Part shown: piece by piece, positions 1-64,000 of the stretch
How positions within the stretch are numbered: position 1 is the stretch's first letter
Layout of the letters: each line of letters starts with the position of its first letter
Source: Eubacteriales bacterium
Lineage (GTDB): Bacteria; Bacillota; Clostridia; Oscillospirales; Oscillospiraceae
Length of the DNA stretch: 64,000 nucleotides
Reading direction: 5' to 3'
NCBI GenBank assembly: GCA_030533415.1
Contig: JAUNJE010000008.1
Location: 16,021-80,020, forward strand
The notes under the pieces: model-generated
What the model was told of the DNA's origin: nothing
The model's database searches: none
What the model saw: only the letters and a program-made list of their open reading frames with translations
Position numbers and translations under genes: made by a program

Positions 1-434
1 GTCTTACCGTAGAGGTCGAAGCCCGCCAGTCCCTGAAGGCTGAAATTGAACTCCCTGGTGCGGATATAGGCCTTATGGGTGCGGCGGTTGATGGTCAGCA
101 GCAGAGCCATGGCGTGCTCCGCCACGGCGTGGGGAGAGTAGGCGGGAACCCGGAATACCCGCAGCTTGTCCCGGCAGGCCCGGATATCCACGTTGTTAAA
201 GCCCGCGCAGCGCAGCACGATGACCTTGATCCCCAATTGATACAGTTTGTCCACAACGGCGGCGTTGACGGTGTCGTTGACGAATACGCAAACGGCGTCA
301 AAGCCGGCGGCCAGGGAGACGGTATCTTCATTCAGATTCGGTTCGAAATACTTGACTTCAATTCCCGCAGGGACAGCATAGCGGTCAAAGCCGGGGATGT
401 CATAGGGTTTTGTATCAAAGAATGCAAGTTTCAT
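1..434 (-). CDS. 2-hydroxyacid dehydrogenase (D-lactate dehydrogenase type), 3' part missing
   Basis: The start and the first 144 codons are present; the rest lies beyond the left edge. The translation begins MKLAFFDTKPYD and continues with a stretch around residues 78-95 (VIVLRCAGFNNVDI) and then VPAYSPHAVAEHAMALLL, which are hallmarks of the catalytic domain of NAD-dependent D-2-hydroxyacid dehydrogenases, particularly the fermentative D-lactate dehydrogenase group. These enzymes reduce pyruvate to D-lactate in the cytoplasm and recycle NADH. The NAD-binding Rossmann domain and the catalytic His/Glu are not in view, so another 2-ketoacid substrate is possible. The start ATG is preceded by AGGAGGAATATAGA and a strong promoter. 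Confidence 0.85.
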   Translation of the reverse strand, partial: MKLAFFDTKPYDIPGFDRYAVPAGIEVKYFEPNLNEDTVSLAAGFDAVCVFVNDTVNAAVVDKLYQLGIKVIVLRCAGFNNVDIRACRDKLRVFRVPAYSPHAVAEHAMALLLTINRRTHKAYIRTREFNFSLQGLAGFDLYGK

Positions 435-463
435 TCTATATTCCTCCTTTTTGTATCGATAAA

Positions 464-492
464 ATTATATCGGAATATTCTGGATTTGTCAA
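464..492 (-). promoter_or_regulatory. Sigma-A-type promoter of the D-LDH-like gene
   Basis: On the minus strand TTGACA (487-492) and TATAAT (464-469) are separated by exactly 17 bp, about 30 bp upstream of the start codon. Confidence 0.85.
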
Positions 493-533
493 TAGCAATT
501 GATAATATTATGTCCCGGAAATGAAAAATAATC

Positions 534-563
534 TTGCGGAAAAGGGGGGAGATGTGGTATAGT
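534..563 (+). promoter_or_regulatory. Probable promoter of the GtrA gene
   Basis: TTGCGG (534-539) and TATAGT (558-563) with an 18-bp spacer lie just upstream of the GGGGAGG ribosome site of the GtrA gene. Confidence 0.55.
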
Positions 564-590
564 GAACAAAACAACCGGGGAGGATCCGTT

Positions 591-1004
591 ATGCTGCAAA
601 AACTGCGCGCTTTGATAGAAAAATACTGGGACGTGGTTACCTATTTGTTTTTTGGTGTTCTGACCACCGTGGTCAATTATCTGGTTTACCTTCCGGTTTA
701 TAATTTGCTGGGGATATCCGCCGCAGTCAGCAATGCCATCGCCTGGGTGGCCGCCGTGGCCTTTGCCTTTCTTACCAACAAGCCCTTTGTGTTCAAAAGC
801 CATGACTGGTCGGCAAGGACCGTTCTTCCGGAATTGGCGAAATTTGTCAGCTGCCGGGTGGCCTCCGGCGCCATGGAGACGGTGATTCTGCTGGTTACCG
901 TGGATATTCTGAACTGGAACGGGAATATCTGGAAGCTGATTACCAGCGTGCTGGTGGTGGTTCTGAACTACGTTGCCAGCAAGCTGCTGGTGTTCAAAAA
1001 ATAA
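591..1004 (+). CDS. GtrA family membrane protein
   Basis: A 137-residue integral membrane protein with four predicted hydrophobic segments. The pattern FFGVLTTVVNYLVYLP near the N-terminus, a central FLTNKPFVFKS and a C-terminal NYVASKLLVFK are typical of the GtrA/DPMS-flippase-like family, which helps move or present lipid-linked sugars for cell-surface glycosylation. The ATG at 591 is chosen because GGGGAGG sits 8 nt upstream; the frame is open further upstream but without a ribosome site. It is a single-gene unit between its own promoter and a hairpin terminator, so no partner glycosyltransferase is visible to define the sugar. Confidence 0.85.
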   Translation: MLQKLRALIEKYWDVVTYLFFGVLTTVVNYLVYLPVYNLLGISAAVSNAIAWVAAVAFAFLTNKPFVFKSHDWSARTVLPELAKFVSCRVASGAMETVILLVTVDILNWNGNIWKLITSVLVVVLNYVASKLLVFKK

Positions 1005-1019
1005 CCATACAATGGAAAA

Positions 1020-1046
1020 CTCCCCTTCGGCAATGCCGAAGGGGAG
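1020..1046. terminator. Bidirectional intrinsic terminator
   Basis: A 12-13 bp perfect stem (CTCCCCTTCGGC with GCCGAAGGGGAG) lies between the GtrA gene and the convergent phosphotransferase gene, with AT-rich runs on both sides. Confidence 0.8.
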
Positions 1047-1063
1047 AATATTATTTTACCGTT

Positions 1064-1813
1064 TTATTGATAATCTACCACATTGACCCAGGAGAGGAGG
1101 AAGTCCCGCTCGCTCTCATTGCTCTTGACCAGCTGTGAGGCGGCCACGATGGGCATCCATTTCTGCACATACTGCATGGCGGTGTCGCTTTTCCGGCAGA
1201 ACAGCTCCAGATACTTTTTGGCGCCCTCCGTGTCTCCTTCCAGGCAGAACAGCAAATAGGTTCTGGCAGCGTCGGCCGAGGCGTTGCCCTGGGTGGCATG
1301 GGACCAGTCCAGGATGTACGGGGTTCCGTCGGAAGTGATGATGATATTGGAGGGGTTAAAGTCCCCGTGGCAGGTCTTGCTGTGCTTGGGCATGCTTTCC
1401 AGCCGGATGTGCAGATCGTAGCGGGTGGTGGCGTCCAGGCCGGAGGCGCTGATCTTGCCGTTCATTTTGTCCTTCAGCTTATTCAGCATGGGGCATGCAG
1501 CGGCGTGCATCTTCAGCTGCAGGTCCACAAGATAGGCAAGGTATTCTTCTTTTCTATCTGGGTTTTCTTCCATCAGCTGCGCCAGGGTCTTGCCCTCAAT
1601 AAATTCCGACACAATGGCCCATTTTCCGTCCACCACGGTTACCCCCAGAAGCTTGGGAATATTCAGCCCTGTCTGCTCGATCCGGGCCTGGTTCAGCGCT
1701 TCGTTCAGAATGTCGGCCTTGGAGAAGGCTTCATCAAAGGCTTTGATGCACTTGTTCCCATCGCGGTAAATGATCTTGTGGGGCCGGGTAGCAATGACGT
1801 TTTCCATGTTCAT
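1064..1813 (-). CDS. Aminoglycoside phosphotransferase (APH) family kinase
   Basis: A 249-residue protein-kinase-fold small-molecule kinase. The catalytic loop CHGDFNPSNII (about residues 148-158) and the metal-binding ILDWSHA (about 168-174) are the Brenner/APH motifs. Families with this fold phosphorylate aminoglycosides, choline, fructosamines or other metabolites, and the substrate cannot be told here. It starts 14 bp downstream of adhE's stop on the same strand, with AGGAGGAATCACCT before its ATG, so it probably rides on the adhE transcript. That location argues for a metabolic or housekeeping role rather than acquired drug resistance. Confidence 0.8.
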   Translation of the reverse strand: MNMENVIATRPHKIIYRDGNKCIKAFDEAFSKADILNEALNQARIEQTGLNIPKLLGVTVVDGKWAIVSEFIEGKTLAQLMEENPDRKEEYLAYLVDLQLKMHAAACPMLNKLKDKMNGKISASGLDATTRYDLHIRLESMPKHSKTCHGDFNPSNIIITSDGTPYILDWSHATQGNASADAARTYLLFCLEGDTEGAKKYLELFCRKSDTAMQYVQKWMPIVAASQLVKSNESERDFLLSWVNVVDYQ

Positions 1814-1826
1814 AGGTGATTCCTCC

Positions 1827-4433
1827 TTAAACGTTCTGGTTGGTTCCGTAGTAAGCGCTCAGATACATCTGCTTGATTTCGCGCATGAGAGGATACCGGG
1901 GATTGGCGCCGGTGCACTGGTCGTCGAAAGCCTGCTCCACCATGTCGTCCAGCCGGGAGAGGAAGTCGGTTTCGTCAATGCCGTAATCCCGGATGGTTTT
2001 CTTGATGCCGACCCGCTCTTTCAGTTCGTCAATAGCCTGGATCAGGCTTTCCAGCTTCTCTTCATCGGTGCTGCCACCCAGCTTCAGGTAGTCGGCGACC
2101 TCGGCATAGCGGGCCAGGGTGTGGGGATGGTCATACTGGGAGAAGGTACCCATCTTGGTGGGAACCTCCGCGGCGTTGAAGCGCAGGACCTCGTCGATCA
2201 TCAGCGCGTTGGCAACACCGTGGGGCAGGTGGTGGAAGGCTCCCAGCTTATGGGCCATGGAGTGGCATACCCCCAGGAAAGCGTTGGCGAAGGCCATACC
2301 GGCCATGCAGGCGGCGTGGGCCATGTTTTCACGGGCCCTGGGATCCTTTGCGCCGTTTTCATAGGCGGAGGGCAGGTTGGCAAAGATCAGCTTCAGGCTC
2401 CTAAGGGCCAGGCCGTCGGTGTAGTCGGTAGCCATAACGGAGGCATAGGCTTCCAGCGCATGGGTAACGGCATCGATGCCCGAGGCGGCAGTCAGCCCCT
2501 TGGGGGCGTTCAGCATCATGTCGGCGTCTACGATGGCCATTTTGGGCAGCAGCTCATAGTCGGCCAGAGGATACTTGACACCGGTCTGCTCGTCGGTGAT
2601 AACGGCAAAGGGCGTCACCTCGGAGCCGGTGCCGGCGGAGGTGGGGATTGCCACGAAATAGGCCTTTTCGCCCATTTTGGGGAAGGTATAGACCCGCTTG
2701 CGGATGTCCGCAAACCGCATGGCCATGTCCAGGAAATCCGCATCGGGATGCTCGTACAGCACCCACATGATCTTGCCGGCGTCCATGGCGGAGCCGCCGC
2801 CGATGGCGAGGATCAGGTCGGGCTGAAAGGCCGCCATCTGTGCCGCACCTTCCCGGGCACAGGCAAGGGTGGGATCGGGGGCCACGTTATAGAAGGTGGT
2901 GTGGGTGATGCCCATGGAATCCAGCTTTTCCTCAATGGGCTTGGTGTAGCCGTTCTGGTAGAGGAATGCGTCGGTTACGATGAATGCCTTCTGATGCGCC
3001 TTCAGCTCGGAAAGCGCAACGGGCAGGCAGCCTTTCTTAAAATAGACCTTTTCAGGCGCGCGGAACCAGAGCATGTTTTCTCTCCTCTCAGCCACGGTTT
3101 TGATGTTCAGCAGGTGCTTGATGCCCACGTTTTCGGAAACGGAGTTGCCGCCCCAGGAGCCGCAGCCCAAAGTCAGGGAGGGGGCCAGCTTAAAATTGTA
3201 CAGGTCGCCGATGCCACCCTGGGCGGAGGGGGTGTTGACCAGAATGCGGCAGGCTTTCATCCGGGCGGAGAAGGCATTCAGCTTTTCCTTGGCGCCGACG
3301 GTATCCAGATAGACGGAAGCGGTGTGGCCGTAGCCGCCGTCCTTGACCAGGGTGTCCGCCTTGTCCATGGCATCTTCAAAGTCAGCGGCCCGGTACATGG
3401 CCAGAACGGGGGACAGCTTCTCGTGGGAAAAGGCCTCGGAAAGGTCGGTGGAGGTCACCTCGCCAATCAAAATCTTGGTGCTTTGGGGAACTTCGACGCC
3501 CGCCAGCGCCGCAATGGTGTGGGCGGATTGCCCTACGATTTTGGCGTTCAGCGCGCCGTTGATGATAATGGTGTCCCGGACCTTCTGAATTTCATCGTCC
3601 TTCAAAACATGGCAGCCACGGTTGATAAATTCTGCCTTGACGGCGTCATAGATGCTGTCCAGCACCACAACGCTCTGCTCGGAAGCGCAGATCATGCCGT
3701 TGTCGAAGGTCTTGGAATGGATGATGGAGGAGACGGCAAGCAGAATGTCGGCGCTGTCGTCGATAACGGCGGGCGTATTGCCGGGACCTACGCCCAGGGC
3801 GGGCTTGCCGGAGGAATAGGCGGCCTTCACCATGCCGGGGCCGCCGGTGGCGAGGATCAGGTCGGCGTCCCGCATGACCTGGTTGGTCAGCTCCAGGGAT
3901 GGCTGGTCGATCCAGGCAATGATATCCTCAGGAGCGCCGGCAGCCACAGCGGCTTCCAATACCACCTTTGCGGCGGCAATGGTGCAGTTCTTTGCCCGGG
4001 GGTGGGGGCTGATGATGATGGCGTTGCGGGTCTTCAGACAAATCAGTGTCTTAAAGATCGCGGTAGAAGTGGGATTGGTGGTGGGAATCACGGCGGCAAT
4101 GACACCGATTGGCTCGGCAATGCGCCGGATACCGTAGGCGGTATCCTCTTCGATGACGCCGCAGGTTTTGGCATCCTTATAGGCGTTGTAAATATATTCG
4201 GCGGCATAGTGGTTTTTGATCACCTTGTCCTCGACGACGCCCATGCCGGTTTCGGCGACGGCCTGCTTGGCGAGGGGAATCCGCATTTTATTGGCGGCGG
4301 TAGCGGCGGCCAGGAAAATCTTGTCGACCTGCTCCTGAGAGTAGGCTGCGAATTTTTCCTGGGCATGCCGGCAGCGTTCCAGGGCGCTTGCCAGTTCCTG
4401 CGTGTTCGTCACGGGCGCGTAATTTGTTTCCAT
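1827..4433 (-). CDS. adhE: Bifunctional acetaldehyde-CoA/alcohol dehydrogenase AdhE
   Basis: An 868-residue fusion, the usual AdhE length. Residues about 1-440 are a CoA-acylating aldehyde dehydrogenase with catalytic Cys in FDNGMICASEQSVV; residues about 450-868 are an iron-dependent alcohol dehydrogenase with the nucleotide motif AIGGGSAMDAGKI and iron-ligand histidines in DAVTHALEAY and CHSMAHKLGAFHHLPHG. It converts acetyl-CoA through acetaldehyde to ethanol, consuming two NADH, and in relatives assembles into spirosomes. It is the first gene of a two-gene unit with the downstream APH-type kinase. A consensus promoter lies about 60 bp upstream, and the 5' untranslated region carries an inverted repeat that could be a redox-responsive operator. 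Confidence 0.97.
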   Translation of the reverse strand: METNYAPVTNTQELASALERCRHAQEKFAAYSQEQVDKIFLAAATAANKMRIPLAKQAVAETGMGVVEDKVIKNHYAAEYIYNAYKDAKTCGVIEEDTAYGIRRIAEPIGVIAAVIPTTNPTSTAIFKTLICLKTRNAIIISPHPRAKNCTIAAAKVVLEAAVAAGAPEDIIAWIDQPSLELTNQVMRDADLILATGGPGMVKAAYSSGKPALGVGPGNTPAVIDDSADILLAVSSIIHSKTFDNGMICASEQSVVVLDSIYDAVKAEFINRGCHVLKDDEIQKVRDTIIINGALNAKIVGQSAHTIAALAGVEVPQSTKILIGEVTSTDLSEAFSHEKLSPVLAMYRAADFEDAMDKADTLVKDGGYGHTASVYLDTVGAKEKLNAFSARMKACRILVNTPSAQGGIGDLYNFKLAPSLTLGCGSWGGNSVSENVGIKHLLNIKTVAERRENMLWFRAPEKVYFKKGCLPVALSELKAHQKAFIVTDAFLYQNGYTKPIEEKLDSMGITHTTFYNVAPDPTLACAREGAAQMAAFQPDLILAIGGGSAMDAGKIMWVLYEHPDADFLDMAMRFADIRKRVYTFPKMGEKAYFVAIPTSAGTGSEVTPFAVITDEQTGVKYPLADYELLPKMAIVDADMMLNAPKGLTAASGIDAVTHALEAYASVMATDYTDGLALRSLKLIFANLPSAYENGAKDPRARENMAHAACMAGMAFANAFLGVCHSMAHKLGAFHHLPHGVANALMIDEVLRFNAAEVPTKMGTFSQYDHPHTLARYAEVADYLKLGGSTDEEKLESLIQAIDELKERVGIKKTIRDYGIDETDFLSRLDDMVEQAFDDQCTGANPRYPLMREIKQMYLSAYYGTNQNV

Positions 4434-4462
4434 GAAAATCGACCTTTCTGATAATGGATTTA

Positions 4463-4496
4463 ATCAGTAAAAAGATACCGATAAATTACTACTGAT
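4463..4496 (-). promoter_or_regulatory. Inverted repeat in the adhE 5' untranslated region
   Basis: ATCAGTA (4463-4469) and TACTGAT (4490-4496) are exact inverted copies with 20 bp between them, and a further CTGAT at 4448-4452 can pair with 4463-4467. They lie just downstream of the adhE transcription start, where a repressor or an mRNA hairpin could act. It does not match the Rex consensus. Confidence 0.35.
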
Positions 4497-4525
4497 ATAA
4501 TAGCGCTTTGTTTGGGAAATGTCAA
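4497..4525 (-). promoter_or_regulatory. Sigma-A-type promoter of adhE
   Basis: On the minus strand TTGACA (4520-4525) and TATTAT (4497-4502) are separated by 17 bp. Confidence 0.85.
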
Positions 4526-4612
4526 TACCAAATATTTGAAATGTGATATTACAGAAAAGATATGCCGGAGGAGCGCTGGGAAATCCCAGGGCCTTTTCTG
4601 AACACAAGGCCC

Positions 4613-4641
4613 TTGACAGAAGGAAAAATTTGCAATACTAT
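4613..4641 (+). promoter_or_regulatory. Strong promoter upstream of the candidate structured RNA
   Basis: TTGACA (4613-4618), a 17-bp spacer and TACTAT (4636-4641). Just upstream lie an inverted repeat GGGCCTT/AAGGCCC (4589-4595, 4606-4612) and a CTGGGA/TCCCAG hairpin (4575-4588), which could bind a regulator or act as a weak insulator from adhE. Confidence 0.75.
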
Positions 4642-4653
4642 AAGACATAGCGA

Positions 4654-4862
4654 TATGGTGGACAAAAGCGGGGAACCACAATGGCAGCATATGCGGCAGA
4701 ATTTTGTTGTGGAAGTAAGGCGGATAGCCTTTCTTTCTTTGCTTGCTAGTTAGCTGCGGCTAATCGCTGGGCCTGTCTATGGAGCAATGAACATGGCTCG
4801 GGGGATGCCATGGAAAAGGTAACGTCCCGGGCATTGCGGCAGGGATTTGCCCGTAACACCAT
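4654..4862 (+). ncRNA. Candidate structured RNA of about 210 nt (unassigned family)
   Basis: This stretch begins about 6-12 nt after the expected start of a consensus promoter, has no convincing gene, and folds by eye into nested helices. A closing helix pairs ATGGTG (4654-4659) with CACCAT (4857-4862). Inside it, CCACAA (4676-4681) pairs with TTGTGG (4707-4712), TTAGC pairs with GCTAA around a TGCG loop (4750-4763), GAGC pairs with GCTC near 4782-4800, and CGGGCA (4828-4833) pairs with TGCCCG (4848-4853). Size, own promoter and compact multi-helix layout resemble independent clostridial RNAs such as the raiA or 6S classes, but I cannot assign it. It could alternatively be a long leader or riboswitch of the downstream membrane gene, since no terminator follows. 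Confidence 0.5.
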
Positions 4863-4909
4863 GAGATTTTATACTGATATTCCATTAAAAAGTATTAGGA
4901 GAAAGAACT

Positions 4910-4972
4910 ATGAGCAGACACGAAAGCGTATCCGGGAATGAAATTTGGATGGAGGTGCTGAAAATATGGTAA
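4910..4972 (+). CDS. 20-residue upstream ORF, translationally coupled
   Basis: AGGAGAAAG precedes an ATG at 4910 and a 20-codon frame (MSRHESVSGNEIWMEVLKIW) whose stop TAA overlaps the start region of the following membrane-protein gene (its ATG is at 4966). It may be a leader peptide that carries ribosomes to the next start. No family is recognised and the peptide may have no function of its own. Confidence 0.4.
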   Translation: MSRHESVSGNEIWMEVLKIW

Positions 4973-5694
4973 AACATGAGAATCAGGAGCGAATCCTGGC
5001 GCAGATGGATAACAGGCGAAAGATGCTGGCGGCCCTTCTGTGCGGGATCCTGGGGTGCGTTTGCTTTGGGGCAGGGGACTGGCTGATGATTTACGGCGAC
5101 ACCACCTATGGGGGGACGCTGTCCTGGCTGACGGAGGGGGGTTCGCGGATTCCGGCCTGGAGAAATACGCTTGCCATGGCCCTTGCGTTTCCGGGGATCC
5201 TTTTCTATGGAATTGCCTTGTTTGCCGCGGCACAGTTTCTGAGGAAGGAGAAGAAGCGGAAGATCTACCGCTGCCTGACAATATTCAGCCTGACGCCCTG
5301 GCTGTGTCTGCACTTGTTCTATATCATGATTCTGTATCTTTTTGCCTGGCTCAGCGGCAACGGCTATCAGCCCGCGGCCCTTCCGGCGTCGGAGGCGCTG
5401 TTCCGTCACCTAGCCTGGGTGGTCCCGGTCAGTGAGCTGATTATGCTGCCGCCCTATGTCTACTGGTTCTTCCTGCTGGCCGGGGGAAAAAGCGTATTTC
5501 CCAGAGCCATGGCCTTCTCCAACCCGCTGGTCTATTATGGCGTGCTGAAGCTGCTTACCGCCCTGATGCCGGAGGGTGCCTTCCGCCTGGCGTTTACCAA
5601 TGGGCTGATGAGTGAGAGCATGGCCCTATGGTTTGGCAGCCTGATTTTGTGGAATGCGTTGAAAAACAGGGAAAAACGGAATGGAGGGGCCTAA
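4966..5694 (+). CDS. Uncharacterised polytopic membrane protein
   Basis: A 242-residue protein with about six hydrophobic helices (for example around residues 19-42, 67-92, 105-130 and 150-175) and a charged, cytoplasmic-looking C-terminus ending KNREKRNGGA. DUF6796-like proteins have a similar layout, but I do not recognise a motif that fixes a function. The ATG at 4966 is chosen because GGAGG lies at 4951-4955 and because it overlaps the preceding 20-codon ORF; the frame is open a few codons upstream. It is the only sizeable gene downstream of the candidate structured RNA and strong promoter, so its expression may depend on that leader. Confidence 0.65.
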   Translation: MVKHENQERILAQMDNRRKMLAALLCGILGCVCFGAGDWLMIYGDTTYGGTLSWLTEGGSRIPAWRNTLAMALAFPGILFYGIALFAAAQFLRKEKKRKIYRCLTIFSLTPWLCLHLFYIMILYLFAWLSGNGYQPAALPASEALFRHLAWVVPVSELIMLPPYVYWFFLLAGGKSVFPRAMAFSNPLVYYGVLKLLTALMPEGAFRLAFTNGLMSESMALWFGSLILWNALKNREKRNGGA

Positions 5695-5815
5695 CGATTC
5701 AATCAAGAAACCGTATTATCATGCGCTTTTCATAGATTCCCGATTCGCATCCGAAGGGCGGATAACCCTTAACAGGAAATTCACAAAATGTTTCGACACT
5801 TGGCTTGTTTTGTGG

Positions 5816-5821
5816 TATGAT
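5816..5821 (+). promoter_or_regulatory. Probable extended -10 of the ABC operon
   Basis: TGGTATGAT ends at 5821, with a weak -35 TTCGAC at 5792-5797 and an 18-bp spacer. The GGGGTGAG ribosome site of the ATPase gene follows. Confidence 0.4.
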
Positions 5822-5852
5822 ATATGAAATAGGACGTTTTCGGGGTGAGAAA

Positions 5853-6554
5853 ATGGCATTCGTGGAATTTCAAAACGTGGGAAAAACCTACCGCATGGGA
5901 GAGGTGGAAATCAACGCCCTTCACGATGCTTCTTTCGAAGTGGAAAAAGGGGAGCTGGTGGTCATTGTTGGTCCCTCCGGGGCGGGAAAAACCACACTGC
6001 TGAACATTCTCGGCGGAATGGACACCCTTTCCTCAGGAAAGGTGCTGCTGGATGGCAGGGAAATTTCCGCCATGAACAAAAAGCAGCTGACGGAATACCG
6101 CCGCCATGATGTGGGCTTTGTATTCCAGTTTTACAACCTGATCGGCAACCTGACCGCGCTGGAAAATGTGGAGCTTGCCAATCAGATATGCAAAGAGCCG
6201 CTGGATGCCCGGGAGATTCTGAAGGAAGTGGGACTGGAGGACCGGATGAAAAATTTCCCCAGCCAGCTTTCCGGCGGGGAGCAGCAGCGGGTGGCCATTG
6301 CCCGGGCCTTGGCGAAGAATCCGAAGCTTCTTTTGTGCGACGAGCCTACCGGTGCCCTGGATTACCAGACTGGCAAGGCGATTTTGCAGCTTTTGCAGGA
6401 TACAGGGCGTAAAACCGGAATGACCGTCATCATTATCACCCACAACGGCGCCCTGACCTCCATGGCGGACCGGGTGATCCGGGTGAAGAACGGCACGGTT
6501 GCCTCAGTGGTGCTGAATGAACATCCACAGGACATTGCGGAGATCGAATGGTAA
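5853..6554 (+). CDS. ABC transporter ATP-binding protein (MacB/LolD/FtsE class)
   Basis: A 233-residue ATPase: Walker [10 protein letters not shown] (about residues 41-49), signature [15 protein letters not shown] (about 140-154) and Walker [13 protein letters not shown] (about 160-171). The PTGALD ending and overall length are typical of ATPases that drive FtsX-fold mechanotransmission permeases. The start at 5853 is chosen from the GGGGTGAG ribosome site; upstream in-frame codons overlap the promoter. Its stop overlaps the start of the permease gene, so the two are translated together. Confidence 0.92.
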
Positions 6555-9500
6555 TGAAACGAAACGCCATGCGCAAGAATCTGCGCCAATCGATTTTCCG
6601 GTCCTTTGGACGCTATATTGCCATTGTAGCCATTATCGCCCTGGGAGCGGGACTGTTTACCGGACTGCTGCTGACAAAGGCGGATATGGTGGCCACGGGA
6701 CAGGTGTTTACCGACCAGCAGAATATGTTTGACCTGCGGCTGGTGTGCAGCTATGGCTGGACACAGGAATATGTGGAAACCTTTGCCCGGATGGAGGGGG
6801 TCCAGGATGCGGAGGGCCTGATCTATCTGGATCTGATTGCCCGGACCGGGGAGAATGCGGACGACGCTGTATACCGGTTTTACTCCCTTCCGGAAACCGT
6901 GAACCAGGTGGCGCTGCGGGGAGGACGGATGCCCCAGGCGGCGGATGAATGCCTGGCGGACGGCCTGCACGGAGGTGAAAATGTCCTGGGGAAAACCGTT
7001 GTCATCTCTGAAAATAATGACCAGGATTCTCTGGATGCGGTGCGTTATAAGCGCTTTACCATTGTGGGCTATGTGGCGTCTCCGCTCTACATGGATATGA
7101 ACCGGGGCACCACGACTGTCGGCAGCGGCAGCCTGACAAATTACTATTACATACCAGCGCAGGCCTTTGATGTGGACTACTATACGGAGATCCACATCAC
7201 CATCCCCGGCGATTACGAAATCTATACGGAGGAATACAATGACGCGCTGGATGCCGCGGCGGATGCCATCAAACCGGAAGCGGAACGGCTCTCCCAGGCC
7301 AGGTACCAGGACATCAGGGACGAAGCCGAAGAAGCGTATCAGGACGGGTATCAGGAATATCTGGACGGTGTAAAGGAATTTGAGGAGGGCAAAGCGGAAG
7401 CGGAGCAGGAGCTGGCGGACGCCTACCAGGAACTGCTGGATGGCGAGCAGGAGCTGAAGGACAACCGAAAAAAACTGGTGGATGGGGGGAACCAGATCCA
7501 GGAGGGCCGGGAGGCGCTGGAAGAAGCATCCGAACAGCTGGAACAGTCCAAACAGGAGCTTGCGGCGGCCAAAGCGGCGGCGCAGGCCCAGTTCGACGGT
7601 GCGGAGCAGGAATTGGACGCCCAATATGCCCAGCTAAAGCCGGCCTATGACCTGGCTGCGGCGGCCGTGGAGCAGGCCCAAGCCTATGTGGCTCAGCTGG
7701 GTGAGGCCATTCAGGCGGATCAGACAGCCGCCAATATCGCGGCGCTGGAGGCGGATATTTCCGCGAAGGAAGCGGAACTGGCACAGGCATACGCAGAATT
7801 GGAAGGGGAAACATCCGAAGACGCACAAAATGCGCTCCAGCAGAAAATTGACGGCCTGGAGTCTGAGATTCGGTCGCTTTCCGCTGAGCTTTTGATAGAA
7901 AACACGAAATACGCGCCTTATGCCGCCGCACTGGCGGAACTGAATGCCATAAAGGAGCAGTGTCAGCCTGCCATTGACGGGATGAATGCGGTTCAGGCCG
8001 GTTATCAGGAACTGGAAGCCCAGAAGTCCGCGGCGCAGGCGCAGTTCGCCGAAGCTGAGACACAGATTGCCGAAGGGGAAGCCCAGATTGCCCAGGGCCG
8101 GAAGGAGCTGGACGACGCTTACGACCAGCTGATGGTCAGCTGGGGCCTTTTCCATAAAGGGGAGCAGGAGCTGGCAGACGGCTGGGAGGAATACGAAAAG
8201 GGCAAGCTGGAAGCAGAGCAGGAAATCGCTGACGCGGAGGCGGAACTGGAGGATGCCAGGCAGGAGCTGGCCGAGGCCCGGGCGGACATCGACGCCATGG
8301 AGGAGCCGGACCTGTATATCCTGGACAGAACCAGCAATGTAGGCTATTACAATGTGGACAACAACTCAGACATTGTGGCGGGAGTATCCCGGGTGTTCCC
8401 GGTTTTTTTCCTGCTGGTGGCATCACTGGTGTGCATTACCACCATGACCCGGATGATCGATGAGGAGCGTACCCAGATCGGTACGCTGAAGGCCCTGGGC
8501 TATAGCAACGCCGCCATCATCGGCAAGTATCTGGTTTATTCCGGCAGCGGAGCGCTGCTGGGCTGCGGGGTTGGCATCTGGGTGGGCAGTGTGGTTTTTC
8601 CGCAGATTATCTGGAATGCCTACTGTATCATGCTGTATATCCAGCCGAAAATTGTGCTGACCGTGGATTGGCCGCTGTGCATTGCGGTGGTGCTGGTTTA
8701 TACTGCCGTACTGCTGTTTGTCACCTGGTACTGTTGCCGCAAAGCACTGCAGGAGGAACCGGCGGAGCTGATCCGTCCCAAAGCCCCGGAGGCGGGGAAG
8801 AAGGTGCTACTGGAATATCTGCCCTTCTGGAATAAGATTAGCTTCCTGAACAAGGTGACCATCCGCAACATATTCCGCTACCGCCAGCGGCTGGCCATGA
8901 TGCTGGTGGGCATCGGCGGCTGCACTGCGTTGCTGCTGACGGGCTTTGGCCTGCGGGATTCCATTGTGAATGTAGCGGATTACCAGTTTGAGGAGGTTAC
9001 GCTTTATGATATGGAGGTCTACTTCCGCAACGGTGTCACGCGGGAGGGCAGGGCGGCGTTCCAAAACAGGATAGAGGACATGGTGCAGGACATCATGTTC
9101 TGCCACCAGAGCAGTGTGGAACTGGATTATGGCAATCAGGTAAAGGAAATCTATATGATTGCCGCCGATGATCAACTGACGGAATTTATGGACCTGCATT
9201 CCGGCAGTGAATCCGTTCCCATGCCGGGCAGAAATGAGGTCGTGCTTTCCGTCGGCGTGGCGGAGGCCATGGGGATCCGTGTGGGGGATACCGTTGTTTT
9301 GCGGAATGGGGATTTGCAGCAGCTGGAGCTGACGGTTTGCGGCATCTTTGATAATCATGTCTACAACTATTCCATTGTCGCCCCTGAAACCCTGGAGGCC
9401 CAGTGGGGGCAACTGCCCGAGCAGCAAATGGCCTATGTGAAGGTCAGGGAAGGGCAGGATGTCCACAGCCTTGGCGCGGTGATTTCCGACATGAACAATG

Positions 9501-9961
9501 TGATGAACGTTTCCATCAGCGCCGATCTGGCGGATATGGTGAGAAATATGATGGATGCGCTGGATCTGGTCGTACTTCTCATCGTATTCTGTGCAGGGCT
9601 TCTGGCGGTCACTGTGCTGTATAACCTGACCAATATCAACATCAACGAGCGCATCCGGGAGATTGCCACCATTAAGGTTCTGGGCTTCAACGCTTCGGAA
9701 ACCGCCGCCTATGTGTTTAAGGAGAACATGACGCTGACGGTAGCAGGCTCCTTGATCGGGCTGCTGCTGGGCAAGCTGCTGCTGTCCTTCGTCATGAGCC
9801 AGATCAAGATCGACATGGTGTGGTTCAAGGCCGCGGCGGAGCCGGTGTCCTATATTTGGTCTGTAGCGCTGACGCTGGTGTCCGCTCTTGTGGTTGACTT
9901 TATCTTCTTCTTTAAGCTGGAAAAAATCAACATGGCGGAAGCGCTGAAATCTGTGGAATAA
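6548..9961 (+). CDS. Large FtsX-family ABC permease with extracellular coiled coil
   Basis: A 1137-residue membrane protein. A first helix at about residues 19-41 is followed by an extracellular region containing roughly 340 residues (about 245-590) of Glu/Ala/Gln-rich heptad-like sequence, such as repeated QELADA and EGEAQIAQG, predicted to form an antiparallel coiled coil. Then come two FtsX domains, each with three helices (about 610-740 and 1010-1135), with a periplasm-type domain between them. Such permeases do not usually import; they transmit ATPase strokes to outside partners, or extrude lipids or peptides. ATG at 6548 and ATG at 6554 are both possible starts. A hairpin terminator follows. 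Confidence 0.88.
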   Translation: MVMKRNAMRKNLRQSIFRSFGRYIAIVAIIALGAGLFTGLLLTKADMVATGQVFTDQQNMFDLRLVCSYGWTQEYVETFARMEGVQDAEGLIYLDLIARTGENADDAVYRFYSLPETVNQVALRGGRMPQAADECLADGLHGGENVLGKTVVISENNDQDSLDAVRYKRFTIVGYVASPLYMDMNRGTTTVGSGSLTNYYYIPAQAFDVDYYTEIHITIPGDYEIYTEEYNDALDAAADAIKPEAERLSQARYQDIRDEAEEAYQDGYQEYLDGVKEFEEGKAEAEQELADAYQELLDGEQELKDNRKKLVDGGNQIQEGREALEEASEQLEQSKQELAAAKAAAQAQFDGAEQELDAQYAQLKPAYDLAAAAVEQAQAYVAQLGEAIQADQTAANIAALEADISAKEAELAQAYAELEGETSEDAQNALQQKIDGLESEIRSLSAELLIENTKYAPYAAALAELNAIKEQCQPAIDGMNAVQAGYQELEAQKSAAQAQFAEAETQIAEGEAQIAQGRKELDDAYDQLMVSWGLFHKGEQELADGWEEYEKGKLEAEQEIADAEAELEDARQELAEARADIDAMEEPDLYILDRTSNVGYYNVDNNSDIVAGVSRVFPVFFLLVASLVCITTMTRMIDEERTQIGTLKALGYSNAAIIGKYLVYSGSGALLGCGVGIWVGSVVFPQIIWNAYCIMLYIQPKIVLTVDWPLCIAVVLVYTAVLLFVTWYCCRKALQEEPAELIRPKAPEAGKKVLLEYLPFWNKISFLNKVTIRNIFRYRQRLAMMLVGIGGCTALLLTGFGLRDSIVNVADYQFEEVTLYDMEVYFRNGVTREGRAAFQNRIEDMVQDIMFCHQSSVELDYGNQVKEIYMIAADDQLTEFMDLHSGSESVPMPGRNEVVLSVGVAEAMGIRVGDTVVLRNGDLQQLELTVCGIFDNHVYNYSIVAPETLEAQWGQLPEQQMAYVKVREGQDVHSLGAVISDMNNVMNVSISADLADMVRNMMDALDLVVLLIVFCAGLLAVTVLYNLTNININERIREIATIKVLGFNASETAAYVFKENMTLTVAGSLIGLLLGKLLLSFVMSQIKIDMVWFKAAAEPVSYIWSVALTLVSALVVDFIFFFKLEKINMAEALKSVE

Positions 9962-9963
9962 AT

Positions 9964-9996
9964 AAGAAACCGGCTACCAGATGCAGCCGGTTTCTT
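9964..9996. terminator. Intrinsic terminator of the ABC operon and the convergent aro operon
   Basis: AAGAAACCGGCT (9964-9975) pairs perfectly with AGCCGGTTTCTT (9985-9996) around a 9-nt loop, followed by a T-rich tract. Confidence 0.85.
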
Positions 9997-10014
9997 GTTT
10001 ATTTTGGGGATAGG

Positions 10015-10458
10015 TCAGGAAATGCGGTGGCCCAGCAATTCGACAAGATAGCGGATTGCCTCCCGGTAGCCCTCCAAACCATGGCCTTTGATGGTTTTGT
10101 AGCAGGCAAGGCCGGCATAGGAAACCTGACGGAAGGATTCCCGGGAATCTACGTCGGAGATATGCACCTCCACCGCCGGGATGGAGACGGCTTTCAGCGC
10201 GTCGAGAATGGCTACGGAGGTGTGGGTGTAAGCGGCGGGGTTGATGACGATTCCGTCCACCTTCCCGTAGGCCCACTGAATTTTATCTACAATAGCTCCT
10301 TCATGGTTGGATTGGAACTGCTCGATCCCGATGCCCTCCGCCTGGGCTGTTTCTTCCAGCAGTTTCAGGAGATCCGCAAAGGTGTTTTTGCCGTAAATGC
10401 CCGGTTCCCGGATGCCCAGCATGTTCAGGTTGGGGCCGTTGATGACGAGAATTTTCAT
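10015..10458 (-). CDS. aroQ: Type II 3-dehydroquinate dehydratase
   Basis: A 147-residue protein with the type II dehydroquinase signature INGPNLNMLGIREPGIYG at its start, the catalytic Tyr in that segment, FQSNHEGAIVDKIQ at about residues 48-61 and the substrate-binding EVHISD at about 98-103. It removes water from 3-dehydroquinate to give 3-dehydroshikimate, the third shikimate-pathway step, as a cytoplasmic dodecamer in relatives. It is the last gene of the aromatic operon; its ATG overlaps the stop of aroE/K by 4 bp. Confidence 0.96.
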   Translation of the reverse strand: MKILVINGPNLNMLGIREPGIYGKNTFADLLKLLEETAQAEGIGIEQFQSNHEGAIVDKIQWAYGKVDGIVINPAAYTHTSVAILDALKAVSIPAVEVHISDVDSRESFRQVSYAGLACYKTIKGHGLEGYREAIRYLVELLGHRIS

Positions 10459-11684
10459 GGGTTACCCTCCAAAAGTGCCAAAATCGCTTTGACGGTGTCC
10501 TCCGCCGGGCCGTTATTATCAACGGAAAAATCCGCAAAAGCGCCGTACATCGGCTTCCGCCGGGCGTACAGGTCACGGAGCGGATTGCTTTGGGACAGGG
10601 GGCGGCCCTCCGTGGGGAGCAGGTCAATATCCCGCTGCAGCCAGAAGATGCTTCCGTTTTGATGGAGCAGGGGATAGTTGCGCTCCTGGGTGACGGCGCC
10701 GCCGCCGGTGGCAATGACCAAACCGGACTGCTTGCCAAGTTCGGCCAATGCCTTGGTTTCCCAATCCCGGAAAACCGCTTCTCCGTCTCCGGCGAAAATT
10801 TCGGGAATGGATTTGCCTGCGGAGTGCACAATGGCTTCGTCCGCGTCCGCAAGCTTCCGCCCGAGGGCCTTTGCCAGCATGGCGCCGATGGTGCTTTTCC
10901 CGCAGCCCGGCATGCCGGTAAGGACGATGTTCTGCATCTGGACGGAGAGTTTGTGGTGAATGGCTTCGATCACGGAATCATCGATGGCTGCACCTGTGAA
11001 ATACTCAGCCGATTCTTTGGCCTGGGCCACCAGCATCCACAGGCCGTTCTCATGGGGCAGCCCCAGTTTTTCCGCGTCCAGAAGCAGCTGGGTCTTGGCT
11101 GGATTGTAAATCACATCCAAAACGCCCTCCAAATGGGGAAAATCCTTCAAATCCACAGGGGAAACGCCGGTGTTGGGGAACATGCCCACGGGGGTGGTAT
11201 TGACGATGACGGCGGCATCGGCATGGCGGGACAGGTTATGGTAGTTATTCTCGCCGGAACGGGAGATGATAACGACCTGCGCCCCCAGATCACACAACGC
11301 TTTCACGGCGGTATTGGAGGTACCGCCGCTGCCCAAGACCAGCACCTTTTTGTTTTCCACACGGATGCCGCTGCGCTTTACCAGGGAGGTAAAGCCGAAG
11401 TAATCCGTATTGTGGCCGAAAAGGGTGCCGTCCTTTCTGCGGACGATGGTATTGACGGAGCCCATTTTTTTCGCGGTGGGGGACAACTCGTCCAGGTAGG
11501 GAATGACGTCCTTTTTGTAGGGAATGGTCACATTGATGCCGGTAAAATCCCCGTTTCGGACAAAATCCCCTACTTCCTCCGGTTCTTTTTCAAAGAGTAC
11601 ATAGGAATAGTCTCCCAGGTATCCGTGAATCTGAGGGGAGTAGCTGTGGCCCAGCTTTCTTCCCAGCAATCCGCAGTTCATCAA
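10455..11684 (-). CDS. aroE-aroK: Shikimate dehydrogenase-shikimate kinase fusion (AroE-AroK)
   Basis: 409 residues combining two normally separate enzymes. Residues about 1-248 are AroE: substrate site LGHSYSPQIH, catalytic Lys in NVTIPYKKDV, and the NADP-binding GSGGTSNTA at about 118-126. Residues about 250-409 are shikimate kinase: P-loop GMPGCGKST (257-265), ADADEAI-type Mg/shikimate site and GGGAVT. Together they convert 3-dehydroshikimate to shikimate 3-phosphate, steps four and five. Both halves keep their key motifs, so both should be active. The gene overlaps pheA and aroQ by 4 bp each. Confidence 0.95.
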   Translation of the reverse strand: MMNCGLLGRKLGHSYSPQIHGYLGDYSYVLFEKEPEEVGDFVRNGDFTGINVTIPYKKDVIPYLDELSPTAKKMGSVNTIVRRKDGTLFGHNTDYFGFTSLVKRSGIRVENKKVLVLGSGGTSNTAVKALCDLGAQVVIISRSGENNYHNLSRHADAAVIVNTTPVGMFPNTGVSPVDLKDFPHLEGVLDVIYNPAKTQLLLDAEKLGLPHENGLWMLVAQAKESAEYFTGAAIDDSVIEAIHHKLSVQMQNIVLTGMPGCGKSTIGAMLAKALGRKLADADEAIVHSAGKSIPEIFAGDGEAVFRDWETKALAELGKQSGLVIATGGGAVTQERNYPLLHQNGSIFWLQRDIDLLPTEGRPLSQSNPLRDLYARRKPMYGAFADFSVDNNGPAEDTVKAILALLEGNP

Positions 11685-12823
11685 ACCACCTCAGTATAGC
11701 TGCCCAGGTATTTGAATTCCTCACACAGCTCATCCAATTCGCACATCAGCTGGATAAACTCCTCGGAGTAAATGGAGGTTTCCAGATCGAAATAGAACAT
11801 GAATTCAAATTCCCGGTCGGGGATGGGGCGGGATTCCAGCTTGGTGACATTGATGCCCAGAATGTAAAGCCGGGCCAGCACCTTGTACAGGGCGCCTGGC
11901 TTGTGATTCAGGATCATCATGATGCTGGTCTTGTCGGAGCCGGGGTAAATTTCCAGATTTTTGCTGATGCAGATGAACCGGGTGCGGTTGTTTCCCTTGT
12001 CCTGAACGGAGGATGCCAGGCACTCCAGGTTGTACAGCTCCGTGCAGGCCCGGCTGCTCAGGGCGGCCACGTCCTTGCGCCCGGAAGAGGCAACCATTTC
12101 TGCCGCAATGGCGGTGTTGCCGACGGGGATCACATTGACGCCGGGAAGGTTCTGTAGAAAATCTCCACACTGGCTGATGGCCTGCTCATGGGAGTAAACT
12201 TCCTTGATGTCTGAGAGCTTTGTGCCGGGATTCACCAGCAGATTGTGGTCGACCTTCAGCCGGAAGGTGCGGACAATGGAGAAATTGTGCTGGATCATCA
12301 GGTCATAGACCTTCTTCACAGAGCCGGCGGTGGAGTTTTCAATGGGCAAAATGCCATACTGACACATGCCCTGGTCGATGGCGTTGAACACGGCCTCAAA
12401 GTTCTTAAAGTACATGATGAAGGGATTCTTGAAAATCTTTTCACAGGCGATCTGGGAGTAAGCGCCCTCCACGCCCTGGCAGGCAACCATGGGGGCCTGG
12501 GGGAACAGCTTGGGGGTATTTTCAATGGCCTGGGTGATTTCCCGGTACAGGGGGCTGACGAAGCCCCGGCATTTGCTCTGGTAGCTGCTGCTCAGCTCAA
12601 AGAGCATGGAGTACAGCACCCGGGTGTAATTTGCCATTTCCGGGCCTGCCTTTTCCGCCACGTCCTGCAGCTTGGCCCGCTCCCGGCCGGGGTGAAAAAT
12701 GGGAAGGTTGTTTTCCCGCTTGAAGTCCGCGATTTTGGCGGCCACATCCATCCGCTCCCCGAAGAGGCGTACCAGCTCGTCGTCGATTTTGTCTATTTCC
12801 AGACGAAGTTCATTCAGATCCAT
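11681..12823 (-). CDS. pheA: Bifunctional chorismate mutase/prephenate dehydratase (P-protein)
   Basis: 380 residues with three domains: an AroQ-type chorismate mutase helix bundle (about 1-85, beginning LNELRLEIDKIDDELVRLF), a prephenate dehydratase domain (about 110-285, starting ACQGVEGAYSQIA, with the catalytic NRTRFICI segment), and an ACT regulatory domain (about 298-375) with the Phe-binding GALYKVL and ESRP motifs. It takes chorismate to phenylpyruvate and is probably feedback inhibited by phenylalanine through the ACT domain. It lies in the aromatic operon between aroC and aroE/K. Confidence 0.96.
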   Translation of the reverse strand: MDLNELRLEIDKIDDELVRLFGERMDVAAKIADFKRENNLPIFHPGRERAKLQDVAEKAGPEMANYTRVLYSMLFELSSSYQSKCRGFVSPLYREITQAIENTPKLFPQAPMVACQGVEGAYSQIACEKIFKNPFIMYFKNFEAVFNAIDQGMCQYGILPIENSTAGSVKKVYDLMIQHNFSIVRTFRLKVDHNLLVNPGTKLSDIKEVYSHEQAISQCGDFLQNLPGVNVIPVGNTAIAAEMVASSGRKDVAALSSRACTELYNLECLASSVQDKGNNRTRFICISKNLEIYPGSDKTSIMMILNHKPGALYKVLARLYILGINVTKLESRPIPDREFEFMFYFDLETSIYSEEFIQLMCELDELCEEFKYLGSYTEVV

Positions 12824-12824
12824 G

Positions 12825-13919
12825 TTATTTCCTCCTATTTGTCTGGGTATTGCCCAGTATCATGTCGTAGATCGCGATGGCCGCCGCCGCCTCAACGACG
12901 GGCACGGCTCTGGGGACGATGCAGGGGTCGTGACGGCCCTTTACCACCAGCGCCTGCACCTCCGCCTTGCTCAGGGAAACGCTTTGCTGTGGCTTGGAAA
13001 TGGAGGGGGTGGGCTTGATGGCAACCCGAAAAACCAAAGGCATGCCGTTGGTAATGCCGCCCAGGATGCCGCCGCTGTTGTTGGTCGTGGTTTGAAAGCC
13101 ATGTTCGGTTACGGTATAGCGGTCGTTGCACTGGCTGCCCCGCATACAGGCGGAGGAAAAGCCCGCGCCGAATTCCAGCCCCTTGACCGCCGGGATGCCG
13201 TAGATGATCTGGGCAATGCGGCTTTCCACGCCGCCGAACATTGGCTCGCCGATCCCGGCGGGCAGGCCCGTAACGGCGCACTCGATCCGTCCGCCGGCAC
13301 TGTCGCCCTCTTTGCGGGCAGCTTCGATGGCCTGGCGCATACACTGGCCCGCATTTTGGTTTATGACAGGGAAATCCCCGCCGAAATCAGGAATTTGGGG
13401 ATTTATGGGGTCCAAAGGGTCATCGGATACACTGCTTCCGGCAATGGAGAGAATTCGGGCGCCGATTTGGATGCCCATTTCCGCCAGCCATTGCTTGCAC
13501 AGGCCGCCGGCGATACATAGGGGAGCGGTAAGACGTCCGGAGAAATGTCCGCCGCCTGCCGCGTCCTGGAAGCCGCCGTATTTGATCTGGGCGGTATAGT
13601 CCGCGTGACCGGGCCGGGGGCAGTCCTTCAGGTTGGCATAATCCCCGGAGCGGGTGTTTTTGTTGTGGATCACGGCGGCAATGGGCGCGCCGCAGGTATA
13701 GCCGTCCAGGATTCCGGCCAGAAATTCCGGGCGGTCCTCCTCCCGCCGGGGAGTGGACCAGCCGTTTTGCCCCGGCGCCCGGCGGTTCAGGAAAGCCTGC
13801 AAACCGTCAAGGTCCACCGGAAGCCCGGCAGGGATTCCGTCCAGTGTCATGCCGATTGCCGGCCCGTGGGACTGGCCGAAAATGGATAACTTCAAATTTT
13901 CACCGTAGGTGCTGCTCAT
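12825..13919 (-). CDS. aroC: Chorismate synthase
   Basis: 364 residues, the usual size. The family signature GQSHGPAIGMTLDGIPAG is at residues 12-29, with RPGHADYTAQIKYG at about 103-116 and the second signature GGGHFSGRLTA near 122-132; conserved RIGDP-type residues follow near the C-terminus (RHDPCIVPRAVPV). It eliminates phosphate from EPSP to form chorismate with reduced FMN as cofactor. Its start overlaps the end of aroA by 20 bp, which indicates coupled translation. Confidence 0.97.
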   Translation of the reverse strand: MSSTYGENLKLSIFGQSHGPAIGMTLDGIPAGLPVDLDGLQAFLNRRAPGQNGWSTPRREEDRPEFLAGILDGYTCGAPIAAVIHNKNTRSGDYANLKDCPRPGHADYTAQIKYGGFQDAAGGGHFSGRLTAPLCIAGGLCKQWLAEMGIQIGARILSIAGSSVSDDPLDPINPQIPDFGGDFPVINQNAGQCMRQAIEAARKEGDSAGGRIECAVTGLPAGIGEPMFGGVESRIAQIIYGIPAVKGLEFGAGFSSACMRGSQCNDRYTVTEHGFQTTTNNSGGILGGITNGMPLVFRVAIKPTPSISKPQQSVSLSKAEVQALVVKGRHDPCIVPRAVPVVEAAAAIAIYDMILGNTQTNRRK

Positions 13920-15096
13920 AGGTTCCTCCTAACCGGGCGTATTCCTCAAAGAAATGGGGATAGGATTTTTTTACGCATTCCGCTCCCAGGATGGTAACGG
14001 GTTCTTTGCAGACGGTGGCGGCGATGGCGGCGGACATGGCGATCCGGTGGTCATTGGCACTGTCCACGGTGCCGCCGGACAGGCCTGTGCCATAGACGGT
14101 CAGGGTGTTTTCATCTGCCTGCGCTTTTCCGCCCAGATTTTCCAGCATGGCGATCACGGCGGCGACCCGGTCGGATTCCTTTAAGCGAAGCCGCCGGATG
14201 TCCGTAAATTCCGCGCCCTGGCTGCAGGCGGCGGTTACGGCCAGAATGGGAACAAGATCGGGAATATCGGCGGCGGAAACGGTAATTTTCTCCTCCAGCG
14301 CCGGGAGCAGGGTGCCGACTGCCCGGTCGCCCTGGGGGGAATCCGGGGAGAGGTTTTCCACCGACACATGGTTTCCCAACGCCTCCGCCGCCAGGAAAAA
14401 GGCGGCATTGCTCCAATCGCCCTCCACAGTCACGGTTCCGGGAGAGAGAAAAGGACTTCCGCCCTGTACGGCAAAATCATGGGTATCCACGCCGAAAAGC
14501 GCCATTGCCCGCTGGGTCATGGTGATATAGGGACGGGATTCGACTTTTCCGGTGAGGCGGATGCGGCTTTCACCGGGGATCAGCGCCGCTGCGAAAAGCA
14601 GTCCCGTGATGAACTGGCTGGAAACGCCGCCGTCAATGGTATAGTCTCCTGCCCGCAGCCGCCCCTGGCAGCGGATGCTGGTTTGGGTAGGGCGGGAAAG
14701 CCTGCAGCCCATCCGCTCCATTTCCTCCCAGAGGGGGGACAGGGGACGCTCCGGGAGCCGGCCTTCCATTTGAAAGACGGTATCCACCCCCAAAGCACCC
14801 GCAACCGGGAGCAGGAAGCGCAGGGTAGAGCCGCTGTCCCGGCAGTTTAAGATGGCTTCCCGGGGAAGGCGGCGGACAGGGGAAACTGCATAACCCGATT
14901 GGGTTTTGACGATGTCCGCGCCCAAGGCCTCAAGGCATTCGGCAGTGGCTTCAATGTCCCGGTTGGTTTCCGGGCAGAGAAGGGTGGTCGGCTTATCCGC
15001 AAAGGCGGCGCAGATCAGCAGCCGGTGGGCCTGGGATTTGGAGGGAATCGCCCGGACGGTTCCGGACAGTGTTCTGGGGAAAATGGTAATATCCAT
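13900..15096 (-). CDS. aroA: 5-enolpyruvylshikimate-3-phosphate synthase
   Basis: 398 residues, somewhat shorter than the typical 420-430. Recognisable sites are PSKSQAHRLLI (phosphoshikimate binding, about 18-28), CRDSGSTLRFLLP (about 85-97), RPYITMTQ and the C-terminal LRLKESDR and DHRIAMSAAIA. It joins shikimate 3-phosphate and phosphoenolpyruvate. The PEP-binding loop reads DSGSTLRF in place of the NAGTAMRP seen in class I enzymes, so glyphosate sensitivity cannot be predicted from class I rules. It starts 1 bp after aroB's stop. Confidence 0.95.
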   Translation of the reverse strand: MDITIFPRTLSGTVRAIPSKSQAHRLLICAAFADKPTTLLCPETNRDIEATAECLEALGADIVKTQSGYAVSPVRRLPREAILNCRDSGSTLRFLLPVAGALGVDTVFQMEGRLPERPLSPLWEEMERMGCRLSRPTQTSIRCQGRLRAGDYTIDGGVSSQFITGLLFAAALIPGESRIRLTGKVESRPYITMTQRAMALFGVDTHDFAVQGGSPFLSPGTVTVEGDWSNAAFFLAAEALGNHVSVENLSPDSPQGDRAVGTLLPALEEKITVSAADIPDLVPILAVTAACSQGAEFTDIRRLRLKESDRVAAVIAMLENLGGKAQADENTLTVYGTGLSGGTVDSANDHRIAMSAAIAATVCKEPVTILGAECVKKSYPHFFEEYARLGGTYEQHLR

Positions 15097-15097
15097 A

Positions 15098-16150
15098 TCA
15101 AAGACCTGCCTGAATCCAGGATTTCAGAGCGTCCACAGGGGTGGGGACAATGGCGCAGTCGCCGATGGCCCTGGGGACGATCAGCTTTACCGTTCCGCCG
15201 GAGCGTTTCTTGTCGGAAAGCGTGTAGGTGAAAAGGTCATCCGCGCTGAATTCCGTCTTGGTGGGCAGCCCGAACTGGGCCAATACCCGCAGCAGCCGCC
15301 CGCAGACAGCTGCGCTGCACAGGCCGTTTTTCACGGCGGCCCGGGTGATGATGGCCATGCCGGTGGCAACGGCTTTGCCGTGGGAAATTTCAAAACGGCT
15401 CTTTGCTTCTACACCGTGGCCGATGGTATGGCCCAGGTTCAGCTTCATCCGGGCGCCGGTATCGAACTCGTCTTCCATGACCACATCCCGCTTCAGCTCC
15501 ACGCAGCGGGTGATAACGGCTTCCCGGTCAAAGTCAAGCCCCTTTTCCTCCAAATGGAAAAAAAGCTGGGGATCGTACAAAACGCCGTATTTGATGACCT
15601 CGGCACATCCGTCCCGAAACGTATCTGTGGGGAGGGAATTCAGCGTATCGGTGTCGCACAGCACCAGGCTGGGCTGGTAAAAGGCCCCGGCCAGGTTTTT
15701 TCCGGCGGGAAGGTCGATTGCCGTTTTTCCGCCTACGGAGGAGTCCACTGCGGCAAGCAGGGTCGTGGGCACCTGAATGAAGCGGATGCCCCGCAGGAAG
15801 CTGGCGGCGGCAAAGCCCGCCAGGTCTCCCACCACGCCGCCTCCCAGGGCCACGATCAGATCGGAGCGGGTCAGTTTATTTTCTGCCAGGAAGTTCAGCA
15901 GCTGCAAAAAGGTTTTCCCGTTTTTGCTCTCTTCTCCGGAGGGAAAGACAAAGGAAACCACTTCAAATCCGGCGTTTTCCAAATTTTTTACGGCAGGGCC
16001 GCCATAAATCGGGTAGACGGTGGATTCGCTGACGATGCACACCTTCCTGGCCTGGCCCAGCAGCTGGGCCTGCGCACCCAGGGTGTTCAGCACCCCGCAG
16101 CCGATGTGGATGTCATAGGTTTTCGAAGCGCTGACAGTGACGGTATTCAT
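15098..16150 (-). CDS. aroB: 3-dehydroquinate synthase
   Basis: 350 residues with the NAD-binding GGGVVGDLAGFAAASFLRG (about 104-122), the following PTTLLAAVDSSVGGKTAID and a metal-binding LNLGHTIGHGVE (about 244-255). It cyclises DAHP to 3-dehydroquinate, the second shikimate-pathway step, using NAD and a divalent metal. It overlaps tyrA by 4 bp and abuts aroA. Confidence 0.97.
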   Translation of the reverse strand: MNTVTVSASKTYDIHIGCGVLNTLGAQAQLLGQARKVCIVSESTVYPIYGGPAVKNLENAGFEVVSFVFPSGEESKNGKTFLQLLNFLAENKLTRSDLIVALGGGVVGDLAGFAAASFLRGIRFIQVPTTLLAAVDSSVGGKTAIDLPAGKNLAGAFYQPSLVLCDTDTLNSLPTDTFRDGCAEVIKYGVLYDPQLFFHLEEKGLDFDREAVITRCVELKRDVVMEDEFDTGARMKLNLGHTIGHGVEAKSRFEISHGKAVATGMAIITRAAVKNGLCSAAVCGRLLRVLAQFGLPTKTEFSADDLFTYTLSDKKRSGGTVKLIVPRAIGDCAIVPTPVDALKSWIQAGL

Positions 16151-16977
16151 CCGTCCACCTCCTCTTTGCGCTTTTTTCCTTCCTCCAGCAGGGCCACCAG
16201 CGTGTCCATGTCCTTTGCGGCAATGGCTTCCCGGTAGGCCTTCAGGCTGTCGATGTAATGATCCAATTCGTAAAGGACGTTATCGCTATTGTCCAGGAAC
16301 AATTCCGCCCACATCTGGGGGTTCAGCCAGGCAACCCGGGTCAGGTCCTTATAGCTGCCTGCGGAAAAGCCCTTGTGCTTCAGGGCGGTGGGGGATTTGA
16401 TGAATGCGTTGCTCAGGATATGGGGCATCTGGGAGGTAAAGGCGATCATTTTGTCATGCTCTTCGGCGGTGGTAACGGAGAAGAACCCAAAATTGCAGGG
16501 TTTCAGCGCCTCCTTTGCCCGGTCCAGCATCTGCATATCGTCGTATACAGGGGGCACCAGCACCATGGGGGCGCCCTCAAACAGGTCTGCCCGGCTGTAC
16601 TTGAACCCGGAGAACTGGGAGCCTGCCATGGGATGGCCGCCGATGAAGGTAAAGCCGTATTGCTCCGCCAAGGGGAAGCAGCGGCGGCAAACCTCCTTTT
16701 TGATGCCGCAGCAGTCGATCACAAGGGCATGCTTGGAAACCAGGTGCGCATTGCGCTCCAGCCAGGAGGCACTGCCATCGGGATAGATGGCCAGCAGGAG
16801 AAGATCACATTGGGGGATGGTATTCTCGTCCAGCTTTCCGTGAACGGCACCCGCCAGCATGGCGAAGGAGAGCATAGTTTCGTTTCTCTGAATGGCGTAG
16901 ACGGTATGTCCTTCCAGGGCGTAAGCCCGGGCAAGGGAGCCGCCGATCAGGCCAAGCCCTAAAATACCGACCTTCAT
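16147..16977 (-). CDS. tyrA: Prephenate dehydrogenase
   Basis: 276 residues: Rossmann dinucleotide motif GILGLGLIGGSLARA at residues 3-17, GGHPMAGSQFSG at about 118-129 (substrate-binding His) and a C-terminal helical dimerisation domain with DLTRVA. It oxidatively decarboxylates prephenate to 4-hydroxyphenylpyruvate, the precursor of tyrosine. It has no chorismate mutase or ACT domain, so mutase activity for the Tyr branch must come from pheA or elsewhere. Its ATG overlaps the stop of aroF. Confidence 0.95.
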   Translation of the reverse strand: MKVGILGLGLIGGSLARAYALEGHTVYAIQRNETMLSFAMLAGAVHGKLDENTIPQCDLLLLAIYPDGSASWLERNAHLVSKHALVIDCCGIKKEVCRRCFPLAEQYGFTFIGGHPMAGSQFSGFKYSRADLFEGAPMVLVPPVYDDMQMLDRAKEALKPCNFGFFSVTTAEEHDKMIAFTSQMPHILSNAFIKSPTALKHKGFSAGSYKDLTRVAWLNPQMWAELFLDNSDNVLYELDHYIDSLKAYREAIAAKDMDTLVALLEEGKKRKEEVDG

Positions 16978-17975
16978 GCGATGACCTCACGAATCTGCCG
17001 GACCTTATGGCTGACCTCGTCGAACTGGGCCGGGGTCAGGGACTGGGCACCGTCACACAGGGCACAGGCGGGATTGTTGTGCACTTCGATCATAATGCCA
17101 TCAGCGCCTGCCGCAGTCGCGGCGTAAGCCATGGGAGCCACCAGATTTGCCTTGCCGGTGGCGTGGCTGGGGTCTACCACAACGGGCAGATGGGTCAGGT
17201 TGTGCAGTACGGTGACGGCGGACAGGTCCAGGGTGTTCCGGGTAGCGGTCTCGAAGGTCCGGATGCCCCGCTCACAGAGAATGATCCGCTCGTTGCCCTC
17301 GCTCATGATGTATTCGGCGCTCATCAGCAGCTCCTGAATGGTGTTGGCAAGGCCGCGCTTCAGCAGAATGGGCTTGTCGGTTTTGCCCAATTCCTTCAGC
17401 AGGTCGAAGTTCTGCATATTTCTGGCACCCACCTGGATGATGTCCACGTCGGCGAACAGATCCAGTGTGGAGATATTCATGATCTCGGTAACGATGGGCA
17501 GGCCGGTGGCCTTCTTTGCCTCCAGCAGCAGCCGGATACCCTCGCCCTTCATGCCCTGGAAGGCATAGGGGGAGGTGCGGGGCTTGAAGGCGCCGCCCCG
17601 CAGAATGCCGGCACCGGATGCCTTGACAGCCGTTGCAACCTCAATGATCTGCTCCTCGGATTCCACGGAGCAGGGGCCGGCGATCATGGTAAAATACCCG
17701 CCGCCGATTTTGGCGCCGCCCGCTTCGATGATGGTGTCTTTGGGATGGAACTTCCGGTTGGCCTGCTTGAAGGGCTCTGAGACCCGTTTTACGGTCTCCA
17801 CCATTTCCAGGCTTTTCAGCAGTTCCATATCCACCCGGCTGGTATCGCCGATCAGGCCCAAAACAGTGACCTCAGCGCCCTCGGAAATGTGGACATCCAG
17901 GTTCATATTTTTGAGCCAGTCGACCAAATGCTGCATTTGGTCGGGGGTGGTTCCGTGTTTGAGGATTGCGATCAT
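16974..17975 (-). CDS. aroF: 3-deoxy-7-phosphoheptulonate (DAHP) synthase with N-terminal regulatory domain
   Basis: 333 residues. Residues about 1-68 form the ferredoxin-like regulatory domain of type I-beta DAHP synthases; the TIM barrel follows with [27 protein letters not shown], the metal-binding CERGIRTFE and [12 protein letters not shown]. It condenses PEP and erythrose 4-phosphate, the committed step of aromatic biosynthesis. It is the first structural gene of the operon, so the attenuator just upstream controls entry to the whole pathway. The start ATG follows TTAGGAGATGTTTTACT. Confidence 0.97.
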
Positions 17976-17991
17976 AGTAAAACATCTCCTA

Positions 17992-18027
17992 ACAAAAATA
18001 ACGCCGCACGTGCAATTCGTGCGGCGT
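17992..18027 (-). terminator. Attenuator terminator of the aro operon leader
   Basis: On the transcribed minus strand ACGCCGCACG and CGTGCGGCGT form a perfect 10-bp stem with a 7-nt loop, followed by TATTTTTGTT, only about 16 nt before aroF's start codon. Read-through must be regulated for the operon to be expressed. Confidence 0.9.
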
Positions 18028-18076
18028 CTTAAAATACTCTTTTAAGCTCCTGATAATTTACTGCAACACAAATTGC
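18012..18076 (-). promoter_or_regulatory. Antiterminator pairing of the aro attenuator
   Basis: On the RNA, GCAAUUUGUG (18067-18076) can pair over 10 positions (one G-U) with CACGAAUUGC (18012-18021), which overlaps the left arm and loop of the terminator. The two structures exclude each other. A ribosome sitting on the leader stop codon (18079-18081) would cover the 18067-18076 strand. Confidence 0.75.
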
Positions 18077-18106
18077 TATTACTTTTTTGGGGTAAAAAAG
18101 TAATAG
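18076..18106 (-). promoter_or_regulatory. Leader hairpin overlapping the aromatic codons
   Basis: A perfect 13-bp stem (CTATTACTTTTTT 18076-18088 with AAAAAAGTAATAG 18094-18106 on the plus strand) with a 5-nt loop lies inside the Tyr/Phe codon run and the stop. A second long-range pairing, GTTGCAG (18125-18131) with CTGCAAC (18061-18067), encloses it. Translation of the leader would disrupt both. Confidence 0.7.
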
Positions 18107-18147
18107 TAGCTAAAGTAAAAGTAAGTTGCAGCGTTGATAGAAGCCAT
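18079..18147 (-). CDS. Tyr/Phe-rich leader peptide of the aro operon
   Basis: A 22-codon ORF preceded by GGAGG at 18158-18162 (10-nt spacing), starting about 30 nt after the expected transcription start. The peptide reads MASINAAT, then YFYFSYYYFF, then TPKK and a double stop. Nine of ten residues at positions 9-18 are aromatic (five Tyr, four Phe). This matches the design of amino-acid operon leader peptides such as those of pheA and trp in enteric bacteria. Shortage of charged tRNA-Tyr or tRNA-Phe should stall the ribosome in this run and favour the antiterminator; completion should favour termination before aroF. Confidence 0.9.
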   Translation of the reverse strand: MASINAATYFYFSYYYFFTPKK

Positions 18148-18181
18148 GGGATTGTTGCCTCCAAGTCTGGTAGCTGTGGAC

Positions 18182-18210
18182 ATTATACCACGGTGGGTGG
18201 AAGATTGCAA
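18182..18210 (-). promoter_or_regulatory. Promoter of the aro operon
   Basis: On the minus strand TTGCAA (18205-18210), 17 bp, then an extended -10 TGGTATAAT with TATAAT at 18182-18187. Confidence 0.88.
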
Positions 18211-18227
18211 GGGGAAATTCGCAAAAT

Positions 18228-19001
18228 TCAAATTATTTTTGCAAGGGCATCCAAAATTCGGCCCACATCCGCAGCGGTTTGTCCGGGCGATGTAAACATG
18301 TGGGAAAACAAGGCGTTCAGGTTTTCCTCAAAGCCTTCGGGAAGCAGGGAACAGGTTTCCCTGCACAGCGTCATCAGCCGTTTTTCGCCGGGATGGGTTT
18401 GCGCATTCAGGGCAAAGAGCAGGTCGAAATAGGATTCCAGGAACGCGGAAACACGGTGGTTGACACTGACCAGGTCGCCCCGCTTTACCGCTTTTTGAAT
18501 CTGCACTTCATAGGCGGGCATGGCGGAGCGCAGCAGCTTCCAATTCCGGTCGATTATGTTTTGTTTCAGTCCGGCGGGATAGGGGACATCAAAACGCTGC
18601 TTTGCGGCGGCCAGGCGGCCGTTTTCATCATAGAGGATTTTGCAGGTGCGCAGGTTGTGCCACATGCAGGTGGTATAGCCATTGCGGCCGTGGCAGCCCT
18701 CCACCACGTCAGCCACATCTGCGGTGAAGCTGTCCAGATCCCGGTAGAGAATGTCCATATCGATGCCGTTTTTCAGCGTGCAGTTGTCCTCATACTCCCA
18801 GAAATGGTTGCCGATTTCCATATAGGAGCAGTATTTCAAAAGAATTTCCCGGCGTACTGTCTCAGAAACCGGGGCGGTGCAGTAAAGATAAATATCGTAA
18901 TCCGATTTTTCGTCGTAATGGCTGCCCGCCCGGGAGCCGCCAAGGGCAATAGCCTCCACCTGGGGAAGGGCGGAAAGCTCAGAAAACAGTGCGTCAATCA
19001 T
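18228..19001 (-). CDS. Nucleotidyltransferase-fold protein (DUF4037-like)
   Basis: 257 residues. The N-terminal polymerase-beta-type nucleotidyltransferase motif is intact: GGSRAGSHYDEKSDYDIYLY (about residues 21-40) supplies the Gly-Ser pair and two metal-binding aspartates, with a third acidic residue in GIDMDILY (about 77-84). The remaining helical region resembles DUF4037 proteins. Members modify antibiotics, proteins or RNA, and the substrate cannot be deduced. The gene ends only 18 bp before the -35 of the aro promoter, with no obvious terminator between, so some read-through into the aro leader is possible. Confidence 0.75.
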   Translation of the reverse strand: MIDALFSELSALPQVEAIALGGSRAGSHYDEKSDYDIYLYCTAPVSETVRREILLKYCSYMEIGNHFWEYEDNCTLKNGIDMDILYRDLDSFTADVADVVEGCHGRNGYTTCMWHNLRTCKILYDENGRLAAAKQRFDVPYPAGLKQNIIDRNWKLLRSAMPAYEVQIQKAVKRGDLVSVNHRVSAFLESYFDLLFALNAQTHPGEKRLMTLCRETCSLLPEGFEENLNALFSHMFTSPGQTAADVGRILDALAKII

Positions 19002-19096
19002 GGAAATTCCTCTTTTCTTTGAGTTTGGATTTTGGGGAAACCGGAGGATATCTTAAAAGGGGAGATACATGCCCCAAAGTGTACAGGGGTTCGGAT

Positions 19097-19693
19097 TTAC
19101 CGGGAATACAGAAAGAGCCAAAGAAAATCCGACAAAAAAGGCTGTAAAAAAAGCATAACGGCAAAGGTTGCACCGCAGACCACATATACTTCCTTTGTTT
19201 TCCACCCCGGCGTAATTCCCGGCGCCAGCCACAGAAGAATCCGGGCAGCGCACCAGCCAAGAAAGGTTCCGAAGGTATTGGTCATCAAATCGTTCACATC
19301 CGTAGCCCGAAAGGTAAAAATCTGCAAAACCTCGATCAGCAGGGAGGTGCAGAAGCCGAATAAGACTGTCCAATAGAGTTTTTTGAAATTCTTCCAGAAT
19401 ACCGGCAGGAAAAAGCCCAGCGGCATGAAAAGCAGCACATTCAAGAAGCTGTTCTTAAAGTCGGAGAACATATACGCAAAGGGGGTAAGATTGATGTTTG
19501 GCTGAAACCGGATGTATGTGACATCGGGAAGTCCCACCACGGAATCCACCGCGGAAAGATAAACGGCAAAAATAAAGTAGCAGACCGTCTTTGTCCAATC
19601 GCGAAAACAGTGCCGGTTCAGTATAAGAAACACGGGAACCAGCACAATGGCAGCAATCGCGGCCTCCAAGCACATCGAAATGACTCTATGCAA
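19097..19693 (-). CDS. VanZ-like membrane protein
   Basis: 198 residues with five hydrophobic segments and the VanZ pattern: NINLTPFAYM, then NSFLNVLLFMPLGFFLPVF and the helix ending IEVLQIFTFRATDVNDLMTNTFGTFLGW. VanZ proteins contribute to low-level teicoplanin resistance in the vanA cluster, but most members, including isolated ones such as this, have unknown envelope roles. No van genes are nearby. It lies 16 bp downstream of the phospholipase-like gene on the same strand, suggesting joint transcription. Confidence 0.82.
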   Translation of the reverse strand: MHRVISMCLEAAIAAIVLVPVFLILNRHCFRDWTKTVCYFIFAVYLSAVDSVVGLPDVTYIRFQPNINLTPFAYMFSDFKNSFLNVLLFMPLGFFLPVFWKNFKKLYWTVLFGFCTSLLIEVLQIFTFRATDVNDLMTNTFGTFLGWCAARILLWLAPGITPGWKTKEVYVVCGATFAVMLFLQPFLSDFLWLFLYSR

Positions 19694-19709
19694 TTCAAAA
19701 CCCCCAAAA

Positions 19710-20261
19710 TCAAAGGACCGGCTTGGCGAACAGTACGGCCAGTACGCAACAGCACGCGTTCAGGGCAAAGCGGGAATCGGTGCGGATATTTGCGGGCTGC
19801 TGGCAGTACTCCCGGTGGTAGCTGTGAATGGCCTCCATGATGGTACGGGCGGTCTGGGGATTCACCTGGGGATCATCCTGCAGGTATTGCAGGAAATGGT
19901 CCTGCAGAGCCGCTTCGTATTCCCGGTGGTCGCTGAGATTGGTAGGGAAGGTATCGTTATGGGCATAGGTGAAGGCGTCTGCGGTATAGTGAATCAGCTT
20001 GCCCAGTGTATAGTAATCAAAAAGATTCAGATGGTCTTTCTTTTCCAGCCGCCAGGAGATGCGGCGCATAAAGCGCCGGGCGTTGCGGTAATTGTGTCCC
20101 CGGAGCCACTGGCACCGGAAGGAGCCTTTTAAGTATGTAACGGGATTCCGGTCCGGCTCTACGCAGCCGATCAGAAAGGCCCTTACATAGCGCTCCGGAA
20201 CACCGGCCATGAAGCGGTCCGCCAGGTATTTGCCAAGATAGCGGTGGCTTTTTCCACGCAT
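19710..20261 (-). CDS. Zinc-dependent phospholipase C-like protein
   Basis: 183 residues from the ATG at 20261, chosen because AAAGGGGCAACCTC precedes it. Metal-ligand-type histidines and aspartates occur in the family order: GKSHRYLGKYLAD at the start, IGCVEPDRNP, RGHNYRNARRF, KLIHYTADAFTYAHND and DHREYE. This fits the cytoplasmic zinc-dependent phospholipase C/S1-P1 nuclease-like superfamily (Zn_dep_PLPC). No signal peptide is seen, so a role as a secreted toxin is unlikely. It heads a possible operon with the VanZ-like gene. Confidence 0.7.
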   Translation of the reverse strand: MRGKSHRYLGKYLADRFMAGVPERYVRAFLIGCVEPDRNPVTYLKGSFRCQWLRGHNYRNARRFMRRISWRLEKKDHLNLFDYYTLGKLIHYTADAFTYAHNDTFPTNLSDHREYEAALQDHFLQYLQDDPQVNPQTARTIMEAIHSYHREYCQQPANIRTDSRFALNACCCVLAVLFAKPVL

Positions 20262-20407
20262 GAGGTTGCCCCTTTCCAAAATGATTAGGGTAATGATAGC
20301 ACATTTGTGAACAAAATGTGTGAACGAAGAACGAAATTGGAGATAGTAATAATTGGACTGCCGCACTGTGCGGTTCCTTTGTGGGAAATCACAAATACCG
20401 GCAACGG

Positions 20408-20435
20408 AAGCGGCCCCGGAGATCCGGAGCCGCTT
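20408..20435. terminator. Probable terminator after the kinase gene
   Basis: AAGCGGC and GCCGCTT arms enclose a smaller CCGGA/TCCGG pair, just past the kinase stop codon; the U tract is weak. Confidence 0.45.
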
Positions 20436-20440
20436 GAAGT

Positions 20441-23350
20441 TTATTCGGTAATGCTGAAATCAATTACGGTGACTAAGGCACCGTTAAAATAAATGCTCAG
20501 AGAGTAGCTTCCGGACGCGGTGGGGGCGGTGGGAAGATCCAATTCACCATAGTGGTAATCACCGGCGTACCAGATATCCTTCCAGTTGTCCTCCGCCTGA
20601 GACAGAAGCGTGGGGAGTACGTTGCCATGGCCGTCCCGGATGACATAGAGGATATCCAGTTCTTCTCCGGGGAGGTAGAAGTTAGCGGTGCCGTGCAGGA
20701 CGATGGAGATCTTGCCGCCGGAGGCAAACTGGTCAGTAAAGGCATCCTCACCGAGGCTGTCAAAGGTCCAGTTCGCATTGTCCGGGGTTTTCACCAGATG
20801 TCCGGTGATCTCCTCCGAAGTCAGGCCGTTTCCTTCAAAGCTCTCCGCTTCGGGACAGGCATAGCTCTGGACGTTGCTGAAAATGGAAGTGGCGTCCGCT
20901 GCCTGAATGGTGAACTGATATGTGGCGCCGGGGACCTTGGGAGCGATCACAGCGGAAGGATCGTCGCATTTGACAACATTCTGGCTGTCGCTTCCATCGA
21001 CGGTGTACATCAGCAGCCAGCCGCCGGAAGGCGTGCTGCCCGTATGCTCCCAGCTGACCTTCAGACTGCCGGTTTCGGAATCATCCACCTGAAAAGCCGT
21101 GATGTTGATGGGATTGGCGGTGATGCTGGTGCGGGCCGGCTGGGTCATACCGGAAGCCGTCACCTCAACGGTGTAGCTGACGGTGGGATCAATTCCGGAG
21201 AGATAGACCTCCGTATTGTTGACGGTCAGCTGCTTCTCATAGCCGCTGTCGCTGTAACAGCGGACGTTCCAGCTCTCCACCACAATATCGCCGGGGGCAT
21301 TCCAGCGGATGGTCATGTCGCTGCCGCCGGTGGAGGTGATGGTCAGGTTCTGGGCCAGAATCAGCCGGGAGGCCATGTAGTCAAGGGAGGTTTTCCCGCT
21401 GAGGGACAGTTCCTCTCCCGCCTCCAGAGTGAAGGTATAGACTTTGCCGACAGACAGGCCGCTGACGGAAACGGAGTGGCCGGTAAAGCTCTGCCGTTTT
21501 TCCTCTTCTCCATCGGCGGTGTAGACCAGGACCCACTCCTCCGGTTCGTCCCCATCGGCGGTAAAGTTCAGCATGACGCTGCCGTCCTCGGCGCCGGTGA
21601 TGGCGGAGAAGGTGACGATGCTGGTGGTGGTGTCGGTGGTGAAAATGTCGGAGGTCTGGCCTACCAGCTTGTGGAAGCCCTCAATCTGAAGCCGCACCGT
21701 GTACATGGTGTTGGGCAGCAGGTCGGCAAAGACCGCCTTGCCGTCCACCACGTCCTGGGTCATGACGTTGCCGTAGTTATCGGAGCAGGTGACGCTCAGC
21801 AGGGCTTCGTCTACCTCGGTATCGACAGTGACGGACAGTTGGCTCCGGTCGCCGCTGATGGTAATGCTGTTGATAGACTGCAGGTACATGTTCTGGTAGA
21901 ACCAGAATCCGCCCCAGCCGATGGCCGCCAGGATCAGAAGGAAAATAATGGTGGAAAGGAATTTCTTGGCCTTGCGCTTACCGTCTGGAGAGACGAACTT
22001 CTTTTCCTTTCTCTTTTTTTTCTTGGCTTTTTTGTCCGGTTCTTCCTCCATGACCGGGTCCACGGGAATGTCGGAATCGTCCAGTTCCTCCGAATCCTCC
22101 ATGATAAAGGCGAAGGGATCGGGGGGATCGGGAATTTCCGGCAGCACCACGCCTTCCGGGGGCTGATGCGCCAGCAGGTCGTCGGCTTTGGCCATGATCC
22201 GGGAAAGCTCGTCAGACATTTCATGGGGCTGCAGTGTGTCGGCATCGGCTTCCCCGGGAACCGTCTCATCCTCCTGCGGGGCCGTTTCATCCGGAGGCGC
22301 CGGAGCGGCGGTTTCCCCGGCGGCATCATCTGCGGAAGGCTCCCCGCTTTCCGCAGGCGGGATGGGAACAGGGACGGTACCGGTATCACCGGCCTCCGCT
22401 TTCTTCTGGAAGTATACCACATCCTCGGGATCCACCTCAAGCGGAGTGTGGGGCGTGATGGGAACATCGTTGACGGTGTTTCGCTGCATGTAATCCACCA
22501 GGGCGTGGCCCATTTCCTTTGGGTCGCTCCAGCGCTGCTCCGGGTCGGGATGGATGGCCTTCATGATGATTTCCGCCAGCTCGTAATCGGCGTTGATGGG
22601 CGGGGGAAGGGGTTCCTCCGGTGCCTTGTCCCGGAAGGGAAGCTGGCCGTCGTTGTAAAGCTGATAGAGGATCATGCCCACCGCATAGGTATCGGCCGTC
22701 AGATTCAGGGTAGCCATGGGATCGTGCAGCTCCGGCGGGGTGTAGGGGCTTCGGAATTTGCCGGGCAGGGCCGTATATTTCAGAGCATCCAGCTCCACAA
22801 AGCCCAAGTCACTGATACGGTATTCCTTTTTCTCCGATATAAAAATGTTGGCCGGCTTCAGGTCCACATACAGCGCGCCGGCGTTGCGGCATACGGTCAG
22901 GGCGGAGCAAAGGTCCAGGCCCAGATTAACGGCCTCCAGATGGGTCACCGGATTGCGGCGGACATATTTGTCCAGGGAACGCTTATAGCTGCTGACCAGA
23001 TAGACCTGATACCCCAGCCGGCGTTTGGTGATAGGCTCCATTTGCCACCCCTCGTAGGGGAGAAAGCCTTCCAGCCGGGACAGCTGCTTCAAAAGCTCCG
23101 CTTCCTTCATAACGCCTTCGCCAACTTCCCGGAAGTAGTCCATGGCGTCAGCGGGGTCCTTATAAGCCCCCGCAAGCAGCAGGGCGTCCATTTGAACCTG
23201 GGAGGCAGGGATGGAAATGATCTTGACTATGTATTTCTTATCGGAATGTTCCTTTATTGCGGGACAGCAGCAGACGCCGTCGTGCTCGCTCATGGGATTG
23301 CCCATGGCGAACCCGTCCAGCAAAGGAGAGATGAGTTTGGGGTCTGACAA
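20441..23350 (-). CDS. Membrane Ser/Thr protein kinase with fibronectin-III-like ectodomain
   Basis: 969 residues. Residues about 1-300 are a eukaryotic-type kinase with the key positions present: Lys43 (IVKI), catalytic Asp163 in YVDLKPANIF (the usual HRD is YVD), and metal-binding Asp181 in DLGF (usual DFG). A Pro/Glu-rich acidic linker (about 310-455) leads to a basic stretch, one membrane helix (about 467-488) and roughly 480 outside residues made of several repeated beta-sandwich units resembling fibronectin type III. It lacks the PASTA repeats of PrkC/StkP, so it should sense something other than muropeptides in the usual way. It is transcribed divergently from a zinc-ribbon membrane protein with a similar architecture. 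Confidence 0.85.
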   Translation of the reverse strand: MSDPKLISPLLDGFAMGNPMSEHDGVCCCPAIKEHSDKKYIVKIISIPASQVQMDALLLAGAYKDPADAMDYFREVGEGVMKEAELLKQLSRLEGFLPYEGWQMEPITKRRLGYQVYLVSSYKRSLDKYVRRNPVTHLEAVNLGLDLCSALTVCRNAGALYVDLKPANIFISEKKEYRISDLGFVELDALKYTALPGKFRSPYTPPELHDPMATLNLTADTYAVGMILYQLYNDGQLPFRDKAPEEPLPPPINADYELAEIIMKAIHPDPEQRWSDPKEMGHALVDYMQRNTVNDVPITPHTPLEVDPEDVVYFQKKAEAGDTGTVPVPIPPAESGEPSADDAAGETAAPAPPDETAPQEDETVPGEADADTLQPHEMSDELSRIMAKADDLLAHQPPEGVVLPEIPDPPDPFAFIMEDSEELDDSDIPVDPVMEEEPDKKAKKKKRKEKKFVSPDGKRKAKKFLSTIIFLLILAAIGWGGFWFYQNMYLQSINSITISGDRSQLSVTVDTEVDEALLSVTCSDNYGNVMTQDVVDGKAVFADLLPNTMYTVRLQIEGFHKLVGQTSDIFTTDTTTSIVTFSAITGAEDGSVMLNFTADGDEPEEWVLVYTADGEEEKRQSFTGHSVSVSGLSVGKVYTFTLEAGEELSLSGKTSLDYMASRLILAQNLTITSTGGSDMTIRWNAPGDIVVESWNVRCYSDSGYEKQLTVNNTEVYLSGIDPTVSYTVEVTASGMTQPARTSITANPINITAFQVDDSETGSLKVSWEHTGSTPSGGWLLMYTVDGSDSQNVVKCDDPSAVIAPKVPGATYQFTIQAADATSIFSNVQSYACPEAESFEGNGLTSEEITGHLVKTPDNANWTFDSLGEDAFTDQFASGGKISIVLHGTANFYLPGEELDILYVIRDGHGNVLPTLLSQAEDNWKDIWYAGDYHYGELDLPTAPTASGSYSLSIYFNGALVTVIDFSITE

Positions 23351-23378
23351 AAAAGATCGCCTCCTTTAACACTTATAT

Positions 23379-23407
23379 ATCATAAAATAAAAAGACAAAA
23401 AATGCAA
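23379..23407 (-). promoter_or_regulatory. Promoter of the kinase gene
   Basis: Minus strand TTGCAT (23402-23407) and TATGAT (23379-23384), 17-bp spacer, upstream of AAGGAGG. Confidence 0.7.
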
Positions 23408-23418
23408 CACTTTTGTAG

Positions 23419-23447
23419 TTGTATTATTTGGAATCGCGTGATATAAT
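23419..23447 (+). promoter_or_regulatory. Promoter of the zinc-ribbon protein gene
   Basis: TTGTAT (23419-23424), 17 bp, TATAAT (23442-23447). It is back to back with the kinase promoter, so the two genes could share regulation. Confidence 0.75.
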
Positions 23448-23494
23448 GTCACATTATATGATACAATACAGATATCCGGATTGGAGGTATCATC

Positions 23495-24505
23495 ATGGGA
23501 AAGATAATTTGTGACATTTGCGGAACAACTTACCAGGACACGGCGGATTGCTGTCCCATCTGTGGATGTTCCCGGGATGCCGCAGCGACACTGTTGGGAG
23601 ATGATCTGCTGCTGGAGGATATCCTTGAGGAACCGAAGGTCAAGGGCGGACGCTTTTCTTCCAGGAAGAAAAAGGAGATCTTTGACTACGACGAGGTAAA
23701 TGCCGACCTGGATGAGGAGCCTGTGGAGGAGGAAGAAAATCCTTATGAGGGGGAAGAACCCTATGAGGAGGCCCCACAGCACAACACCGTGGCGGTGATT
23801 CTGCTGACGGTTTTGATCTCAGTGCTGCTGATTGCTGCGGCGTTCCTGTTTGTGCGTTACTACCTGCCGAATATGCGGACTCAGGAAACGGTGCCTGCCA
23901 CCGTCCCCCAGCTGCAGGAAACCGTCAGCGCGGCCACGGAGCCGGCCATTCCCTGCCAGAGCCTGGTGCTGACCAGCGGGACGGCCGAGCTGAGCAAAGA
24001 GGGCCAGTATTTCCTGCTGAATGTCATTGCTTTGCCGGAAAACACTACGGACAAGATCGTATTCACTTCCGCGGATGAAAGCATCGCCACCGTTACGGAG
24101 GATGGCAGGATCACCGCCATCGCGGAAGGGGAAACGGTGATCTATATCACCTGCGGCAATCAACAGTACACCTGCCCGGTGGTCTGCCGCTTCGAAGAGG
24201 AGACATTGCCGCCTACGGAAGCCACTGTCCCGGAAGAGCAGGCGGAGGAAACCACCGCAGCCACTACGGCTCCGGATGTAACGCTGAAGCTGAAGCAGAC
24301 GGACTTTAAGCTTGGCGTTTATTATGAACACCAGCTGCTTCTGGATTGCGACCTGGAGCAGAATCAGGTGGAATGGAGTTCGGAGCATCCTTATATCGCG
24401 TCGGTGGACGAAAACGGCGTTGTCAAGGCATTGAAGGCCGGTACGACCTCCATCACCGCGAAGTACGGCGACCAGGAAGTGCAGTGCATCGTCCGCTGCG
24501 GCTGA
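23495..24505 (+). CDS. Zinc-ribbon single-pass membrane protein with Ig-like (Big2) ectodomain
   Basis: 336 residues. The N-terminus has a treble-clef zinc ribbon (Cys6-X2-Cys9 and Cys20-X2-Cys23), then an acidic linker rich in Glu (about 60-98), one membrane helix (about 102-123) and an exported part with two bacterial Ig-like repeats; the patterns FTSADESIATVTEDGRITAI and HPYIASVDENGVVKALKAG are typical of Big2 domains. The topology is cytoplasmic ribbon and outside Ig domains, mirroring the divergent kinase. It may be a partner or substrate of that kinase, but this is inference from location. Start from TTGGAGGTATCATC. Confidence 0.8.
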   Translation: MGKIICDICGTTYQDTADCCPICGCSRDAAATLLGDDLLLEDILEEPKVKGGRFSSRKKKEIFDYDEVNADLDEEPVEEEENPYEGEEPYEEAPQHNTVAVILLTVLISVLLIAAAFLFVRYYLPNMRTQETVPATVPQLQETVSAATEPAIPCQSLVLTSGTAELSKEGQYFLLNVIALPENTTDKIVFTSADESIATVTEDGRITAIAEGETVIYITCGNQQYTCPVVCRFEEETLPPTEATVPEEQAEETTAATTAPDVTLKLKQTDFKLGVYYEHQLLLDCDLEQNQVEWSSEHPYIASVDENGVVKALKAGTTSITAKYGDQEVQCIVRCG

Positions 24506-24517
24506 CAGGAATAGAAG

Positions 24518-24547
24518 AAGCGGCAGCTCATGGCAGAGCTGCCGCTT
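24518..24547. terminator. Bidirectional intrinsic terminator
   Basis: AAGCGGCAGCTC (24518-24529) and GAGCTGCCGCTT (24536-24547) form a perfect 12-bp stem with a 6-nt loop between convergent genes. Confidence 0.85.
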
Positions 24548-24552
24548 GTCGC

Positions 24553-24756
24553 TTATTCGCCTTCAATGACGGATTTCCTGCGAAACAGGAAGGAAATGCA
24601 CCAAAGTCCCGCAAGACCTACGATGGTGTAGATCAGGCGGCTGAACAGGGAACCGGCACCGCCGAACAGCCAGGCCACCAGGTCAAACTGGAAGATGCCG
24701 ATTAGGCCCCAGTTGATACAGCCGATAATGGACAGGATCAAAGCAATGGTATCCAT
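24553..24756 (-). CDS. DUF378 family small membrane protein
   Basis: 67 residues with two hydrophobic helices and the DUF378 pattern LSIIGCINWGLIGIFQFDLVA followed by YTIVGLAGLW. The family (YuzA-like) is widespread in Firmicutes and its role is unknown. The ATG is preceded by GGAGGTAATTATAG. Expressed alone, convergent with the zinc-ribbon gene. Confidence 0.88.
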   Translation of the reverse strand: MDTIALILSIIGCINWGLIGIFQFDLVAWLFGGAGSLFSRLIYTIVGLAGLWCISFLFRRKSVIEGE

Positions 24757-24828
24757 CTATAATTACCTCCATTCAAGTTCCGGATAGGAATAGGATGTGC
24801 ACGTTTTTCAATTTTATCAGGATACGGA

Positions 24829-24857
24829 TTGCAAAATAACGCTTTGTTCGTTATAAT
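24829..24857 (+). promoter_or_regulatory. Promoter of ispE
   Basis: TTGCAA (24829-24834), 17 bp, TATAAT (24852-24857), about 32 bp before the start codon. Confidence 0.82.
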
Positions 24858-24888
24858 GCTCTCATTGGATTAAAGGAAGGTATTGTTT

Positions 24889-25746
24889 ATGACAACTCTT
24901 TATGAATGCGCGTATGCCAAGCTGAATCTGACGCTGGACGTTTTGGGAAAGCGGGAGGACGGCTACCACGACCTGCAAAGCGTCATGCAGACCATTTCCA
25001 TCCGGGATGATGTGGAGATCGATGTGGGGACCGGGAAGCCCTGGCGGCTGCTATGCTCCCAGGAGGGGATTCCCACCGACGAAACCAACCTGGCGTGGAA
25101 AGCCGCAAAGGTTTATCTGGATGCCATGAAGAAGGACCCGGACGGTATTGAAATCCGCATTGTCAAACGGATTCCCTCCGGCGCCGGGATGGGCGGCGGA
25201 AGTGCCGATGCCGCTGCCGTGCTTCGGGCGCTGAACCGCCACTATGGCGAGCCGCTTTCCATTTTGGCACTGGCGGAGTTGGGGGCCCAGGTGGGAAGCG
25301 ACGTGCCGTTCTGTACGGTGGGCGGTACCGCTATGGTGGAGGGCCGGGGAGAACGGCTGCGGAAGCTCCCCGATATGCCGGACTGCGTTTTTGTGGTCTG
25401 CAAGCCGCCGTTCTCCGTTTCCACGCCGGAGCTGTACCGGAAAATCGATGAAGTGGCCATCCCTCTGCGCCCGGACAACCGGGCCATGGAAAGCGCGCTG
25501 CTGGCAGGCGACATCGGCGCGGTGGCGGAGCAGGTATATAATGTTTTCGACCCTGTGGTGACTGCCGATCATTTGGAGCTGAATTATATCAAATCCATTT
25601 GCAACAGCTATGGCGCCTTGGCCCAGCAGATGACCGGCTCCGGTTCCGCCGTATTCGCTATTTTGCCCAATTTTGAGTATGCCGCAGTGGTTTGCAATAT
25701 GCTGAAAGAGAACTATCCCCAGATTTTTATTGCCAAACCGGTATAA
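24889..25746 (+). CDS. ispE: 4-diphosphocytidyl-2-C-methyl-D-erythritol kinase
   Basis: 285 residues of a GHMP kinase: the N-terminal AYAKLNLTLDVLGKREDGYH, the ATP-binding loop IPSGAGMGGGSADAAA (about 92-107) and the third motif MTGSGSAVFAI (about 249-259). It phosphorylates CDP-methylerythritol in the MEP route to isoprenoids. The ATG at 24889 is preferred over an in-frame TTG two codons earlier because AGGAAGG sits 9 nt upstream. Transcription should stop at the hairpin immediately after the gene. Confidence 0.95.
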   Translation: MTTLYECAYAKLNLTLDVLGKREDGYHDLQSVMQTISIRDDVEIDVGTGKPWRLLCSQEGIPTDETNLAWKAAKVYLDAMKKDPDGIEIRIVKRIPSGAGMGGGSADAAAVLRALNRHYGEPLSILALAELGAQVGSDVPFCTVGGTAMVEGRGERLRKLPDMPDCVFVVCKPPFSVSTPELYRKIDEVAIPLRPDNRAMESALLAGDIGAVAEQVYNVFDPVVTADHLELNYIKSICNSYGALAQQMTGSGSAVFAILPNFEYAAVVCNMLKENYPQIFIAKPV

Positions 25747-25754
25747 ATTTGCCA

Positions 25755-25797
25755 GACGCCGTCCATACTGAAGATATTTCAGTATGGACGGTGTTTT
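25755..25797 (+). terminator. ispE terminator overlapping the spoIIR start region
   Basis: ACGCCGTCCATACTGAA pairs with TTCAGTATGGACGGTGT (one G-U) around a short GATAT loop and is followed by TTTTT, whose end touches the ATG of spoIIR at 25799. The only purine-rich sequence upstream of that ATG (GGACGG) lies inside the 3' arm. Confidence 0.8.
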
Positions 25798-25798
25798 T

Positions 25799-26410
25799 AT
25801 GAAGAAACTTATCAAAAGAGTCGGGGTCTGCCTGATTCTTGCGGCACTGGTATGGTGCGGTACATTGATCGCGGACCGGGAGCGGCTGAATGAGGAGCTG
25901 ATCCGGCTGCATGTGGTTGCCAATTCCGACAGTGAGGAGGACCAGAGCATCAAGCTCCAGGTCCGGGATGCGGTGACGAAAAGCCTGCAAAGCGAACTGG
26001 AAAAGCTTGCCGATGTGGAGGAGGCCAAGGCCTACCTCAAAGCGAACCTGCCCAAGATCCAGGCCGTTGCCAATGAGGCGCTGGCAAAGGCCGGGTTTGA
26101 CGGAGAGGCGGTGGTGACATTGTGCAAAGAGGCCTTTGAGACACGGTATTACGACACCTTTACCCTGCCTGCCGGGGTCTATGAAGCGCTGCGGATCACC
26201 ATCGGCGAGGGGGAAGGACACAACTGGTGGTGCGTGGTATTTCCCTCCCTGTGCGTCCCTGCCACGACCGGCGGTTTCGCGGATACCGCCGCGGCGGCGG
26301 GCTTCCCGGAGACTTTAAGCGGCGCGCTGACGGGGGAAACGGAATATGAGGTTCGCTTCTTCTGCCTGGATGCCCTGGGAAAGCTGGAAAATATCCTCTT
26401 CCGGGAATAA
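25799..26410 (+). CDS. spoIIR: Stage II sporulation protein R
   Basis: 203 residues: a signal peptide or anchor (about 7-22, VGVCLILAALVWCGTLI), then the diagnostic LIRLHVVANSDSEEDQSIKLQVRDAV and the C-terminal GHNWWCVVFPSLC. SpoIIR is made in the forespore under sigma-F, secreted toward the mother cell, and triggers SpoIIGA to process pro-sigma-E. The start at 25799 gives a normal signal peptide; an in-frame ATG at 25784 would add five residues. The start lies directly at the end of the ispE terminator hairpin, an unusual arrangement. I could not identify a convincing sigma-F promoter. Confidence 0.9.
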   Translation: MKKLIKRVGVCLILAALVWCGTLIADRERLNEELIRLHVVANSDSEEDQSIKLQVRDAVTKSLQSELEKLADVEEAKAYLKANLPKIQAVANEALAKAGFDGEAVVTLCKEAFETRYYDTFTLPAGVYEALRITIGEGEGHNWWCVVFPSLCVPATTGGFADTAAAAGFPETLSGALTGETEYEVRFFCLDALGKLENILFRE

Positions 26411-26528
26411 ATACCCATGCCGCGCACAGTGCCGCCAGAAAGAAAAACGCTGACACTTCGTTACATTTTCCTGTGAATGCGGCGCTTTCACAGAAAATTA
26501 TACTCTGTTCTTTCCGAAGATTTTGTGG

Positions 26529-26534
26529 TATCAT
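26529..26534 (+). promoter_or_regulatory. Possible extended -10 for addBA
   Basis: TGGTATCAT ends at 26534, about 28 bp upstream of addB, with a poor -35 (TGTTCT at 26506-26511). The preceding gap after spoIIR holds only a bulged TTTTC-TGTGAA/TTCACAGAAAA hairpin near 26467-26498. Confidence 0.35.
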
Positions 26535-26562
26535 GTAGAAAAAGAGAAAAGGAGGCGGCGCC

Positions 26563-29500
26563 ATGCTGCATCTGCTGCTTGGCCCCGACTGGACGGCCAA
26601 CCGGGACGAGATTTTGAACCGCATTGCGCGGGATGTACGAGACAGGAAAGAAAACCGGATCCTCATGGTTCCGGAGCTTATCAGCCACGAAACGGAGCGG
26701 CGGCTGTGTATGGCGGCGGGGGATACCGCCAGCCGCTATGCTGAGGTGCTGTCCTTCACCCGGCTTGCCCGCCGTGTCGCCGATACCATGGGCAGTGCCG
26801 CCCGGGAATGCCTGGACAATGGCGGCCGGGTGGTGGCCATGGCCGCTGCGGCCCGGCAGCTCAGCAGCCGGCTGAAAGCCTATGCCGCCGTGGAGACAAG
26901 GCCGGAATTCCTCACGGGGCTGATTGACGGCGTCGATGAATTTAAGCGCTGTTGCATTACGCCCCAGGACCTGTACCGGGCCGCCGGGGAAACGGAGGGT
27001 ACCCTTGCCCAGAAGCTAGAGGAATTGGCCCTGCTGATGGAAGGCTATGACAGCCTGTGCAGCCGGGGCAAGCGGGACCCCAGGGACCAGATGACCTGGC
27101 TGCTGGAACAGCTGGAGCTGGGAACCTTTGGCGAAGAGCATGTTTTTTACATAGACGGTTTTCCGGATTTTACCCGGCAAAACCTGGCGGTCTTGGAATA
27201 CCTGATGAAGGTTTCGCCCAGTATCACCGTAAGCCTGAACTGCGACCGGGCGGATTCTCCTCTGCTCGCCTTTGAGAAGGCCGGCTCCACGGCCCGGGAG
27301 CTGCTGCAATGCGCCCGCCGGATGGGCGTGGAGGCCGAAGTGGAGTTCATCCGGGAGAAGGATGTGCCGCTGGCGGTGGTGCGGCAGAAGCTTTTCCAGG
27401 GGAGCATCCCTAAAGGCGCGGCAAAAAGCTGCCTTCAGGCATGCCGGGCGGAATCTGCCTATCAGGAGTGCTTGGATGCGGCGGGATGTGTGATGGACCT
27501 TGTGTCCCAGGGCTGCCGCTACCGGGATATTGGGCTGGTCTGCACCGATATGGCGGTCTACCAGCCGCTGGTGGATCTGATTTTCCACCGCTTTCACATT
27601 CCGGTGTACCAGTCCGGCACGGAGGAAATTTTACAGAAGAGCGTTATGAACACGGTGCTTACGGCCCTGGATGCCGCCTTAAGCGGGTTTGACCAGCGCA
27701 ATACCCTGCGCTATCTGCGCTCTTCGCTGTCGCCTTTAAGCCCGGATACCTGCGATTTGGTGGAAAATTACGCCATTATCTGGGGAATTCGGGGAAAAAA
27801 GTGGGAATCAGACTGGGAGAATCATCCGGACGGTCTGAGCGGGGAATGGAGCGACGCTTCAAGACGGCAGCTGGATGCGCTGAATGAGGCCCGCCGTCTT
27901 GTAATCACGCCCTTGAGCCGCATGCAGCAGGGCTTCCGGGATGCGGCCGACCTTCGGGGGCAGGTGCTGGCGCTCTACGGCTTTCTGGAGGATATCGTCC
28001 TGGAGAAACGCCTGTCCCAGCTGGCGCAGGAATTGGATGACGCCGGAGACAACCGGGGCGCGCAGATTTTGAACCAGCTGTGGGAGATCCTGCTTTCCGC
28101 CCTGGAACAGATGTATGATGTTTTGGGAGATACCCATTGGGAGGCGGAGCATTTTACCCGCCTGTTCCGGCTGCTGCTGAGCCAGTATGATGTGGGGACC
28201 ATCCCGCCTGTGCTGGATGCGGTGCAGATGGGCCCGGTTACGGCTATGCGCTGCAACCAGCAGAAGCATCTGATCGTTTTGGGGGCGGAGGAAGGGAAGT
28301 TGCCCGGCTATACCGGCTCCTCCGGTGTTCTGACGGATCAGGAGCGGGTGGCTCTGCGGGAGTTGGGCGTTCCCCTGACCGGCGGCGCCATGGAGGGCAT
28401 TCAGGCGGAATTTGCGGAAATCTACGGCGTTTTCTGCGGCGCAATGGAGACGGTTCGCGTTTACTGCTCCGGGGAGCAGCCGTCCTTCGTGTTCCGCCGC
28501 CTTTCGGAGCTGGCAGGCGGGGAAGTGCAGGTGAAAAATGAATTGGGCTTTGCCCGGGCGGATGCTTTCGAAGCGGGCGCCTGGCTGGCCCGGTGGAACG
28601 CCGCGCAGCAGGCGGAGGCGCTTTCCGTGGCGGAGTCCTATGCCGACACCTGCCGCCGCAGGGATTTTGCCCTGGGCAGAGTGGACAGGGAAAATCTCTG
28701 CGGGCTTTACGGAAAGACCTTGAATCTGTCCGCCTCCCAGATCGACCGCCAGGCGGAATGCCGCTTTTCCTATTTTCTGAAATACGGCCTGCGTGCCCGG
28801 GAGCGGAAGGAAGCGGCGGTGGACCCGGCGGAATTTGGTACTTACGTTCATGCGGTGCTGGAAAATACCGCCCGGTGCGTCCGGGATATGGGGGGCTTTC
28901 CTCGGGTCTCTTTGGAGGAGACCTTGGAAATTGCCCACCGCTACAGTGAGGAATACGCGGCCCAGCGGTTCGGCCAGGTGGAATCGGAGCGGATGGTTTA
29001 CCTCTTCCGCCGCAATGTCCGGGAACTGGATATGGTCGTCCGGGAACTGTGGCTGGAATTGAAGGAGGCGCAGTTTGCTCCGGTGGATTTTGAAGTGAAT
29101 TTCGGAAATGAGGACGGCCTTCCGCCCATCGCCATCCCCAACGGCGGTATGAACGCGATCCTGCGGGGATTTATTGACCGGGTGGATACCTGGAATTTTG
29201 CCGGAAGCAGCTATTACCGTGTGGTGGACTATAAAACCGGAAAAAAGGATTTTGACTACTGCGATATCTTCAACGGCGTGGGACTGCAGATGCTCCTTTA
29301 CCTGTTTGCCCTAAGGGACAGCGGCGGGGAAATGCTTGGGGAGCATCCCATTCCCGCCGGTGTCCAGTATTTTCCGGCCCGTGCACCCTACCTTCCCGCG
29401 GATGGCAGATTGAGTGAAGCGGAAGCGGAAAAAGAGCGCAAGGCCCAGTGGAAGCGCCGGGGACTGCTGCTTGCGGACGAGGCGGTTCTGCAGGCCATGG

Positions 29501-29823
29501 AGCCGGGAGGTACGCCCCAACGGATGTGCTACAGCGTCAAAAAAGACGGAAGCCTGTCCGGCGACCTGGCGGACCGGGAGCAGCTGAAGCTGCTGGAACG
29601 CTATCTTTTCCGTGTCCTTGCCGGGATGGTGGAGGATATCGCCTCCGGTAATGTGGAACCCAATCCCTATACCCGGGGCAGCAGCCACGATGCTTGCGCC
29701 TTCTGCCCCTATGGTTCCATTTGTCACAAAGAAACCGTGGAAGGACGCCGCAATTACAGGGCCATGAGCGCCCAGCGCTTCTGGGAGGAGATCGAAAAGG
29801 AGATGAAACGCCATGGCAGATAA
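26563..29823 (+). CDS. addB: AddB subunit of the AddAB helicase-nuclease
   Basis: 1086 residues, a normal AddB size. The N-terminal inactivated helicase part begins with LLLGPDWTANRDEI in the Walker A position. The C-terminal RecB-type nuclease has GTYVHAVLE, the catalytic VVDYKTGKKDFDY (about 886-898), and the four Fe-S cysteines split between AECRFSYFLKYGL (about 728-740) and DACAFCPYGSIC near the C-terminus. With AddA it resects double-strand breaks and loads recombinase. Its stop overlaps addA's start by 11 bp. Confidence 0.95.
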   Translation: MLHLLLGPDWTANRDEILNRIARDVRDRKENRILMVPELISHETERRLCMAAGDTASRYAEVLSFTRLARRVADTMGSAARECLDNGGRVVAMAAAARQLSSRLKAYAAVETRPEFLTGLIDGVDEFKRCCITPQDLYRAAGETEGTLAQKLEELALLMEGYDSLCSRGKRDPRDQMTWLLEQLELGTFGEEHVFYIDGFPDFTRQNLAVLEYLMKVSPSITVSLNCDRADSPLLAFEKAGSTARELLQCARRMGVEAEVEFIREKDVPLAVVRQKLFQGSIPKGAAKSCLQACRAESAYQECLDAAGCVMDLVSQGCRYRDIGLVCTDMAVYQPLVDLIFHRFHIPVYQSGTEEILQKSVMNTVLTALDAALSGFDQRNTLRYLRSSLSPLSPDTCDLVENYAIIWGIRGKKWESDWENHPDGLSGEWSDASRRQLDALNEARRLVITPLSRMQQGFRDAADLRGQVLALYGFLEDIVLEKRLSQLAQELDDAGDNRGAQILNQLWEILLSALEQMYDVLGDTHWEAEHFTRLFRLLLSQYDVGTIPPVLDAVQMGPVTAMRCNQQKHLIVLGAEEGKLPGYTGSSGVLTDQERVALRELGVPLTGGAMEGIQAEFAEIYGVFCGAMETVRVYCSGEQPSFVFRRLSELAGGEVQVKNELGFARADAFEAGAWLARWNAAQQAEALSVAESYADTCRRRDFALGRVDRENLCGLYGKTLNLSASQIDRQAECRFSYFLKYGLRARERKEAAVDPAEFGTYVHAVLENTARCVRDMGGFPRVSLEETLEIAHRYSEEYAAQRFGQVESERMVYLFRRNVRELDMVVRELWLELKEAQFAPVDFEVNFGNEDGLPPIAIPNGGMNAILRGFIDRVDTWNFAGSSYYRVVDYKTGKKDFDYCDIFNGVGLQMLLYLFALRDSGGEMLGEHPIPAGVQYFPARAPYLPADGRLSEAEAEKERKAQWKRRGLLLADEAVLQAMEPGGTPQRMCYSVKKDGSLSGDLADREQLKLLERYLFRVLAGMVEDIASGNVEPNPYTRGSSHDACAFCPYGSICHKETVEGRRNYRAMSAQRFWEEIEKEMKRHGR

Positions 29824-32800
29824 ATTGACGCCCCAGCAGGCCCAGGCGGTTGCGGACCGGGGTGGCAGGCTGCTGGTTTCGGCCGCGGCCGGGTCCGGAA
29901 AAACGAAGGTCCTGGTGGACCGGCTCATGGGTTATCTGACTGACCCAAAGGATCCGGCAAATCTGGATGATTTTCTGATCATTACCTATACAAAGGCTGC
30001 GGCTACGGAACTTCGGGGCAAAATTGCCGCCAAGCTGACCCAGTACATTGCACAGCAGCCGGAAAACCGGCATCTGCAAAGGCAGATGCAGCGGCTGTTT
30101 TTGGCAAAAATCTCCACAGTCCATGGCTTCTGCGCAGATTTGCTGCGGGAGTATGCCTACCGGCTGGAGCTTGCGGCGGATTTTCGGGTGGCCGATGAAA
30201 ACGAATGCCGGGAGCTGCGGGATACGGTGCTTTCCGACCTTTTGGACCGGGCTTATGAAACGGCGGGAGAGGATGAAGACTTTCGTGCGTTTGTAGACAG
30301 CCAGGGCCTTGGACGGGATGACCGTCTGGTACCGCAGATTATTGAGAAGGTCTATGACAGTGCCCGGTGCCACCTGAATCCCGAGGGGTGGCTGGAAGCC
30401 TGCCTGAATGCCGCCGGTGTGGATGCGGTTCAGGATGTTGCCGAAACGGTCTGGGGAAAATACCTGATCGATGACCTTCATGACTACTTAGACTGCCAGA
30501 TTGCGGTGCTGGGGCAGTGCGCGGACCGTGCCCAGGCCAGTCCGGGCATGGAAAAGGTGGCGGCAAACCTGCGGGATACCCTATACCTGCTGGAAGCCCT
30601 GCGAAAAGCGGAAACCTGGGACGCCATTGCCGGGAGCCGGGACATGGATTACGGCCGCCTGACATTTCCCAGGAAAAATATTGATGCGGACTTAGCCGAA
30701 CGGATCAAGGCGGCCAGGAACGCCTGCAAAAAGGGGCTGGAACGAAAGCTTGGCAGCTTTGCCGACGGCTCGGAGCAGGTTTTGCGGGATCTTTCCCAGT
30801 CCGCTGCCGGAGCCAGGGGCCTTGTGGCATTGGTAAGGCAGTTTGACCGGGATTATCAGGCCGCAAAGCGCAGCCGCCGCTGTGTGGATTTCAGCGATTT
30901 GGAGCATAAGACCCTGGATTTGCTGCTGGGAAAATCCCGCAGCGGCCCCACCGCTACCGCCGGGGAGATCGGCCGCCGTTACCGGGAGATTCTGGTGGAT
31001 GAATACCAGGATTCCAACGGCGTTCAGGACGCCATTTTCACGGCCCTGACCTGGGAGAAGCAGAATTGCTTCCTGGTAGGCGACGTTAAGCAGTCCATCT
31101 ACCAGTTCCGTTTGGCGGATCCCGGTATTTTTCTGAAAAAATATCAGGCCTATGTTCCCGCCGGAGAGGCGCAGCCGGGGCAGGGAAGAAAGGTTCTTCT
31201 GAGCCATAACTTCCGTTCCGGCGCCGAGATCATCGAAGGGGTCAATGATGTATTTGGCACCTGCATGCGCCCCAGAGTCGGAGGACTTCGCTATGGGGAG
31301 TCGGAAGCCCTGCGGGAGGGCATTCCCCATGTGCCGCTGCCGGAGCCGGGGGTGGAGCTGTACACCCTGGAGGTCCGGGAGGATACCTATGAGGAGGAAG
31401 CGGCCTTCGTGGCCGGGAAAATCGGCGCCATGCTCCGGGAGGGGACCCTTGTCCGGGGAGATGAAGGGCTTCGCCCCGTAAAGCCGGAGGACATTGTCAT
31501 CCTTCTGCGTTCCCCGGGCAGTGCCGGCGGCTGCTTCCAGCGGGCGCTGGAAGCGGAGGGAATCCGCTGCAGTTCCGGCGGCGGTACCGATCTGCTGCAG
31601 ACCGGGGAAATCGGGACGCTCCGGTCGTTTTTGCAGACAATCATGAATCCCCGGCAGGATATTCCGCTGATCAGCACGTTGGCAAGCCCGGTTTTTGGTT
31701 TTACGGCCGATGATCTGGCAGAATTCCGAAGCCGGCAGAAAACGGGAAGCGTCTACGACGCGCTGCTGAAAAGTGACATGACCAAAGCACGCCGGTTTTT
31801 AAGCATCCTGGAGACCCTGCGGCGGGAGGCCAGAATGAATCCTCTGACCGCGCTGCTGGAACGCTGCTTTGCCCTGACGCGCATGGACAGCGTCTATGCC
31901 GCCATGCCCGGCGGCGAGGCGAAAAGCGCCAATTTACAGATTTTTTACCAGCTTGCCGCGGATTTTGAAAAGGGAAGCCTGCGGGACCTTTCTCAGTTTC
32001 TGGATCACCTGGACGCCATGGAGGAACGGGGCCTTGTGACGGCGGGAGCCGCCAATGGCGGCTGCGTCAGCATCATGAGCATCCACAAGTCCAAGGGACT
32101 GGAATTTCCGGTGGTTTTCCTATGCAATCTGTCGCGCAGGTTCAACCAGGAGAGCTTGCGGGCGCAGATCCTTTGCGACAGGGAACTGGGGCTTGGGCTT
32201 TCCGTGGCGGACACGGTGAACCGTATCCGGTATCCCTCTGTTTCCAAGCGTGCCATTGCGGTAAAAATGGCGGCGGAAAGTGTGTCCGAAGAAATGCGGG
32301 TCCTCTATGTTGCCATGACCCGGGCCAGAGACCGCCTGATCATGACCTATGCCTCTCAGACCCTGGAAAAGGATTTGCAGGACATTGCCCTGCGCCGGGA
32401 TTTTGACGGGGGAGAACTATTGTGCCGGGAGGCCATTTGCCTGGGAGACTGGGTACTGCTGGCGGCTTTGGGACGGACCGAGGCGGGACAGCTGCATGCC
32501 CTGGGGGAAAGGCCCGCCCGGACGGAATCCGGCTCATACCCCTGGAAAATTTGTGTCACCCAGGCCCCTCAGACCGCTGGCGGGGTCTCGGAATCCCAGG
32601 AAAACGCTGTTTCCATGCCGGAGGGCGCGCTGGGGCAGCTGAAAAGCGCCCTGTCCTTCTGCTATGGCCACATTGCCGCCACCCAGGCCCCTTCCAAGCA
32701 GACCGCAACGGGACGAAAGGGAAGGGTCAAGGATGCCGAGGCGGCGGAAAATGCGGAAGAACCTAAGCGACCGGTGCGTACCTGGCGACAGCCCGGCTTT

Positions 32801-33322
32801 TTGTCCCGGCAGACGGAGGGAAGAGCCTACGGCAGCGCCATCCACGCGGCGCTGCAATACCTGCGCTATGAAAGCTGCGGCAGTACCGAAGCGGTGGAAG
32901 GAGAAGTCAGACGTCTGGTGGAAGACGGGTTTTTGACGGAAGAGCAGGGAAAGCTTGTAAACTGCGGGAAAATCGCCCGGTTCTTTGAAAGTGAAACCGG
33001 CACTAAACTGCGGACCGGGACACCCTATCTGCGGGAGTTCAAGTTCTCCATTCTGGATGACGGCCGCCATTACGGGGAGGGCCTGGAAGGGGAGCGGGTG
33101 CTTTTGCAGGGCGTCGTGGACTGTGCGCTTTTGGAGGAGGACGGTATTACGGTGGTGGATTTCAAAACCGACTCCGTTACGGAGGATACGTTGACCACTG
33201 TTGCGGAGCGCTACCGTCCCCAGGTGCAGACCTATGGGGAGGCCCTGGCCAGAATTTATGAAATGCCCATCAAGGCGCGCTACCTGTATTTTTTCCGGCT
33301 TGACCGGTTTGTGGCGGTATGA
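29813..33322 (+). CDS. addA: AddA subunit of the AddAB helicase-nuclease
   Basis: 1169 residues of a UvrD/RecB-type helicase-nuclease: Q motif LTPQQAQAV, Walker A SAAAGSGKTKVL (about 23-34), Walker B ILVDEYQDSN (about 394-403), GDVKQSIYQFR, the SIMSIHKSKGLEFPVVF motif and the helicase motif VLYVAMTRARDRL. The C-terminal nuclease keeps GSAIHAALQYL and VVDFKTDSV. It is the motor and one of two nucleases of the AddAB complex. It ends just before the hairpin terminator shared with the convergent spore genes. Confidence 0.96.
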   Translation: MADKLTPQQAQAVADRGGRLLVSAAAGSGKTKVLVDRLMGYLTDPKDPANLDDFLIITYTKAAATELRGKIAAKLTQYIAQQPENRHLQRQMQRLFLAKISTVHGFCADLLREYAYRLELAADFRVADENECRELRDTVLSDLLDRAYETAGEDEDFRAFVDSQGLGRDDRLVPQIIEKVYDSARCHLNPEGWLEACLNAAGVDAVQDVAETVWGKYLIDDLHDYLDCQIAVLGQCADRAQASPGMEKVAANLRDTLYLLEALRKAETWDAIAGSRDMDYGRLTFPRKNIDADLAERIKAARNACKKGLERKLGSFADGSEQVLRDLSQSAAGARGLVALVRQFDRDYQAAKRSRRCVDFSDLEHKTLDLLLGKSRSGPTATAGEIGRRYREILVDEYQDSNGVQDAIFTALTWEKQNCFLVGDVKQSIYQFRLADPGIFLKKYQAYVPAGEAQPGQGRKVLLSHNFRSGAEIIEGVNDVFGTCMRPRVGGLRYGESEALREGIPHVPLPEPGVELYTLEVREDTYEEEAAFVAGKIGAMLREGTLVRGDEGLRPVKPEDIVILLRSPGSAGGCFQRALEAEGIRCSSGGGTDLLQTGEIGTLRSFLQTIMNPRQDIPLISTLASPVFGFTADDLAEFRSRQKTGSVYDALLKSDMTKARRFLSILETLRREARMNPLTALLERCFALTRMDSVYAAMPGGEAKSANLQIFYQLAADFEKGSLRDLSQFLDHLDAMEERGLVTAGAANGGCVSIMSIHKSKGLEFPVVFLCNLSRRFNQESLRAQILCDRELGLGLSVADTVNRIRYPSVSKRAIAVKMAAESVSEEMRVLYVAMTRARDRLIMTYASQTLEKDLQDIALRRDFDGGELLCREAICLGDWVLLAALGRTEAGQLHALGERPARTESGSYPWKICVTQAPQTAGGVSESQENAVSMPEGALGQLKSALSFCYGHIAATQAPSKQTATGRKGRVKDAEAAENAEEPKRPVRTWRQPGFLSRQTEGRAYGSAIHAALQYLRYESCGSTEAVEGEVRRLVEDGFLTEEQGKLVNCGKIARFFESETGTKLRTGTPYLREFKFSILDDGRHYGEGLEGERVLLQGVVDCALLEEDGITVVDFKTDSVTEDTLTTVAERYRPQVQTYGEALARIYEMPIKARYLYFFRLDRFVAV

Positions 33323-33330
33323 CAGAAAAA

Positions 33331-33357
33331 GGGCCTTCCCCATCTCGGGGAAGGCCC
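33331..33357. terminator. Intrinsic terminator between addA and the spoVA-linked genes
   Basis: GGGCCTTCCCC (33331-33341) pairs perfectly with GGGGAAGGCCC (33347-33357). The A5 run before it gives a U tract for minus-strand transcripts. Confidence 0.85.
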
Positions 33358-33366
33358 GCCTGTCAT

Positions 33367-33444
33367 TTAGCGGCAGTTCTTGTTCTCGTTGCTGTTCTGG
33401 TTCTGATTCTGGTTGCTGTTCTGATTCTTGTTCTGGTTATTCAT
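33367..33444 (-). CDS. 25-residue Asn/Gln-rich peptide (putative spore component)
   Basis: A 25-codon ORF with a strong ribosome site (CGGAGGAAGAGAATT before ATG). Twelve residues are Asn and six are Gln, arranged as alternating NQN repeats, ending in NCR. It sits 61 bp downstream of spoVAE on the same strand and just before a good terminator for that strand, so it is probably made with spoVAD-spoVAE in the forespore. The composition recalls small Asn/Gln-rich spore peptides, but I do not recognise a named family. Low-complexity sequence makes any homology call unsafe. Confidence 0.6.
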   Translation of the reverse strand: MNNQNKNQNSNQNQNQNSNENKNCR

Positions 33445-33505
33445 AATTCTCTTCCTCCGAAAATTGATCTTACGGCCTTGCCGCTACTCTAGCATACCCA
33501 GCTTT

Positions 33506-33862
33506 TCAAGATTTATCCTTGGCTTTGAAAAGAAAGCTTGCAATCAGGCCCGCCAAAATGGCCGCTGTGATGCCCCCGGCGGAAGCCTTCAGCCCACCCA
33601 GGAAAATGCCCAGGAATCCATCCTGCTGCACAGCCTCCTTTACCCCCTTGGCCAGCGTGTTTCCGAAGCCTGTCAGGGGCACCGTAGCCCCGGCCCCGGC
33701 AAACTCCGCCAAGGGCTGGTAAACGCCGATGGCCCCTAAAAAAACGCCGATGACAACATAGCTGACCAGGATCCGGGCGGGGGTCAGCTTGGTCTTGTCG
33801 ATCAAAATCTGGCCGATCAGGCAGAGCAGTCCGCCAATCAAAAACGCTTTGATATAATCCAT
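33506..33862 (-). CDS. spoVAE: Stage V sporulation protein AE
   Basis: 118 residues with four hydrophobic segments and the family sequence FLIGGLLCLIGQILIDKTKLTPARILV, then GVYQPLAEFAGAGATVPLTGFG. It is an inner-forespore-membrane component of the SpoVA channel that moves dipicolinic acid into the developing spore and out at germination. The ATG at 33862 follows AGGAGGACGGTAAT and lies 2 bp after spoVAD's stop; an open frame upstream lies within spoVAD. Confidence 0.95.
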   Translation of the reverse strand: MDYIKAFLIGGLLCLIGQILIDKTKLTPARILVSYVVIGVFLGAIGVYQPLAEFAGAGATVPLTGFGNTLAKGVKEAVQQDGFLGIFLGGLKASAGGITAAILAGLIASFLFKAKDKS

Positions 33863-33863
33863 A

Positions 33864-34880
33864 TTACCGTCCTCCTGTGATACACACCGCGTGGCAGACA
33901 CCGGGAATGGGAAGTCCCTGCTGGGTAGAGGTGGGGGACAGCAGCGCCCCGGTGCCGCAAAACAGGATTTTTTTCAGCTTTCCGGAATTCAGCTGGCCCA
34001 GAAGATGGCCGCACAGGGTAATGGCGCTGCATCCGCAGCCGGAGCCGCCGGCGTGAACATCCTGCCGGGTATTGTCAAATACCATGGTGCCGCAGTCCGT
34101 CAGCTTCCCGCCCAGGGAGACTCCGTCCCGCTTGGCAAGCTCCAGAAGCATCTCCTTGCCCAGCTGGCCCAGGTCACCGGTGACGATCAGGTCAAAATCC
34201 TCAGGGCCTGTTTTCATATCGTCAAAGTGGGCCTTAATGGTGGAATAGGCCGCCGGGGCCATGGCCGCGCCCATGTTGTTGGCGTCCTTGATGCCCAGGT
34301 CTGTGACAGTTCCGATGGTGCAGGAGGTGATTTTCGGTCCCTTGCCCTGGCTGCAGACCAGCGCCGCGCCGGAGCCGGTCACTGTCCACTGGGCTGTGGG
34401 TGTGCGCTGGCCTCCGTAGCCCAGAGGGAAACGGTATTGCCGCTCAGAAGAGGCAAAATGGGAGGAGGTCATGGCCACTACCTTGTCTGCAAAGCCGCCG
34501 CCTACCGCCATGGAAGCCATCAGCAGGCTTTCCGCCATGGTGGAGCAGGCTCCGTAAAGTCCCAAATGGGGAATGCCCATATTTCTAAGGGTGAAGGAGG
34601 AACCGATGCACTGGTTCAGCAGGTCGCCGGAAAAAACCAGGTCAAAATCCGTCTGGACCATACCCGCTTTTTCTGCCAGCTTTTTCAGCGCCTGCTGCTG
34701 CATATATTTTTCCGCCTGTTCCCAGGTCTTCTGGCCGAAATAGGTATCCTTGTATTTGAGATCAAAGGTATGGGCAAGGGGGCCTTCGGATTCCTTCTTG
34801 CCCGCCACGCTGGCCCAGGTGGTAATAACCGGGGGAACCTGCAGCACAAAGCTACGCCGCCCCCGTTTGTGGTTTGCCAT
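33864..34880 (-). CDS. spoVAD: Stage V sporulation protein AD
   Basis: 338 residues with the thiolase-like fold of SpoVAD; diagnostic segments are FSGDLLNQCIGSSF, GLYGACSTMAESL and HAGGSGCGCSAITLCG. It binds dipicolinic acid at the forespore membrane. In most relatives spoVAC lies immediately upstream (spoVAC-AD-AE); here the upstream region is a divergent acetyltransferase gene, so spoVAC is missing from this locus. A forespore sigma-G promoter would be expected upstream but I could not place it with confidence. Confidence 0.95.
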   Translation of the reverse strand: MANHKRGRRSFVLQVPPVITTWASVAGKKESEGPLAHTFDLKYKDTYFGQKTWEQAEKYMQQQALKKLAEKAGMVQTDFDLVFSGDLLNQCIGSSFTLRNMGIPHLGLYGACSTMAESLLMASMAVGGGFADKVVAMTSSHFASSERQYRFPLGYGGQRTPTAQWTVTGSGAALVCSQGKGPKITSCTIGTVTDLGIKDANNMGAAMAPAAYSTIKAHFDDMKTGPEDFDLIVTGDLGQLGKEMLLELAKRDGVSLGGKLTDCGTMVFDNTRQDVHAGGSGCGCSAITLCGHLLGQLNSGKLKKILFCGTGALLSPTSTQQGLPIPGVCHAVCITGGR

Positions 34881-34922
34881 AGAAGCACCTTCTTTTCATG
34901 TTTTTCCTAGTATGTGCCGGTG

Positions 34923-34951
34923 TTGCAAATACAATTCAAATGGATTATAAT
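34923..34951 (+). promoter_or_regulatory. Promoter of the acetyltransferase-hydrolase operon
   Basis: TTGCAA (34923-34928), 17 bp, TATAAT (34946-34951). Confidence 0.8.
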
Positions 34952-34974
34952 AGGAAAAAATGGAGGAAAACCCT

Positions 34975-35475
34975 ATGAAATACAGTGTGCGCCCTGCTCA
35001 GCCAGCGGATTTTCAGCGAATTGAAGAGATTTATGCCAATGCCAGGGCATTTATGACGGCCAGCGGAAATCCGAACCAGTGGGGGACAACCCACCCGCCC
35101 AAAACGCTGTTGGAACGGGACATTGCGGGAGGAAACCTCTATGTTTTGACGGAGGGGGAACTCATTCACGGCGTATTTTATTTCTTCGCCGGCGATGACC
35201 CAACCTACGCCAGAATTCAGGATGGCGCGTGGCATTGTGACCGCCCCTATGGAACCATCCACCGCATTGCCGGGGACGGTTCCGGCGGTATTTTGCAGGC
35301 GGCGGTGGAATTTGCCGCACAGCGCTGCCAGTATCTTCGCATTGATACCCATGCCGACAATGCCGTTATGCAGCGGGCCATTGAAAAACAGGGCTTCCAG
35401 GTGTGCGGAACGATCCTGACGGACGACGGAACACCGAGAATTGCCTATGATTTGATCATGTTGGGAGGAAAATAG
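34975..35475 (+). CDS. GNAT family N-acetyltransferase
   Basis: 166 residues. The N-terminus (YSVRPAQPADFQRIEEIYANA) and C-terminal YLRIDTHADNAVMQRAIEKQGFQVCG are typical of GNAT enzymes, which move acetyl groups from acetyl-CoA to amines. The central acetyl-CoA loop is weakly conserved. The substrate is unknown. Start chosen from GGAGG at 34962-34966. It begins a three-gene unit with the hydrolase (1-bp gap) and a second acetyltransferase. Confidence 0.82.
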   Translation: MKYSVRPAQPADFQRIEEIYANARAFMTASGNPNQWGTTHPPKTLLERDIAGGNLYVLTEGELIHGVFYFFAGDDPTYARIQDGAWHCDRPYGTIHRIAGDGSGGILQAAVEFAAQRCQYLRIDTHADNAVMQRAIEKQGFQVCGTILTDDGTPRIAYDLIMLGGK

Positions 35476-35476
35476 A

Positions 35477-36295
35477 ATGCAGGCTGTGGAACGGACATAC
35501 CGTACACCTTATGGCACGGTTCACTACTGGGTAAATGTTCTTTCAAAGCAGAGCCCTTGGCTGGTTTTCCTGCCGGGGCTTACGGCGGACCACCATTTGT
35601 TTGACAAACAGATGGAATTCTTTGCGGATCATTGGAATTGCCTGACCTGGGATGCGCCGGCCCATGGAAGCTCCCGCCCCTTTGCCCTGAAGTTTTCGCT
35701 GGGGGATATGGCAAGCTATCTGCATGAAATTTTGAAGGCGGAAGGCGTGGAGCGGCCCATCCTTGTGGGACAGTCCCTTGGCGGCTATCTTTCTCAGGTC
35801 TACATGGACAGATACCCGGATATAGTGGCCGGATTTGTGTCCATCGATTCCAGCCCCCTGAGCCGAAAATACTATACAAAATGGGAGCTTGCCATGCTGA
35901 AGAACACCAAGTGGATGTATTTGAGCATACCCTGGAAGCTCCTGATCCAGTGGGGCAGCAGGGGTACGGCGGAATCAGAATATGGACGCAGCCTCATGAA
36001 ACAGACGATAGAAAGCTATGAAAAACGGGAATATTGCGAATTGACAGGTTATGGTTTCCGAATTGTCGCGAAAGCTGTGGAGGACAGGGAAGCCTATCCG
36101 ATTTCCTGCCCGGTTCAATTGATCTGCGGGGAAAAGGATGGAGCGGGCAGCGTTAAAAGCTATAACAGAAGATGGGAAAAAGAGGAAGGATACCCAATTT
36201 GCTGGATTCCCAATGCGGGACACAATTCCAATACGGATGCGCCGGAATTGGTCAATCAAATGATTGAAGCCTTTGGAAAGAGGATACCGTTATGA
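35477..36295 (+). CDS. Alpha/beta-fold hydrolase
   Basis: 272 residues. The nucleophile elbow GQSLGGY (Ser near residue 98) is preceded by the oxyanion-region FLPGLTADHHLFDKQ; the acid is probably in CGEKDGAG (about 215-222) and the His in PNAGHNSNTDAP (about 244-255). An intact triad is therefore likely. Members hydrolyse esters, amides or haloalkanes, and the substrate is not evident. It overlaps the next gene by 4 bp. Confidence 0.85.
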   Translation: MQAVERTYRTPYGTVHYWVNVLSKQSPWLVFLPGLTADHHLFDKQMEFFADHWNCLTWDAPAHGSSRPFALKFSLGDMASYLHEILKAEGVERPILVGQSLGGYLSQVYMDRYPDIVAGFVSIDSSPLSRKYYTKWELAMLKNTKWMYLSIPWKLLIQWGSRGTAESEYGRSLMKQTIESYEKREYCELTGYGFRIVAKAVEDREAYPISCPVQLICGEKDGAGSVKSYNRRWEKEEGYPICWIPNAGHNSNTDAPELVNQMIEAFGKRIPL

Positions 36296-36738
36296 TCAGA
36301 CCGGCAAATAAAAAGGATATTTCCCGAATTGCGGAGATTTTGGTGTTTACAAAACGGATGAATTTCCGTCCTATTTTTCACGATGACCAGTTTTCCTTTG
36401 GAGAATTGCAGGTGCTCCGTGTGGCACAGGCGTATTTGGACCATCCGGAGATTTTGAACCTGATTTGGGTCTTTGATGACGGAATCGTGAAAGGGCTGAT
36501 CCATATTGCCGGGGAGGAAGTAAAGCAGCTGTACGTTGACCACTTCTTTGAGGGCGAAGGGATTGGGGGAAAGCTGCTGGAATTTGCTATAGAAGCCTTT
36601 GATGTCCGTTGTTTGTGGGCGCTGGAAAAGAATCACAGGGCCTTGGCTTTTTATGATCGGCATGGTTTCCGGGACAGCGGAATCTGGCAATACGAGGAAG
36701 GGACAACGGAGCGGCTTTTGAAGCTGGTAAGGCAATAG
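36292..36738 (+). CDS. GNAT family N-acetyltransferase
   Basis: 148 residues. The GNAT core is visible as LYVDHFFEGEGIGGKLLEFA (acetyl-CoA loop, about 82-101) followed by LWALEKNHRALAFYDRHGF, as in RimI/PhnO-type acetyltransferases. The substrate is unknown. The ATG overlaps the hydrolase stop (ATGA), so the genes are co-translated. Confidence 0.85.
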   Translation: MIRPANKKDISRIAEILVFTKRMNFRPIFHDDQFSFGELQVLRVAQAYLDHPEILNLIWVFDDGIVKGLIHIAGEEVKQLYVDHFFEGEGIGGKLLEFAIEAFDVRCLWALEKNHRALAFYDRHGFRDSGIWQYEEGTTERLLKLVRQ

Positions 36739-36750
36739 CGGGGGAGGAAA

Positions 36751-36873
36751 ATGGAAAGGGGAATCATGAGCGGAAACCGGCTGAAAGCCGTTGCAATGGC
36801 AGCTATGACGGTGGAGCATGTCATTTCGGCCTTCTTTATAAAAATGAAGCATTTTTATAAAGAAACAGTATGA
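36751..36873 (+). pseudogene. TraX-like protein remnant
   Basis: A GGGGGAGG ribosome site precedes a 40-codon frame containing MSGNRLKAVAMAAMTVEHV, which resembles the first helix of TraX-family acyltransferase-like membrane proteins (usually 200-300 residues). The similarity stops after about 25 residues, the frame ends soon after, and a terminator and convergent gene follow. It looks like the 5' end of a gene lost by deletion. It could instead be a chance small ORF. Confidence 0.45.
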
Positions 36874-36888
36874 TATTGGCAAAAAGAA

Positions 36889-36913
36889 GCTGGCATCCAA
36901 ACTGGATGCCAGC
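36889..36913. terminator. Bidirectional intrinsic terminator
   Basis: GCTGGCATCC (36889-36898) pairs with GGATGCCAGC (36904-36913); T-rich on both strands. Confidence 0.85.
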
Positions 36914-36930
36914 AAAATTTTTCTGTTTTA

Positions 36931-37950
36931 TCAGCCCATTCTGCGGGCGCCGTAGTAGTGTTCGGCCCAATAGCCGCTGGTCAGGTCGGAATAGGAAACC
37001 GTGGAGCGGGAGTTGGGGGAGTGGATGAATTGACCGTTGCCAGCGTAAATGCCGACATGGGAAATACCGCTGGCGTATGTACCGGCAAAGAAGACGATGT
37101 CGCCAACCTGCAGATCAGACTTATCCACGGAAGTGCCCTGCCTATACTGGTCCGCCGGGGTGCGGTAGGGAGAATAGCCCAGCTGCTTCAGAACATAGTA
37201 GACAAAACCGGAGCAGTCAAAGCCACTGGGAGAGGCGCCGCCGTTGACATAAGGCGTACCAAGGTACTTCTGGGCTTCCGCAAGGATTTCATCACCGGTG
37301 GCGCTGCCCACAGTTTCCTCGGGAACCGCAGAGGAGGAAGAATTGGAAGTTTCGGAAGAGGCGGTACCATTCAGGGCAGCCGCACTGGGCGCAGTGCCGA
37401 TGGATTTGCCATGGCGGAAGAATTTGGGGGAGTTGGGGGAAGCCTGATTTTCATAGGGGATTTCCGTCAGTTCCACAAAGTCACTGCGGACATAACAGGT
37501 TTTGCCGCTGTAGATGACCTTGTACCAGCCGTTGTTCAGGCCGATGATGTAGCACTTGTCCCCCTGAGAGGCTACGGCGGATACGCCATAGGAGGTGGAG
37601 GGGCCGGAACGAAGGTTTACACCGCTGCCGGTGATCTGCCCGTAGCCCAGTTCCGCGTTTTCGCAGGTGAGTACGTCCAGGTAATCCTCGTGCATGTAAC
37701 CTTCCTGGAGATTGTAGTTGACCTTGTACCACTCCCCGCTTTTGCTGATGACCACAACACAGTCGTTGTTGGGGGCCATACACAGCGTGGAGGAGTTGGT
37801 ATCCGGCTCGCTTCTCAGGCGCAGGGAAGTGGCGTTTACGAAGCCGATGCCGTACATGGTGTCGCTTGCGGCAGATGCGGTGATGGAAAGAATGCCGGCG
37901 GACAACACCATGGCCAGCATCAGGGTGATTATTTTTCTGGTGATCTTCAT
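36931..37950 (-). CDS. Secreted SH3b-NlpC/P60 peptidoglycan endopeptidase
   Basis: 339 residues. A signal peptide (about 1-28, ending SITASAAS) leads to two bacterial SH3 repeats (about 35-95 and 100-165, the second with GSGVNLRSGPSTSYG), a Ser-rich linker (about 190-215) and an NlpC/P60 domain (about 220-339). Catalytic Cys is in GFDCSGFVYYVLKQLG and His in SHVGIYAG, with a third polar residue in FIHSPN. It should cleave the gamma-D-Glu-diamino acid bond in cell-wall stem peptides. Start from GGAGGCAAAGT. Confidence 0.93.
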   Translation of the reverse strand: MKITRKIITLMLAMVLSAGILSITASAASDTMYGIGFVNATSLRLRSEPDTNSSTLCMAPNNDCVVVISKSGEWYKVNYNLQEGYMHEDYLDVLTCENAELGYGQITGSGVNLRSGPSTSYGVSAVASQGDKCYIIGLNNGWYKVIYSGKTCYVRSDFVELTEIPYENQASPNSPKFFRHGKSIGTAPSAAALNGTASSETSNSSSSAVPEETVGSATGDEILAEAQKYLGTPYVNGGASPSGFDCSGFVYYVLKQLGYSPYRTPADQYRQGTSVDKSDLQVGDIVFFAGTYASGISHVGIYAGNGQFIHSPNSRSTVSYSDLTSGYWAEHYYGARRMG

Positions 37951-38013
37951 ACTTTGCCTCCGTCTTTGGTAAGGCAGTCTCTAGGGATGGATTTGGGGAC
38001 TGCTCAAAAAACA

Positions 38014-38032
38014 GCGGGATTTATTTACCCGC
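38014..38032 (-). terminator. Terminator of the 96-residue orphan gene
   Basis: GCGGG/CCCGC stem overlapping the stop codon at 38021-38023, followed on the minus strand by TGTTTTTTGAGC. Confidence 0.6.
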
Positions 38033-38311
38033 CAGTGCGCGCTCCAGCCACACACAGCCCACATCCAGGGCAGTGTAGAAGCCGTCTTTCTCACTTTTTT
38101 TAACAATGCGGTCCCGGCTCTTGGCGGCAGGATCGGTCAGCTGAAGCTGAACGGACACGCGGGTCGCGATGTCCATATCGCCCATCTTTTTGCTCTCCAA
38201 AACCTGGAGCATAACGATGTGGCTGTCGGCCATGGAACCGTAGTACACAAGGTTATCCTTGCGCATCAGCGGACGGCCTTTGTACATTAAAACTGCATTT
38301 TCCTCAGCCAT
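38021..38311 (-). CDS. Uncharacterised 96-residue protein under a GlnR/TnrA-like operator
   Basis: A soluble 96-residue protein (MAEENAVLMYKGRPLMRKDN at the start) that I do not recognise. It has no signal peptide, membrane segment or metal motif; the middle (IVMLQVLESKKMGDMDIATR, VSVQLQLTD) suggests an alpha/beta fold. It has its own strong promoter, an AGGAGG site, and its own terminator, so it is a one-gene unit. A perfect palindrome overlapping the -10 region matches the GlnR/TnrA consensus, hinting at nitrogen control or at least tight repression. Confidence 0.65.
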   Translation of the reverse strand: MAEENAVLMYKGRPLMRKDNLVYYGSMADSHIVMLQVLESKKMGDMDIATRVSVQLQLTDPAAKSRDRIVKKSEKDGFYTALDVGCVWLERALAGK

Positions 38312-38341
38312 GAAAATACCTCCTGAACAAAATGTAATCAG

Positions 38342-38370
38342 ATTGTAACATATTGTTACACAGATGTCAA
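38342..38370 (-). promoter_or_regulatory. Promoter of the 96-residue orphan gene
   Basis: Minus strand TTGACA (38365-38370), 17 bp, TACAAT (38342-38347). Confidence 0.85.
38344..38360. promoter_or_regulatory. Palindromic operator resembling a GlnR/TnrA box
   Basis: TGTAACATATTGTTACA is a perfect palindrome around a 3-bp centre and agrees at every fixed position with TGTNA-N7-TNACA. It overlaps the -10 and spacer of the promoter above, where binding would repress. Confidence 0.5.
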
Positions 38371-38525
38371 GCTTTTTGTTGCAAATTCAGGGTGAAACCC
38401 TCGGTTTACGTAACAATTCCTGAAAATATGATGAAAAACAGAAAGACGGAGGGGCAAGTATGAGATTGTCAAGATGCACGGCAGTTTACATAAAAACACT
38501 TTTTGCGAACCGCCTTGAAAAAACA

Positions 38526-38555
38526 AGAGGCCTTTGCCTGTGCAAAAGCCTCTTG
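38526..38555 (-). terminator. Terminator of ireB
   Basis: AAGAGGC/GCCTCTT outer stem with an inner TTGC/GCAA pair, followed on the minus strand by TTGTTTTTTC. Confidence 0.75.
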
Positions 38556-38563
38556 GCTTTGGA

Positions 38564-38818
38564 TCATTCCTGCTCGAAAAGATATGCGCTGACAAGCACC
38601 TGCATCAGCTCATCCCGGTCGATCTTGCAGATCATGCTGCGGGCGCCGTTGTAATTGGTGATATAGGTAGGATCCTCGGTCAGCAGGTAGCCGACGATCT
38701 GGTTGATGGGATTGTAGCCTTTTTCTGTCAAGGCCTCATACACACTCCGGAGAATGCGCCGCATATTCTCTTTGTCGTCGCTGGGTACGGTAAATTTCTG
38801 TGTGTCCTTTTCCGTCAT
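38564..38818 (-). CDS. ireB: IreB family regulatory phosphoprotein (UPF0297)
   Basis: 84 residues, the full family length, with the conserved core [36 protein letters not shown] and [13 protein letters not shown]. In Enterococcus faecalis IreB is a substrate of the PASTA kinase IreK and influences cephalosporin tolerance. Here it is a single-gene unit; the usual neighbours ruvX and alaS are not present in the window. The membrane kinase encoded at 20441-23350 is one possible but unproven partner. Confidence 0.93.
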
Positions 38819-38854
38819 GGTCTTCAGCCTCCTTTTAGCTTCAAGAATATAGTC

Positions 38855-38883
38855 ATTATAACCGAAATCCGGCGGCCTGTAAA
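38855..38883 (-). promoter_or_regulatory. Promoter of ireB
   Basis: Minus strand TTTACA (38878-38883), 17 bp, TATAAT (38855-38860). Confidence 0.8.
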
Positions 38884-38924
38884 GCCCTGAATACGGAAAT
38901 TTTTGTTAAATTTTGCTCCATTTG

Positions 38925-38968
38925 CCCCAAAATCAGGAGCAGAAGCCGTCCATGTCCTGATTTTGGGG
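38925..38968 (-). terminator. Terminator of pheST
   Basis: CCCCAAAATCAGGA (38925-38938) and TCCTGATTTTGGGG (38955-38968) are perfect 14-bp inverted copies after the pheT stop, followed on the minus strand by A/T-rich sequence. Confidence 0.7.
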
Positions 38969-38976
38969 ATAAACGG

Positions 38977-41364
38977 TTACCGAAGAGACGCGTCCAGCTT
39001 TTCCTTCAACGCTGTCAGGACCTTGGTGACCACGGTCTCGGAGTCGGTATCGGTCAGGGTGCGTTCATCGGAGCGCAGCTCCAGAGAGAAGGCCATGCTC
39101 TTCTTCCCCTCGGGCACGCCCACGCCACGGTAAATATCGAACAGCTTCACATCCCGCAGCAGCTTTCCGGCAGCGGCGGTGATGACATCCTCTACCTGGG
39201 CGACGGTGATCTCCTCGGCGCAGACCAGGGACAGGTCCCGGGAAACGGTGGGATACTTGGGCAGGGGGGTGTAGGTGGCGTCAGGCAGCCGGCAGGCCAG
39301 CAGCTTGGTGAAGTTGATCTCCGCGCAGTAGATATCCGCTTCAATGCCGTAATTCTGAGCCACCAGAGGATGCACTTGGCCCAGGATACCCACGTCCACG
39401 CCGTCAATGGTGACCTTTGCGCAGCGGCCGGGATGGAAGCTTGGGTTGTCCTTCACGGCGCAGTAGCTTGCTTTCTTGAGACGCAGGCCGGCAAAAACGG
39501 CTTCCAGTTCGCCCTTCAACGTGAAGAAGGTCTCATTGGCGCCATAGGTGCCAAGCACCAGCATTTTTGGTTCTTCAGGCAGGGACTGGCCCTCCACAGG
39601 CAGATAAATCTTTGCCACTTCATAGAGCTTGACGCACTTATTGTGATAGGCGCTGTTCCGGGACAGAATCTCCAGCATGGAGGGCAGTGCGATGGTGCGC
39701 ATGATGGAGGTATCCTCACCCAGCGGATTCTGGATCCGCAGGGCGTTGCGCAGGGGGGAATCGGCGGGAAGCCGGATCTGGTCAAAGACCGCGGGGGAAA
39801 CGAAGGAATAGGTGATGATCTCGCTGTAGCCCAGCCCGCGGCACAGGGTACCCGCCTTGGCTTCCAGCTTCATCTCGGGGGAATAGCCGCCCTGGGTGGA
39901 GGTCTTGAAGGCGGTGGTGGGGATCTCATTGTAGCCGTAGGAGCGGCCCACTTCCTCCGCGATGTCCGCCATCAGGTTCAGGTCAGGCCGGAAGGAGGGA
40001 ACCAAAATGGTGTCGCCTTCCACGGGGATTTCCAGCAGGTTCAGGTATTTTACCATATCCTCCCTGGAGATATCCGTGCCCAGCAGGCGGTTGATCTTAT
40101 CGCATTCCAGGGGCAGGGTCTTGGCTTCCGGGACGTAGTTGATCACGTCGATGGTGCCGTTCAGCACATCGCCGCATTCCAGCAGCTCCACCAGTTCACA
40201 GGCGCGTTGTACTGCGGGAATGGTCATCATGGGATCCAGCTTCTTTTCAAACTTGCCGGAGGCTTCGGTGCGCATACCAAGGGCCAAAGCGGTCTGACGG
40301 ATGGAAGTGCCGTCAAAGTTGGCGGACTCGAAAACCACCATGGTGGTATCGTCCATGATTTCGGAGTTTTCACCGCCCATGATGCCGGCCAGACCGATGG
40401 GCTTATGGTCGTCGGCGATGACCAGCATCCCGGCCTTCAGATTGCGGACATTGCCGTCCAGGGTGGTCAGGGTTTCCCCCTCCTCCGCTTCCCGCACCAC
40501 GATTTTCCCAGAGGAAACATAGCGGTAGTCGAAGGCGTGCATGGGCTGGCCGTATTCCAGCATGACATAGTTGGTGATGTCCACAATATTATTGATGGGC
40601 CGGACGCCGTTGGCCCGCAGCCTCTGGCGCAGCCATTTGGGGGAGGGGCCGATTTTCACATTGGCCACCATCCGGGAGGAGTAACGGTTGCACAGTTCCG
40701 TGGCAGGGACTTCCACATCCAGGTAATCGTAAATGTCCCCGGCATCGCTGCCCTTGACCACAGGCTCATGGTGCCGCATGGACTTGCCGAAGGCCGCGGC
40801 AGCCTCCCGGGCCAGGCCGATGATGGAATAGCAGTCCGGGCGGTTATTGGTGATCTCGAAATCCACGATGGTGTCATCATTGCCGATGACCAGGTTGATA
40901 TCGTCGCCGGGCTTGCAGTTTTCACCGTTGAGAATCCAAATGCCGTCGGCGTAAGCGCCGGGAACGTCGTTCTGGGTCAGCCCCAGCTCCGCAAAGGAGC
41001 AGAGCATACCGTTGGACAGTTCTCCGCGAAGCTTGCCCTTGGTGATGTGGACGCCACCGGGGAGCCAGGAGTTGTGCAGGGCGGTGGGGACCAGGTCGCC
41101 CTCATGGACATTCTGGGCGCCGGTGACGATCTGGACAGGCTCCGCCTGTCCCACATCTACCTGGCAGACCCACATATGGTCGGAGTTGGTGTGGCGCACA
41201 ATGGAGAGCACCTTGCCCACAACGACATTTTTGATCTCCGCATCCATCCGCTCCCAGGTCTCCACCTTTTGACCGAATACGGTCATGGTTTCCACAAATT
41301 CCTTATCGGAAACGCTGGAAAGGTCCACGAATTCCTCATTCAGCCATTTTCTGTTGAGTTTCAT
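38977..41364 (-). CDS. pheT: Phenylalanine-tRNA ligase beta subunit
   Basis: 795 residues, normal length. The N-terminal EMAP/OB tRNA-binding domain is present (about 40-150, VVGKVLSIVRHTNSDHMWVCQVDVG), followed by B3/B4 editing, B5, the synthetase-like core and a C-terminal ferredoxin-fold anticodon-binding domain (LPKYPTVSRDLSLVC to the end). With PheS it forms the alpha2-beta2 enzyme that charges tRNA-Phe and edits mischarged Tyr. It lies 13 bp after pheS and is governed by the same T-box leader. Confidence 0.97.
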   Translation of the reverse strand: MKLNRKWLNEEFVDLSSVSDKEFVETMTVFGQKVETWERMDAEIKNVVVGKVLSIVRHTNSDHMWVCQVDVGQAEPVQIVTGAQNVHEGDLVPTALHNSWLPGGVHITKGKLRGELSNGMLCSFAELGLTQNDVPGAYADGIWILNGENCKPGDDINLVIGNDDTIVDFEITNNRPDCYSIIGLAREAAAAFGKSMRHHEPVVKGSDAGDIYDYLDVEVPATELCNRYSSRMVANVKIGPSPKWLRQRLRANGVRPINNIVDITNYVMLEYGQPMHAFDYRYVSSGKIVVREAEEGETLTTLDGNVRNLKAGMLVIADDHKPIGLAGIMGGENSEIMDDTTMVVFESANFDGTSIRQTALALGMRTEASGKFEKKLDPMMTIPAVQRACELVELLECGDVLNGTIDVINYVPEAKTLPLECDKINRLLGTDISREDMVKYLNLLEIPVEGDTILVPSFRPDLNLMADIAEEVGRSYGYNEIPTTAFKTSTQGGYSPEMKLEAKAGTLCRGLGYSEIITYSFVSPAVFDQIRLPADSPLRNALRIQNPLGEDTSIMRTIALPSMLEILSRNSAYHNKCVKLYEVAKIYLPVEGQSLPEEPKMLVLGTYGANETFFTLKGELEAVFAGLRLKKASYCAVKDNPSFHPGRCAKVTIDGVDVGILGQVHPLVAQNYGIEADIYCAEINFTKLLACRLPDATYTPLPKYPTVSRDLSLVCAEEITVAQVEDVITAAAGKLLRDVKLFDIYRGVGVPEGKKSMAFSLELRSDERTLTDTDSETVVTKVLTALKEKLDASLR

Positions 41365-41377
41365 TTTCTATCCCTCC

Positions 41378-42421
41378 TTAGAACTGGTTCAGGAACCGCA
41401 CATCGTTGTCGAAGATCAAACGCAGGTCATTGATCTTCATGCGGCCCATGGCGGTGCGCTCCAGGCCCATGCCGAAGGCAAAGCCGGAGTACTTTTCCGG
41501 GTCGATGCCGCAGTTTTCCAGGACCTTGGGGTGAACCATGCCGGCGCCCAGCAGCTCGATCCAGCCTTCACCGTGGCAGGTGGAGCAGACCTGTCCGCCG
41601 ATCTCTCCGCTGCCGTGGCACTTGTGGCACGGCCTATCCATTTCGCAGCTCGGCTCGGTGAAGGGGAAGTGATGGGGGCGGAAGCGGACCTGGGCGTCAT
41701 GGCCGTAGATTTTGTTAATGATGTTGATCAGCGCGCCCTTCAGGTCGCCCATGGTGATGTTTTCCGCCACCACAAGTCCCTCAATTTGATGGAACATGGG
41801 GGAGTGGGTGGCGTCGGCTTCATCCTTCCGGAATACCCGGCCGGGAGCCAGCATACACAGGGGCGGCTTGTTGTTTTCCATGAAGCGGATCTGCATGGAG
41901 CTGGTCTGGGTGCGCAGCAGCACGCTGTCGTCGTCGGTAAAATAGAAGGTGTCGGAGCGGTCCCGGGAGGGATGCCCTTCTTCAGTGTTCAGACGGGTAA
42001 AATTGTAGCTGGCAAGTTCCACCTCAGGCCCGTCCACTACGGTGTAGCCCATGCCCACAAAGATGTCCTTGATCTCCTGCAGCACCTGGTTCATGGGATG
42101 CTGATGGCCAATGGCTACCGCTTCGCCGGGAATGGTGACGTCGATGGCCTCAGCGGCCAGCTTGGATTCCAGAACGGCGGCGTGGATGGCGGCCTTGCGC
42201 TCCTCCAGCTTTGCCTCGATCTCTGCTCGGACGGTGTTGGCGATTTGGCCCATGACGGGGCGCTCCTCGGGGGACAGCTTTCCCATCTGCTTCAGGACAG
42301 CGGTCAGCGCGCCCTTTTTGCCCAGCAGCCGGACCCGCTGCTCTTCCAGCTCAGCCGGAGTGGCGGAAGATTCCAGGGCTGCCAGAGCATTTTTCTTGAT
42401 CTGCTCCAATTGTTCTCTCAT
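41378..42421 (-). CDS. pheS: Phenylalanine-tRNA ligase alpha subunit
   Basis: 347 residues with a helical N-terminal arm (about 1-90) and class II core motifs: motif 1 around HPMNQVLQEI, motif 2 DATHSPMFHQIEGLVV, motif 3 GFAFGMGLERTAM. Between RPHHFPFTEPS and ELLGAGMVHP it carries an insertion with two CXXC pairs (CHKCHGSGE and CSTCHGEGW), a zinc-knuckle variant found in clostridial PheS. Start follows AGGAGGAATCAAA. Confidence 0.97.
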   Translation of the reverse strand: MREQLEQIKKNALAALESSATPAELEEQRVRLLGKKGALTAVLKQMGKLSPEERPVMGQIANTVRAEIEAKLEERKAAIHAAVLESKLAAEAIDVTIPGEAVAIGHQHPMNQVLQEIKDIFVGMGYTVVDGPEVELASYNFTRLNTEEGHPSRDRSDTFYFTDDDSVLLRTQTSSMQIRFMENNKPPLCMLAPGRVFRKDEADATHSPMFHQIEGLVVAENITMGDLKGALINIINKIYGHDAQVRFRPHHFPFTEPSCEMDRPCHKCHGSGEIGGQVCSTCHGEGWIELLGAGMVHPKVLENCGIDPEKYSGFAFGMGLERTAMGRMKINDLRLIFDNDVRFLNQF

Positions 42422-42443
42422 TTTGATTCCTCCTAAAAGGTTA

Positions 42444-42712
42444 CTGATAAAATAAAACGCCCATCATCCCTACTCTGGGGACGAAAGGCATTCCTTCCGC
42501 GGTACCACCCGCATTTCGCCGAAGACGGCGCGCTTTTCGGATGCAGACACATCCAAGACCGTTAACGGAGTCACCCGTCCAACCCTACTTTTCGTTCAGG
42601 CAGCAGCTCCTGGGAGAAAGCCCGGCATTGCACGCAAGCGGATCCCACCATCCCGCTCTCTCTACGGTCGCAAACCAATACAAGGCAGCCCAATCATCGC
42701 TTTTGACATATC
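42444..42712 (-). promoter_or_regulatory. T-box riboswitch leader of pheST
   Basis: The minus-strand leader contains the invariant T-box core GGGTGGTACCGCG (complement of 42497-42510) and upstream stem I features including an AGAGAGCGGG loop region. It ends in a terminator in which GCCTTTCGTCCC pairs with GGGATGATGGGC, followed by GTTTTATTTT. Uncharged tRNA-Phe should bind the specifier and the T-box bulge and allow read-through. I could not fix the specifier codon by eye; TTC triplets exist in the expected arm. Confidence 0.93.
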
Positions 42713-42718
42713 TTTGCT

Positions 42719-42747
42719 ATATTAGCATATTCAGAGAAAATATGCAA
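42719..42747 (-). promoter_or_regulatory. Promoter of the pheST T-box transcript
   Basis: Minus strand TTGCAT (42742-42747), 17 bp, TAATAT (42719-42724). Confidence 0.75.
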
Positions 42748-42761
42748 GCTTTTTTTCTGCC

Positions 42762-42790
42762 TTGACGGAGAAAACAGCCCGTGGTATGAT
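42762..42790 (+). promoter_or_regulatory. Promoter of the TfoX-N/carboxypeptidase operon
   Basis: TTGACG (42762-42767), 17 bp, TATGAT (42785-42790) with a TGG extension. Confidence 0.7.
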
Positions 42791-42814
42791 GAAAAAGAAA
42801 TGGGAGGGGAAAAA

Positions 42815-43162
42815 ATGGCATCCAGTTTGGAATTTGTACAGTATGTCTGCGACCAGCTCAGCGGTGCGGGAGCGGTGACCAGCCGGAAAATGTTCGGCGA
42901 TTACGCGCTTTATTACCGCGGAAAGGTCATCGGCCTGGTCTGCGACAATTCGTTTTTCCTGAAAAAGACGGAGGCGGGGCGCTCTCTGCTGCCGGATTGC
43001 CGGGAAGCGCCGCCCTATGCCGGTGCAAAGCCAAGTTTTCTGGTGGAGGAGTTGGACGACCGGGAAGCAATGGCCCGCCTGGTCCAGGCCACCTGGGAGG
43101 CTTTGCCGGAACCCAAAAAGAAAAAATCTAAGACGAAAGGATACATTTATGATGCACTATGA
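42815..43162 (+). CDS. TfoX N-terminal domain protein
   Basis: 115 residues, a stand-alone TfoX-N domain: FVQYVCDQLSGAGAVTSRKMFGDYALYYRGKVIGLVCD and a C-terminal AMARLVQATWEALPEPKKKK basic tail. Full-length TfoX/Sxy regulates competence in gammaproteobacteria; stand-alone N-domain proteins in Firmicutes have no settled role. The ATG at 42815 follows GGGAGGGG. The last codons overlap the start of the carboxypeptidase gene by 14 bp, implying coupled translation. Confidence 0.85.
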   Translation: MASSLEFVQYVCDQLSGAGAVTSRKMFGDYALYYRGKVIGLVCDNSFFLKKTEAGRSLLPDCREAPPYAGAKPSFLVEELDDREAMARLVQATWEALPEPKKKKSKTKGYIYDAL

Positions 43163-44660
43163 TTCTTTACAACAGGCCGTGGCGGCCTTGAACAAGCTAC
43201 AGAAGACCCAGTCGGCTTATAACCATGCCCTTGGCGTTCTCTATCTGGACGCTACCACCGCTGCCCCCAGCGATACCTGGGAAGGGCGGGGACAGACGAT
43301 GGAGATCATGTCCCAGATCACCTATGACCTGCTGGCAAACCCGGAAAACGGGGCGCTGCTGGCCTATCTGGAAGATAACCTGGAAGTCTTGGACGAACAG
43401 GTCCGGCGGGAGGTGGAGGTCATCCGAAAGGAGTATGACCGGATCCACCGCATCCCTGCGGAGGAATATGTTGCCTACTCCGTCCTGTTGAATGACGCCC
43501 AGAATGTCTGGCAAAAGGCAAAAAACGAAGACAACTTTGCATCCTTTGCGCCGTATCTGGAAAAGATCGTGGATTTCAATCGGAAATTCGCGGGCTATTA
43601 CCACCCCGAAATGGCGCCCTATGACGCCCTGCTGAACGAGTACGAAGAGGGCCTGAATATGGCTACCCTCGATGTTTTCTTTGCCCGGCTGCGGCAGGTG
43701 ATTGTACCGCTGATCGCAAAGATCCGGGAAGCGGAGCCAATTGACGATTCGTTCCTCTATCGGCATTATCCTGTGGAGCAGCAGAGGAAATTCTCCGATT
43801 ATCTCATGGAGGTCATGGGCATCGACCGGAGCCACTGCGGCATCGCGGAAACCGAGCACCCCTATACCACCAACTTTAATAATAAGGACGTGCGCATCAC
43901 TACCCATTATTTTGAAAACAATCTGGTGTCCTCCATGTTCTCCGTCGTCCATGAGGGCGGCCATGCCCTGTATGAGCTGGGGGCGGATGACCGTTATAAC
44001 TATACCGCCTTGGCCGGCGGCGTGTCCATGGGCATCCATGAGAGCCAGAGCCGTTTTTACGAAAACATCATCGGCAGAAGCGAAGCCTTTGTCCATGCCA
44101 TTTTCCCCAAGGTCAAGGAGCTGTTCCCGGAGCAGCTGGAAGGCGTGGACGAGACCATGTTCTACCGGGCGATCAATAAGGCCCAGCCCTCGCTGATCCG
44201 AACCGAGGCCGACGAGCTAACCTATCCGCTGCACATCATGGTGCGCTATGAGATCGAAAAGCAGCTGATCGCCGGCACTCTGGCAGTGGGGGACATCCCT
44301 GCCCGGTGGAAAGAACTGTACCGGGAATACCTGGGTGTGGAAGTGCCATGTGACAGGGAAGGCTGCCTGCAGGACAGCCATTGGAGCGGCGGCAGCATCG
44401 GCTATTTCCCGTCCTATGCCCTGGGCAGCGCCTACGGCCCCCAGATGCTGCATAAAATGGAGGAAGAAATTGGGGATATCTGGCCGGAAGTTGCAAAGGG
44501 CGACCTGAGCAAGGTCACACACTGGCTCCGGGAGCACATTCACCGCCATGCCAGCTTTTATAAACCCGGCCAGCTGTTCGAATCCGTCTGCGGAAAATTT
44601 GATGCCCGGTATTATACCGATTACCTGACGGAAAAATATACCAGGCTGTACAACCTGTAA
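43149..44660 (+). CDS. M32 family (Taq-type) metallocarboxypeptidase
   Basis: 503 residues, the standard M32 length. The zinc motif HEGGHALYE (His268, Glu269, His272) is followed by the third-ligand region HESQSRFYENIIGRS; DELTYPLHIMVRYEIEKQL and GYFPSYALGSAYG are further family signatures. It removes C-terminal residues other than proline from peptides in the cytoplasm. The start ATG at 43149 is supported by AAAGG upstream and by homology from MHYDSLQQAVAALNKL onward. A methyltransferase gene follows 13 bp later. Confidence 0.95.
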   Translation: MMHYDSLQQAVAALNKLQKTQSAYNHALGVLYLDATTAAPSDTWEGRGQTMEIMSQITYDLLANPENGALLAYLEDNLEVLDEQVRREVEVIRKEYDRIHRIPAEEYVAYSVLLNDAQNVWQKAKNEDNFASFAPYLEKIVDFNRKFAGYYHPEMAPYDALLNEYEEGLNMATLDVFFARLRQVIVPLIAKIREAEPIDDSFLYRHYPVEQQRKFSDYLMEVMGIDRSHCGIAETEHPYTTNFNNKDVRITTHYFENNLVSSMFSVVHEGGHALYELGADDRYNYTALAGGVSMGIHESQSRFYENIIGRSEAFVHAIFPKVKELFPEQLEGVDETMFYRAINKAQPSLIRTEADELTYPLHIMVRYEIEKQLIAGTLAVGDIPARWKELYREYLGVEVPCDREGCLQDSHWSGGSIGYFPSYALGSAYGPQMLHKMEEEIGDIWPEVAKGDLSKVTHWLREHIHRHASFYKPGQLFESVCGKFDARYYTDYLTEKYTRLYNL

Positions 44661-44673
44661 GGAGGAAGCCCAA

Positions 44674-45306
44674 ATGAGCCAGTTTTGGGACCAATCCTGG
44701 GACACGGTGGACCCCGGCCGGGTGGCCCGGTATGTCCAAGATACGGAACTGGACGCCGATTCCCTGATAGCGTTTTGGAAGAAGCACCATGTGCAGTCCG
44801 TTTGTGATGCGGGCTGCGGATGCGGCGTGTATTCCCTGAAGCTTGCGGCCAATGGATTTCGGGTTTCCGGCTTCGATGTGTCCGCCAAAGCGGTGGAAAT
44901 GACGAAGAAGCTGCTGTCTTCCCGGAATTTTGACGGCGGAGATTTTGAAGCGGCGGATATTTTATCGACACCATATCCGGATCATCATTTCGACGCTGTG
45001 ATTTCCCGGGACGTGGTGGACCATATGCCCCTGGCCGATGCCATTCAGGCGGTAAAGGAGCTGTACCGCATCACAAAGCCCGGCGGCTTTCTCGTTCTGA
45101 CTCTGGACAGCCTGGATTCGGAGTACGAAACCCAGAAGCATACCGTCAACGCCGACGGGGATTACCTGTTTACCGAGGGAAAGTGGAAGGGGATGGTGTT
45201 TCATCCCTATTCCGAATCCCAAATTGCCAAACTGACACCTTTTGGAAAACGCATCGCCCTGAAAACCGGCCCGGAAGGCTTCCAAATCATCCTGGAAAAA
45301 TCGTGA
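44674..45306 (+). CDS. Class I SAM-dependent methyltransferase
   Basis: 210 residues. Motif I is VCDAGCGCGVYSLKLAANG (about 48-66), motif II includes the acidic FDVSAKAVEM, and a DAVISRDVVDHMP segment corresponds to motif IV. This is the methyltransferase type 11 pattern. The substrate is unknown. A perfect GGAGG site at 44661-44665 starts directly after the carboxypeptidase stop, so it is the third gene of that unit. Confidence 0.85.
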   Translation: MSQFWDQSWDTVDPGRVARYVQDTELDADSLIAFWKKHHVQSVCDAGCGCGVYSLKLAANGFRVSGFDVSAKAVEMTKKLLSSRNFDGGDFEAADILSTPYPDHHFDAVISRDVVDHMPLADAIQAVKELYRITKPGGFLVLTLDSLDSEYETQKHTVNADGDYLFTEGKWKGMVFHPYSESQIAKLTPFGKRIALKTGPEGFQIILEKS

Positions 45307-45330
45307 TTTAACAGTGAGAAATGCACGGAA

Positions 45331-45452
45331 GTTGTCATCCTGAGCGAAGCCGCCAAAGGCGTCGGAGTCGAAGGATCTTCGCACCGATTGCTTGTTTGCA
45401 GTAACCAAATGCCAAGATCCTTCGACTCGCTTCGCTCGCTCAGGATGACAAC
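45331..45452. repeat. MITE-like palindromic element
   Basis: A 122-bp stretch with long terminal inverted repeats: GTTGTCATCCTGAGCGA at the left and TCGCTCAGGATGACAAC at the right, extended inward by AGC/GCT-rich sequence and by GTCGAAGGATCTT against AAGATCCTTCGAC. The GTCATCCTGAGCGA-type ends are common in dispersed palindromic repeats of gut Firmicutes. There is no transposase, so it would need one in trans. The transcript would fold into a long hairpin that could also end the upstream operon. Confidence 0.75.
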
Positions 45453-45547
45453 ATTTTGTGTAGACCTTAGTGCTCTAAATTTCAGTTTAGCTTATTCCTC
45501 ATTCCTTACGCTCAGCGTTTGATTCCCGTAAAGAAAGGTGGCTTTTG

Positions 45548-46396
45548 ATGGAACGCAAAGAACTGACCCATACCGCTGTCCTGTCCCTTTTGCCGGACCG
45601 TGCCCCCTGGGGACATAAGGGGGACTTTGGAAAGGTCCTGCTGCTGTGCGGCAGCCGGGGCTTTACGGGGGCGGCCTATCTTGCTGCCATGGGCGCCCTG
45701 CGCTGCGGTGCGGGACTGGTCTTCCTGGGGGTGCCGGACAGCATTTACGCCATCGAGGCGGTGAAGCTGAATGAACCGGTGGTATTTCCCCTGCCCGATG
45801 AGGACGGAAAGCTCAGCGCCCGGGCGGCCGCGGAAATTTTGCAGCGCCTTCCATCCATGGATGCCGTTCTGTTGGGCTGCGGCCTGGGACAGTCGGCGGG
45901 AACGCTGGCCGTGGTGCGGGCGGTGCTGGAAAACGCGGATTGCCCCGTGGTGGTGGATGCCGATGGCATAAATGTTCTGGCGGCGCATAAGGATATATTG
46001 CGCGGAAGACAATATGCCACGATTCTGACGCCCCACGATGGGGAGTTTGCCCGCTTCGGCGGCACCATCGGCGAAGACCGCATGGCCGCGGCGGCCCACT
46101 ATGCCGAACAGTGGAACAGTATCGTGCTGCTGAAAGGCCACGAAACCTGCATCACCGACGGAAAGACAGGCTATGTAAACCATACCGGAAATCCCGGCAT
46201 GGCGGTGGGTGGCAGCGGCGATGTGCTGGCAGGCATGATTTTAGGGCTTCTGGGCCAGGGAATTGCCCCGCTGGAAGCGGCGGCCTGCGGCGCGTGGCTC
46301 CACGGTGCGGCGGGGGACCTTTGCGCCCAGGAGCTTGGACAATACGCCATGCTGCCCACGGACATGCTCTTGCGTCTGCCGCGACTACTGAAATAA
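45548..46396 (+). CDS. nnrD: ADP-dependent NAD(P)H-hydrate dehydratase
   Basis: 282 residues of the ribokinase-like YjeF C-terminal family: GDFGKVLLLCGSRGFTGAA near the N-terminus, GCGLGQS (about 118-124), VVDADGINVL (about 138-147) and the catalytic/ADP-binding NPGMAVGGSGDVLAGMI (about 217-233). It repairs hydrated NAD(P)H, usually working with an epimerase (NnrE); no epimerase domain is attached here. The ATG at 45548 is preferred to the TTG one codon earlier because of AAAGGTGG. Confidence 0.94.
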   Translation: MERKELTHTAVLSLLPDRAPWGHKGDFGKVLLLCGSRGFTGAAYLAAMGALRCGAGLVFLGVPDSIYAIEAVKLNEPVVFPLPDEDGKLSARAAAEILQRLPSMDAVLLGCGLGQSAGTLAVVRAVLENADCPVVVDADGINVLAAHKDILRGRQYATILTPHDGEFARFGGTIGEDRMAAAAHYAEQWNSIVLLKGHETCITDGKTGYVNHTGNPGMAVGGSGDVLAGMILGLLGQGIAPLEAAACGAWLHGAAGDLCAQELGQYAMLPTDMLLRLPRLLK

Positions 46397-46409
46397 GGCG
46401 GAACTGTGT

Positions 46410-46970
46410 ATGAAAAAGGTCGGAGCGCTGCTGATTTTACTTTGCTTTCTTTCCGGATGCTCGGGCGCGTCAAAGGAGATAGAGAGGGGAATGGCGCTGC
46501 GCAGCAAGATCCTGAAGGCCTCCGAATGCAGCTTTGACGCTGCCATTACCGCGGACTATGGGGATAAGCTCTACAGCTTTTCCATGACCTGCCAGGCTGA
46601 CCCCCAGGGAAATCTGACCTTTACCGTCACCGCCCCGGAGACCCTTGCCGGAATTTCCGGCCGGGTGGGAAGCGATGGCGGAAAACTGACCTTTGACGAT
46701 ACCGCCCTGCAGTTCGATCTGATGGCGGACGGGCAGGTAACGCCTGTCAGCGCCCCCTGGGTTTTTCTGAAAACCCTGCGAAGCGGCTGTCTGACCTCCG
46801 CCGGAACGGAGGATGGGGTTCTCCGGCTGAGCATCGATGACAGCTATGCCGATGATGCCCTGCACCTGGATATCTGGCTGGACGGTGAAGATCTGCCGGC
46901 CCGGGCGGAGATCCTCTATGGGGGCAGGCGGATTTTGTCTGTTGGCGTCACAAATTTCACAACTGCGTAG
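46410..46970 (+). CDS. Outer-surface lipoprotein, YdcC/LolA-like
   Basis: 186 residues. A lipoprotein signal (LLILLCFLSGCSG) places Cys17 as the lipidated residue. The remainder alternates short beta strands and polar turns (YSFSMTCQADPQGNLTFTVTAPETLAG), which resembles LolA-fold lipoproteins. In Bacillus a LolA-like lipoprotein gene ydcC precedes alr-ndoAI-ndoA; here the order is nnrD, this lipoprotein, then mazF, with alr and the antitoxin absent. It starts 13 bp after nnrD. Confidence 0.75.
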   Translation: MKKVGALLILLCFLSGCSGASKEIERGMALRSKILKASECSFDAAITADYGDKLYSFSMTCQADPQGNLTFTVTAPETLAGISGRVGSDGGKLTFDDTALQFDLMADGQVTPVSAPWVFLKTLRSGCLTSAGTEDGVLRLSIDDSYADDALHLDIWLDGEDLPARAEILYGGRRILSVGVTNFTTA

Positions 46971-46982
46971 CATTTTGGGGAA

Positions 46983-47099
46983 TCCGTGCATAGGATATTT
47001 TGGATGTGCCGCCGTATAAAATCCGTATGTTCGTGGGAGAATAGTACTAACCGCGTTACATATGGATTCCGTCCGGTAGCGCAGGGAATTATGCACGGA
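46983..47099 (+). promoter_or_regulatory. Long-range inverted repeat that can sequester the mazF ribosome site
   Basis: TCCGTGCATA (46983-46992) and TATGCACGGA (47090-47099) are exact inverted copies 97 bp apart. The second includes the GGA of the only Shine-Dalgarno (GGAG, 47097-47100) for mazF. A competing pairing, GGAATCC (46979-46985) with GGATTCC (47064-47070), uses part of the same left arm. This could make mazF translation conditional. Confidence 0.5.
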
Positions 47100-47110
47100 G
47101 CGTGAAGACA

Positions 47111-47482
47111 ATGAACGAAGCATCAGTGAAACGCGGCGACATATTTTACGCCGATCTGTCGCCGGTGGTGGGCAGCGAGCAGGGGGGGACCCGGCCTGTC
47201 CTCATTGTTCAAAATGATACGGGAAACCGCCATTCCCCCACGGTTATCGCGGCGGCGATCACCAGCCAGACCGGAAAAGCCCGCCTTCCTACCCACATCA
47301 ACATTGCCGGGGGCAGTGTGGGCCTGAGCAAGGATTCCATCATTCTTCTGGAGCAGATCCGTACCATCGACAAGCGGCGCCTGCGGGAGCACATGGGGCA
47401 TCTGGATGAAAAGCAGATGTCCATGGTGGACGATGCCATTGCCGTCAGCTTTGGCCTGCCGGGGGGACCCCGGGCAACGTGA
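47111..47482 (+). CDS. mazF: MazF/PemK-family endoribonuclease toxin
   Basis: 123 residues with the MazF/NdoA pattern: VKRGDIFYADLSPVVGSEQGG (Arg in RGD, active-site region), TRPVLIVQNDTGN, then SPTVIAAAITSQ with the catalytic Thr/Ser, and a C-terminal LLEQIRTIDKRRL. Homologues cut single-stranded mRNA at short motifs and stop growth until an antitoxin blocks them. No MazE/NdoAI antitoxin gene is present next to it; the upstream 140 bp hold only an RNA inverted repeat. ATG at 47111 is chosen because GGAG (47097-47100) is 10 nt away; a GTG at 47102 is too close. Confidence 0.92.
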   Translation: MNEASVKRGDIFYADLSPVVGSEQGGTRPVLIVQNDTGNRHSPTVIAAAITSQTGKARLPTHINIAGGSVGLSKDSIILLEQIRTIDKRRLREHMGHLDEKQMSMVDDAIAVSFGLPGGPRAT

Positions 47483-47913
47483 ATATTATGCCCCCTTGCG
47501 GCATAGAATGCGGCAAGGGGGCGTTGCTTTTGGAAGGAACCTATGGAGTTTATTTTGGCAATCAGCTGATGGGGAAGGTGCAGGTGCTGCGCCAGGGGCT
47601 GTACTACCGCTTCATCTGCCGCTGCCAGCTGACCGGAGACGTGGTATGCCGCCTGTTGGTTGCCTGCGGGGACAAGCAGGAAAGCCTTGGGGTGGTGGTT
47701 CCCATGGACGGCGGCTTTGGGCTGGATACGCTTTTGCCCGCCAAGCGCCTGGGGCAGGGGAAGGCGGAATTTCTCCTGCTGCCAAAGCATGATGTTCCGG
47801 CGGGGAAATTTGTTCCCATCTGCCCGGAGGAGCCGTTTGCCTACATAGAGCGGCTGAAGGAAAGCTTCCTGGTGCGCAAAGGGCAGCAGGTCGGGATCGT
47901 GCTGAAGGAATAA
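47479..47913 (+). CDS. Uncharacterised protein downstream of mazF
   Basis: Up to 144 residues of an unrecognised, probably cytoplasmic, beta-rich protein (for example YYRFICRCQLTGDVVCRLLVA and FLLLPKHDVPAGKFVPI). The start is uncertain. A GTG at 47479 overlaps mazF's stop and has GGGGGG upstream. A strong hairpin (GCCCCCTTGC with GCAAGGGGGC, about 47490-47522) lies inside that reading frame, and a TTG near 47524-47532 just after it would have AAGGGGG as its ribosome site. The better-structured part of the protein begins after the hairpin. A perfect terminator follows the gene. Confidence 0.6.
   Translation: MNIMPPCGIECGKGALLLEGTYGVYFGNQLMGKVQVLRQGLYYRFICRCQLTGDVVCRLLVACGDKQESLGVVVPMDGGFGLDTLLPAKRLGQGKAEFLLLPKHDVPAGKFVPICPEEPFAYIERLKESFLVRKGQQVGIVLKE
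47490..47522 (+). terminator. Hairpin after mazF (attenuator or terminator)
   Basis: GCCCCCTTGC and GCAAGGGGGC pair perfectly around a 13-nt loop, followed by GTTGCTTTTGG. It may reduce transcription into the next gene. Confidence 0.5.
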
Positions 47914-47917
47914 ACCT

Positions 47918-47944
47918 GTGCCGCCGCGTTTTTCGCGGCGGCAC
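47918..47944 (+). terminator. Intrinsic terminator
   Basis: GTGCCGCCGCG (47918-47928) and CGCGGCGGCAC (47934-47944) form a perfect 11-bp stem with a T5 loop. Confidence 0.75.
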
Positions 47945-48487
47945 AAAGCTTATGTATAGGAGATATTGCCATCCTTGTCACAGGAAAGGGACATGGTATT
48001 GATTCCTATTTACCTTTATTTCGCAGAAAGAAAGTAAAGTGGTACAATAGCACTTCTCCTTTTCTATCCAGCCCATCTTCTGGTAGTGCATGGTCTTTAC
48101 CTGTCTCGGACACATTTTCTATATCTCCCATATCGTGTTGACAGAAATATTTGCATATGATACAATTTTAACATATAAATGGTGAAAAATGCAGGGACGT
48201 TTCAATATTGGTGGTGCTGAACATTTTGGCATCAAGATTTCTGTGGCTCTGTTCTTTTGCAGAAAGCGGAATATGGCAGAATGACCTTGTTCGCCCCAAA
48301 ACTCTGTATTTGGCTGTTGATTGTGGCATTGCTTGAGGTGCCTTGCTTCTATTTCCGGAGGGTAGGCACCACGGATATACTGAACTTTTTCCTTGGCTAT
48401 GTTGTCAATAAGGGTGTCGTAAAGTAAACGTGTTGGTCAGGGAGTAATTGGTAGGAACAAATTGTAATTGCAAAGGGGGAGAATAAA
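47945..48487. other. AT-richer non-genic stretch with decayed or tiny ORFs
   Basis: About 540 bp without a clear gene and visibly poorer in GC than its neighbours. Two short plus-strand frames occur after the internal promoter: 48189-48284 (31 codons) and, overlapping it by ATGA, 48281-48427 (48 codons, containing a hydrophobic LCIWLLIVALLEVPCFYF). Neither has a good ribosome site or a recognised family. They may be the remains of a membrane-protein gene broken by a frameshift. Confidence 0.5.
48138..48166 (+). promoter_or_regulatory. Strong promoter upstream of the 48488 lipoprotein
   Basis: TTGACA (48138-48143), 17 bp, TACAAT (48161-48166). The nearest clear gene starts 320 bp downstream, so the transcript would have a long leader. 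Confidence 0.75.
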
Positions 48488-49138
48488 ATGCGGAGAGGAA
48501 TTACAGTTTTGCTGCTGGTTGGTTTACTGATGAGCCTGTGTGCCTGTACAAAGGAAACCGAAGTCCCTCCAACGCTGGAATTCCAGAACATTCCATGGAA
48601 CAGCAGCCCCGAGGAGGTTTTTGAGAAACTTGGTATTCCCATGAATACCTTGAACCAAGGGCAGACGGAAGAAAACCCCGTGAGTAAATATTTTACCATA
48701 GAGATATCAGACTGGCCGGTTTTCGGAGAAACGGCGCTGCGGGTGTATTTCTGCTTTGACAATTACCTCCCGGAGAAGAGCGATTACTTTGGACTCAGTG
48801 CGGTGCGAATCTTCTATCCTGAGGATTGCGACAAGGATGCTATCCTGGCCAATGTGCGGCAGCAGTATGGCCCGGAGGTTCAGGAGTATACCCTTTACAG
48901 CATTGTGGAAGGGATGCCTGTGGAGCAGAAATATACGAAGGACGCGGGACGTTTTTTCTGGTTTTCTCAGCAGTTGGTAGGCGACGTTCTGTCCGATCAG
49001 GGCAAGCGGGCCTACCGTGAGGCTTTGGGGAATATCAGCGACGAGGGCTTTGAGGCTTGCTTGGCCGCGCCGGTGGCGCAGATTGGATGGACGGAAGATT
49101 ATTATGGCCAGTTTGAAAGCATGGAAAGTGTGATCTAG
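48488..49138 (+). CDS. Uncharacterised lipoprotein
   Basis: 216 residues with a lipoprotein signal peptide (LLLVGLLMSLCAC, lipidated Cys around residue 20). The mature part begins with NIPWNSSPEEVFEKLGIPM, a pattern like the first lobe of SmpA/BLIP-type repeats that bind surface partners, but the assignment is weak. Lipid-anchored outside the membrane. It has an AAGGGGGAG ribosome site and a separate promoter and terminator, so it is probably expressed alone. I cannot name a function. Confidence 0.7.
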   Translation: MRRGITVLLLVGLLMSLCACTKETEVPPTLEFQNIPWNSSPEEVFEKLGIPMNTLNQGQTEENPVSKYFTIEISDWPVFGETALRVYFCFDNYLPEKSDYFGLSAVRIFYPEDCDKDAILANVRQQYGPEVQEYTLYSIVEGMPVEQKYTKDAGRFFWFSQQLVGDVLSDQGKRAYREALGNISDEGFEACLAAPVAQIGWTEDYYGQFESMESVI

Positions 49139-49231
49139 GACTTTGAACGTGTGTCGTGGCTTTCCATCAGCGGAGGTACCTTGGCACTGGTACTCCAGGA
49201 GTTTGAAAGCGCATCATGACCAGAAGCCAAA

Positions 49232-49257
49232 TTTCCCTGGCGGAAAAACCAGGGAAA
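49232..49257. terminator. Hairpin downstream of the lipoprotein gene
   Basis: TTTCCCTGG and CCAGGGAAA pair around a short loop and are followed by AAA; it forms a tandem with the larger hairpin at 49262-49295. Confidence 0.5.
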
Positions 49258-49261
49258 AAAT

Positions 49262-49295
49262 CCGGCGGGCATCGGAAAAGTCCGATGCCCGCCGG
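49262..49295. terminator. Bidirectional intrinsic terminator
   Basis: CCGGCGGGCATCGGA and TCCGATGCCCGCCGG form a perfect 15-bp stem with an AAAG loop, T-rich on the plus strand (GAATTTTTATG). Confidence 0.88.
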
Positions 49296-49306
49296 GAATT
49301 TTTATG

Positions 49307-50062
49307 TTACCATTCGATTTCCAGTCCTACGGGGCAATGGTCCGACCCCATGACCTCGGAATAGATGGGCGTGGCGGTGATCTTCTCCGCCAAGCGGTTG
49401 GACACGAGAAAGTAGTCGATGCGCCAGCCTGCGTTGTTGGCCCGGGCGTTGAACATGTAGCTCCACCAGCTGTAAGCCCCGGTGACGTCGGGATTCAGGA
49501 AGCGGAAGGTGTCCGTAAAGCCCGCGTCCAGCAGATTCCCGAAGCTTTCCCGCTCCTGGTCGGAGAAGCCCGCGTTGCCCCGGTTGGAGGCGGGATTTTT
49601 CAGGTCGATCTCCTGATGGGCGACGTTTAAGTCGCCGCAGGCAATGACGGGCTTGGCTTTGTCCAGGCGGCAAAGGTACTCCCGGAAGGCTTCATCCCAT
49701 TTCAGGCGGTGGTCAATGCGGGTCAGACCCCGCTGGGCGTTGGGGGTGTAGCAGGTGACGAGAAAAAAATCCGGGTATTCCAGGGTGATAAGTCGGCCCT
49801 CGGTGTCCAGCTCCTCCACACCCACGCCGTAGGCGGCGGACAGGGGCGCTTCCTTGGCAAAAATGGCGGTGCCGGAATAGCCCTTCTTCTGGGCATAGTT
49901 CCAGAACTGACTGTAGCCCGGCAGGGGCAGGTCGATCTGTCCCTGCTGGAGCTTGGTTTCCTGCAGGCAGAAGAAGTCGGCGTCCATCCGGTCGAAATAG
50001 TCTTGAAAGCCCTTGCCAATACAGGCCCGCAGGCCGTTTACGTTCCAGGATATGAATTTCAT
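49307..50062 (-). CDS. exoA: Exodeoxyribonuclease III / AP endonuclease
   Basis: 251 residues, typical. ISWNVNGLRA at the N-terminus, the metal-binding CLQETKLQQG (about 34-43), VTCYTPNAQRG, CGDLNVAHQEIDL (about 149-161) and the C-terminal catalytic GSDHCPVGL are all present. It cuts DNA at abasic sites and trims 3' ends. It is the last gene of the comEA-regulator operon, overlapping the GerMN gene by 4 bp. Confidence 0.96.
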   Translation of the reverse strand: MKFISWNVNGLRACIGKGFQDYFDRMDADFFCLQETKLQQGQIDLPLPGYSQFWNYAQKKGYSGTAIFAKEAPLSAAYGVGVEELDTEGRLITLEYPDFFLVTCYTPNAQRGLTRIDHRLKWDEAFREYLCRLDKAKPVIACGDLNVAHQEIDLKNPASNRGNAGFSDQERESFGNLLDAGFTDTFRFLNPDVTGAYSWWSYMFNARANNAGWRIDYFLVSNRLAEKITATPIYSEVMGSDHCPVGLEIEW

Positions 50063-50553
50063 TGTGTTTCCTCCGTTGGGACAGCCGTGCTGCTGTCATA
50101 TAATATGAGATTTTCGCGGTTCATGGTGACGGAGCGGGAACCGCAGGTGACGGTTATGTTTTCCGCCTTGGTCAAATCCAGGCAGGTCAGGGTCAGGCAG
50201 GCGCAGGCGAGGGAATACTCCGCGTCCGTCAGAGCGGCGGCGGAATCCGACAGGATCAGCTGAATATTCGTCCCGGACTGCGCTACGGAGAGGATCCGGG
50301 TGCCCGTGGGAATCGGGGAGGCCAGACCCTCCGACGACGGCCCCATCAGATACAGGGTCAAAAGATAACTCAAATCTCTCCGGTGCCCCGAGGCCTCCCG
50401 CTCCTCGGAGCCGATGACGGAGCCTTCGCTGCCATAGGCATATTTTGTCTGGAGATAATAAAAGGTTACAGGCTCCTTGATCCGTTCGCCCGAGGTTCCA
50501 CAGCCGGAAAGCAGCAGGCAAAGGAGGAAAATCAGACAGGCGGGCCGTTTCAT
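50059..50553 (-). CDS. GerMN-domain lipoprotein
   Basis: 164 residues: lipoprotein signal LIFLLCLLLSGCGTSG (lipidated Cys at about 18) and a single GerMN domain with RDLSYLLTLYLMGPSSEGL and PIPTGTRILSVAQSGTNIQLILSD. GerMN domains occur in the spore germination protein GerM and in sensor-associated lipoproteins such as LpqB. Here the gene directly follows a histidine kinase (ATGA overlap), so the lipoprotein may tune that kinase's outside sensor, as LpqB does with MtrB in actinobacteria. Confidence 0.88.
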   Translation of the reverse strand: MKRPACLIFLLCLLLSGCGTSGERIKEPVTFYYLQTKYAYGSEGSVIGSEEREASGHRRDLSYLLTLYLMGPSSEGLASPIPTGTRILSVAQSGTNIQLILSDSAAALTDAEYSLACACLTLTCLDLTKAENITVTCGSRSVTMNRENLILYDSSTAVPTEETQ

Positions 50554-52010
50554 GCTTTGTCCACCTCCGTATCAAAGGCAGGGAAGGTAACGGTAAAGGT
50601 GGTTCCCTGACCCACCACACTGGAAACGGCGATTTCTCCACGGTTGCGCTGGACGATGGTGCGGACGATGGAAAGTCCCAGGCCGCTGCCCCCGGTGGCC
50701 CGGGAGCGGGCTTTGTCCACCCGGTAGAACCGTTCGAATACATGGCTGATGGCGTCTTCCGGGATGCCCACGCCGGTGTCGCTGACCTCCAGCACCGCAT
50801 TGTCCTCCTCCCGGCGCAGGCACACCGTCAGGCAGCCGCCGGAAAGATTGTATTTGATGCCATTTTCCATCAAATTGAATACGATTTGATACAGGTCGTC
50901 TTCCAGAATCAGGACGGGGCTGTCCTCCTCCAATTCCAGGCGGAAGGTGATGCCGGCCTCCACCGCGTTCTGATTCAGCATCCGGGCGACCCGCCGCACT
51001 GTGGGCGCCATGTAGATGATCTCGCTTTCCTCGCTGGGAAGGCCTTCGGCCTTGGTCAGGGACAGGAGCTTGGCGGTCATGCGGTTTAGGCGTTCCGCTT
51101 CGTTGCCGATGTCGCTGACAAATTCCCGGACCGTTTCCAGATCCATGTCGTATTGCAGTATGGAATCCGTCAGCAGTTTGATGGAGGCCAAAGGGGTTTT
51201 CAGCTCATGGGAAGCGTCGGAGACGAAGCGGCTTCGTTTTTGCTCGGAGTTTTGCAGGCGCTCCGTCAGATCGTTGAATTCATTGCCCAGAATGGTCAGC
51301 TCGTCATTGCCGCCCATGTTGACCTTGTGGGAGTAATCTCCGTCCTGTATGATGCGCATGGAGGTCATGATCCGGTTCAAGCGCCGGGAAAAGGTGTTGG
51401 CAAAGGCAATGGAGAAAAGGGTGATGATGACCTCCAGCAGCAGCGTAATCTGAAGCACCGTTTTTTGCAGGGACTTGATCAGCGCGCCCTGGGAGACATC
51501 ATATTCCGTCATATACACGCAGCCGATGATGGTACCGTAGCTGACAATGGGCGTGGCGGCCCGGGAATCCATGACGCCGTCGTGATAGTGCCAGGAGAAT
51601 ACGTCGTTGCCGGAGGGAGCCTCCTTGCTGACTTCCAGCGCTTTCAGAATCTCCGGCAGCAGCAGATAGGTGCCGGCGGCGGTGCCGCCGGTGTCATACA
51701 GGGCGGTGCCGCTTTGGTCGGTCACGATCAGCCGGGTGATCTTCAGGCTTTCCATCTGACTGACGATACCGGCCACCGTGGTGGCGTTCAGCACGTCCAA
51801 AGTGGCGATTTCGTCCGACGCCAGCTGGCATTTTTCAATCATGGAGACTTCCTTGCTTTGATAGAACAATTTCTGGCTGGTTTTGGAGCAGTAGACGTTC
51901 AAAACCAGCAGCACAACAAACGTGATGACAACATATGTCATCGCGTAGCGAAACTGTGTTTTGCCGTAGCCACGATAGGTGGTCTTTTCATTTGCGGAAA
52001 TAATAGCCAA
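50550..52010 (-). CDS. Sensor histidine kinase
   Basis: 486 residues: first membrane helix (about 22-44), outside sensor domain (about 45-180), second helix (about 185-205), HAMP linker (about 206-258), HisKA with phosphoacceptor His in VSDASHELKTPLASI, and HATPase with N (NLMENGIKYN), G1 (DTGVGIPEDAI) and G2 (GGSGLGLSIV) boxes. It pairs with the OmpR-type regulator upstream. The reading frame starts with a TTG at 52010 that lies inside the regulator gene; no better in-frame ATG exists before the first helix, so an overlapping non-ATG start is likely. Confidence 0.93.
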   Translation of the reverse strand: MAIISANEKTTYRGYGKTQFRYAMTYVVITFVVLLVLNVYCSKTSQKLFYQSKEVSMIEKCQLASDEIATLDVLNATTVAGIVSQMESLKITRLIVTDQSGTALYDTGGTAAGTYLLLPEILKALEVSKEAPSGNDVFSWHYHDGVMDSRAATPIVSYGTIIGCVYMTEYDVSQGALIKSLQKTVLQITLLLEVIITLFSIAFANTFSRRLNRIMTSMRIIQDGDYSHKVNMGGNDELTILGNEFNDLTERLQNSEQKRSRFVSDASHELKTPLASIKLLTDSILQYDMDLETVREFVSDIGNEAERLNRMTAKLLSLTKAEGLPSEESEIIYMAPTVRRVARMLNQNAVEAGITFRLELEEDSPVLILEDDLYQIVFNLMENGIKYNLSGGCLTVCLRREEDNAVLEVSDTGVGIPEDAISHVFERFYRVDKARSRATGGSGLGLSIVRTIVQRNRGEIAVSSVVGQGTTFTVTFPAFDTEVDKA

Positions 52011-52668
52011 CGCCCCACTTCGTCATGATGTATTTCGGTTCCGCCGGGTTTTCCTCCAGCTTTTCCCGCAGGCGGCGGATGTGGACATCCACGGTGCGGA
52101 TGTCGCTGCGGTATTCATAAGCCCAGATGGTGTCCAGCAGGGCCTCCCGGGAGTAGACCCGGTTGGGGTTTCGCATGAGAAATTCGATGACATCAAATTC
52201 CTTCGCGGTCAGATCGGCCAAAGTGCCGCTGCGGTAGGCATTCCGGGCATCCAAATCCAGGGTGATGCTGCCGATGGACAAAATGTTGCCGGGGGCCTTT
52301 TTCTCCCCGCCGCCGGACCTGCGCAGCAGGGCGCGGATACGGGCTTTCAGCTCCAGAATGTTGAAGGGCTTTGTCAGGTAGTCATCCGCTCCGTGGTCGA
52401 AGCCGATGAGCTTGTCCATATCATCCGCTTTCGCGGTCAGCAGGATGATGGGGATATCGGAAAATTCCCGGATTTTGGTACAGGCGGAAAGACCGTCCAT
52501 GTTGGGCATCATCACATCCAGCACCACCAGGTCGGGGGACTGCTCCTGTACCAGCCGTACAGCCTCCAGACCGTCGCTGCCGGTGATGACGTCATAGCCC
52601 TCATTCTGCAAATTGAAGCGGATGCCTTTGACCAACAGCGCTTCGTCGTCAACGACCAATATCTTCAT
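51988..52668 (-). CDS. OmpR/PhoB-family response regulator
   Basis: 226 residues: receiver domain with acidic pocket VVDDEA, phosphoacceptor Asp in DLVVLDVMMPNMDG (about residue 52), conserved Thr/Lys in LLTAKADD and YLTKPFNILEL, then a winged-helix DNA-binding domain (about 130-226) ending TVDVHIRRLREKLEEN and GVGYYFRK. It is the partner of the adjacent histidine kinase, resembling WalR/PhoP-type systems. Its ATG is 3 bp after comEA's stop, with CGGAGGATAATT upstream. Target genes cannot be read from the sequence. Confidence 0.95.
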   Translation of the reverse strand: MKILVVDDEALLVKGIRFNLQNEGYDVITGSDGLEAVRLVQEQSPDLVVLDVMMPNMDGLSACTKIREFSDIPIILLTAKADDMDKLIGFDHGADDYLTKPFNILELKARIRALLRRSGGGEKKAPGNILSIGSITLDLDARNAYRSGTLADLTAKEFDVIEFLMRNPNRVYSREALLDTIWAYEYRSDIRTVDVHIRRLREKLEENPAEPKYIMTKWGVGYYFRK

Positions 52669-52670
52669 AA

Positions 52671-53060
52671 TTATCCTCCGATCGTGATTAGGTCCAAAAT
52701 ATCTTCCATACGCTTTTCTCCGATGCCTTCCACGTTCATCAGGCCTTCCACAGTGGAGAAGCTGCCATTTTCCTCCCGGTAGGCGAGGATCCGCTGGGCC
52801 AAGACATCTCCGATACCGGGCAGCGCCATAAATTCTTCTTTTGAGGCAGTGTTGATATCAATGGGAAAGCGGATTTGCGCCTCTGTTTCGTCAGGCCGGC
52901 TTAAGGAGACGGTGGTTTCCGGCGGAGCGGTCTGCATGGAAGCGGGAACGGAGAGCTGAACCGTGCCACGGTTCTGATTTCTCCCCAGAAAAAAACCAAG
53001 GGTAAAGGCGAGAAAAACCAGTGTAACGGTGATGAGGACCGGAAAGTGCGGTTTTTTCAA
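52671..53060 (-). CDS. comEA: ComEA-like helix-hairpin-helix protein
   Basis: 129 residues: one N-terminal membrane anchor (about 7-26), a Pro/Thr linker and a C-terminal double helix-hairpin-helix DNA-binding domain with INTASKEEFMALPGIGDVLAQRIL and the second hairpin NVEGIGEKRMEDIL. ComEA binds incoming DNA outside the membrane during transformation. It lacks the SLBB domain of longer ComEA proteins. The start codon is a TTG at 53060 preceded by GGGAGGC. No comEC is in the window, so competence cannot be concluded. Confidence 0.88.
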   Translation of the reverse strand: MKKPHFPVLITVTLVFLAFTLGFFLGRNQNRGTVQLSVPASMQTAPPETTVSLSRPDETEAQIRFPIDINTASKEEFMALPGIGDVLAQRILAYREENGSFSTVEGLMNVEGIGEKRMEDILDLITIGG

Positions 53061-53078
53061 GGGAATCAGCCTCCCGCA

Positions 53079-53107
53079 TTGACTAGTGGATGAAAAGCTG
53101 TTATAAT
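53079..53107 (+). promoter_or_regulatory. Promoter of the carboxypeptidase-like gene
   Basis: TTGACT (53079-53084), 17 bp, TATAAT (53102-53107). A divergent minus-strand TATAAT/TTGTCC pair for the comEA operon lies about 20 bp further on, so the two promoters overlap. Confidence 0.75.
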
Positions 53108-53174
53108 ATATTCCATATTATACACGATTTTTCGCTGCCGGACAAGTCCGGCAATCCAATATTGAGGGAGAAAT

Positions 53175-54731
53175 ATGAAAAAAATTAAGTGCCTTTCTCT
53201 TTTGCTGTGCCTGAGTCTTTTCCTGCAGGGCGTTTTTCTGCCTGTTTCCGCTGCGCAGACCCAGGATCCTTCCCAGACCACCGGCGCTACGGAACCCAGC
53301 GGGGGAACTTCTGTGAACGATTCCCAGCAGACGGTGGATGTTCCCTTCGGTACGGCCAGTATTCAAAACGGCTGCCGAACCATTGAAGGGATGGTGCCGC
53401 TGGCGGGCAGTGAAAAAGTGCTGGATACCGCCCAGGCAGCCTTCCTGTTTGAAGTGAATACCGGCACGGTGGTTTATTCCTATAACCCCGATACCAAGCT
53501 GCATCCCGGTGTCCTGGCAAAAATCGTGCTGGCGATGGTGGTGCTGGAAAACTGTGAAATGGATGACGTGGTCACCGTCACGGAAGGCATTCAGTCTTAT
53601 CTTCCCGCAAACGCCAATGCAATGCAGCCGGAAAAGCTGAAAAGTAATGAGCATATTACGGTTGGTGACCTGCTGTATGGTTCGATTTTGATCAACGCCA
53701 ACGATGCCGCTGTGGCCCTGGCCCACCATGTATCCGGCACCACGGACGCTTTCTTGACCCTGATGAACAACAAGGTAAAGCAATTGGGCTGCGTCAATAC
53801 GGAGTTTGGCAATATCAGCGGCCTGTATACCGCCGTTTCCTACAGCACGGCCCGGGATATGACGAAGATCATGCTGGCAGCCCTCGAGAATGAGACGCTG
53901 AAAGAAATAATGGGTACAGCCAGCTATACCATCCCGGCTACCGATCTGGCGGAAGAGCGGACCTTTAAGACCAGCAACTATATGATGGAAAAGAGCGTTG
54001 TTCCGGATTTCTATGACACCCGGGTGAAGGGTGGTATGCAGAGCTATTCTGAGCAGACCGGCGCCAGCCTCGTCTGTTATGCCACAAACGCAAAAGACGC
54101 GGAAGAGGGAGAAGAGGTAGATAATACCGGGAGCATGATGTTTATCGGGGTGATCCTTGGAGCGACCCGTACCTACGAGGAAAAGGGCTGGCCGGTGAAA
54201 ACCTATGGTAACTTCAATGAAATGACCGACCTGCTGAAGCTGGGCTTCAACAACTACAAGGTCAACCGCATCGTCTATGACGGAATGTCCCTGAGCCAGT
54301 TCACAGTGGCCGGGGGGGAATGCAGCGCCGTGGGGCAGGCCGCTGTGAATATTGATTCCGTGGTGCCCAATAAAGCCCAGATGACGAACCTGATTATGAA
54401 TTTCTCTGTGGAAGGCGGCGGACTGTCCGCGCCCATTGCCAAGAACCAGCTGATTGCCACCGTCCAGATCAAGTACCGGGACTGCATTATGGCGGAGGCA
54501 GAGGTCTATTCCATGAGTGAGGTCAGGGCGGCGGCCAATACAGGGGTGACCATCCGCTCTACGGCGGCCAAAAGCGACAGCGGCGGCTCCGGTTTTTTGT
54601 CCGTGATCGGCACCATCTGCGTCATTGCCCTGGGACTTGCGGCGGTCTACCTTACCTTCAATGCCTACATGCGCAACCGGATGCGTGCCCGCCGCCGCAG
54701 GAGACGGGCGGAACGCAGGAGGAACCGCTGA
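53175..54731 (+). CDS. D,D-carboxypeptidase (DacF/PBP5-type) homologue lacking catalytic motifs
   Basis: 518 residues: signal peptide (about 1-26, ending VSAAQ), transpeptidase-fold domain (about 75-340), a C-terminal beta domain and a final membrane helix with a very basic tail (RARRRRRRAERR). The fold is that of DacF/DacB, but the active-site motifs are altered. SXXK reads V113-L-A-K116 in HPGVLAKIV, so the nucleophile Ser is absent. SXN reads N174-A-N176. KTG reads M288-Q-S. Classical members use that Ser to trim D-Ala from peptidoglycan; this one probably cannot. Intact length and open frame argue for a retained non-catalytic role rather than decay. Overlaps the glycosylase gene by 1 bp. 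Confidence 0.88.
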   Translation: MKKIKCLSLLLCLSLFLQGVFLPVSAAQTQDPSQTTGATEPSGGTSVNDSQQTVDVPFGTASIQNGCRTIEGMVPLAGSEKVLDTAQAAFLFEVNTGTVVYSYNPDTKLHPGVLAKIVLAMVVLENCEMDDVVTVTEGIQSYLPANANAMQPEKLKSNEHITVGDLLYGSILINANDAAVALAHHVSGTTDAFLTLMNNKVKQLGCVNTEFGNISGLYTAVSYSTARDMTKIMLAALENETLKEIMGTASYTIPATDLAEERTFKTSNYMMEKSVVPDFYDTRVKGGMQSYSEQTGASLVCYATNAKDAEEGEEVDNTGSMMFIGVILGATRTYEEKGWPVKTYGNFNEMTDLLKLGFNNYKVNRIVYDGMSLSQFTVAGGECSAVGQAAVNIDSVVPNKAQMTNLIMNFSVEGGGLSAPIAKNQLIATVQIKYRDCIMAEAEVYSMSEVRAAANTGVTIRSTAAKSDSGGSGFLSVIGTICVIALGLAAVYLTFNAYMRNRMRARRRRRRAERRRNR

Positions 54732-55297
54732 TGCTGAACTGGGATGGACTGAAAAGCATCTGCGCGGACTGCACCCGCTGCGGCCTGTGCGAGACACGGC
54801 ACAATGTGGTGTTCGGGGTAGGCAATGAATCGGCGGATATCATGTTCGTCGGAGAAGGCCCCGGTGAGCAGGAGGACCTGCGGGGAGAGCCGTTTGTCGG
54901 TCCCGCGGGAAAGCTTTTGGACGATATGCTGACCATTATCGACCTTGACCGGGCGTCGAACTGCTATATCGGAAATATCGTCAAATGCCGCCCGCCGAAA
55001 AACCGGGACCCTCTGGAAACGGAGCAGGATGCCTGTATTGGATACCTGCGCAACCAGGTGGCGCTGGTGAAGCCCAAAATCATTGTCTGCCTGGGCCGCA
55101 TTGCGGCCAAACGGCTCATTGACCCGGATTACCGCATCACCCGCCAGCATGGGCAGTGGGTGGAGAAAAACGGCGTATGGATGACAGCGATTTACCACCC
55201 CTCTGCGCTATTGCGGGATGTGACCAAACGGCCGGAAACCTTTGACGATCTGCTTTCCATCCGGGAAAAGCTGAAAGAGGTCGGAGCAAACGTATAA
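54731..55297 (+). CDS. Family 4 (Fe-S) uracil-DNA glycosylase
   Basis: 188 residues. The four [4Fe-4S] cysteines are visible as CTRCGLC near the N-terminus and CYIGNIVKCRPPKNR with a further Cys in the C-terminal half; the catalytic GEGPGEQED and GPAGKLLDDML motifs are of type-4 enzymes, and YHPSALL is the DNA-wedge region. It removes uracil from DNA made by cytosine deamination. It starts 1 bp before the stop of the carboxypeptidase homologue. Confidence 0.93.
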   Translation: MLNWDGLKSICADCTRCGLCETRHNVVFGVGNESADIMFVGEGPGEQEDLRGEPFVGPAGKLLDDMLTIIDLDRASNCYIGNIVKCRPPKNRDPLETEQDACIGYLRNQVALVKPKIIVCLGRIAAKRLIDPDYRITRQHGQWVEKNGVWMTAIYHPSALLRDVTKRPETFDDLLSIREKLKEVGANV

Positions 55298-55304
55298 AAA
55301 GTTG

Positions 55305-55333
55305 TTGACTTTTGGCCCGATTGCCGGTATAAT
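55305..55333 (+). promoter_or_regulatory. Promoter of tRNA-Thr
   Basis: TTGACT (55305-55310), 17 bp, TATAAT (55328-55333), 16 bp before the tRNA. Confidence 0.85.
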
Positions 55334-55349
55334 AATCGGGCTGAGCAAT

Positions 55350-55425
55350 GCTAGTGTAGCACAGTCGGTAGTGCATCTCACTCGTAATGAGAAGGTCGCC
55401 TGTTCGAGTCAGGTCACTAGCTCCA
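55350..55425 (+). tRNA. tRNA-Thr (anticodon CGT)
   Basis: A 76-nt cloverleaf: acceptor stem GCTAGTG/CACTAGC, anticodon stem TCTCA/TGAGA with loop CTCGTAA giving anticodon CGT, TTCGAGTC T-loop, and an encoded CCA end. It reads ACG threonine codons. Confidence 0.95.
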
Positions 55426-55457
55426 AACATCCCGAATGCCTTTGCGTTCGGGATGTT
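55426..55457 (+). terminator. Terminator of tRNA-Thr
   Basis: AACATCCCGAA (55426-55436) and TTCGGGATGTT (55447-55457) pair, then TTGCTTTATTTT. Confidence 0.85.
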
Positions 55458-55518
55458 TGCTTTATTTTAAAGAGCTGATCCGCCGGGATCGGCTTTTTTC
55501 TGTAAAATTTTGTTGCGG

Positions 55519-55547
55519 TGTAACAATTTTCGGCTTTCCAGCGTGTT
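55519..55547 (+). promoter_or_regulatory. Possible ECF-type promoter of the sigma/anti-sigma pair
   Basis: TGTAAC (55519-55524), 17 bp, CGTGTT (55542-55547). The AAC-type -35 with a CGT-type -10 is the pattern of self-regulated ECF sigma genes, but the fit is approximate. Confidence 0.4.
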
Positions 55548-55591
55548 ATAAGTGTAAGAAGCAAACAAAGAAACAAATGGAGGTGAACCCC

Positions 55592-56077
55592 ATGCAAGAA
55601 GCATTTTTGGTTCAGGCGATGAACCGCCATGGCGACGCGGTGTACCGTCTGGCCCTGTGCCGCCTGCAAAACCTGGCCGACGCGGAAGATGTTTACCAGG
55701 AAACCTTCTTACAGTTTTTCCAACAGAAAAACGCCCAATCCTGGGAGGACGAGCATCTGAAAGCCTGGCTGCTGCGGGTGGCAGTGAACAAATGCGCCGA
55801 CATTGGCAGGCGCAGGAAGGCCAACAGCTGTGTTGCCCTGGACGACATACCGGAGCTTTCCGGAAAAGACTGCTTCGCGTACATGGAATTGTGGGACGCG
55901 GTAAACCATTTGCCGGAAAAGCCCCGGATGATTTTCCATCTGTTTTATTCCGAAGGATATAAAACAGAGGAGATTTCCGAGATCCTGAAAATTCCCGCGT
56001 CCACCGTAAGAGTCAATTTGAACCGTGCCAGAAAAGCCATCAGAAAGGAGCTGGAAGACAGTGAAGACGTATCATGA
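55592..56077 (+). CDS. ECF-type sigma factor
   Basis: 161 residues with only regions 2 and 4. Region 2 includes RLQNLADAEDVYQETFLQFF and AWLLRVAVNKCADIGRRRK; region 4 includes MIFHLFYSEGYKTEEISEIL and STVRVNLNRARKAIRKEL. The ATG at 55592 is chosen from the GGAGGTG site at 55579-55585. The following gene overlaps it by 17 bp and encodes a single-pass membrane protein with the layout of an anti-sigma factor, so this sigma is probably held at the membrane until a cell-envelope signal arrives. Confidence 0.92.
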   Translation: MQEAFLVQAMNRHGDAVYRLALCRLQNLADAEDVYQETFLQFFQQKNAQSWEDEHLKAWLLRVAVNKCADIGRRRKANSCVALDDIPELSGKDCFAYMELWDAVNHLPEKPRMIFHLFYSEGYKTEEISEILKIPASTVRVNLNRARKAIRKELEDSEDVS

Positions 56078-57224
56078 GTACACAAATCTGAGCCAGAAAA
56101 TCCACGCTCCGGAGGAGCTGAAAGCCAAGGTGCTTCAATCCGCCGCCGAGAGCAGCAGAAGCAGGAAAAAGGCATCCGCCGGACATTATAGCCGGGGCTG
56201 GAGCGCCCTGCAGAAGGCGGCAGCGGCGGCTGTTGCAGCGGTTCTCGCCGTCACCCTTCCCATCGCGGGCTATGCGGCGGTTAATGGCCTGGGGTTGAAG
56301 GACTACCTTGCCCAGAGAGGCATGCAGGATGTTCAGGCCGTGGACGAGCTGACCAACAGCGGTGAGGAAATTGCCGCCAACCAGCCGACTTCCGCCACGC
56401 AGGAGCCGACTTCCGCTACGCAGGAGCAGGCCGGGGATAAGGGCCTGGTCACCTACAGCAACCAGTACGCCAAGTATACCATTCTGGAAGCCGCTCTTGA
56501 CAGCGAGACGGTCTATCTGGCGGCGCGGATCACACCGCTGGATGACAGCTATTTTCTGGTGCCCAACTCAATCGGCTGGAATGAGCCTGCCAGTTCGCTG
56601 CAAATTGGGGGCGCCACCGAGGGGACGGTGGAGCAATACGCGGCGTCCCAGGGCAAAATGCCCGTGACCGTCAGTGTCGGGGCCACGGGGGAGGTCAGCA
56701 ACGGCTCAGCTCAGGATTTCCGCTACAATGAAGACGGCTCTATGAACTACTATTGGATCGGGCAGAATCCTTCCGGCGAAAAGGAAATCACGCTGAACTG
56801 CGCCGCCATTGGAACCCGGGGAAATATCGAGCCGGATAACCGGATCGAGTTTGACCTGCAGCTGAAAGACAAAAGCTCCGCCAAAGAAAAGATCTACCGC
56901 TCTTTTGATCCCGCCGCTTTCGATGAAACCGGGGTTCAGGTGACGGAGTTAACCCTCAAGCAGACAGAAATAGGGCTGTACGCTACATTTACTTTCCGCA
57001 CGGACAATGCGAAAATCAGCGGTATTTTCTTTAAGATTTTGGACGCCAACGGGGAGGAGCTGGACACCCTTCCGCTTGTCAGTGGCGGATCCCGTGTTGA
57101 CAGCGGCGGAATCAGCACCTGCCGGGTCTTCTATCAGATACCGGACACCCTGGACGGTCTGCAGTTTGCCATCCGGGATGTGTGGGAAAGTATTAATTAT
57201 GGTCCCTACTCCTTCAGCGAGTAA
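56061..57224 (+). CDS. Putative membrane anti-sigma factor (DUF4179-like)
   Basis: 387 residues from a GTG at 56061. A cytoplasmic N-terminus of about 50 residues (KTYHEYTNLSQKIHAPEELK) precedes one membrane helix (about 56-76) and a large outside domain. That domain has a duplicated PTSATQE spacer (about 111-124) and then a beta-rich part of the DUF4179/DUF4352-like type. The layout and the overlap with the ECF sigma gene suggest it binds that sigma inside and senses outside. No zinc-binding ZAS motif (HXXXCXXC) is seen in the N-terminus. Confidence 0.8.
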   Translation: MKTYHEYTNLSQKIHAPEELKAKVLQSAAESSRSRKKASAGHYSRGWSALQKAAAAAVAAVLAVTLPIAGYAAVNGLGLKDYLAQRGMQDVQAVDELTNSGEEIAANQPTSATQEPTSATQEQAGDKGLVTYSNQYAKYTILEAALDSETVYLAARITPLDDSYFLVPNSIGWNEPASSLQIGGATEGTVEQYAASQGKMPVTVSVGATGEVSNGSAQDFRYNEDGSMNYYWIGQNPSGEKEITLNCAAIGTRGNIEPDNRIEFDLQLKDKSSAKEKIYRSFDPAAFDETGVQVTELTLKQTEIGLYATFTFRTDNAKISGIFFKILDANGEELDTLPLVSGGSRVDSGGISTCRVFYQIPDTLDGLQFAIRDVWESINYGPYSFSE

Positions 57225-57237
57225 ACTCCTGCCCTTA

Positions 57238-57274
57238 CCGCAAACAAGCCGCCATCAAGGCGGCTTGTTTGCGG
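57238..57274 (+). terminator. Intrinsic terminator
   Basis: A perfect 16-bp stem, CCGCAAACAAGCCGCC with GGCGGCTTGTTTGCGG, separated by ATCAA. Confidence 0.8.
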
Positions 57275-57300
57275 TTCAGACAGGATTTTTGATTCATACG

Positions 57301-57329
57301 TTGCTTTCTGCCGCAATCGGTGGTATAAT
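57301..57329 (+). promoter_or_regulatory. Promoter of the ABC exporter operon
   Basis: TTGCTT (57301-57306), 17 bp, TGG-extended TATAAT (57324-57329). Confidence 0.7.
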
Positions 57330-57356
57330 CCTCCCAGAATCTGTGAGGTGATTTCG

Positions 57357-59084
57357 TTGAGAAAGCTTTTGAAATACCTGAAAGGCTACGAGAAAGAATG
57401 TGTCCTTGGCCCTTTGTTTAAGCTGCTGGAGGCGACCTTTGAGCTGTTTGTCCCGCTGGTGGTGGCGAGCATCGTGGACAAGGGCATCGGCAACGGGGAC
57501 AACGGGTATATTGTGAAGATGTGCGCCGTGATGATCCTCCTGGGCATTGTGGGACTGGTCAGCGCGGTGACGGCCCAGTATTTTTCCGCAGTTGCGGCGG
57601 TTGGATTTTCCAGTAGGCTCCGCCATGCGGTTTTGCAGCATATTCTGGGCCTGAGCTACACCCAGATCGACCAGTTGGGTGCATCCACCATGATTACCCG
57701 CATGACTTCGGATATCAACCAGGTGCAAAACGGCGTGAACCTGACGCTGCGTCTGCTGCTTCGGTCGCCTTTTGTGGTGTTTGGCGCCATGGTCATGGCC
57801 TTTACCATCGATTTCCAGGCGGCGCTGGTCTTTGCGGGGGTCATTCCCGTTTTGTGCGTCATTGTGTTCGGGATCATGCTGGTCACCATGCCCATGTATA
57901 AACGGGTGCAGGCCTCCCTGGATGGGGTCACCTCCGCCACCCGGCAGAATCTGGCCGGTGTCCGGGTATTGCGGGCGTTCTGTAAAGAGCAGGCGGAGGT
58001 GGCGTCCTTTGAGGAGCAGACCCAGCAGCTGACCCGCCGCCAGCTTTCCGCGGGACGTATTTCCGCACTGATGAATCCGGTGACCTATGTCGTGATCAAC
58101 CTGGCCGTGGTGCTTTTGGTGCGGGTAGGCGCGGTGAAGGTGGAAAGCGGCGTCTTGACCCAGGGCTTGGTGATCGCCCTGTATAACTATATGTCCCAGA
58201 TTCTGGTAGAGCTGATCAAAATGGCCAATCTGATCATCACGGTCACCAAGGCCGCGGCCTGTGCCAACCGGGTGGCCTCCGTGCTGGAGCTGGAACCGGG
58301 ACAGGAAAACGGTACCCGCTCCGCGGAAGGCTTGAAGGGCAGCGTGGAATTCCGGGATGTCACTGCCCGCTACGCGGGGGCAGGAAAACCGTCTTTGGAG
58401 CATATTTCCTTTACCGCCCGGCCGGGGCAGACCATCGGCATCATCGGCGGCACCGGCTCTGGCAAGACGACGCTGGTGAACCTGATCCCAAGGCTCTATG
58501 ACGCGGCGGCGGGCAGCGTGCTGCTGGACGGCGTGGAGGCAGGGGCGTATGACAGCCTTTCCCTGCGCCGCCAAATCGGCATCGTGCCCCAAAAGTCCGT
58601 TCTGTTCAAAGGCACCATCCGCCAGAATCTGCTGTGGGGCAACGAAAATGCCACGGATGACGAGCTGTGGGCCGCGCTGGAAACCGCCCAGGCCAGGGAA
58701 GTGGTAAAGGACAAGGAAGGGGAGCTGGACGCCCCGGTAGAGCAGGGCGGTGTGAACTTCTCCGGCGGCCAGCGCCAGCGGCTGACCATTGCCCGGGCAC
58801 TGGTGCGAAAGCCGAAGATTCTGATCCTGGACGACAGCGCGTCGGCGCTGGACTATGCTACGGATGCGAATCTGCGCATGGCCATTCGGAAAATGGAGAA
58901 TCCGCCCACGACCTTTATTGTCTCCCAGCGCGCCGCGTCGGTGCGGTATGCGGATGAAATCCTGGTGCTGGATGACGGGGAATTGGCAGGGAAGGGCACC
59001 CATGAACAGCTGCTGGAAAAATGCCCGGTCTATCAGGAAATCTACTATTCCCAGTTTCCCAAGGAGGTGACCCGCCATGAATAA
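57357..59084 (+). CDS. ABC exporter half-transporter, first subunit
   Basis: 575 residues from a TTG start (57357) chosen because GAGGTGA lies 6-7 nt upstream. Six membrane helices (about 15-290) are followed by the ATPase: Walker A GGTGSGKTT (about 365-373), signature FSGGQRQRL, and a Walker B ILILDDSASALD in which the residue after the Asp pair is Asp (DDS) rather than the usual catalytic Glu. That degenerate site is typical of the first member of heterodimeric ABCB-type exporters. It overlaps the second subunit gene by 8 bp. Confidence 0.93.
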   Translation: MRKLLKYLKGYEKECVLGPLFKLLEATFELFVPLVVASIVDKGIGNGDNGYIVKMCAVMILLGIVGLVSAVTAQYFSAVAAVGFSSRLRHAVLQHILGLSYTQIDQLGASTMITRMTSDINQVQNGVNLTLRLLLRSPFVVFGAMVMAFTIDFQAALVFAGVIPVLCVIVFGIMLVTMPMYKRVQASLDGVTSATRQNLAGVRVLRAFCKEQAEVASFEEQTQQLTRRQLSAGRISALMNPVTYVVINLAVVLLVRVGAVKVESGVLTQGLVIALYNYMSQILVELIKMANLIITVTKAAACANRVASVLELEPGQENGTRSAEGLKGSVEFRDVTARYAGAGKPSLEHISFTARPGQTIGIIGGTGSGKTTLVNLIPRLYDAAAGSVLLDGVEAGAYDSLSLRRQIGIVPQKSVLFKGTIRQNLLWGNENATDDELWAALETAQAREVVKDKEGELDAPVEQGGVNFSGGQRQRLTIARALVRKPKILILDDSASALDYATDANLRMAIRKMENPPTTFIVSQRAASVRYADEILVLDDGELAGKGTHEQLLEKCPVYQEIYYSQFPKEVTRHE

Positions 59085-60816
59085 CCAGCTTTCCGTTTTG
59101 AAAAAGGTGCTGCTCCGTATCCGCCGCTATTGGCCGGGGCTGGTGCTTTCCCTGCTTTTGGCCACGCTTTATGTGGTGATGACCCTCTATATCCCGATTT
59201 TGGTGGGCAATGCCATCGACTGTATCGTGGAAGCGGGACATGTGGATTTTGCTTTGATGGGAGAACACCTGCGGAATGTGGCCCTTTGCGCTGTCATTGC
59301 GGCGCTTGCCCAGTGGCTGATGAGTGAGATCAACAACCGCATGACCTACCAGGTGACACGGGACATCCGGGACGAAGCGTTTCGGCATATCCAAGTGCTG
59401 CCTCTGAGCTACCTGGACGGACAGCCTCAGGGAGATTTGGTCAGCCGGGTGATTGCCGATGTGGATACCTTCGCCGACGGCCTGCTGATGGGCTTTACCC
59501 AGCTGTTCACCGGCGTGATGACCATTTTGGGGACCCTTATTTTCATGCTGCGCATCCATTGGGGCATTGCCCTGGTGGTGGTCTGCATTACGCCGCTGTC
59601 TCTGCTTGTGGCGAATTTCATTGCCACAAGAACCTATTCCATGTTTAAGCTGCAAACCGTCACCCGGGGAGAGCAGACGGGCCTGATCGATGAAACCGTG
59701 GGCAATATCAAGGTGGTGCAGGCCTTCGGCCATGAGGCCGCCTCTATGGAGCAGTTCGATGAAATCAACGACAGGCTGCAAAAGGCCTCTCTCCGCGCTA
59801 TTTTCTTCTCGTCCCTGGTAAACCCCAGCACCCGGTTCGTCAATTCCGTGGTTTACGCGGGCGTGGGCCTGACAGGCGCGCTGATCGCCATTGGCGGCGG
59901 CATTTCCGTGGGCAACCTGACCAGCTTCTTAAACTATGCCAACCAGTATACCAAGCCTTTTAACGAGATTTCCGGCGTTGTCACCGAGCTGCAGAACGCC
60001 CTTGCCTGTGCGGGCCGGGTGTTTGAGCTGATCGAGGCTCCCGCAATGACCCCGGAGCCGGAGCATCCCCAGTACCCGGAAGCCGTAAAGGGCGCAGTGG
60101 AGATTCACGATTTAAGCTTCTCCTATGTTCCCGAAAAGCCCCTGATCGGCAATTTTAATCTTTCTGTGAAGCCCGGCCAGCGGGTGGCCATTGTCGGACC
60201 CACGGGCTGCGGAAAAACCACCTTTATCAACCTGCTTATGCGCTTTTACGATCCTGACGGCGGGGAAATCCTCCTGGACGGCGTAAATACCAGAAGCATG
60301 AACCGCAGCGATTTACGGCACAGCGTGGGGATGGTGCTTCAGGATACCTGGCTGAAGGCCGGAACCATCCGGGAGAATATTGCCATGGGCAAGCCGGACG
60401 CCACTGAGGAGGAGATCATCGCCGCAGCCAAGCAGGCCCACGCCCACAGCTTCATCCTCCGCCTACCCAATGGTTATGACACGGTGATTTCCGAGGCAGG
60501 AGGGAATCTTTCCCAGGGGCAGAAGCAGCTTCTGTGTATTGCCCGGGTCATGCTGTGCCTGCCGCCCATGCTGTTCCTGGACGAAGCCACTTCTTCCATT
60601 GACACCCGGACGGAAATCAAAATTCAAAAGGCCTTTGACACCATGATGAAGGGCCGTACCAGCTTCATTGTTGCCCACCGCCTGTCTACCATCCGGGAGG
60701 CGGACATGATCTTAGTCATGCGGGACGGTCACATTGTGGAGCAGGGAAAACACGAAGAATTGCTCCAAAAGCGGGGCTTCTACGCCCAGCTGTATCAGAG
60801 CCAGTTCGCGCATTGA
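59077..60816 (+). CDS. ABC exporter half-transporter, second subunit
   Basis: 579 residues: six membrane helices (about 20-310) and an ATPase with Walker A GPTGCGKTT (about 374-382), signature LSQGQKQLL and Walker B MLFLDEATSSID with the catalytic Glu intact. It forms a heterodimer with the preceding subunit, one asymmetric and one canonical ATP site, as in BmrCD and LmrCD. The cargo (lipid, peptide or drug) is not indicated by neighbours. A good terminator follows. Confidence 0.94.
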   Translation: MNNQLSVLKKVLLRIRRYWPGLVLSLLLATLYVVMTLYIPILVGNAIDCIVEAGHVDFALMGEHLRNVALCAVIAALAQWLMSEINNRMTYQVTRDIRDEAFRHIQVLPLSYLDGQPQGDLVSRVIADVDTFADGLLMGFTQLFTGVMTILGTLIFMLRIHWGIALVVVCITPLSLLVANFIATRTYSMFKLQTVTRGEQTGLIDETVGNIKVVQAFGHEAASMEQFDEINDRLQKASLRAIFFSSLVNPSTRFVNSVVYAGVGLTGALIAIGGGISVGNLTSFLNYANQYTKPFNEISGVVTELQNALACAGRVFELIEAPAMTPEPEHPQYPEAVKGAVEIHDLSFSYVPEKPLIGNFNLSVKPGQRVAIVGPTGCGKTTFINLLMRFYDPDGGEILLDGVNTRSMNRSDLRHSVGMVLQDTWLKAGTIRENIAMGKPDATEEEIIAAAKQAHAHSFILRLPNGYDTVISEAGGNLSQGQKQLLCIARVMLCLPPMLFLDEATSSIDTRTEIKIQKAFDTMMKGRTSFIVAHRLSTIREADMILVMRDGHIVEQGKHEELLQKRGFYAQLYQSQFAH

Positions 60817-60823
60817 CAGATTC

Positions 60824-60851
60824 GGGGACGGATTTTCCGTCCCCGTTTTTT
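60824..60851 (+). terminator. Intrinsic terminator of the ABC exporter operon
   Basis: GGGGACGGA (60824-60832) pairs with TCCGTCCCC (60836-60844), then GTTTTTTT. Confidence 0.9.
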
Positions 60852-60859
60852 TAGAAGAA

Positions 60860-60887
60860 TGAACCTTTGGGCCTTCCAATTCGTCTA
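60860..60887 (+). promoter_or_regulatory. ECF-like promoter upstream of the fused sigma factor
   Basis: TGAACC (60860-60865), 16 bp, CGTCTA (60882-60887). This closely matches the TGAAC-N16-CGTC pattern of ECF sigma promoters and lies about 45 bp before the sigma gene, suggesting self-activation. Confidence 0.65.
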
Positions 60888-60932
60888 TATTTATGAAATC
60901 GATTTCGAAAGCAAATTTAAGAAGGTGAGAAG

Positions 60933-62213
60933 ATGGAATGCTTTGAAGCCCGGCTGGAGGAGATCTATTCCCAGGTGGAACGGTATGTAAAGTACCGCTT
61001 AAACGGCTGCGGCGATGCGGAGGATATCCTTCAGGAGGTCTGCCTGACGGCTTACCTCAAATATGACCAGCTGCAGCAAAAGGAATCCTTTAAGGCCTGG
61101 GTGCTGAGCATCGCCCGGAACCGGTGCAGCGATTATTTCCGCAGAAAGCAGGCCGGAAGGGAAGTGCCGCTGGAGGAGATCCCGGAATCCAGACTGGTCT
61201 ATGGACGTTGGGGATGGCAGGTGACCACCCCTGTGGAGGACACTTTGGAACAGCTGGCGGAGCGTGACCGGGAGATTCTGCGGCTGTTTTACTGGAAGGA
61301 CCTCTCCCTTGCGGAGATCGGGCAGAAGCTGAATATCCCGGTAGGAACCGTGAAAAGCCGGCTGAATACGGCCCGGGAGCGCTTCCGAAAGCAATATCCA
61401 TATCCGCCGAAAGGAGATACGATTATGACAAAGCTGCCGAACATGTTACCGGATTATACGATTGAACGAGTAGACCTGGAGCCTTTCCCCGTAAAGTGGG
61501 AGGAGCTGCAGGGCTGGCAGATTGTTCCCCGCCTTGGGGAAAAACTCAGCTGGGGCCTGTATGATTTCCCCTCCAAAAAGCGGACGGAATACACCGAAAT
61601 GGAGGTGGTGGGCAAGGCGGAGATCCACGGTATAGAAGGCGTGGAGATCGCCGCCATTCAGTATGGCGCTGAGGACTATTACAGGACTGGCTGCGTGGAC
61701 AAAATGGAGCGCCGTTTTGTGGCCCAGCTGACGGATACCCACAGCCGTTACTTGGCGGAGAGCCATGTGGAGGACGGGGTGCGCAAATGCTATACCTTCC
61801 TGGACGGAGACGAATTTATCAACAACTGGGGTTTCGGGGAGGACAACTGCGGCAATGAGGTCAACCTGGTACCCAAAGGGTTGCTGAAACGGGAAGGGGA
61901 TACCATCACAGGGCAGACGCCTAGGGAAGTGGTAGATGTTGTGGGCCGATACAAAGTTACCATCAATGGAAACGCTTATGATACCGTCTGTGTCATGGAT
62001 ATCCAATGCTTTAACGATGGCGTTGCCTCTGAGCAGTACATCGACCAAAATGGGCGCACTGTTCTCTGGCGGCGGTTCAATAAAGATGACTGGGCCATCG
62101 GCCGCTTTGGCGGCAGGCGCTGGAGCGAAAAGCTGCCGGACAATGCCCGTCTGACCATCAATGGCGAGACCTATGTCCACTGGTACGACTGTATTTCCGA
62201 TTATATTCTTTGA
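60933..62213 (+). CDS. ECF-type sigma factor with C-terminal fused domain
   Basis: 426 residues. Residues about 1-155 are an ECF sigma factor: region 2 with GCGDAEDILQEVCLTAYLKY and AWVLSIARNRCSDYFRRKQ, region 4 with LRLFYWKDLSLAEIGQKLN and GTVKSRLNTARERFRKQ. Residues about 165-426 are a beta-rich domain I do not recognise (EMEVVGKAEIHGIEGVE, GRYKVTINGNAYDTVCVMD). No membrane helix is present, and no anti-sigma gene follows. At 61411-61416 an AAGGAG stands 8 nt before an in-frame ATG (61425), so the C-terminal domain could also be made as a separate 262-residue protein. The domain may act as a built-in regulator, but this is inference. Confidence 0.85.
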   Translation: MECFEARLEEIYSQVERYVKYRLNGCGDAEDILQEVCLTAYLKYDQLQQKESFKAWVLSIARNRCSDYFRRKQAGREVPLEEIPESRLVYGRWGWQVTTPVEDTLEQLAERDREILRLFYWKDLSLAEIGQKLNIPVGTVKSRLNTARERFRKQYPYPPKGDTIMTKLPNMLPDYTIERVDLEPFPVKWEELQGWQIVPRLGEKLSWGLYDFPSKKRTEYTEMEVVGKAEIHGIEGVEIAAIQYGAEDYYRTGCVDKMERRFVAQLTDTHSRYLAESHVEDGVRKCYTFLDGDEFINNWGFGEDNCGNEVNLVPKGLLKREGDTITGQTPREVVDVVGRYKVTINGNAYDTVCVMDIQCFNDGVASEQYIDQNGRTVLWRRFNKDDWAIGRFGGRRWSEKLPDNARLTINGETYVHWYDCISDYIL

Positions 62214-62286
62214 GCGGTCCGGGCTTGACTTTGGGTGCGGCTGGGTGTATCATTTTCACAGAGAAAAATGAGAGGAGCTGCTCCCC

Positions 62287-63828
62287 ATGCCAAAGTGGTT
62301 AGACAATGCTGTTTTCTATGAAATTTATCCCCAGAGCTTCCTGGATACCAACGCCGACGGCATCGGCGATTTCCGGGGCATTATCCGCAAGCTGGATTAC
62401 ATCCGGGATTTGGGTTTTAACGCTCTGTGGATCAATCCCTGTTTTACCTCGCCCTTTGGCGACGCGGGGTATGATGTGGCTGACTATTATACCGTGGCGC
62501 CCCGTTACGGTACCAATGAGGACTTGAAGGAACTGTTTATCCAGGCCCATAACCGGGGGATGCACGTTCTGCTGGACCTGGTTCCCGGCCATACCTCTGT
62601 GGAACACCCTTGGTTTAAGGAATCCATGAAGGCGGAGAAGAATGCCTTTACGGACCGCTATATCTGGACGGATTCCGTTTCGGAGCCGCCGGAAGGGATG
62701 GGCTGCCTGCGGGGCATTTCTCCCCGGGACGGTGCTGTTGCGCTGAACTTCTTTTCCATCCAGCCCGCCTTGAATTACGGATTTAACGTGCGTACCCGTC
62801 CCTGGCAGCAGTCACCGGAGGAGGAAGGCCCCCGGGCAACGCTGGAAGCCATGATGGATGTGATGCGCTTCTGGCTGGGGATGGGCTGTGACGGCTTCCG
62901 GGTGGATATGGCCATGAGCCTGGTAAAAAACGACCCGGACAGCCAGGCCACCATCGCCCTGTGGCAGAAGGTTCGGGCGTTCCTGGACGAAGAATTCCCC
63001 GAAGCGGCCATGGTGTCGGAGTGGGGAGAGCCGGAAAAATCCCTGCGGGGCGGATTCCACATGGATTTTCTTCTGCATTTCGGCCCCTCCCACTACAATG
63101 ACCTTTTCCGCTGCCAGGAGCCGTTCTTTTCCGACCGGGGCCTAGGCGACGCCTCCGCATTCGTGGAAAAATATCTGGAAAGCCGGGAAAAAGCAGGCAA
63201 AAACGGCTTAATCTGCATCCCCTCCGGCAACCATGACATGGCGCGCCTTGCAAAATTTGTGGAAGGGGACCAGAAAAAGCTGGCCTTTACCTTTCTGCTG
63301 ACCATGCCCGGCGCTCCCTTCGTCTACTATGGGGACGAAATCGGCATGCGCTTTGTGGAGGGACTGACCAGTGTGGAGGGGGGCTACGAGCGCACCGGCG
63401 CCCGGTCTCCCATGCAATGGGATGGCAGTGTAAATGCTGGCTTCAGCGCCGCACCCCGAAATAAACTCTATATGCCCCAGGACCCGGCATCAGACCGACC
63501 CACGGTGGAAGAGCAGCTTTCCCGTTCGGATTCTCTGCTGCATCATGTGCAGAAGATGATCGCCCTGCGCCAGGCCCATCCCGCCCTGCAGAACCGCGCT
63601 GCCATTGCATTTATCAGCAATGGCGCCCCTGGACAGGCGCTGGCCTATGAACGCGGCTGCGGGGAAGAGCGGCTGCTGGTCGTCCTCAATCCTTGCCGTG
63701 AAGCAGCAGCCTTCTCTTACGGCGGCACGCTGGGGGAGGCGGTGTATGTCTTCGGCGGCGCTGCCCTTCAAAAGGATGGCACCGTTACCGTCCCGCCGGT
63801 CTCCGCCGGGATTTACAGGATCAAGTAA
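62287..63828 (+). CDS. GH13 family alpha-glucosidase/trehalose synthase-like enzyme
   Basis: 513 residues of a TIM-barrel glycoside hydrolase: the N-terminal VFYEIYPQSFLDTNADGIGD, LLDLVPGHTSVEHPWF (region I), GFRVDMAMS with the nucleophile Asp (region II), the acid in MVSEWGEP (region III) and SGNHDMAR (region IV, transition-state Asp). It lacks a signal peptide, so it should act on imported or internal alpha-glucosides; trehalose synthase and oligo-1,6-glucosidase are both plausible. Its start follows GAGGAGCTGCTCCCC. It is a single-gene unit. Confidence 0.9.
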   Translation: MPKWLDNAVFYEIYPQSFLDTNADGIGDFRGIIRKLDYIRDLGFNALWINPCFTSPFGDAGYDVADYYTVAPRYGTNEDLKELFIQAHNRGMHVLLDLVPGHTSVEHPWFKESMKAEKNAFTDRYIWTDSVSEPPEGMGCLRGISPRDGAVALNFFSIQPALNYGFNVRTRPWQQSPEEEGPRATLEAMMDVMRFWLGMGCDGFRVDMAMSLVKNDPDSQATIALWQKVRAFLDEEFPEAAMVSEWGEPEKSLRGGFHMDFLLHFGPSHYNDLFRCQEPFFSDRGLGDASAFVEKYLESREKAGKNGLICIPSGNHDMARLAKFVEGDQKKLAFTFLLTMPGAPFVYYGDEIGMRFVEGLTSVEGGYERTGARSPMQWDGSVNAGFSAAPRNKLYMPQDPASDRPTVEEQLSRSDSLLHHVQKMIALRQAHPALQNRAAIAFISNGAPGQALAYERGCGEERLLVVLNPCREAAAFSYGGTLGEAVYVFGGAALQKDGTVTVPPVSAGIYRIK

Positions 63829-63837
63829 AAGGAAAGC

Positions 63838-63862
63838 AGGCCCACCGGGGAGCGGTGGGCCT
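63838..63862 (+). terminator. Probable terminator of the GH13 gene
   Basis: AGGCCCACCG and CGGTGGGCCT form a perfect 10-bp stem with GGGAG loop; the U tract is absent, so it may be weak. Confidence 0.5.
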
Positions 63863-63896
63863 ACGGAACAATTTCCGAAAAAAGTAAAATAAATGC

Positions 63897-63925
63897 TTGA
63901 CAAATAAACGGGAATGTTGTATTAT
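63897..63925 (+). promoter_or_regulatory. Promoter of tRNA-Ser
   Basis: TTGACA (63897-63902), 17 bp, TATTAT (63920-63925). Confidence 0.85.
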
Positions 63926-63953
63926 AACCGGGCTGGCAATGAGACTGGTACAT

Positions 63954-64000
63954 GGAGAAGTCGCGTAGCTGGCCGAGCGCGCACGATTGGAAATCGTGTA
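63954..64000 (+). tRNA. tRNA-Ser (anticodon GGA), 5' part
   Basis: The acceptor and D arms (GGAGAAG, then GCGTAGCTGGCCGAGCGC) and the anticodon arm CACGA-TTGGAAA-TCGTG, giving anticodon GGA, are present before the window ends. The variable arm and the 3' half lie outside. Confidence 0.88.

Follow-up and report, generated by a model that had tools for sequence, protein, structure and literature searches.

A probable Phe/Tyr-sensing, ribosome-mediated attenuator upstream of the aroF operon in Clostridia

The leader of the aroF operon in the analysed stretch of DNA (64,000 nucleotides; hereafter the window) is very probably a ribosome-mediated transcription attenuator, which would sense charged tRNA-Phe and tRNA-Tyr and control the whole aroF-tyrA-aroB-aroA-aroC-pheA-aroEK-aroQ operon. 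The anatomy of the leader, its conservation in relatives and the covariation of its helices were established directly. An ORF with a ribosome site lies between a putative promoter and the first gene and carries codons for the amino acids that the operon produces, and a terminator precedes aroF. There are also a covarying antiterminator that excludes the terminator, a segment of the leader that competes for it, and a stop codon so placed that a ribosome there could cover the antiterminator strand. The elements of the leader are listed below.

18182..18210, minus strand: putative sigma-70-type promoter (-35 TTGCAA at 18210-18205, -10 TATAAT at 18187-18182, spacer of 17 nt)
18158..18162, minus strand: Shine-Dalgarno sequence GGAGG, read from the letters, 10 nt upstream of the leader ATG
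18079..18147, minus strand: leader ORF MASINAATYFYFSYYYFFTPKK, 22 codons plus TAA (ATG at 18147, TAA at 18081-18079)
18094..18123, minus strand: predicted sensing codons 9-18, Tyr-Phe-Tyr-Phe-Ser-Tyr-Tyr-Tyr-Phe-Phe (9 of 10 aromatic)
18076..18106, minus strand: inner leader hairpin P1a, 18106-18094 pairing with 18088-18076 (13 bp)
18060..18132, minus strand: outer leader pairing P1b, GCTGCAAC (18132-18125) with GTTGCAGT (18067-18060), 8 pairs
18067..18076, minus strand: antiterminator 5' strand GCAATTTGTG, beginning 2 nt past the leader stop codon
18012..18021, minus strand: antiterminator 3' strand CACGAATTGC, made of the end of the terminator left arm and most of the loop
17990..18028, minus strand: intrinsic terminator of 11 pairs (left arm 18028-18018, 7-nt loop 18017-18011, right arm 18010-18000)

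The earlier note on this DNA had described the minus-strand promoter, the 22-codon ORF with nine aromatic codons in ten, the terminator directly upstream of aroF and the antiterminator strand, and on rechecking the letters all four were found where it had placed them. The promoter, assigned purely by consensus match, agrees with the consensus at 10 of 12 positions; comparable matches number 4 in 4 kb, against 2.5 in shuffles. The terminator stem (18028-18000) is followed by ATTTTTGTTA, with a T-rich tail at 17999-17990, and ends 24 nt from aroF. Antiterminator strand 18076-18067 pairs with 18021-18012 at 10 of 10 positions, one of them G-U, and lies 38 nt from the terminator. The distance from the stop codon to this strand had to be corrected, from 3 nt to 2 nt (18078-18077). 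The leader hairpin formed by P1a and P1b had been absent from the earlier description. Folding builds P1a from the Tyr/Phe codons and the Lys-Lys-stop stretch, while P1b overlaps the antiterminator strand, so that the leader codons compete for that strand. The folding z-score of the leader transcript is -4.4, and none of 200 shuffles was equally stable.

Eight genes of aromatic amino acid synthesis follow the leader, and any two adjacent ones overlap or sit 1 nt apart.

16974..17975, minus strand: aroF, 3-deoxy-7-phosphoheptulonate synthase (PRK08673 and TIGR01361 above cut-off), the predicted first regulated gene
16147-16977, minus strand: prephenate dehydrogenase, tyrA (strong E-value, below the curated NCBIfam cut-off)
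15098-16150, minus strand: aroB (NCBIfam, above cut-off)
13900-15096, minus strand: aroA (NCBIfam, above cut-off)
12825-13919, minus strand: aroC (NCBIfam, above cut-off)
11681-12823, minus strand: chorismate mutase/prephenate dehydratase, pheA (strong E-value, below the curated NCBIfam cut-off)
10455-11684, minus strand: shikimate dehydrogenase-shikimate kinase fusion, aroEK (strong E-value, below the curated NCBIfam cut-off)
10015-10458, minus strand: aroQ (NCBIfam, above cut-off)
9964..9996, minus strand: terminator-like hairpin 3' of aroQ, 14 pairs, likely the end of the operon

With Phe and Tyr as its products and no trp gene among its members, the operon fits the Tyr and Phe codons of the leader. 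The gene upstream of the leader (18228-19001, minus strand) matches Pfam DUF4037 at E 6e-8, and NCBIfam gave no match for it at E 1e-10.

A chance origin of the Tyr/Phe run was considered and set aside on the basis of an ORF scan and of shuffles. The two strands of the window together contain 983 ORFs that start with ATG and are 8-50 codons long. Only the leader frame, read from either of two start codons, rises above 5 Tyr/Phe in any ten residues, with a maximum of 9. When the upstream region was shuffled 20,000 times with its dinucleotides preserved, 15 shuffles reached 7 Tyr/Phe in 10, one reached 8 and none reached 9.

In the proposed mechanism, the leader would be translated and would respond to Phe and Tyr through the charging of their tRNAs. 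When either amino acid is short, the ribosome would stall on the codon run (18123-18094) and mask the 5' side of the leader hairpin. Strand 18076-18067 would then be free to pair with 18021-18012, no terminator would form, and the operon would be transcribed. When both amino acids are plentiful, the ribosome would reach the stop codon (18081-18079) and cover the strand, the terminator would form, and the terminated leader RNA should end at about 17990-17999. If the leader is not translated, the leader hairpin would compete for the strand, which should likewise favour termination. RNA polymerase is described as running ahead of the ribosomes in B. subtilis (PMC7858274); runaway transcription of this kind would weaken the attenuator unless RNA polymerase pauses at the leader.

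The spread of the leader was analyzed by a uniform scan for ATG-started ORFs with at least 6 Tyr/Phe in 10 residues, no more than 350 nt upstream of aroF. The aroF gene was present in 49 of 60 genomes, including the one that contains the window, and in 34 of the 37 of the genus. The Tyr/Phe leader was found in 31 of 33 same-genus regions, in 8 of 16 same-order regions (14 genomes from other families of the order), in 67 of 80 named aroF upstream regions (the best 80 of 589 matches) and in 8 of 60 phylum-wide regions; three of the eight same-order misses reach 5 in 10. Shuffled regions reached 6 in 10 in 0.35-0.81% of cases across the sets. These counts are not to be added, since the named records overlap the other genome sets (L063, L031). 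The named relatives, again the best 80 of 589, are mostly assemblies labelled Oscillospiraceae, Clostridia or similar, and one is a Faecousia sp. The phylum-wide set represents 60 of at least 177 matching genomes, with one region per family and two for family f50. The region set excludes the aroF match of genome G048, the additional copy found in G058 and a pair of fragments from G044.

The uniform scan gave no leader peptide upstream of aroF in two same-genus regions, L036 and L042. By eye, both have a promoter-like stretch and a hairpin near aroF, with a T tail that is clear in L042 and weak in L036. In a further same-genus genome (G035), outside the 33-region count, the aroF match was partial and divergent and no leader was seen upstream of it. 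Of the 38 genomes of the genus scanned for the exact P1a hairpin pattern, 24 contain it, each a single time, and none contains a reversed control pattern. By their coordinates, 23 of the 24 matches lie just upstream of aroF; the 24th is in a genome outside the aroF search (G258). Some leaders of the genus without an exact match have small changes in the arms.

Several side observations were made on these regions. Four close relatives of aroF with Tyr/Phe-rich leaders carry the labels Thermoguttaceae, Lentisphaerae or Kiritimatiellae (L096, L097, L118 and L130; 5 Tyr/Phe in 10 in L097 and 6-7 in the others), and these may be mislabelled bins or cases of transfer. An FMN riboswitch (L066, 340-454) and a glmS ribozyme (L039, 455-609) lie near the aro loci of two relatives, outside the leaders.

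The ten-residue runs of the 106 leaders contain 393 Phe, 391 Tyr and 2 Trp among 1060 residues, and 103 of the 106 runs have at least two Phe and two Tyr. Because the runs were picked for Tyr and Phe together, the nearly equal split between these two is informative, and the low share of Trp is less so. In the leaders of L157, L080, L085 and L108, Trp occurs alongside Tyr and Phe, which would suit a sensor of all three aromatic amino acids; L080 falls under the Tyr/Phe threshold.

The alternative helices were then examined for covariation. MAFFT aligned the terminator loop poorly, and the antiterminator was therefore tested by swapping strands and not by counting columns. For each leader, pairing was computed between the strand after the Tyr/Phe run and the left arm plus loop, both of its own terminator and of every other. 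The terminator scan, which allowed no bulge, found a stem of -13 kcal/mol or better in 76 of the 106 leaders and none in 20. In five of these 20 (L013, L021, L023, L030 and L031), an imperfect stem before a T-rich stretch was seen by eye. Omission of the 20 stemless leaders, of 10 with stems weaker than -13 kcal/mol and of one with too short a spacing left 75 leaders, and removal of near-identical ones left 64 loci for the pairing tests.

The mean energy of the antiterminator with its own terminator was -18.2 kcal/mol, as against -14.2 kcal/mol with swapped ones (N = 64), and this advantage was reached in none of 20,000 permutations, in none of 20,000 within the genus alone (N = 27) and in none of 20,000 among the rest (N = 37). 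The leader codons likewise preferred their own downstream strand (-25.7 versus -20.0), with 0 of 20,000 permutations overall and 0 of 20,000 outside the genus. Within the genus, where there is little sequence variation, this pairing gave a weaker signal (148 of 20,000). Three control pairings were not own-specific (17,970, 19,523 and 2,489 of 20,000 permutations). Permutations and shuffles are uncorrected for relatedness. The advantage of the own pair was absent in three of the 64 loci (L040, L043 and L094), which paired no better than with an average terminator, and was 1.2 kcal/mol or less in six more (L012, L019, L029, L044, L064 and L108).

In the alignment of the genus (31 sequences), 94.5% of the cells of the leader hairpin and the terminator are standard pairs. 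Double-sided changes occur in eight pairs, of which the terminator contributes seven. By four of five measures, the covariation exceeded all 500 shuffles, while by the fifth it was equalled by 31 of 500; all five dropped when the pairing partner was slid by one to three columns. The antiterminator strand opens with 45 different hexamers among the 64 loci, which indicates that the pairing has been kept more than the sequence. In several relatives outside the genus (e.g. L033, L085 and L104), the ORF continues through the antiterminator strand, which in the window lies past the stop codon. The strand is thus conserved as RNA, not as peptide. The comparison of aroF leaders from relatives, which the earlier note had proposed as a check, thus came out in its favour: the Tyr/Phe run is kept and the alternative helices covary.

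The effect of a ribosome on these helices was modelled by folding the leader RNA, ending at the terminator loop, with a mask that reached 17 nt upstream and 13 nt downstream of the first base in the A-site codon. The mask size follows what is generally known of ribosome footprints. Over the 64 loci, a stalled ribosome gave 12.3 expected antiterminator pairs (mean of ten codons), against 6.7 in the ribosome-free fold and 3.2 when the ribosome stood on the stop codon. In 62 of the 64 loci (all but L020 and L071), the best stall gained more than 3 pairs over the stop position, and in 48 of 64 it gained more than 3 over the ribosome-free state. The masked folding thus reproduces, in most of the 64 loci, the switch that the earlier note had suggested, in which a stalled ribosome permits antitermination and one that has finished the leader blocks it.

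These values should be read with the properties of the model in mind. Placing the mask at the start codon likewise gave a mean of 11.4 pairs over the 64 loci; in this model, the preference for the antiterminator is thus not peculiar to the Tyr/Phe run. The outcome at the stop codon is largely a consequence of the chosen mask size, and in 10 of the 64 loci the stop mask retained at least half of the stalled value. For the leader in the window, the stalled ribosome gave 14.5-14.9 pairs, the ribosome-free fold 11.9 and the stop position 3.9; with 11.9 pairs, its strand is only weakly sequestered, and the untranslated state only weakly shut. In all 64 loci, the antiterminator strand starts within the ORF or no more than 7 nt past its stop codon, and a finishing ribosome could thus cover it.

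There are other possible interpretations of these results. The leader peptide might arrest the ribosome through its own sequence together with free Phe or Tyr, and not through tRNA charging; TnaC, a nascent-chain sensor, is the model for such an arrest. In many same-genus leaders, YYYFF and the terminal Lys-Lys or Lys-Arg are indeed kept, but RNA pairing accounts for this conserved tail, since the same bases form the 13-bp hairpin, in which one pair has changed on both sides, in L029. Beyond the genus, the run keeps its composition, but neither its order nor its spacing. Arrest at the run by an abundant amino acid would, moreover, be expected to switch the operon in the wrong direction. We therefore consider peptide arrest very unlikely. 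Even less probable, in our view, is a leader that acts chiefly on the translation of aroF or on mRNA stability with little premature termination. The uncoupled transcription described for B. subtilis (PMC7858274) would speak for such control, but a strong intrinsic terminator stands close upstream of aroF and, as described above, recurs in most of the leaders, the covarying antiterminator is directed at the arm and loop of that terminator, and the ribosome site of aroF lies outside its stem.

Control of the operon by a T-box, a riboswitch or a protein-binding leader, with the ORF only incidental, also has to be weighed, because T-boxes are used in this genome. The T-box covariance model (RF00230) gave 11 matches at E up to 0.001, 4 of them above the cut-off, and one of the 11 lies at pheST in the window, where the earlier note had already recognized a T-box:

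42474-42706, minus strand: T-box upstream of pheS (80.6 bits, E 7.7e-16)
41378-42421, minus strand: pheS, directly after the T-box (above NCBIfam cut-off)
38977-41364, minus strand: pheT (above NCBIfam cut-off)

The score of this T-box is below the Rfam gathering score of 93, which is why it is absent from a default scan. A T-box consensus expression matched 7 of the 60 phylum-wide aroF regions, and all 7 are without a Tyr/Phe leader. At the aroF leader itself, however, none of the 11 matches was found, and Rfam gave no match there (E up to 1) or on the leaders of 20 relatives (E up to 0.1). These results make a T-box, riboswitch or protein-binding leader extremely improbable. The presence of 11 T-box matches together with the Tyr/Phe leader suggests that the lineage uses both systems.

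Ribosome-mediated attenuation through charged tRNA-Phe and tRNA-Tyr, the reading that we prefer, has parallels in known systems. The pheA, pheST, trp and his leaders of E. coli have mutually exclusive RNA segments, regulatory codons and a terminator, as has the aroF leader. E. coli differs in that pheL senses Phe alone and in that aroF-tyrA is mainly under TyrR.

The earlier note had called such an attenuator unusual in Firmicutes. This judgement has to be toned down, since the literature already contains both leader-peptide attenuators from Firmicutes and uORFs that carry Phe/Tyr codons at aroF or at other genes of the shikimate pathway. The uORFC-13-1 motif, described in PMC8632094, lies upstream of aroF in Acholeplasma, and control by the speed of Phe incorporation was proposed for it. 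It resembles the aroF leader in its gene, in a uORF with a possible promoter, ribosome site and start codon, in its Phe codon(s) and in a terminator right after the uORF. It differs in that its 24 representatives come from Acholeplasma and environmental sequences only; its description mentions one or more Phe residues, not a Phe/Tyr run, and the likeness is one of description, not of consensus. Figure 6b of PMC6429828 gives two candidate uORFs with Phe and Tyr codons at shikimate genes, for which uORF control was proposed. Compared by description, these two uORFs, which come from a study of five genomes, one of them Clostridium novyi, share the codons and the pathway with the aroF leader and may be its relatives.

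Other attenuators of Bacillota sense other amino acids. The leucine-rich ilv-leu attenuator of Staphylococcus aureus, supported by promoter-activity and mutant evidence (PMC5794164), is likewise a leader-peptide attenuator (26-aa peptide) with a terminator, whereas it responds to branched-chain amino acids and its proposed antiterminator pairs with the U tail and not with the terminator arm. His leader attenuators of Firmicutes (bacilli, Eubacteriales and Erysipelotrichales) appear in PMC2965389 and PMC9413887, the latter naming 17 species; they share the class of mechanism but differ in histidine and in the genes. The survey of attenuation in amino acid operons by Lopatovskaya et al. 2010, cited in PMC4833913, may hold related predictions. 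Among the matches listed, no description of the element in Oscillospirales was found in the open-licence PMC literature, and neither its spread over Oscillospiraceae-type Clostridia nor covariation support for it was found in the open-licence literature. The kind of element is thus already known in print, as Phe/Tyr, Phe, His and Leu uORFs or leaders, and what makes it interesting is how widely it occurs in Clostridia.

It is quite possible, though somewhat short of probable, that classic Phe/Tyr attenuation predominates in the control of aromatic synthesis across much of the Clostridia, in Oscillospiraceae and related groups, and is perhaps ancestral there. If this is true, ribosomes would stay near RNA polymerase in these bacteria, at the very least while leaders are transcribed, unlike the runaway transcription described for B. 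subtilis. The aroF leaders add a broad, covariation-backed set of putative attenuators of the ribosome-mediated type to the Clostridia, a group in which one would expect T-boxes; the genome of the window itself has 11 T-box matches. One switch is predicted to read Phe and Tyr jointly for an operon of eight genes, and the aroF leader would be a natural reporter for transcription-translation coupling in Clostridia of this type.
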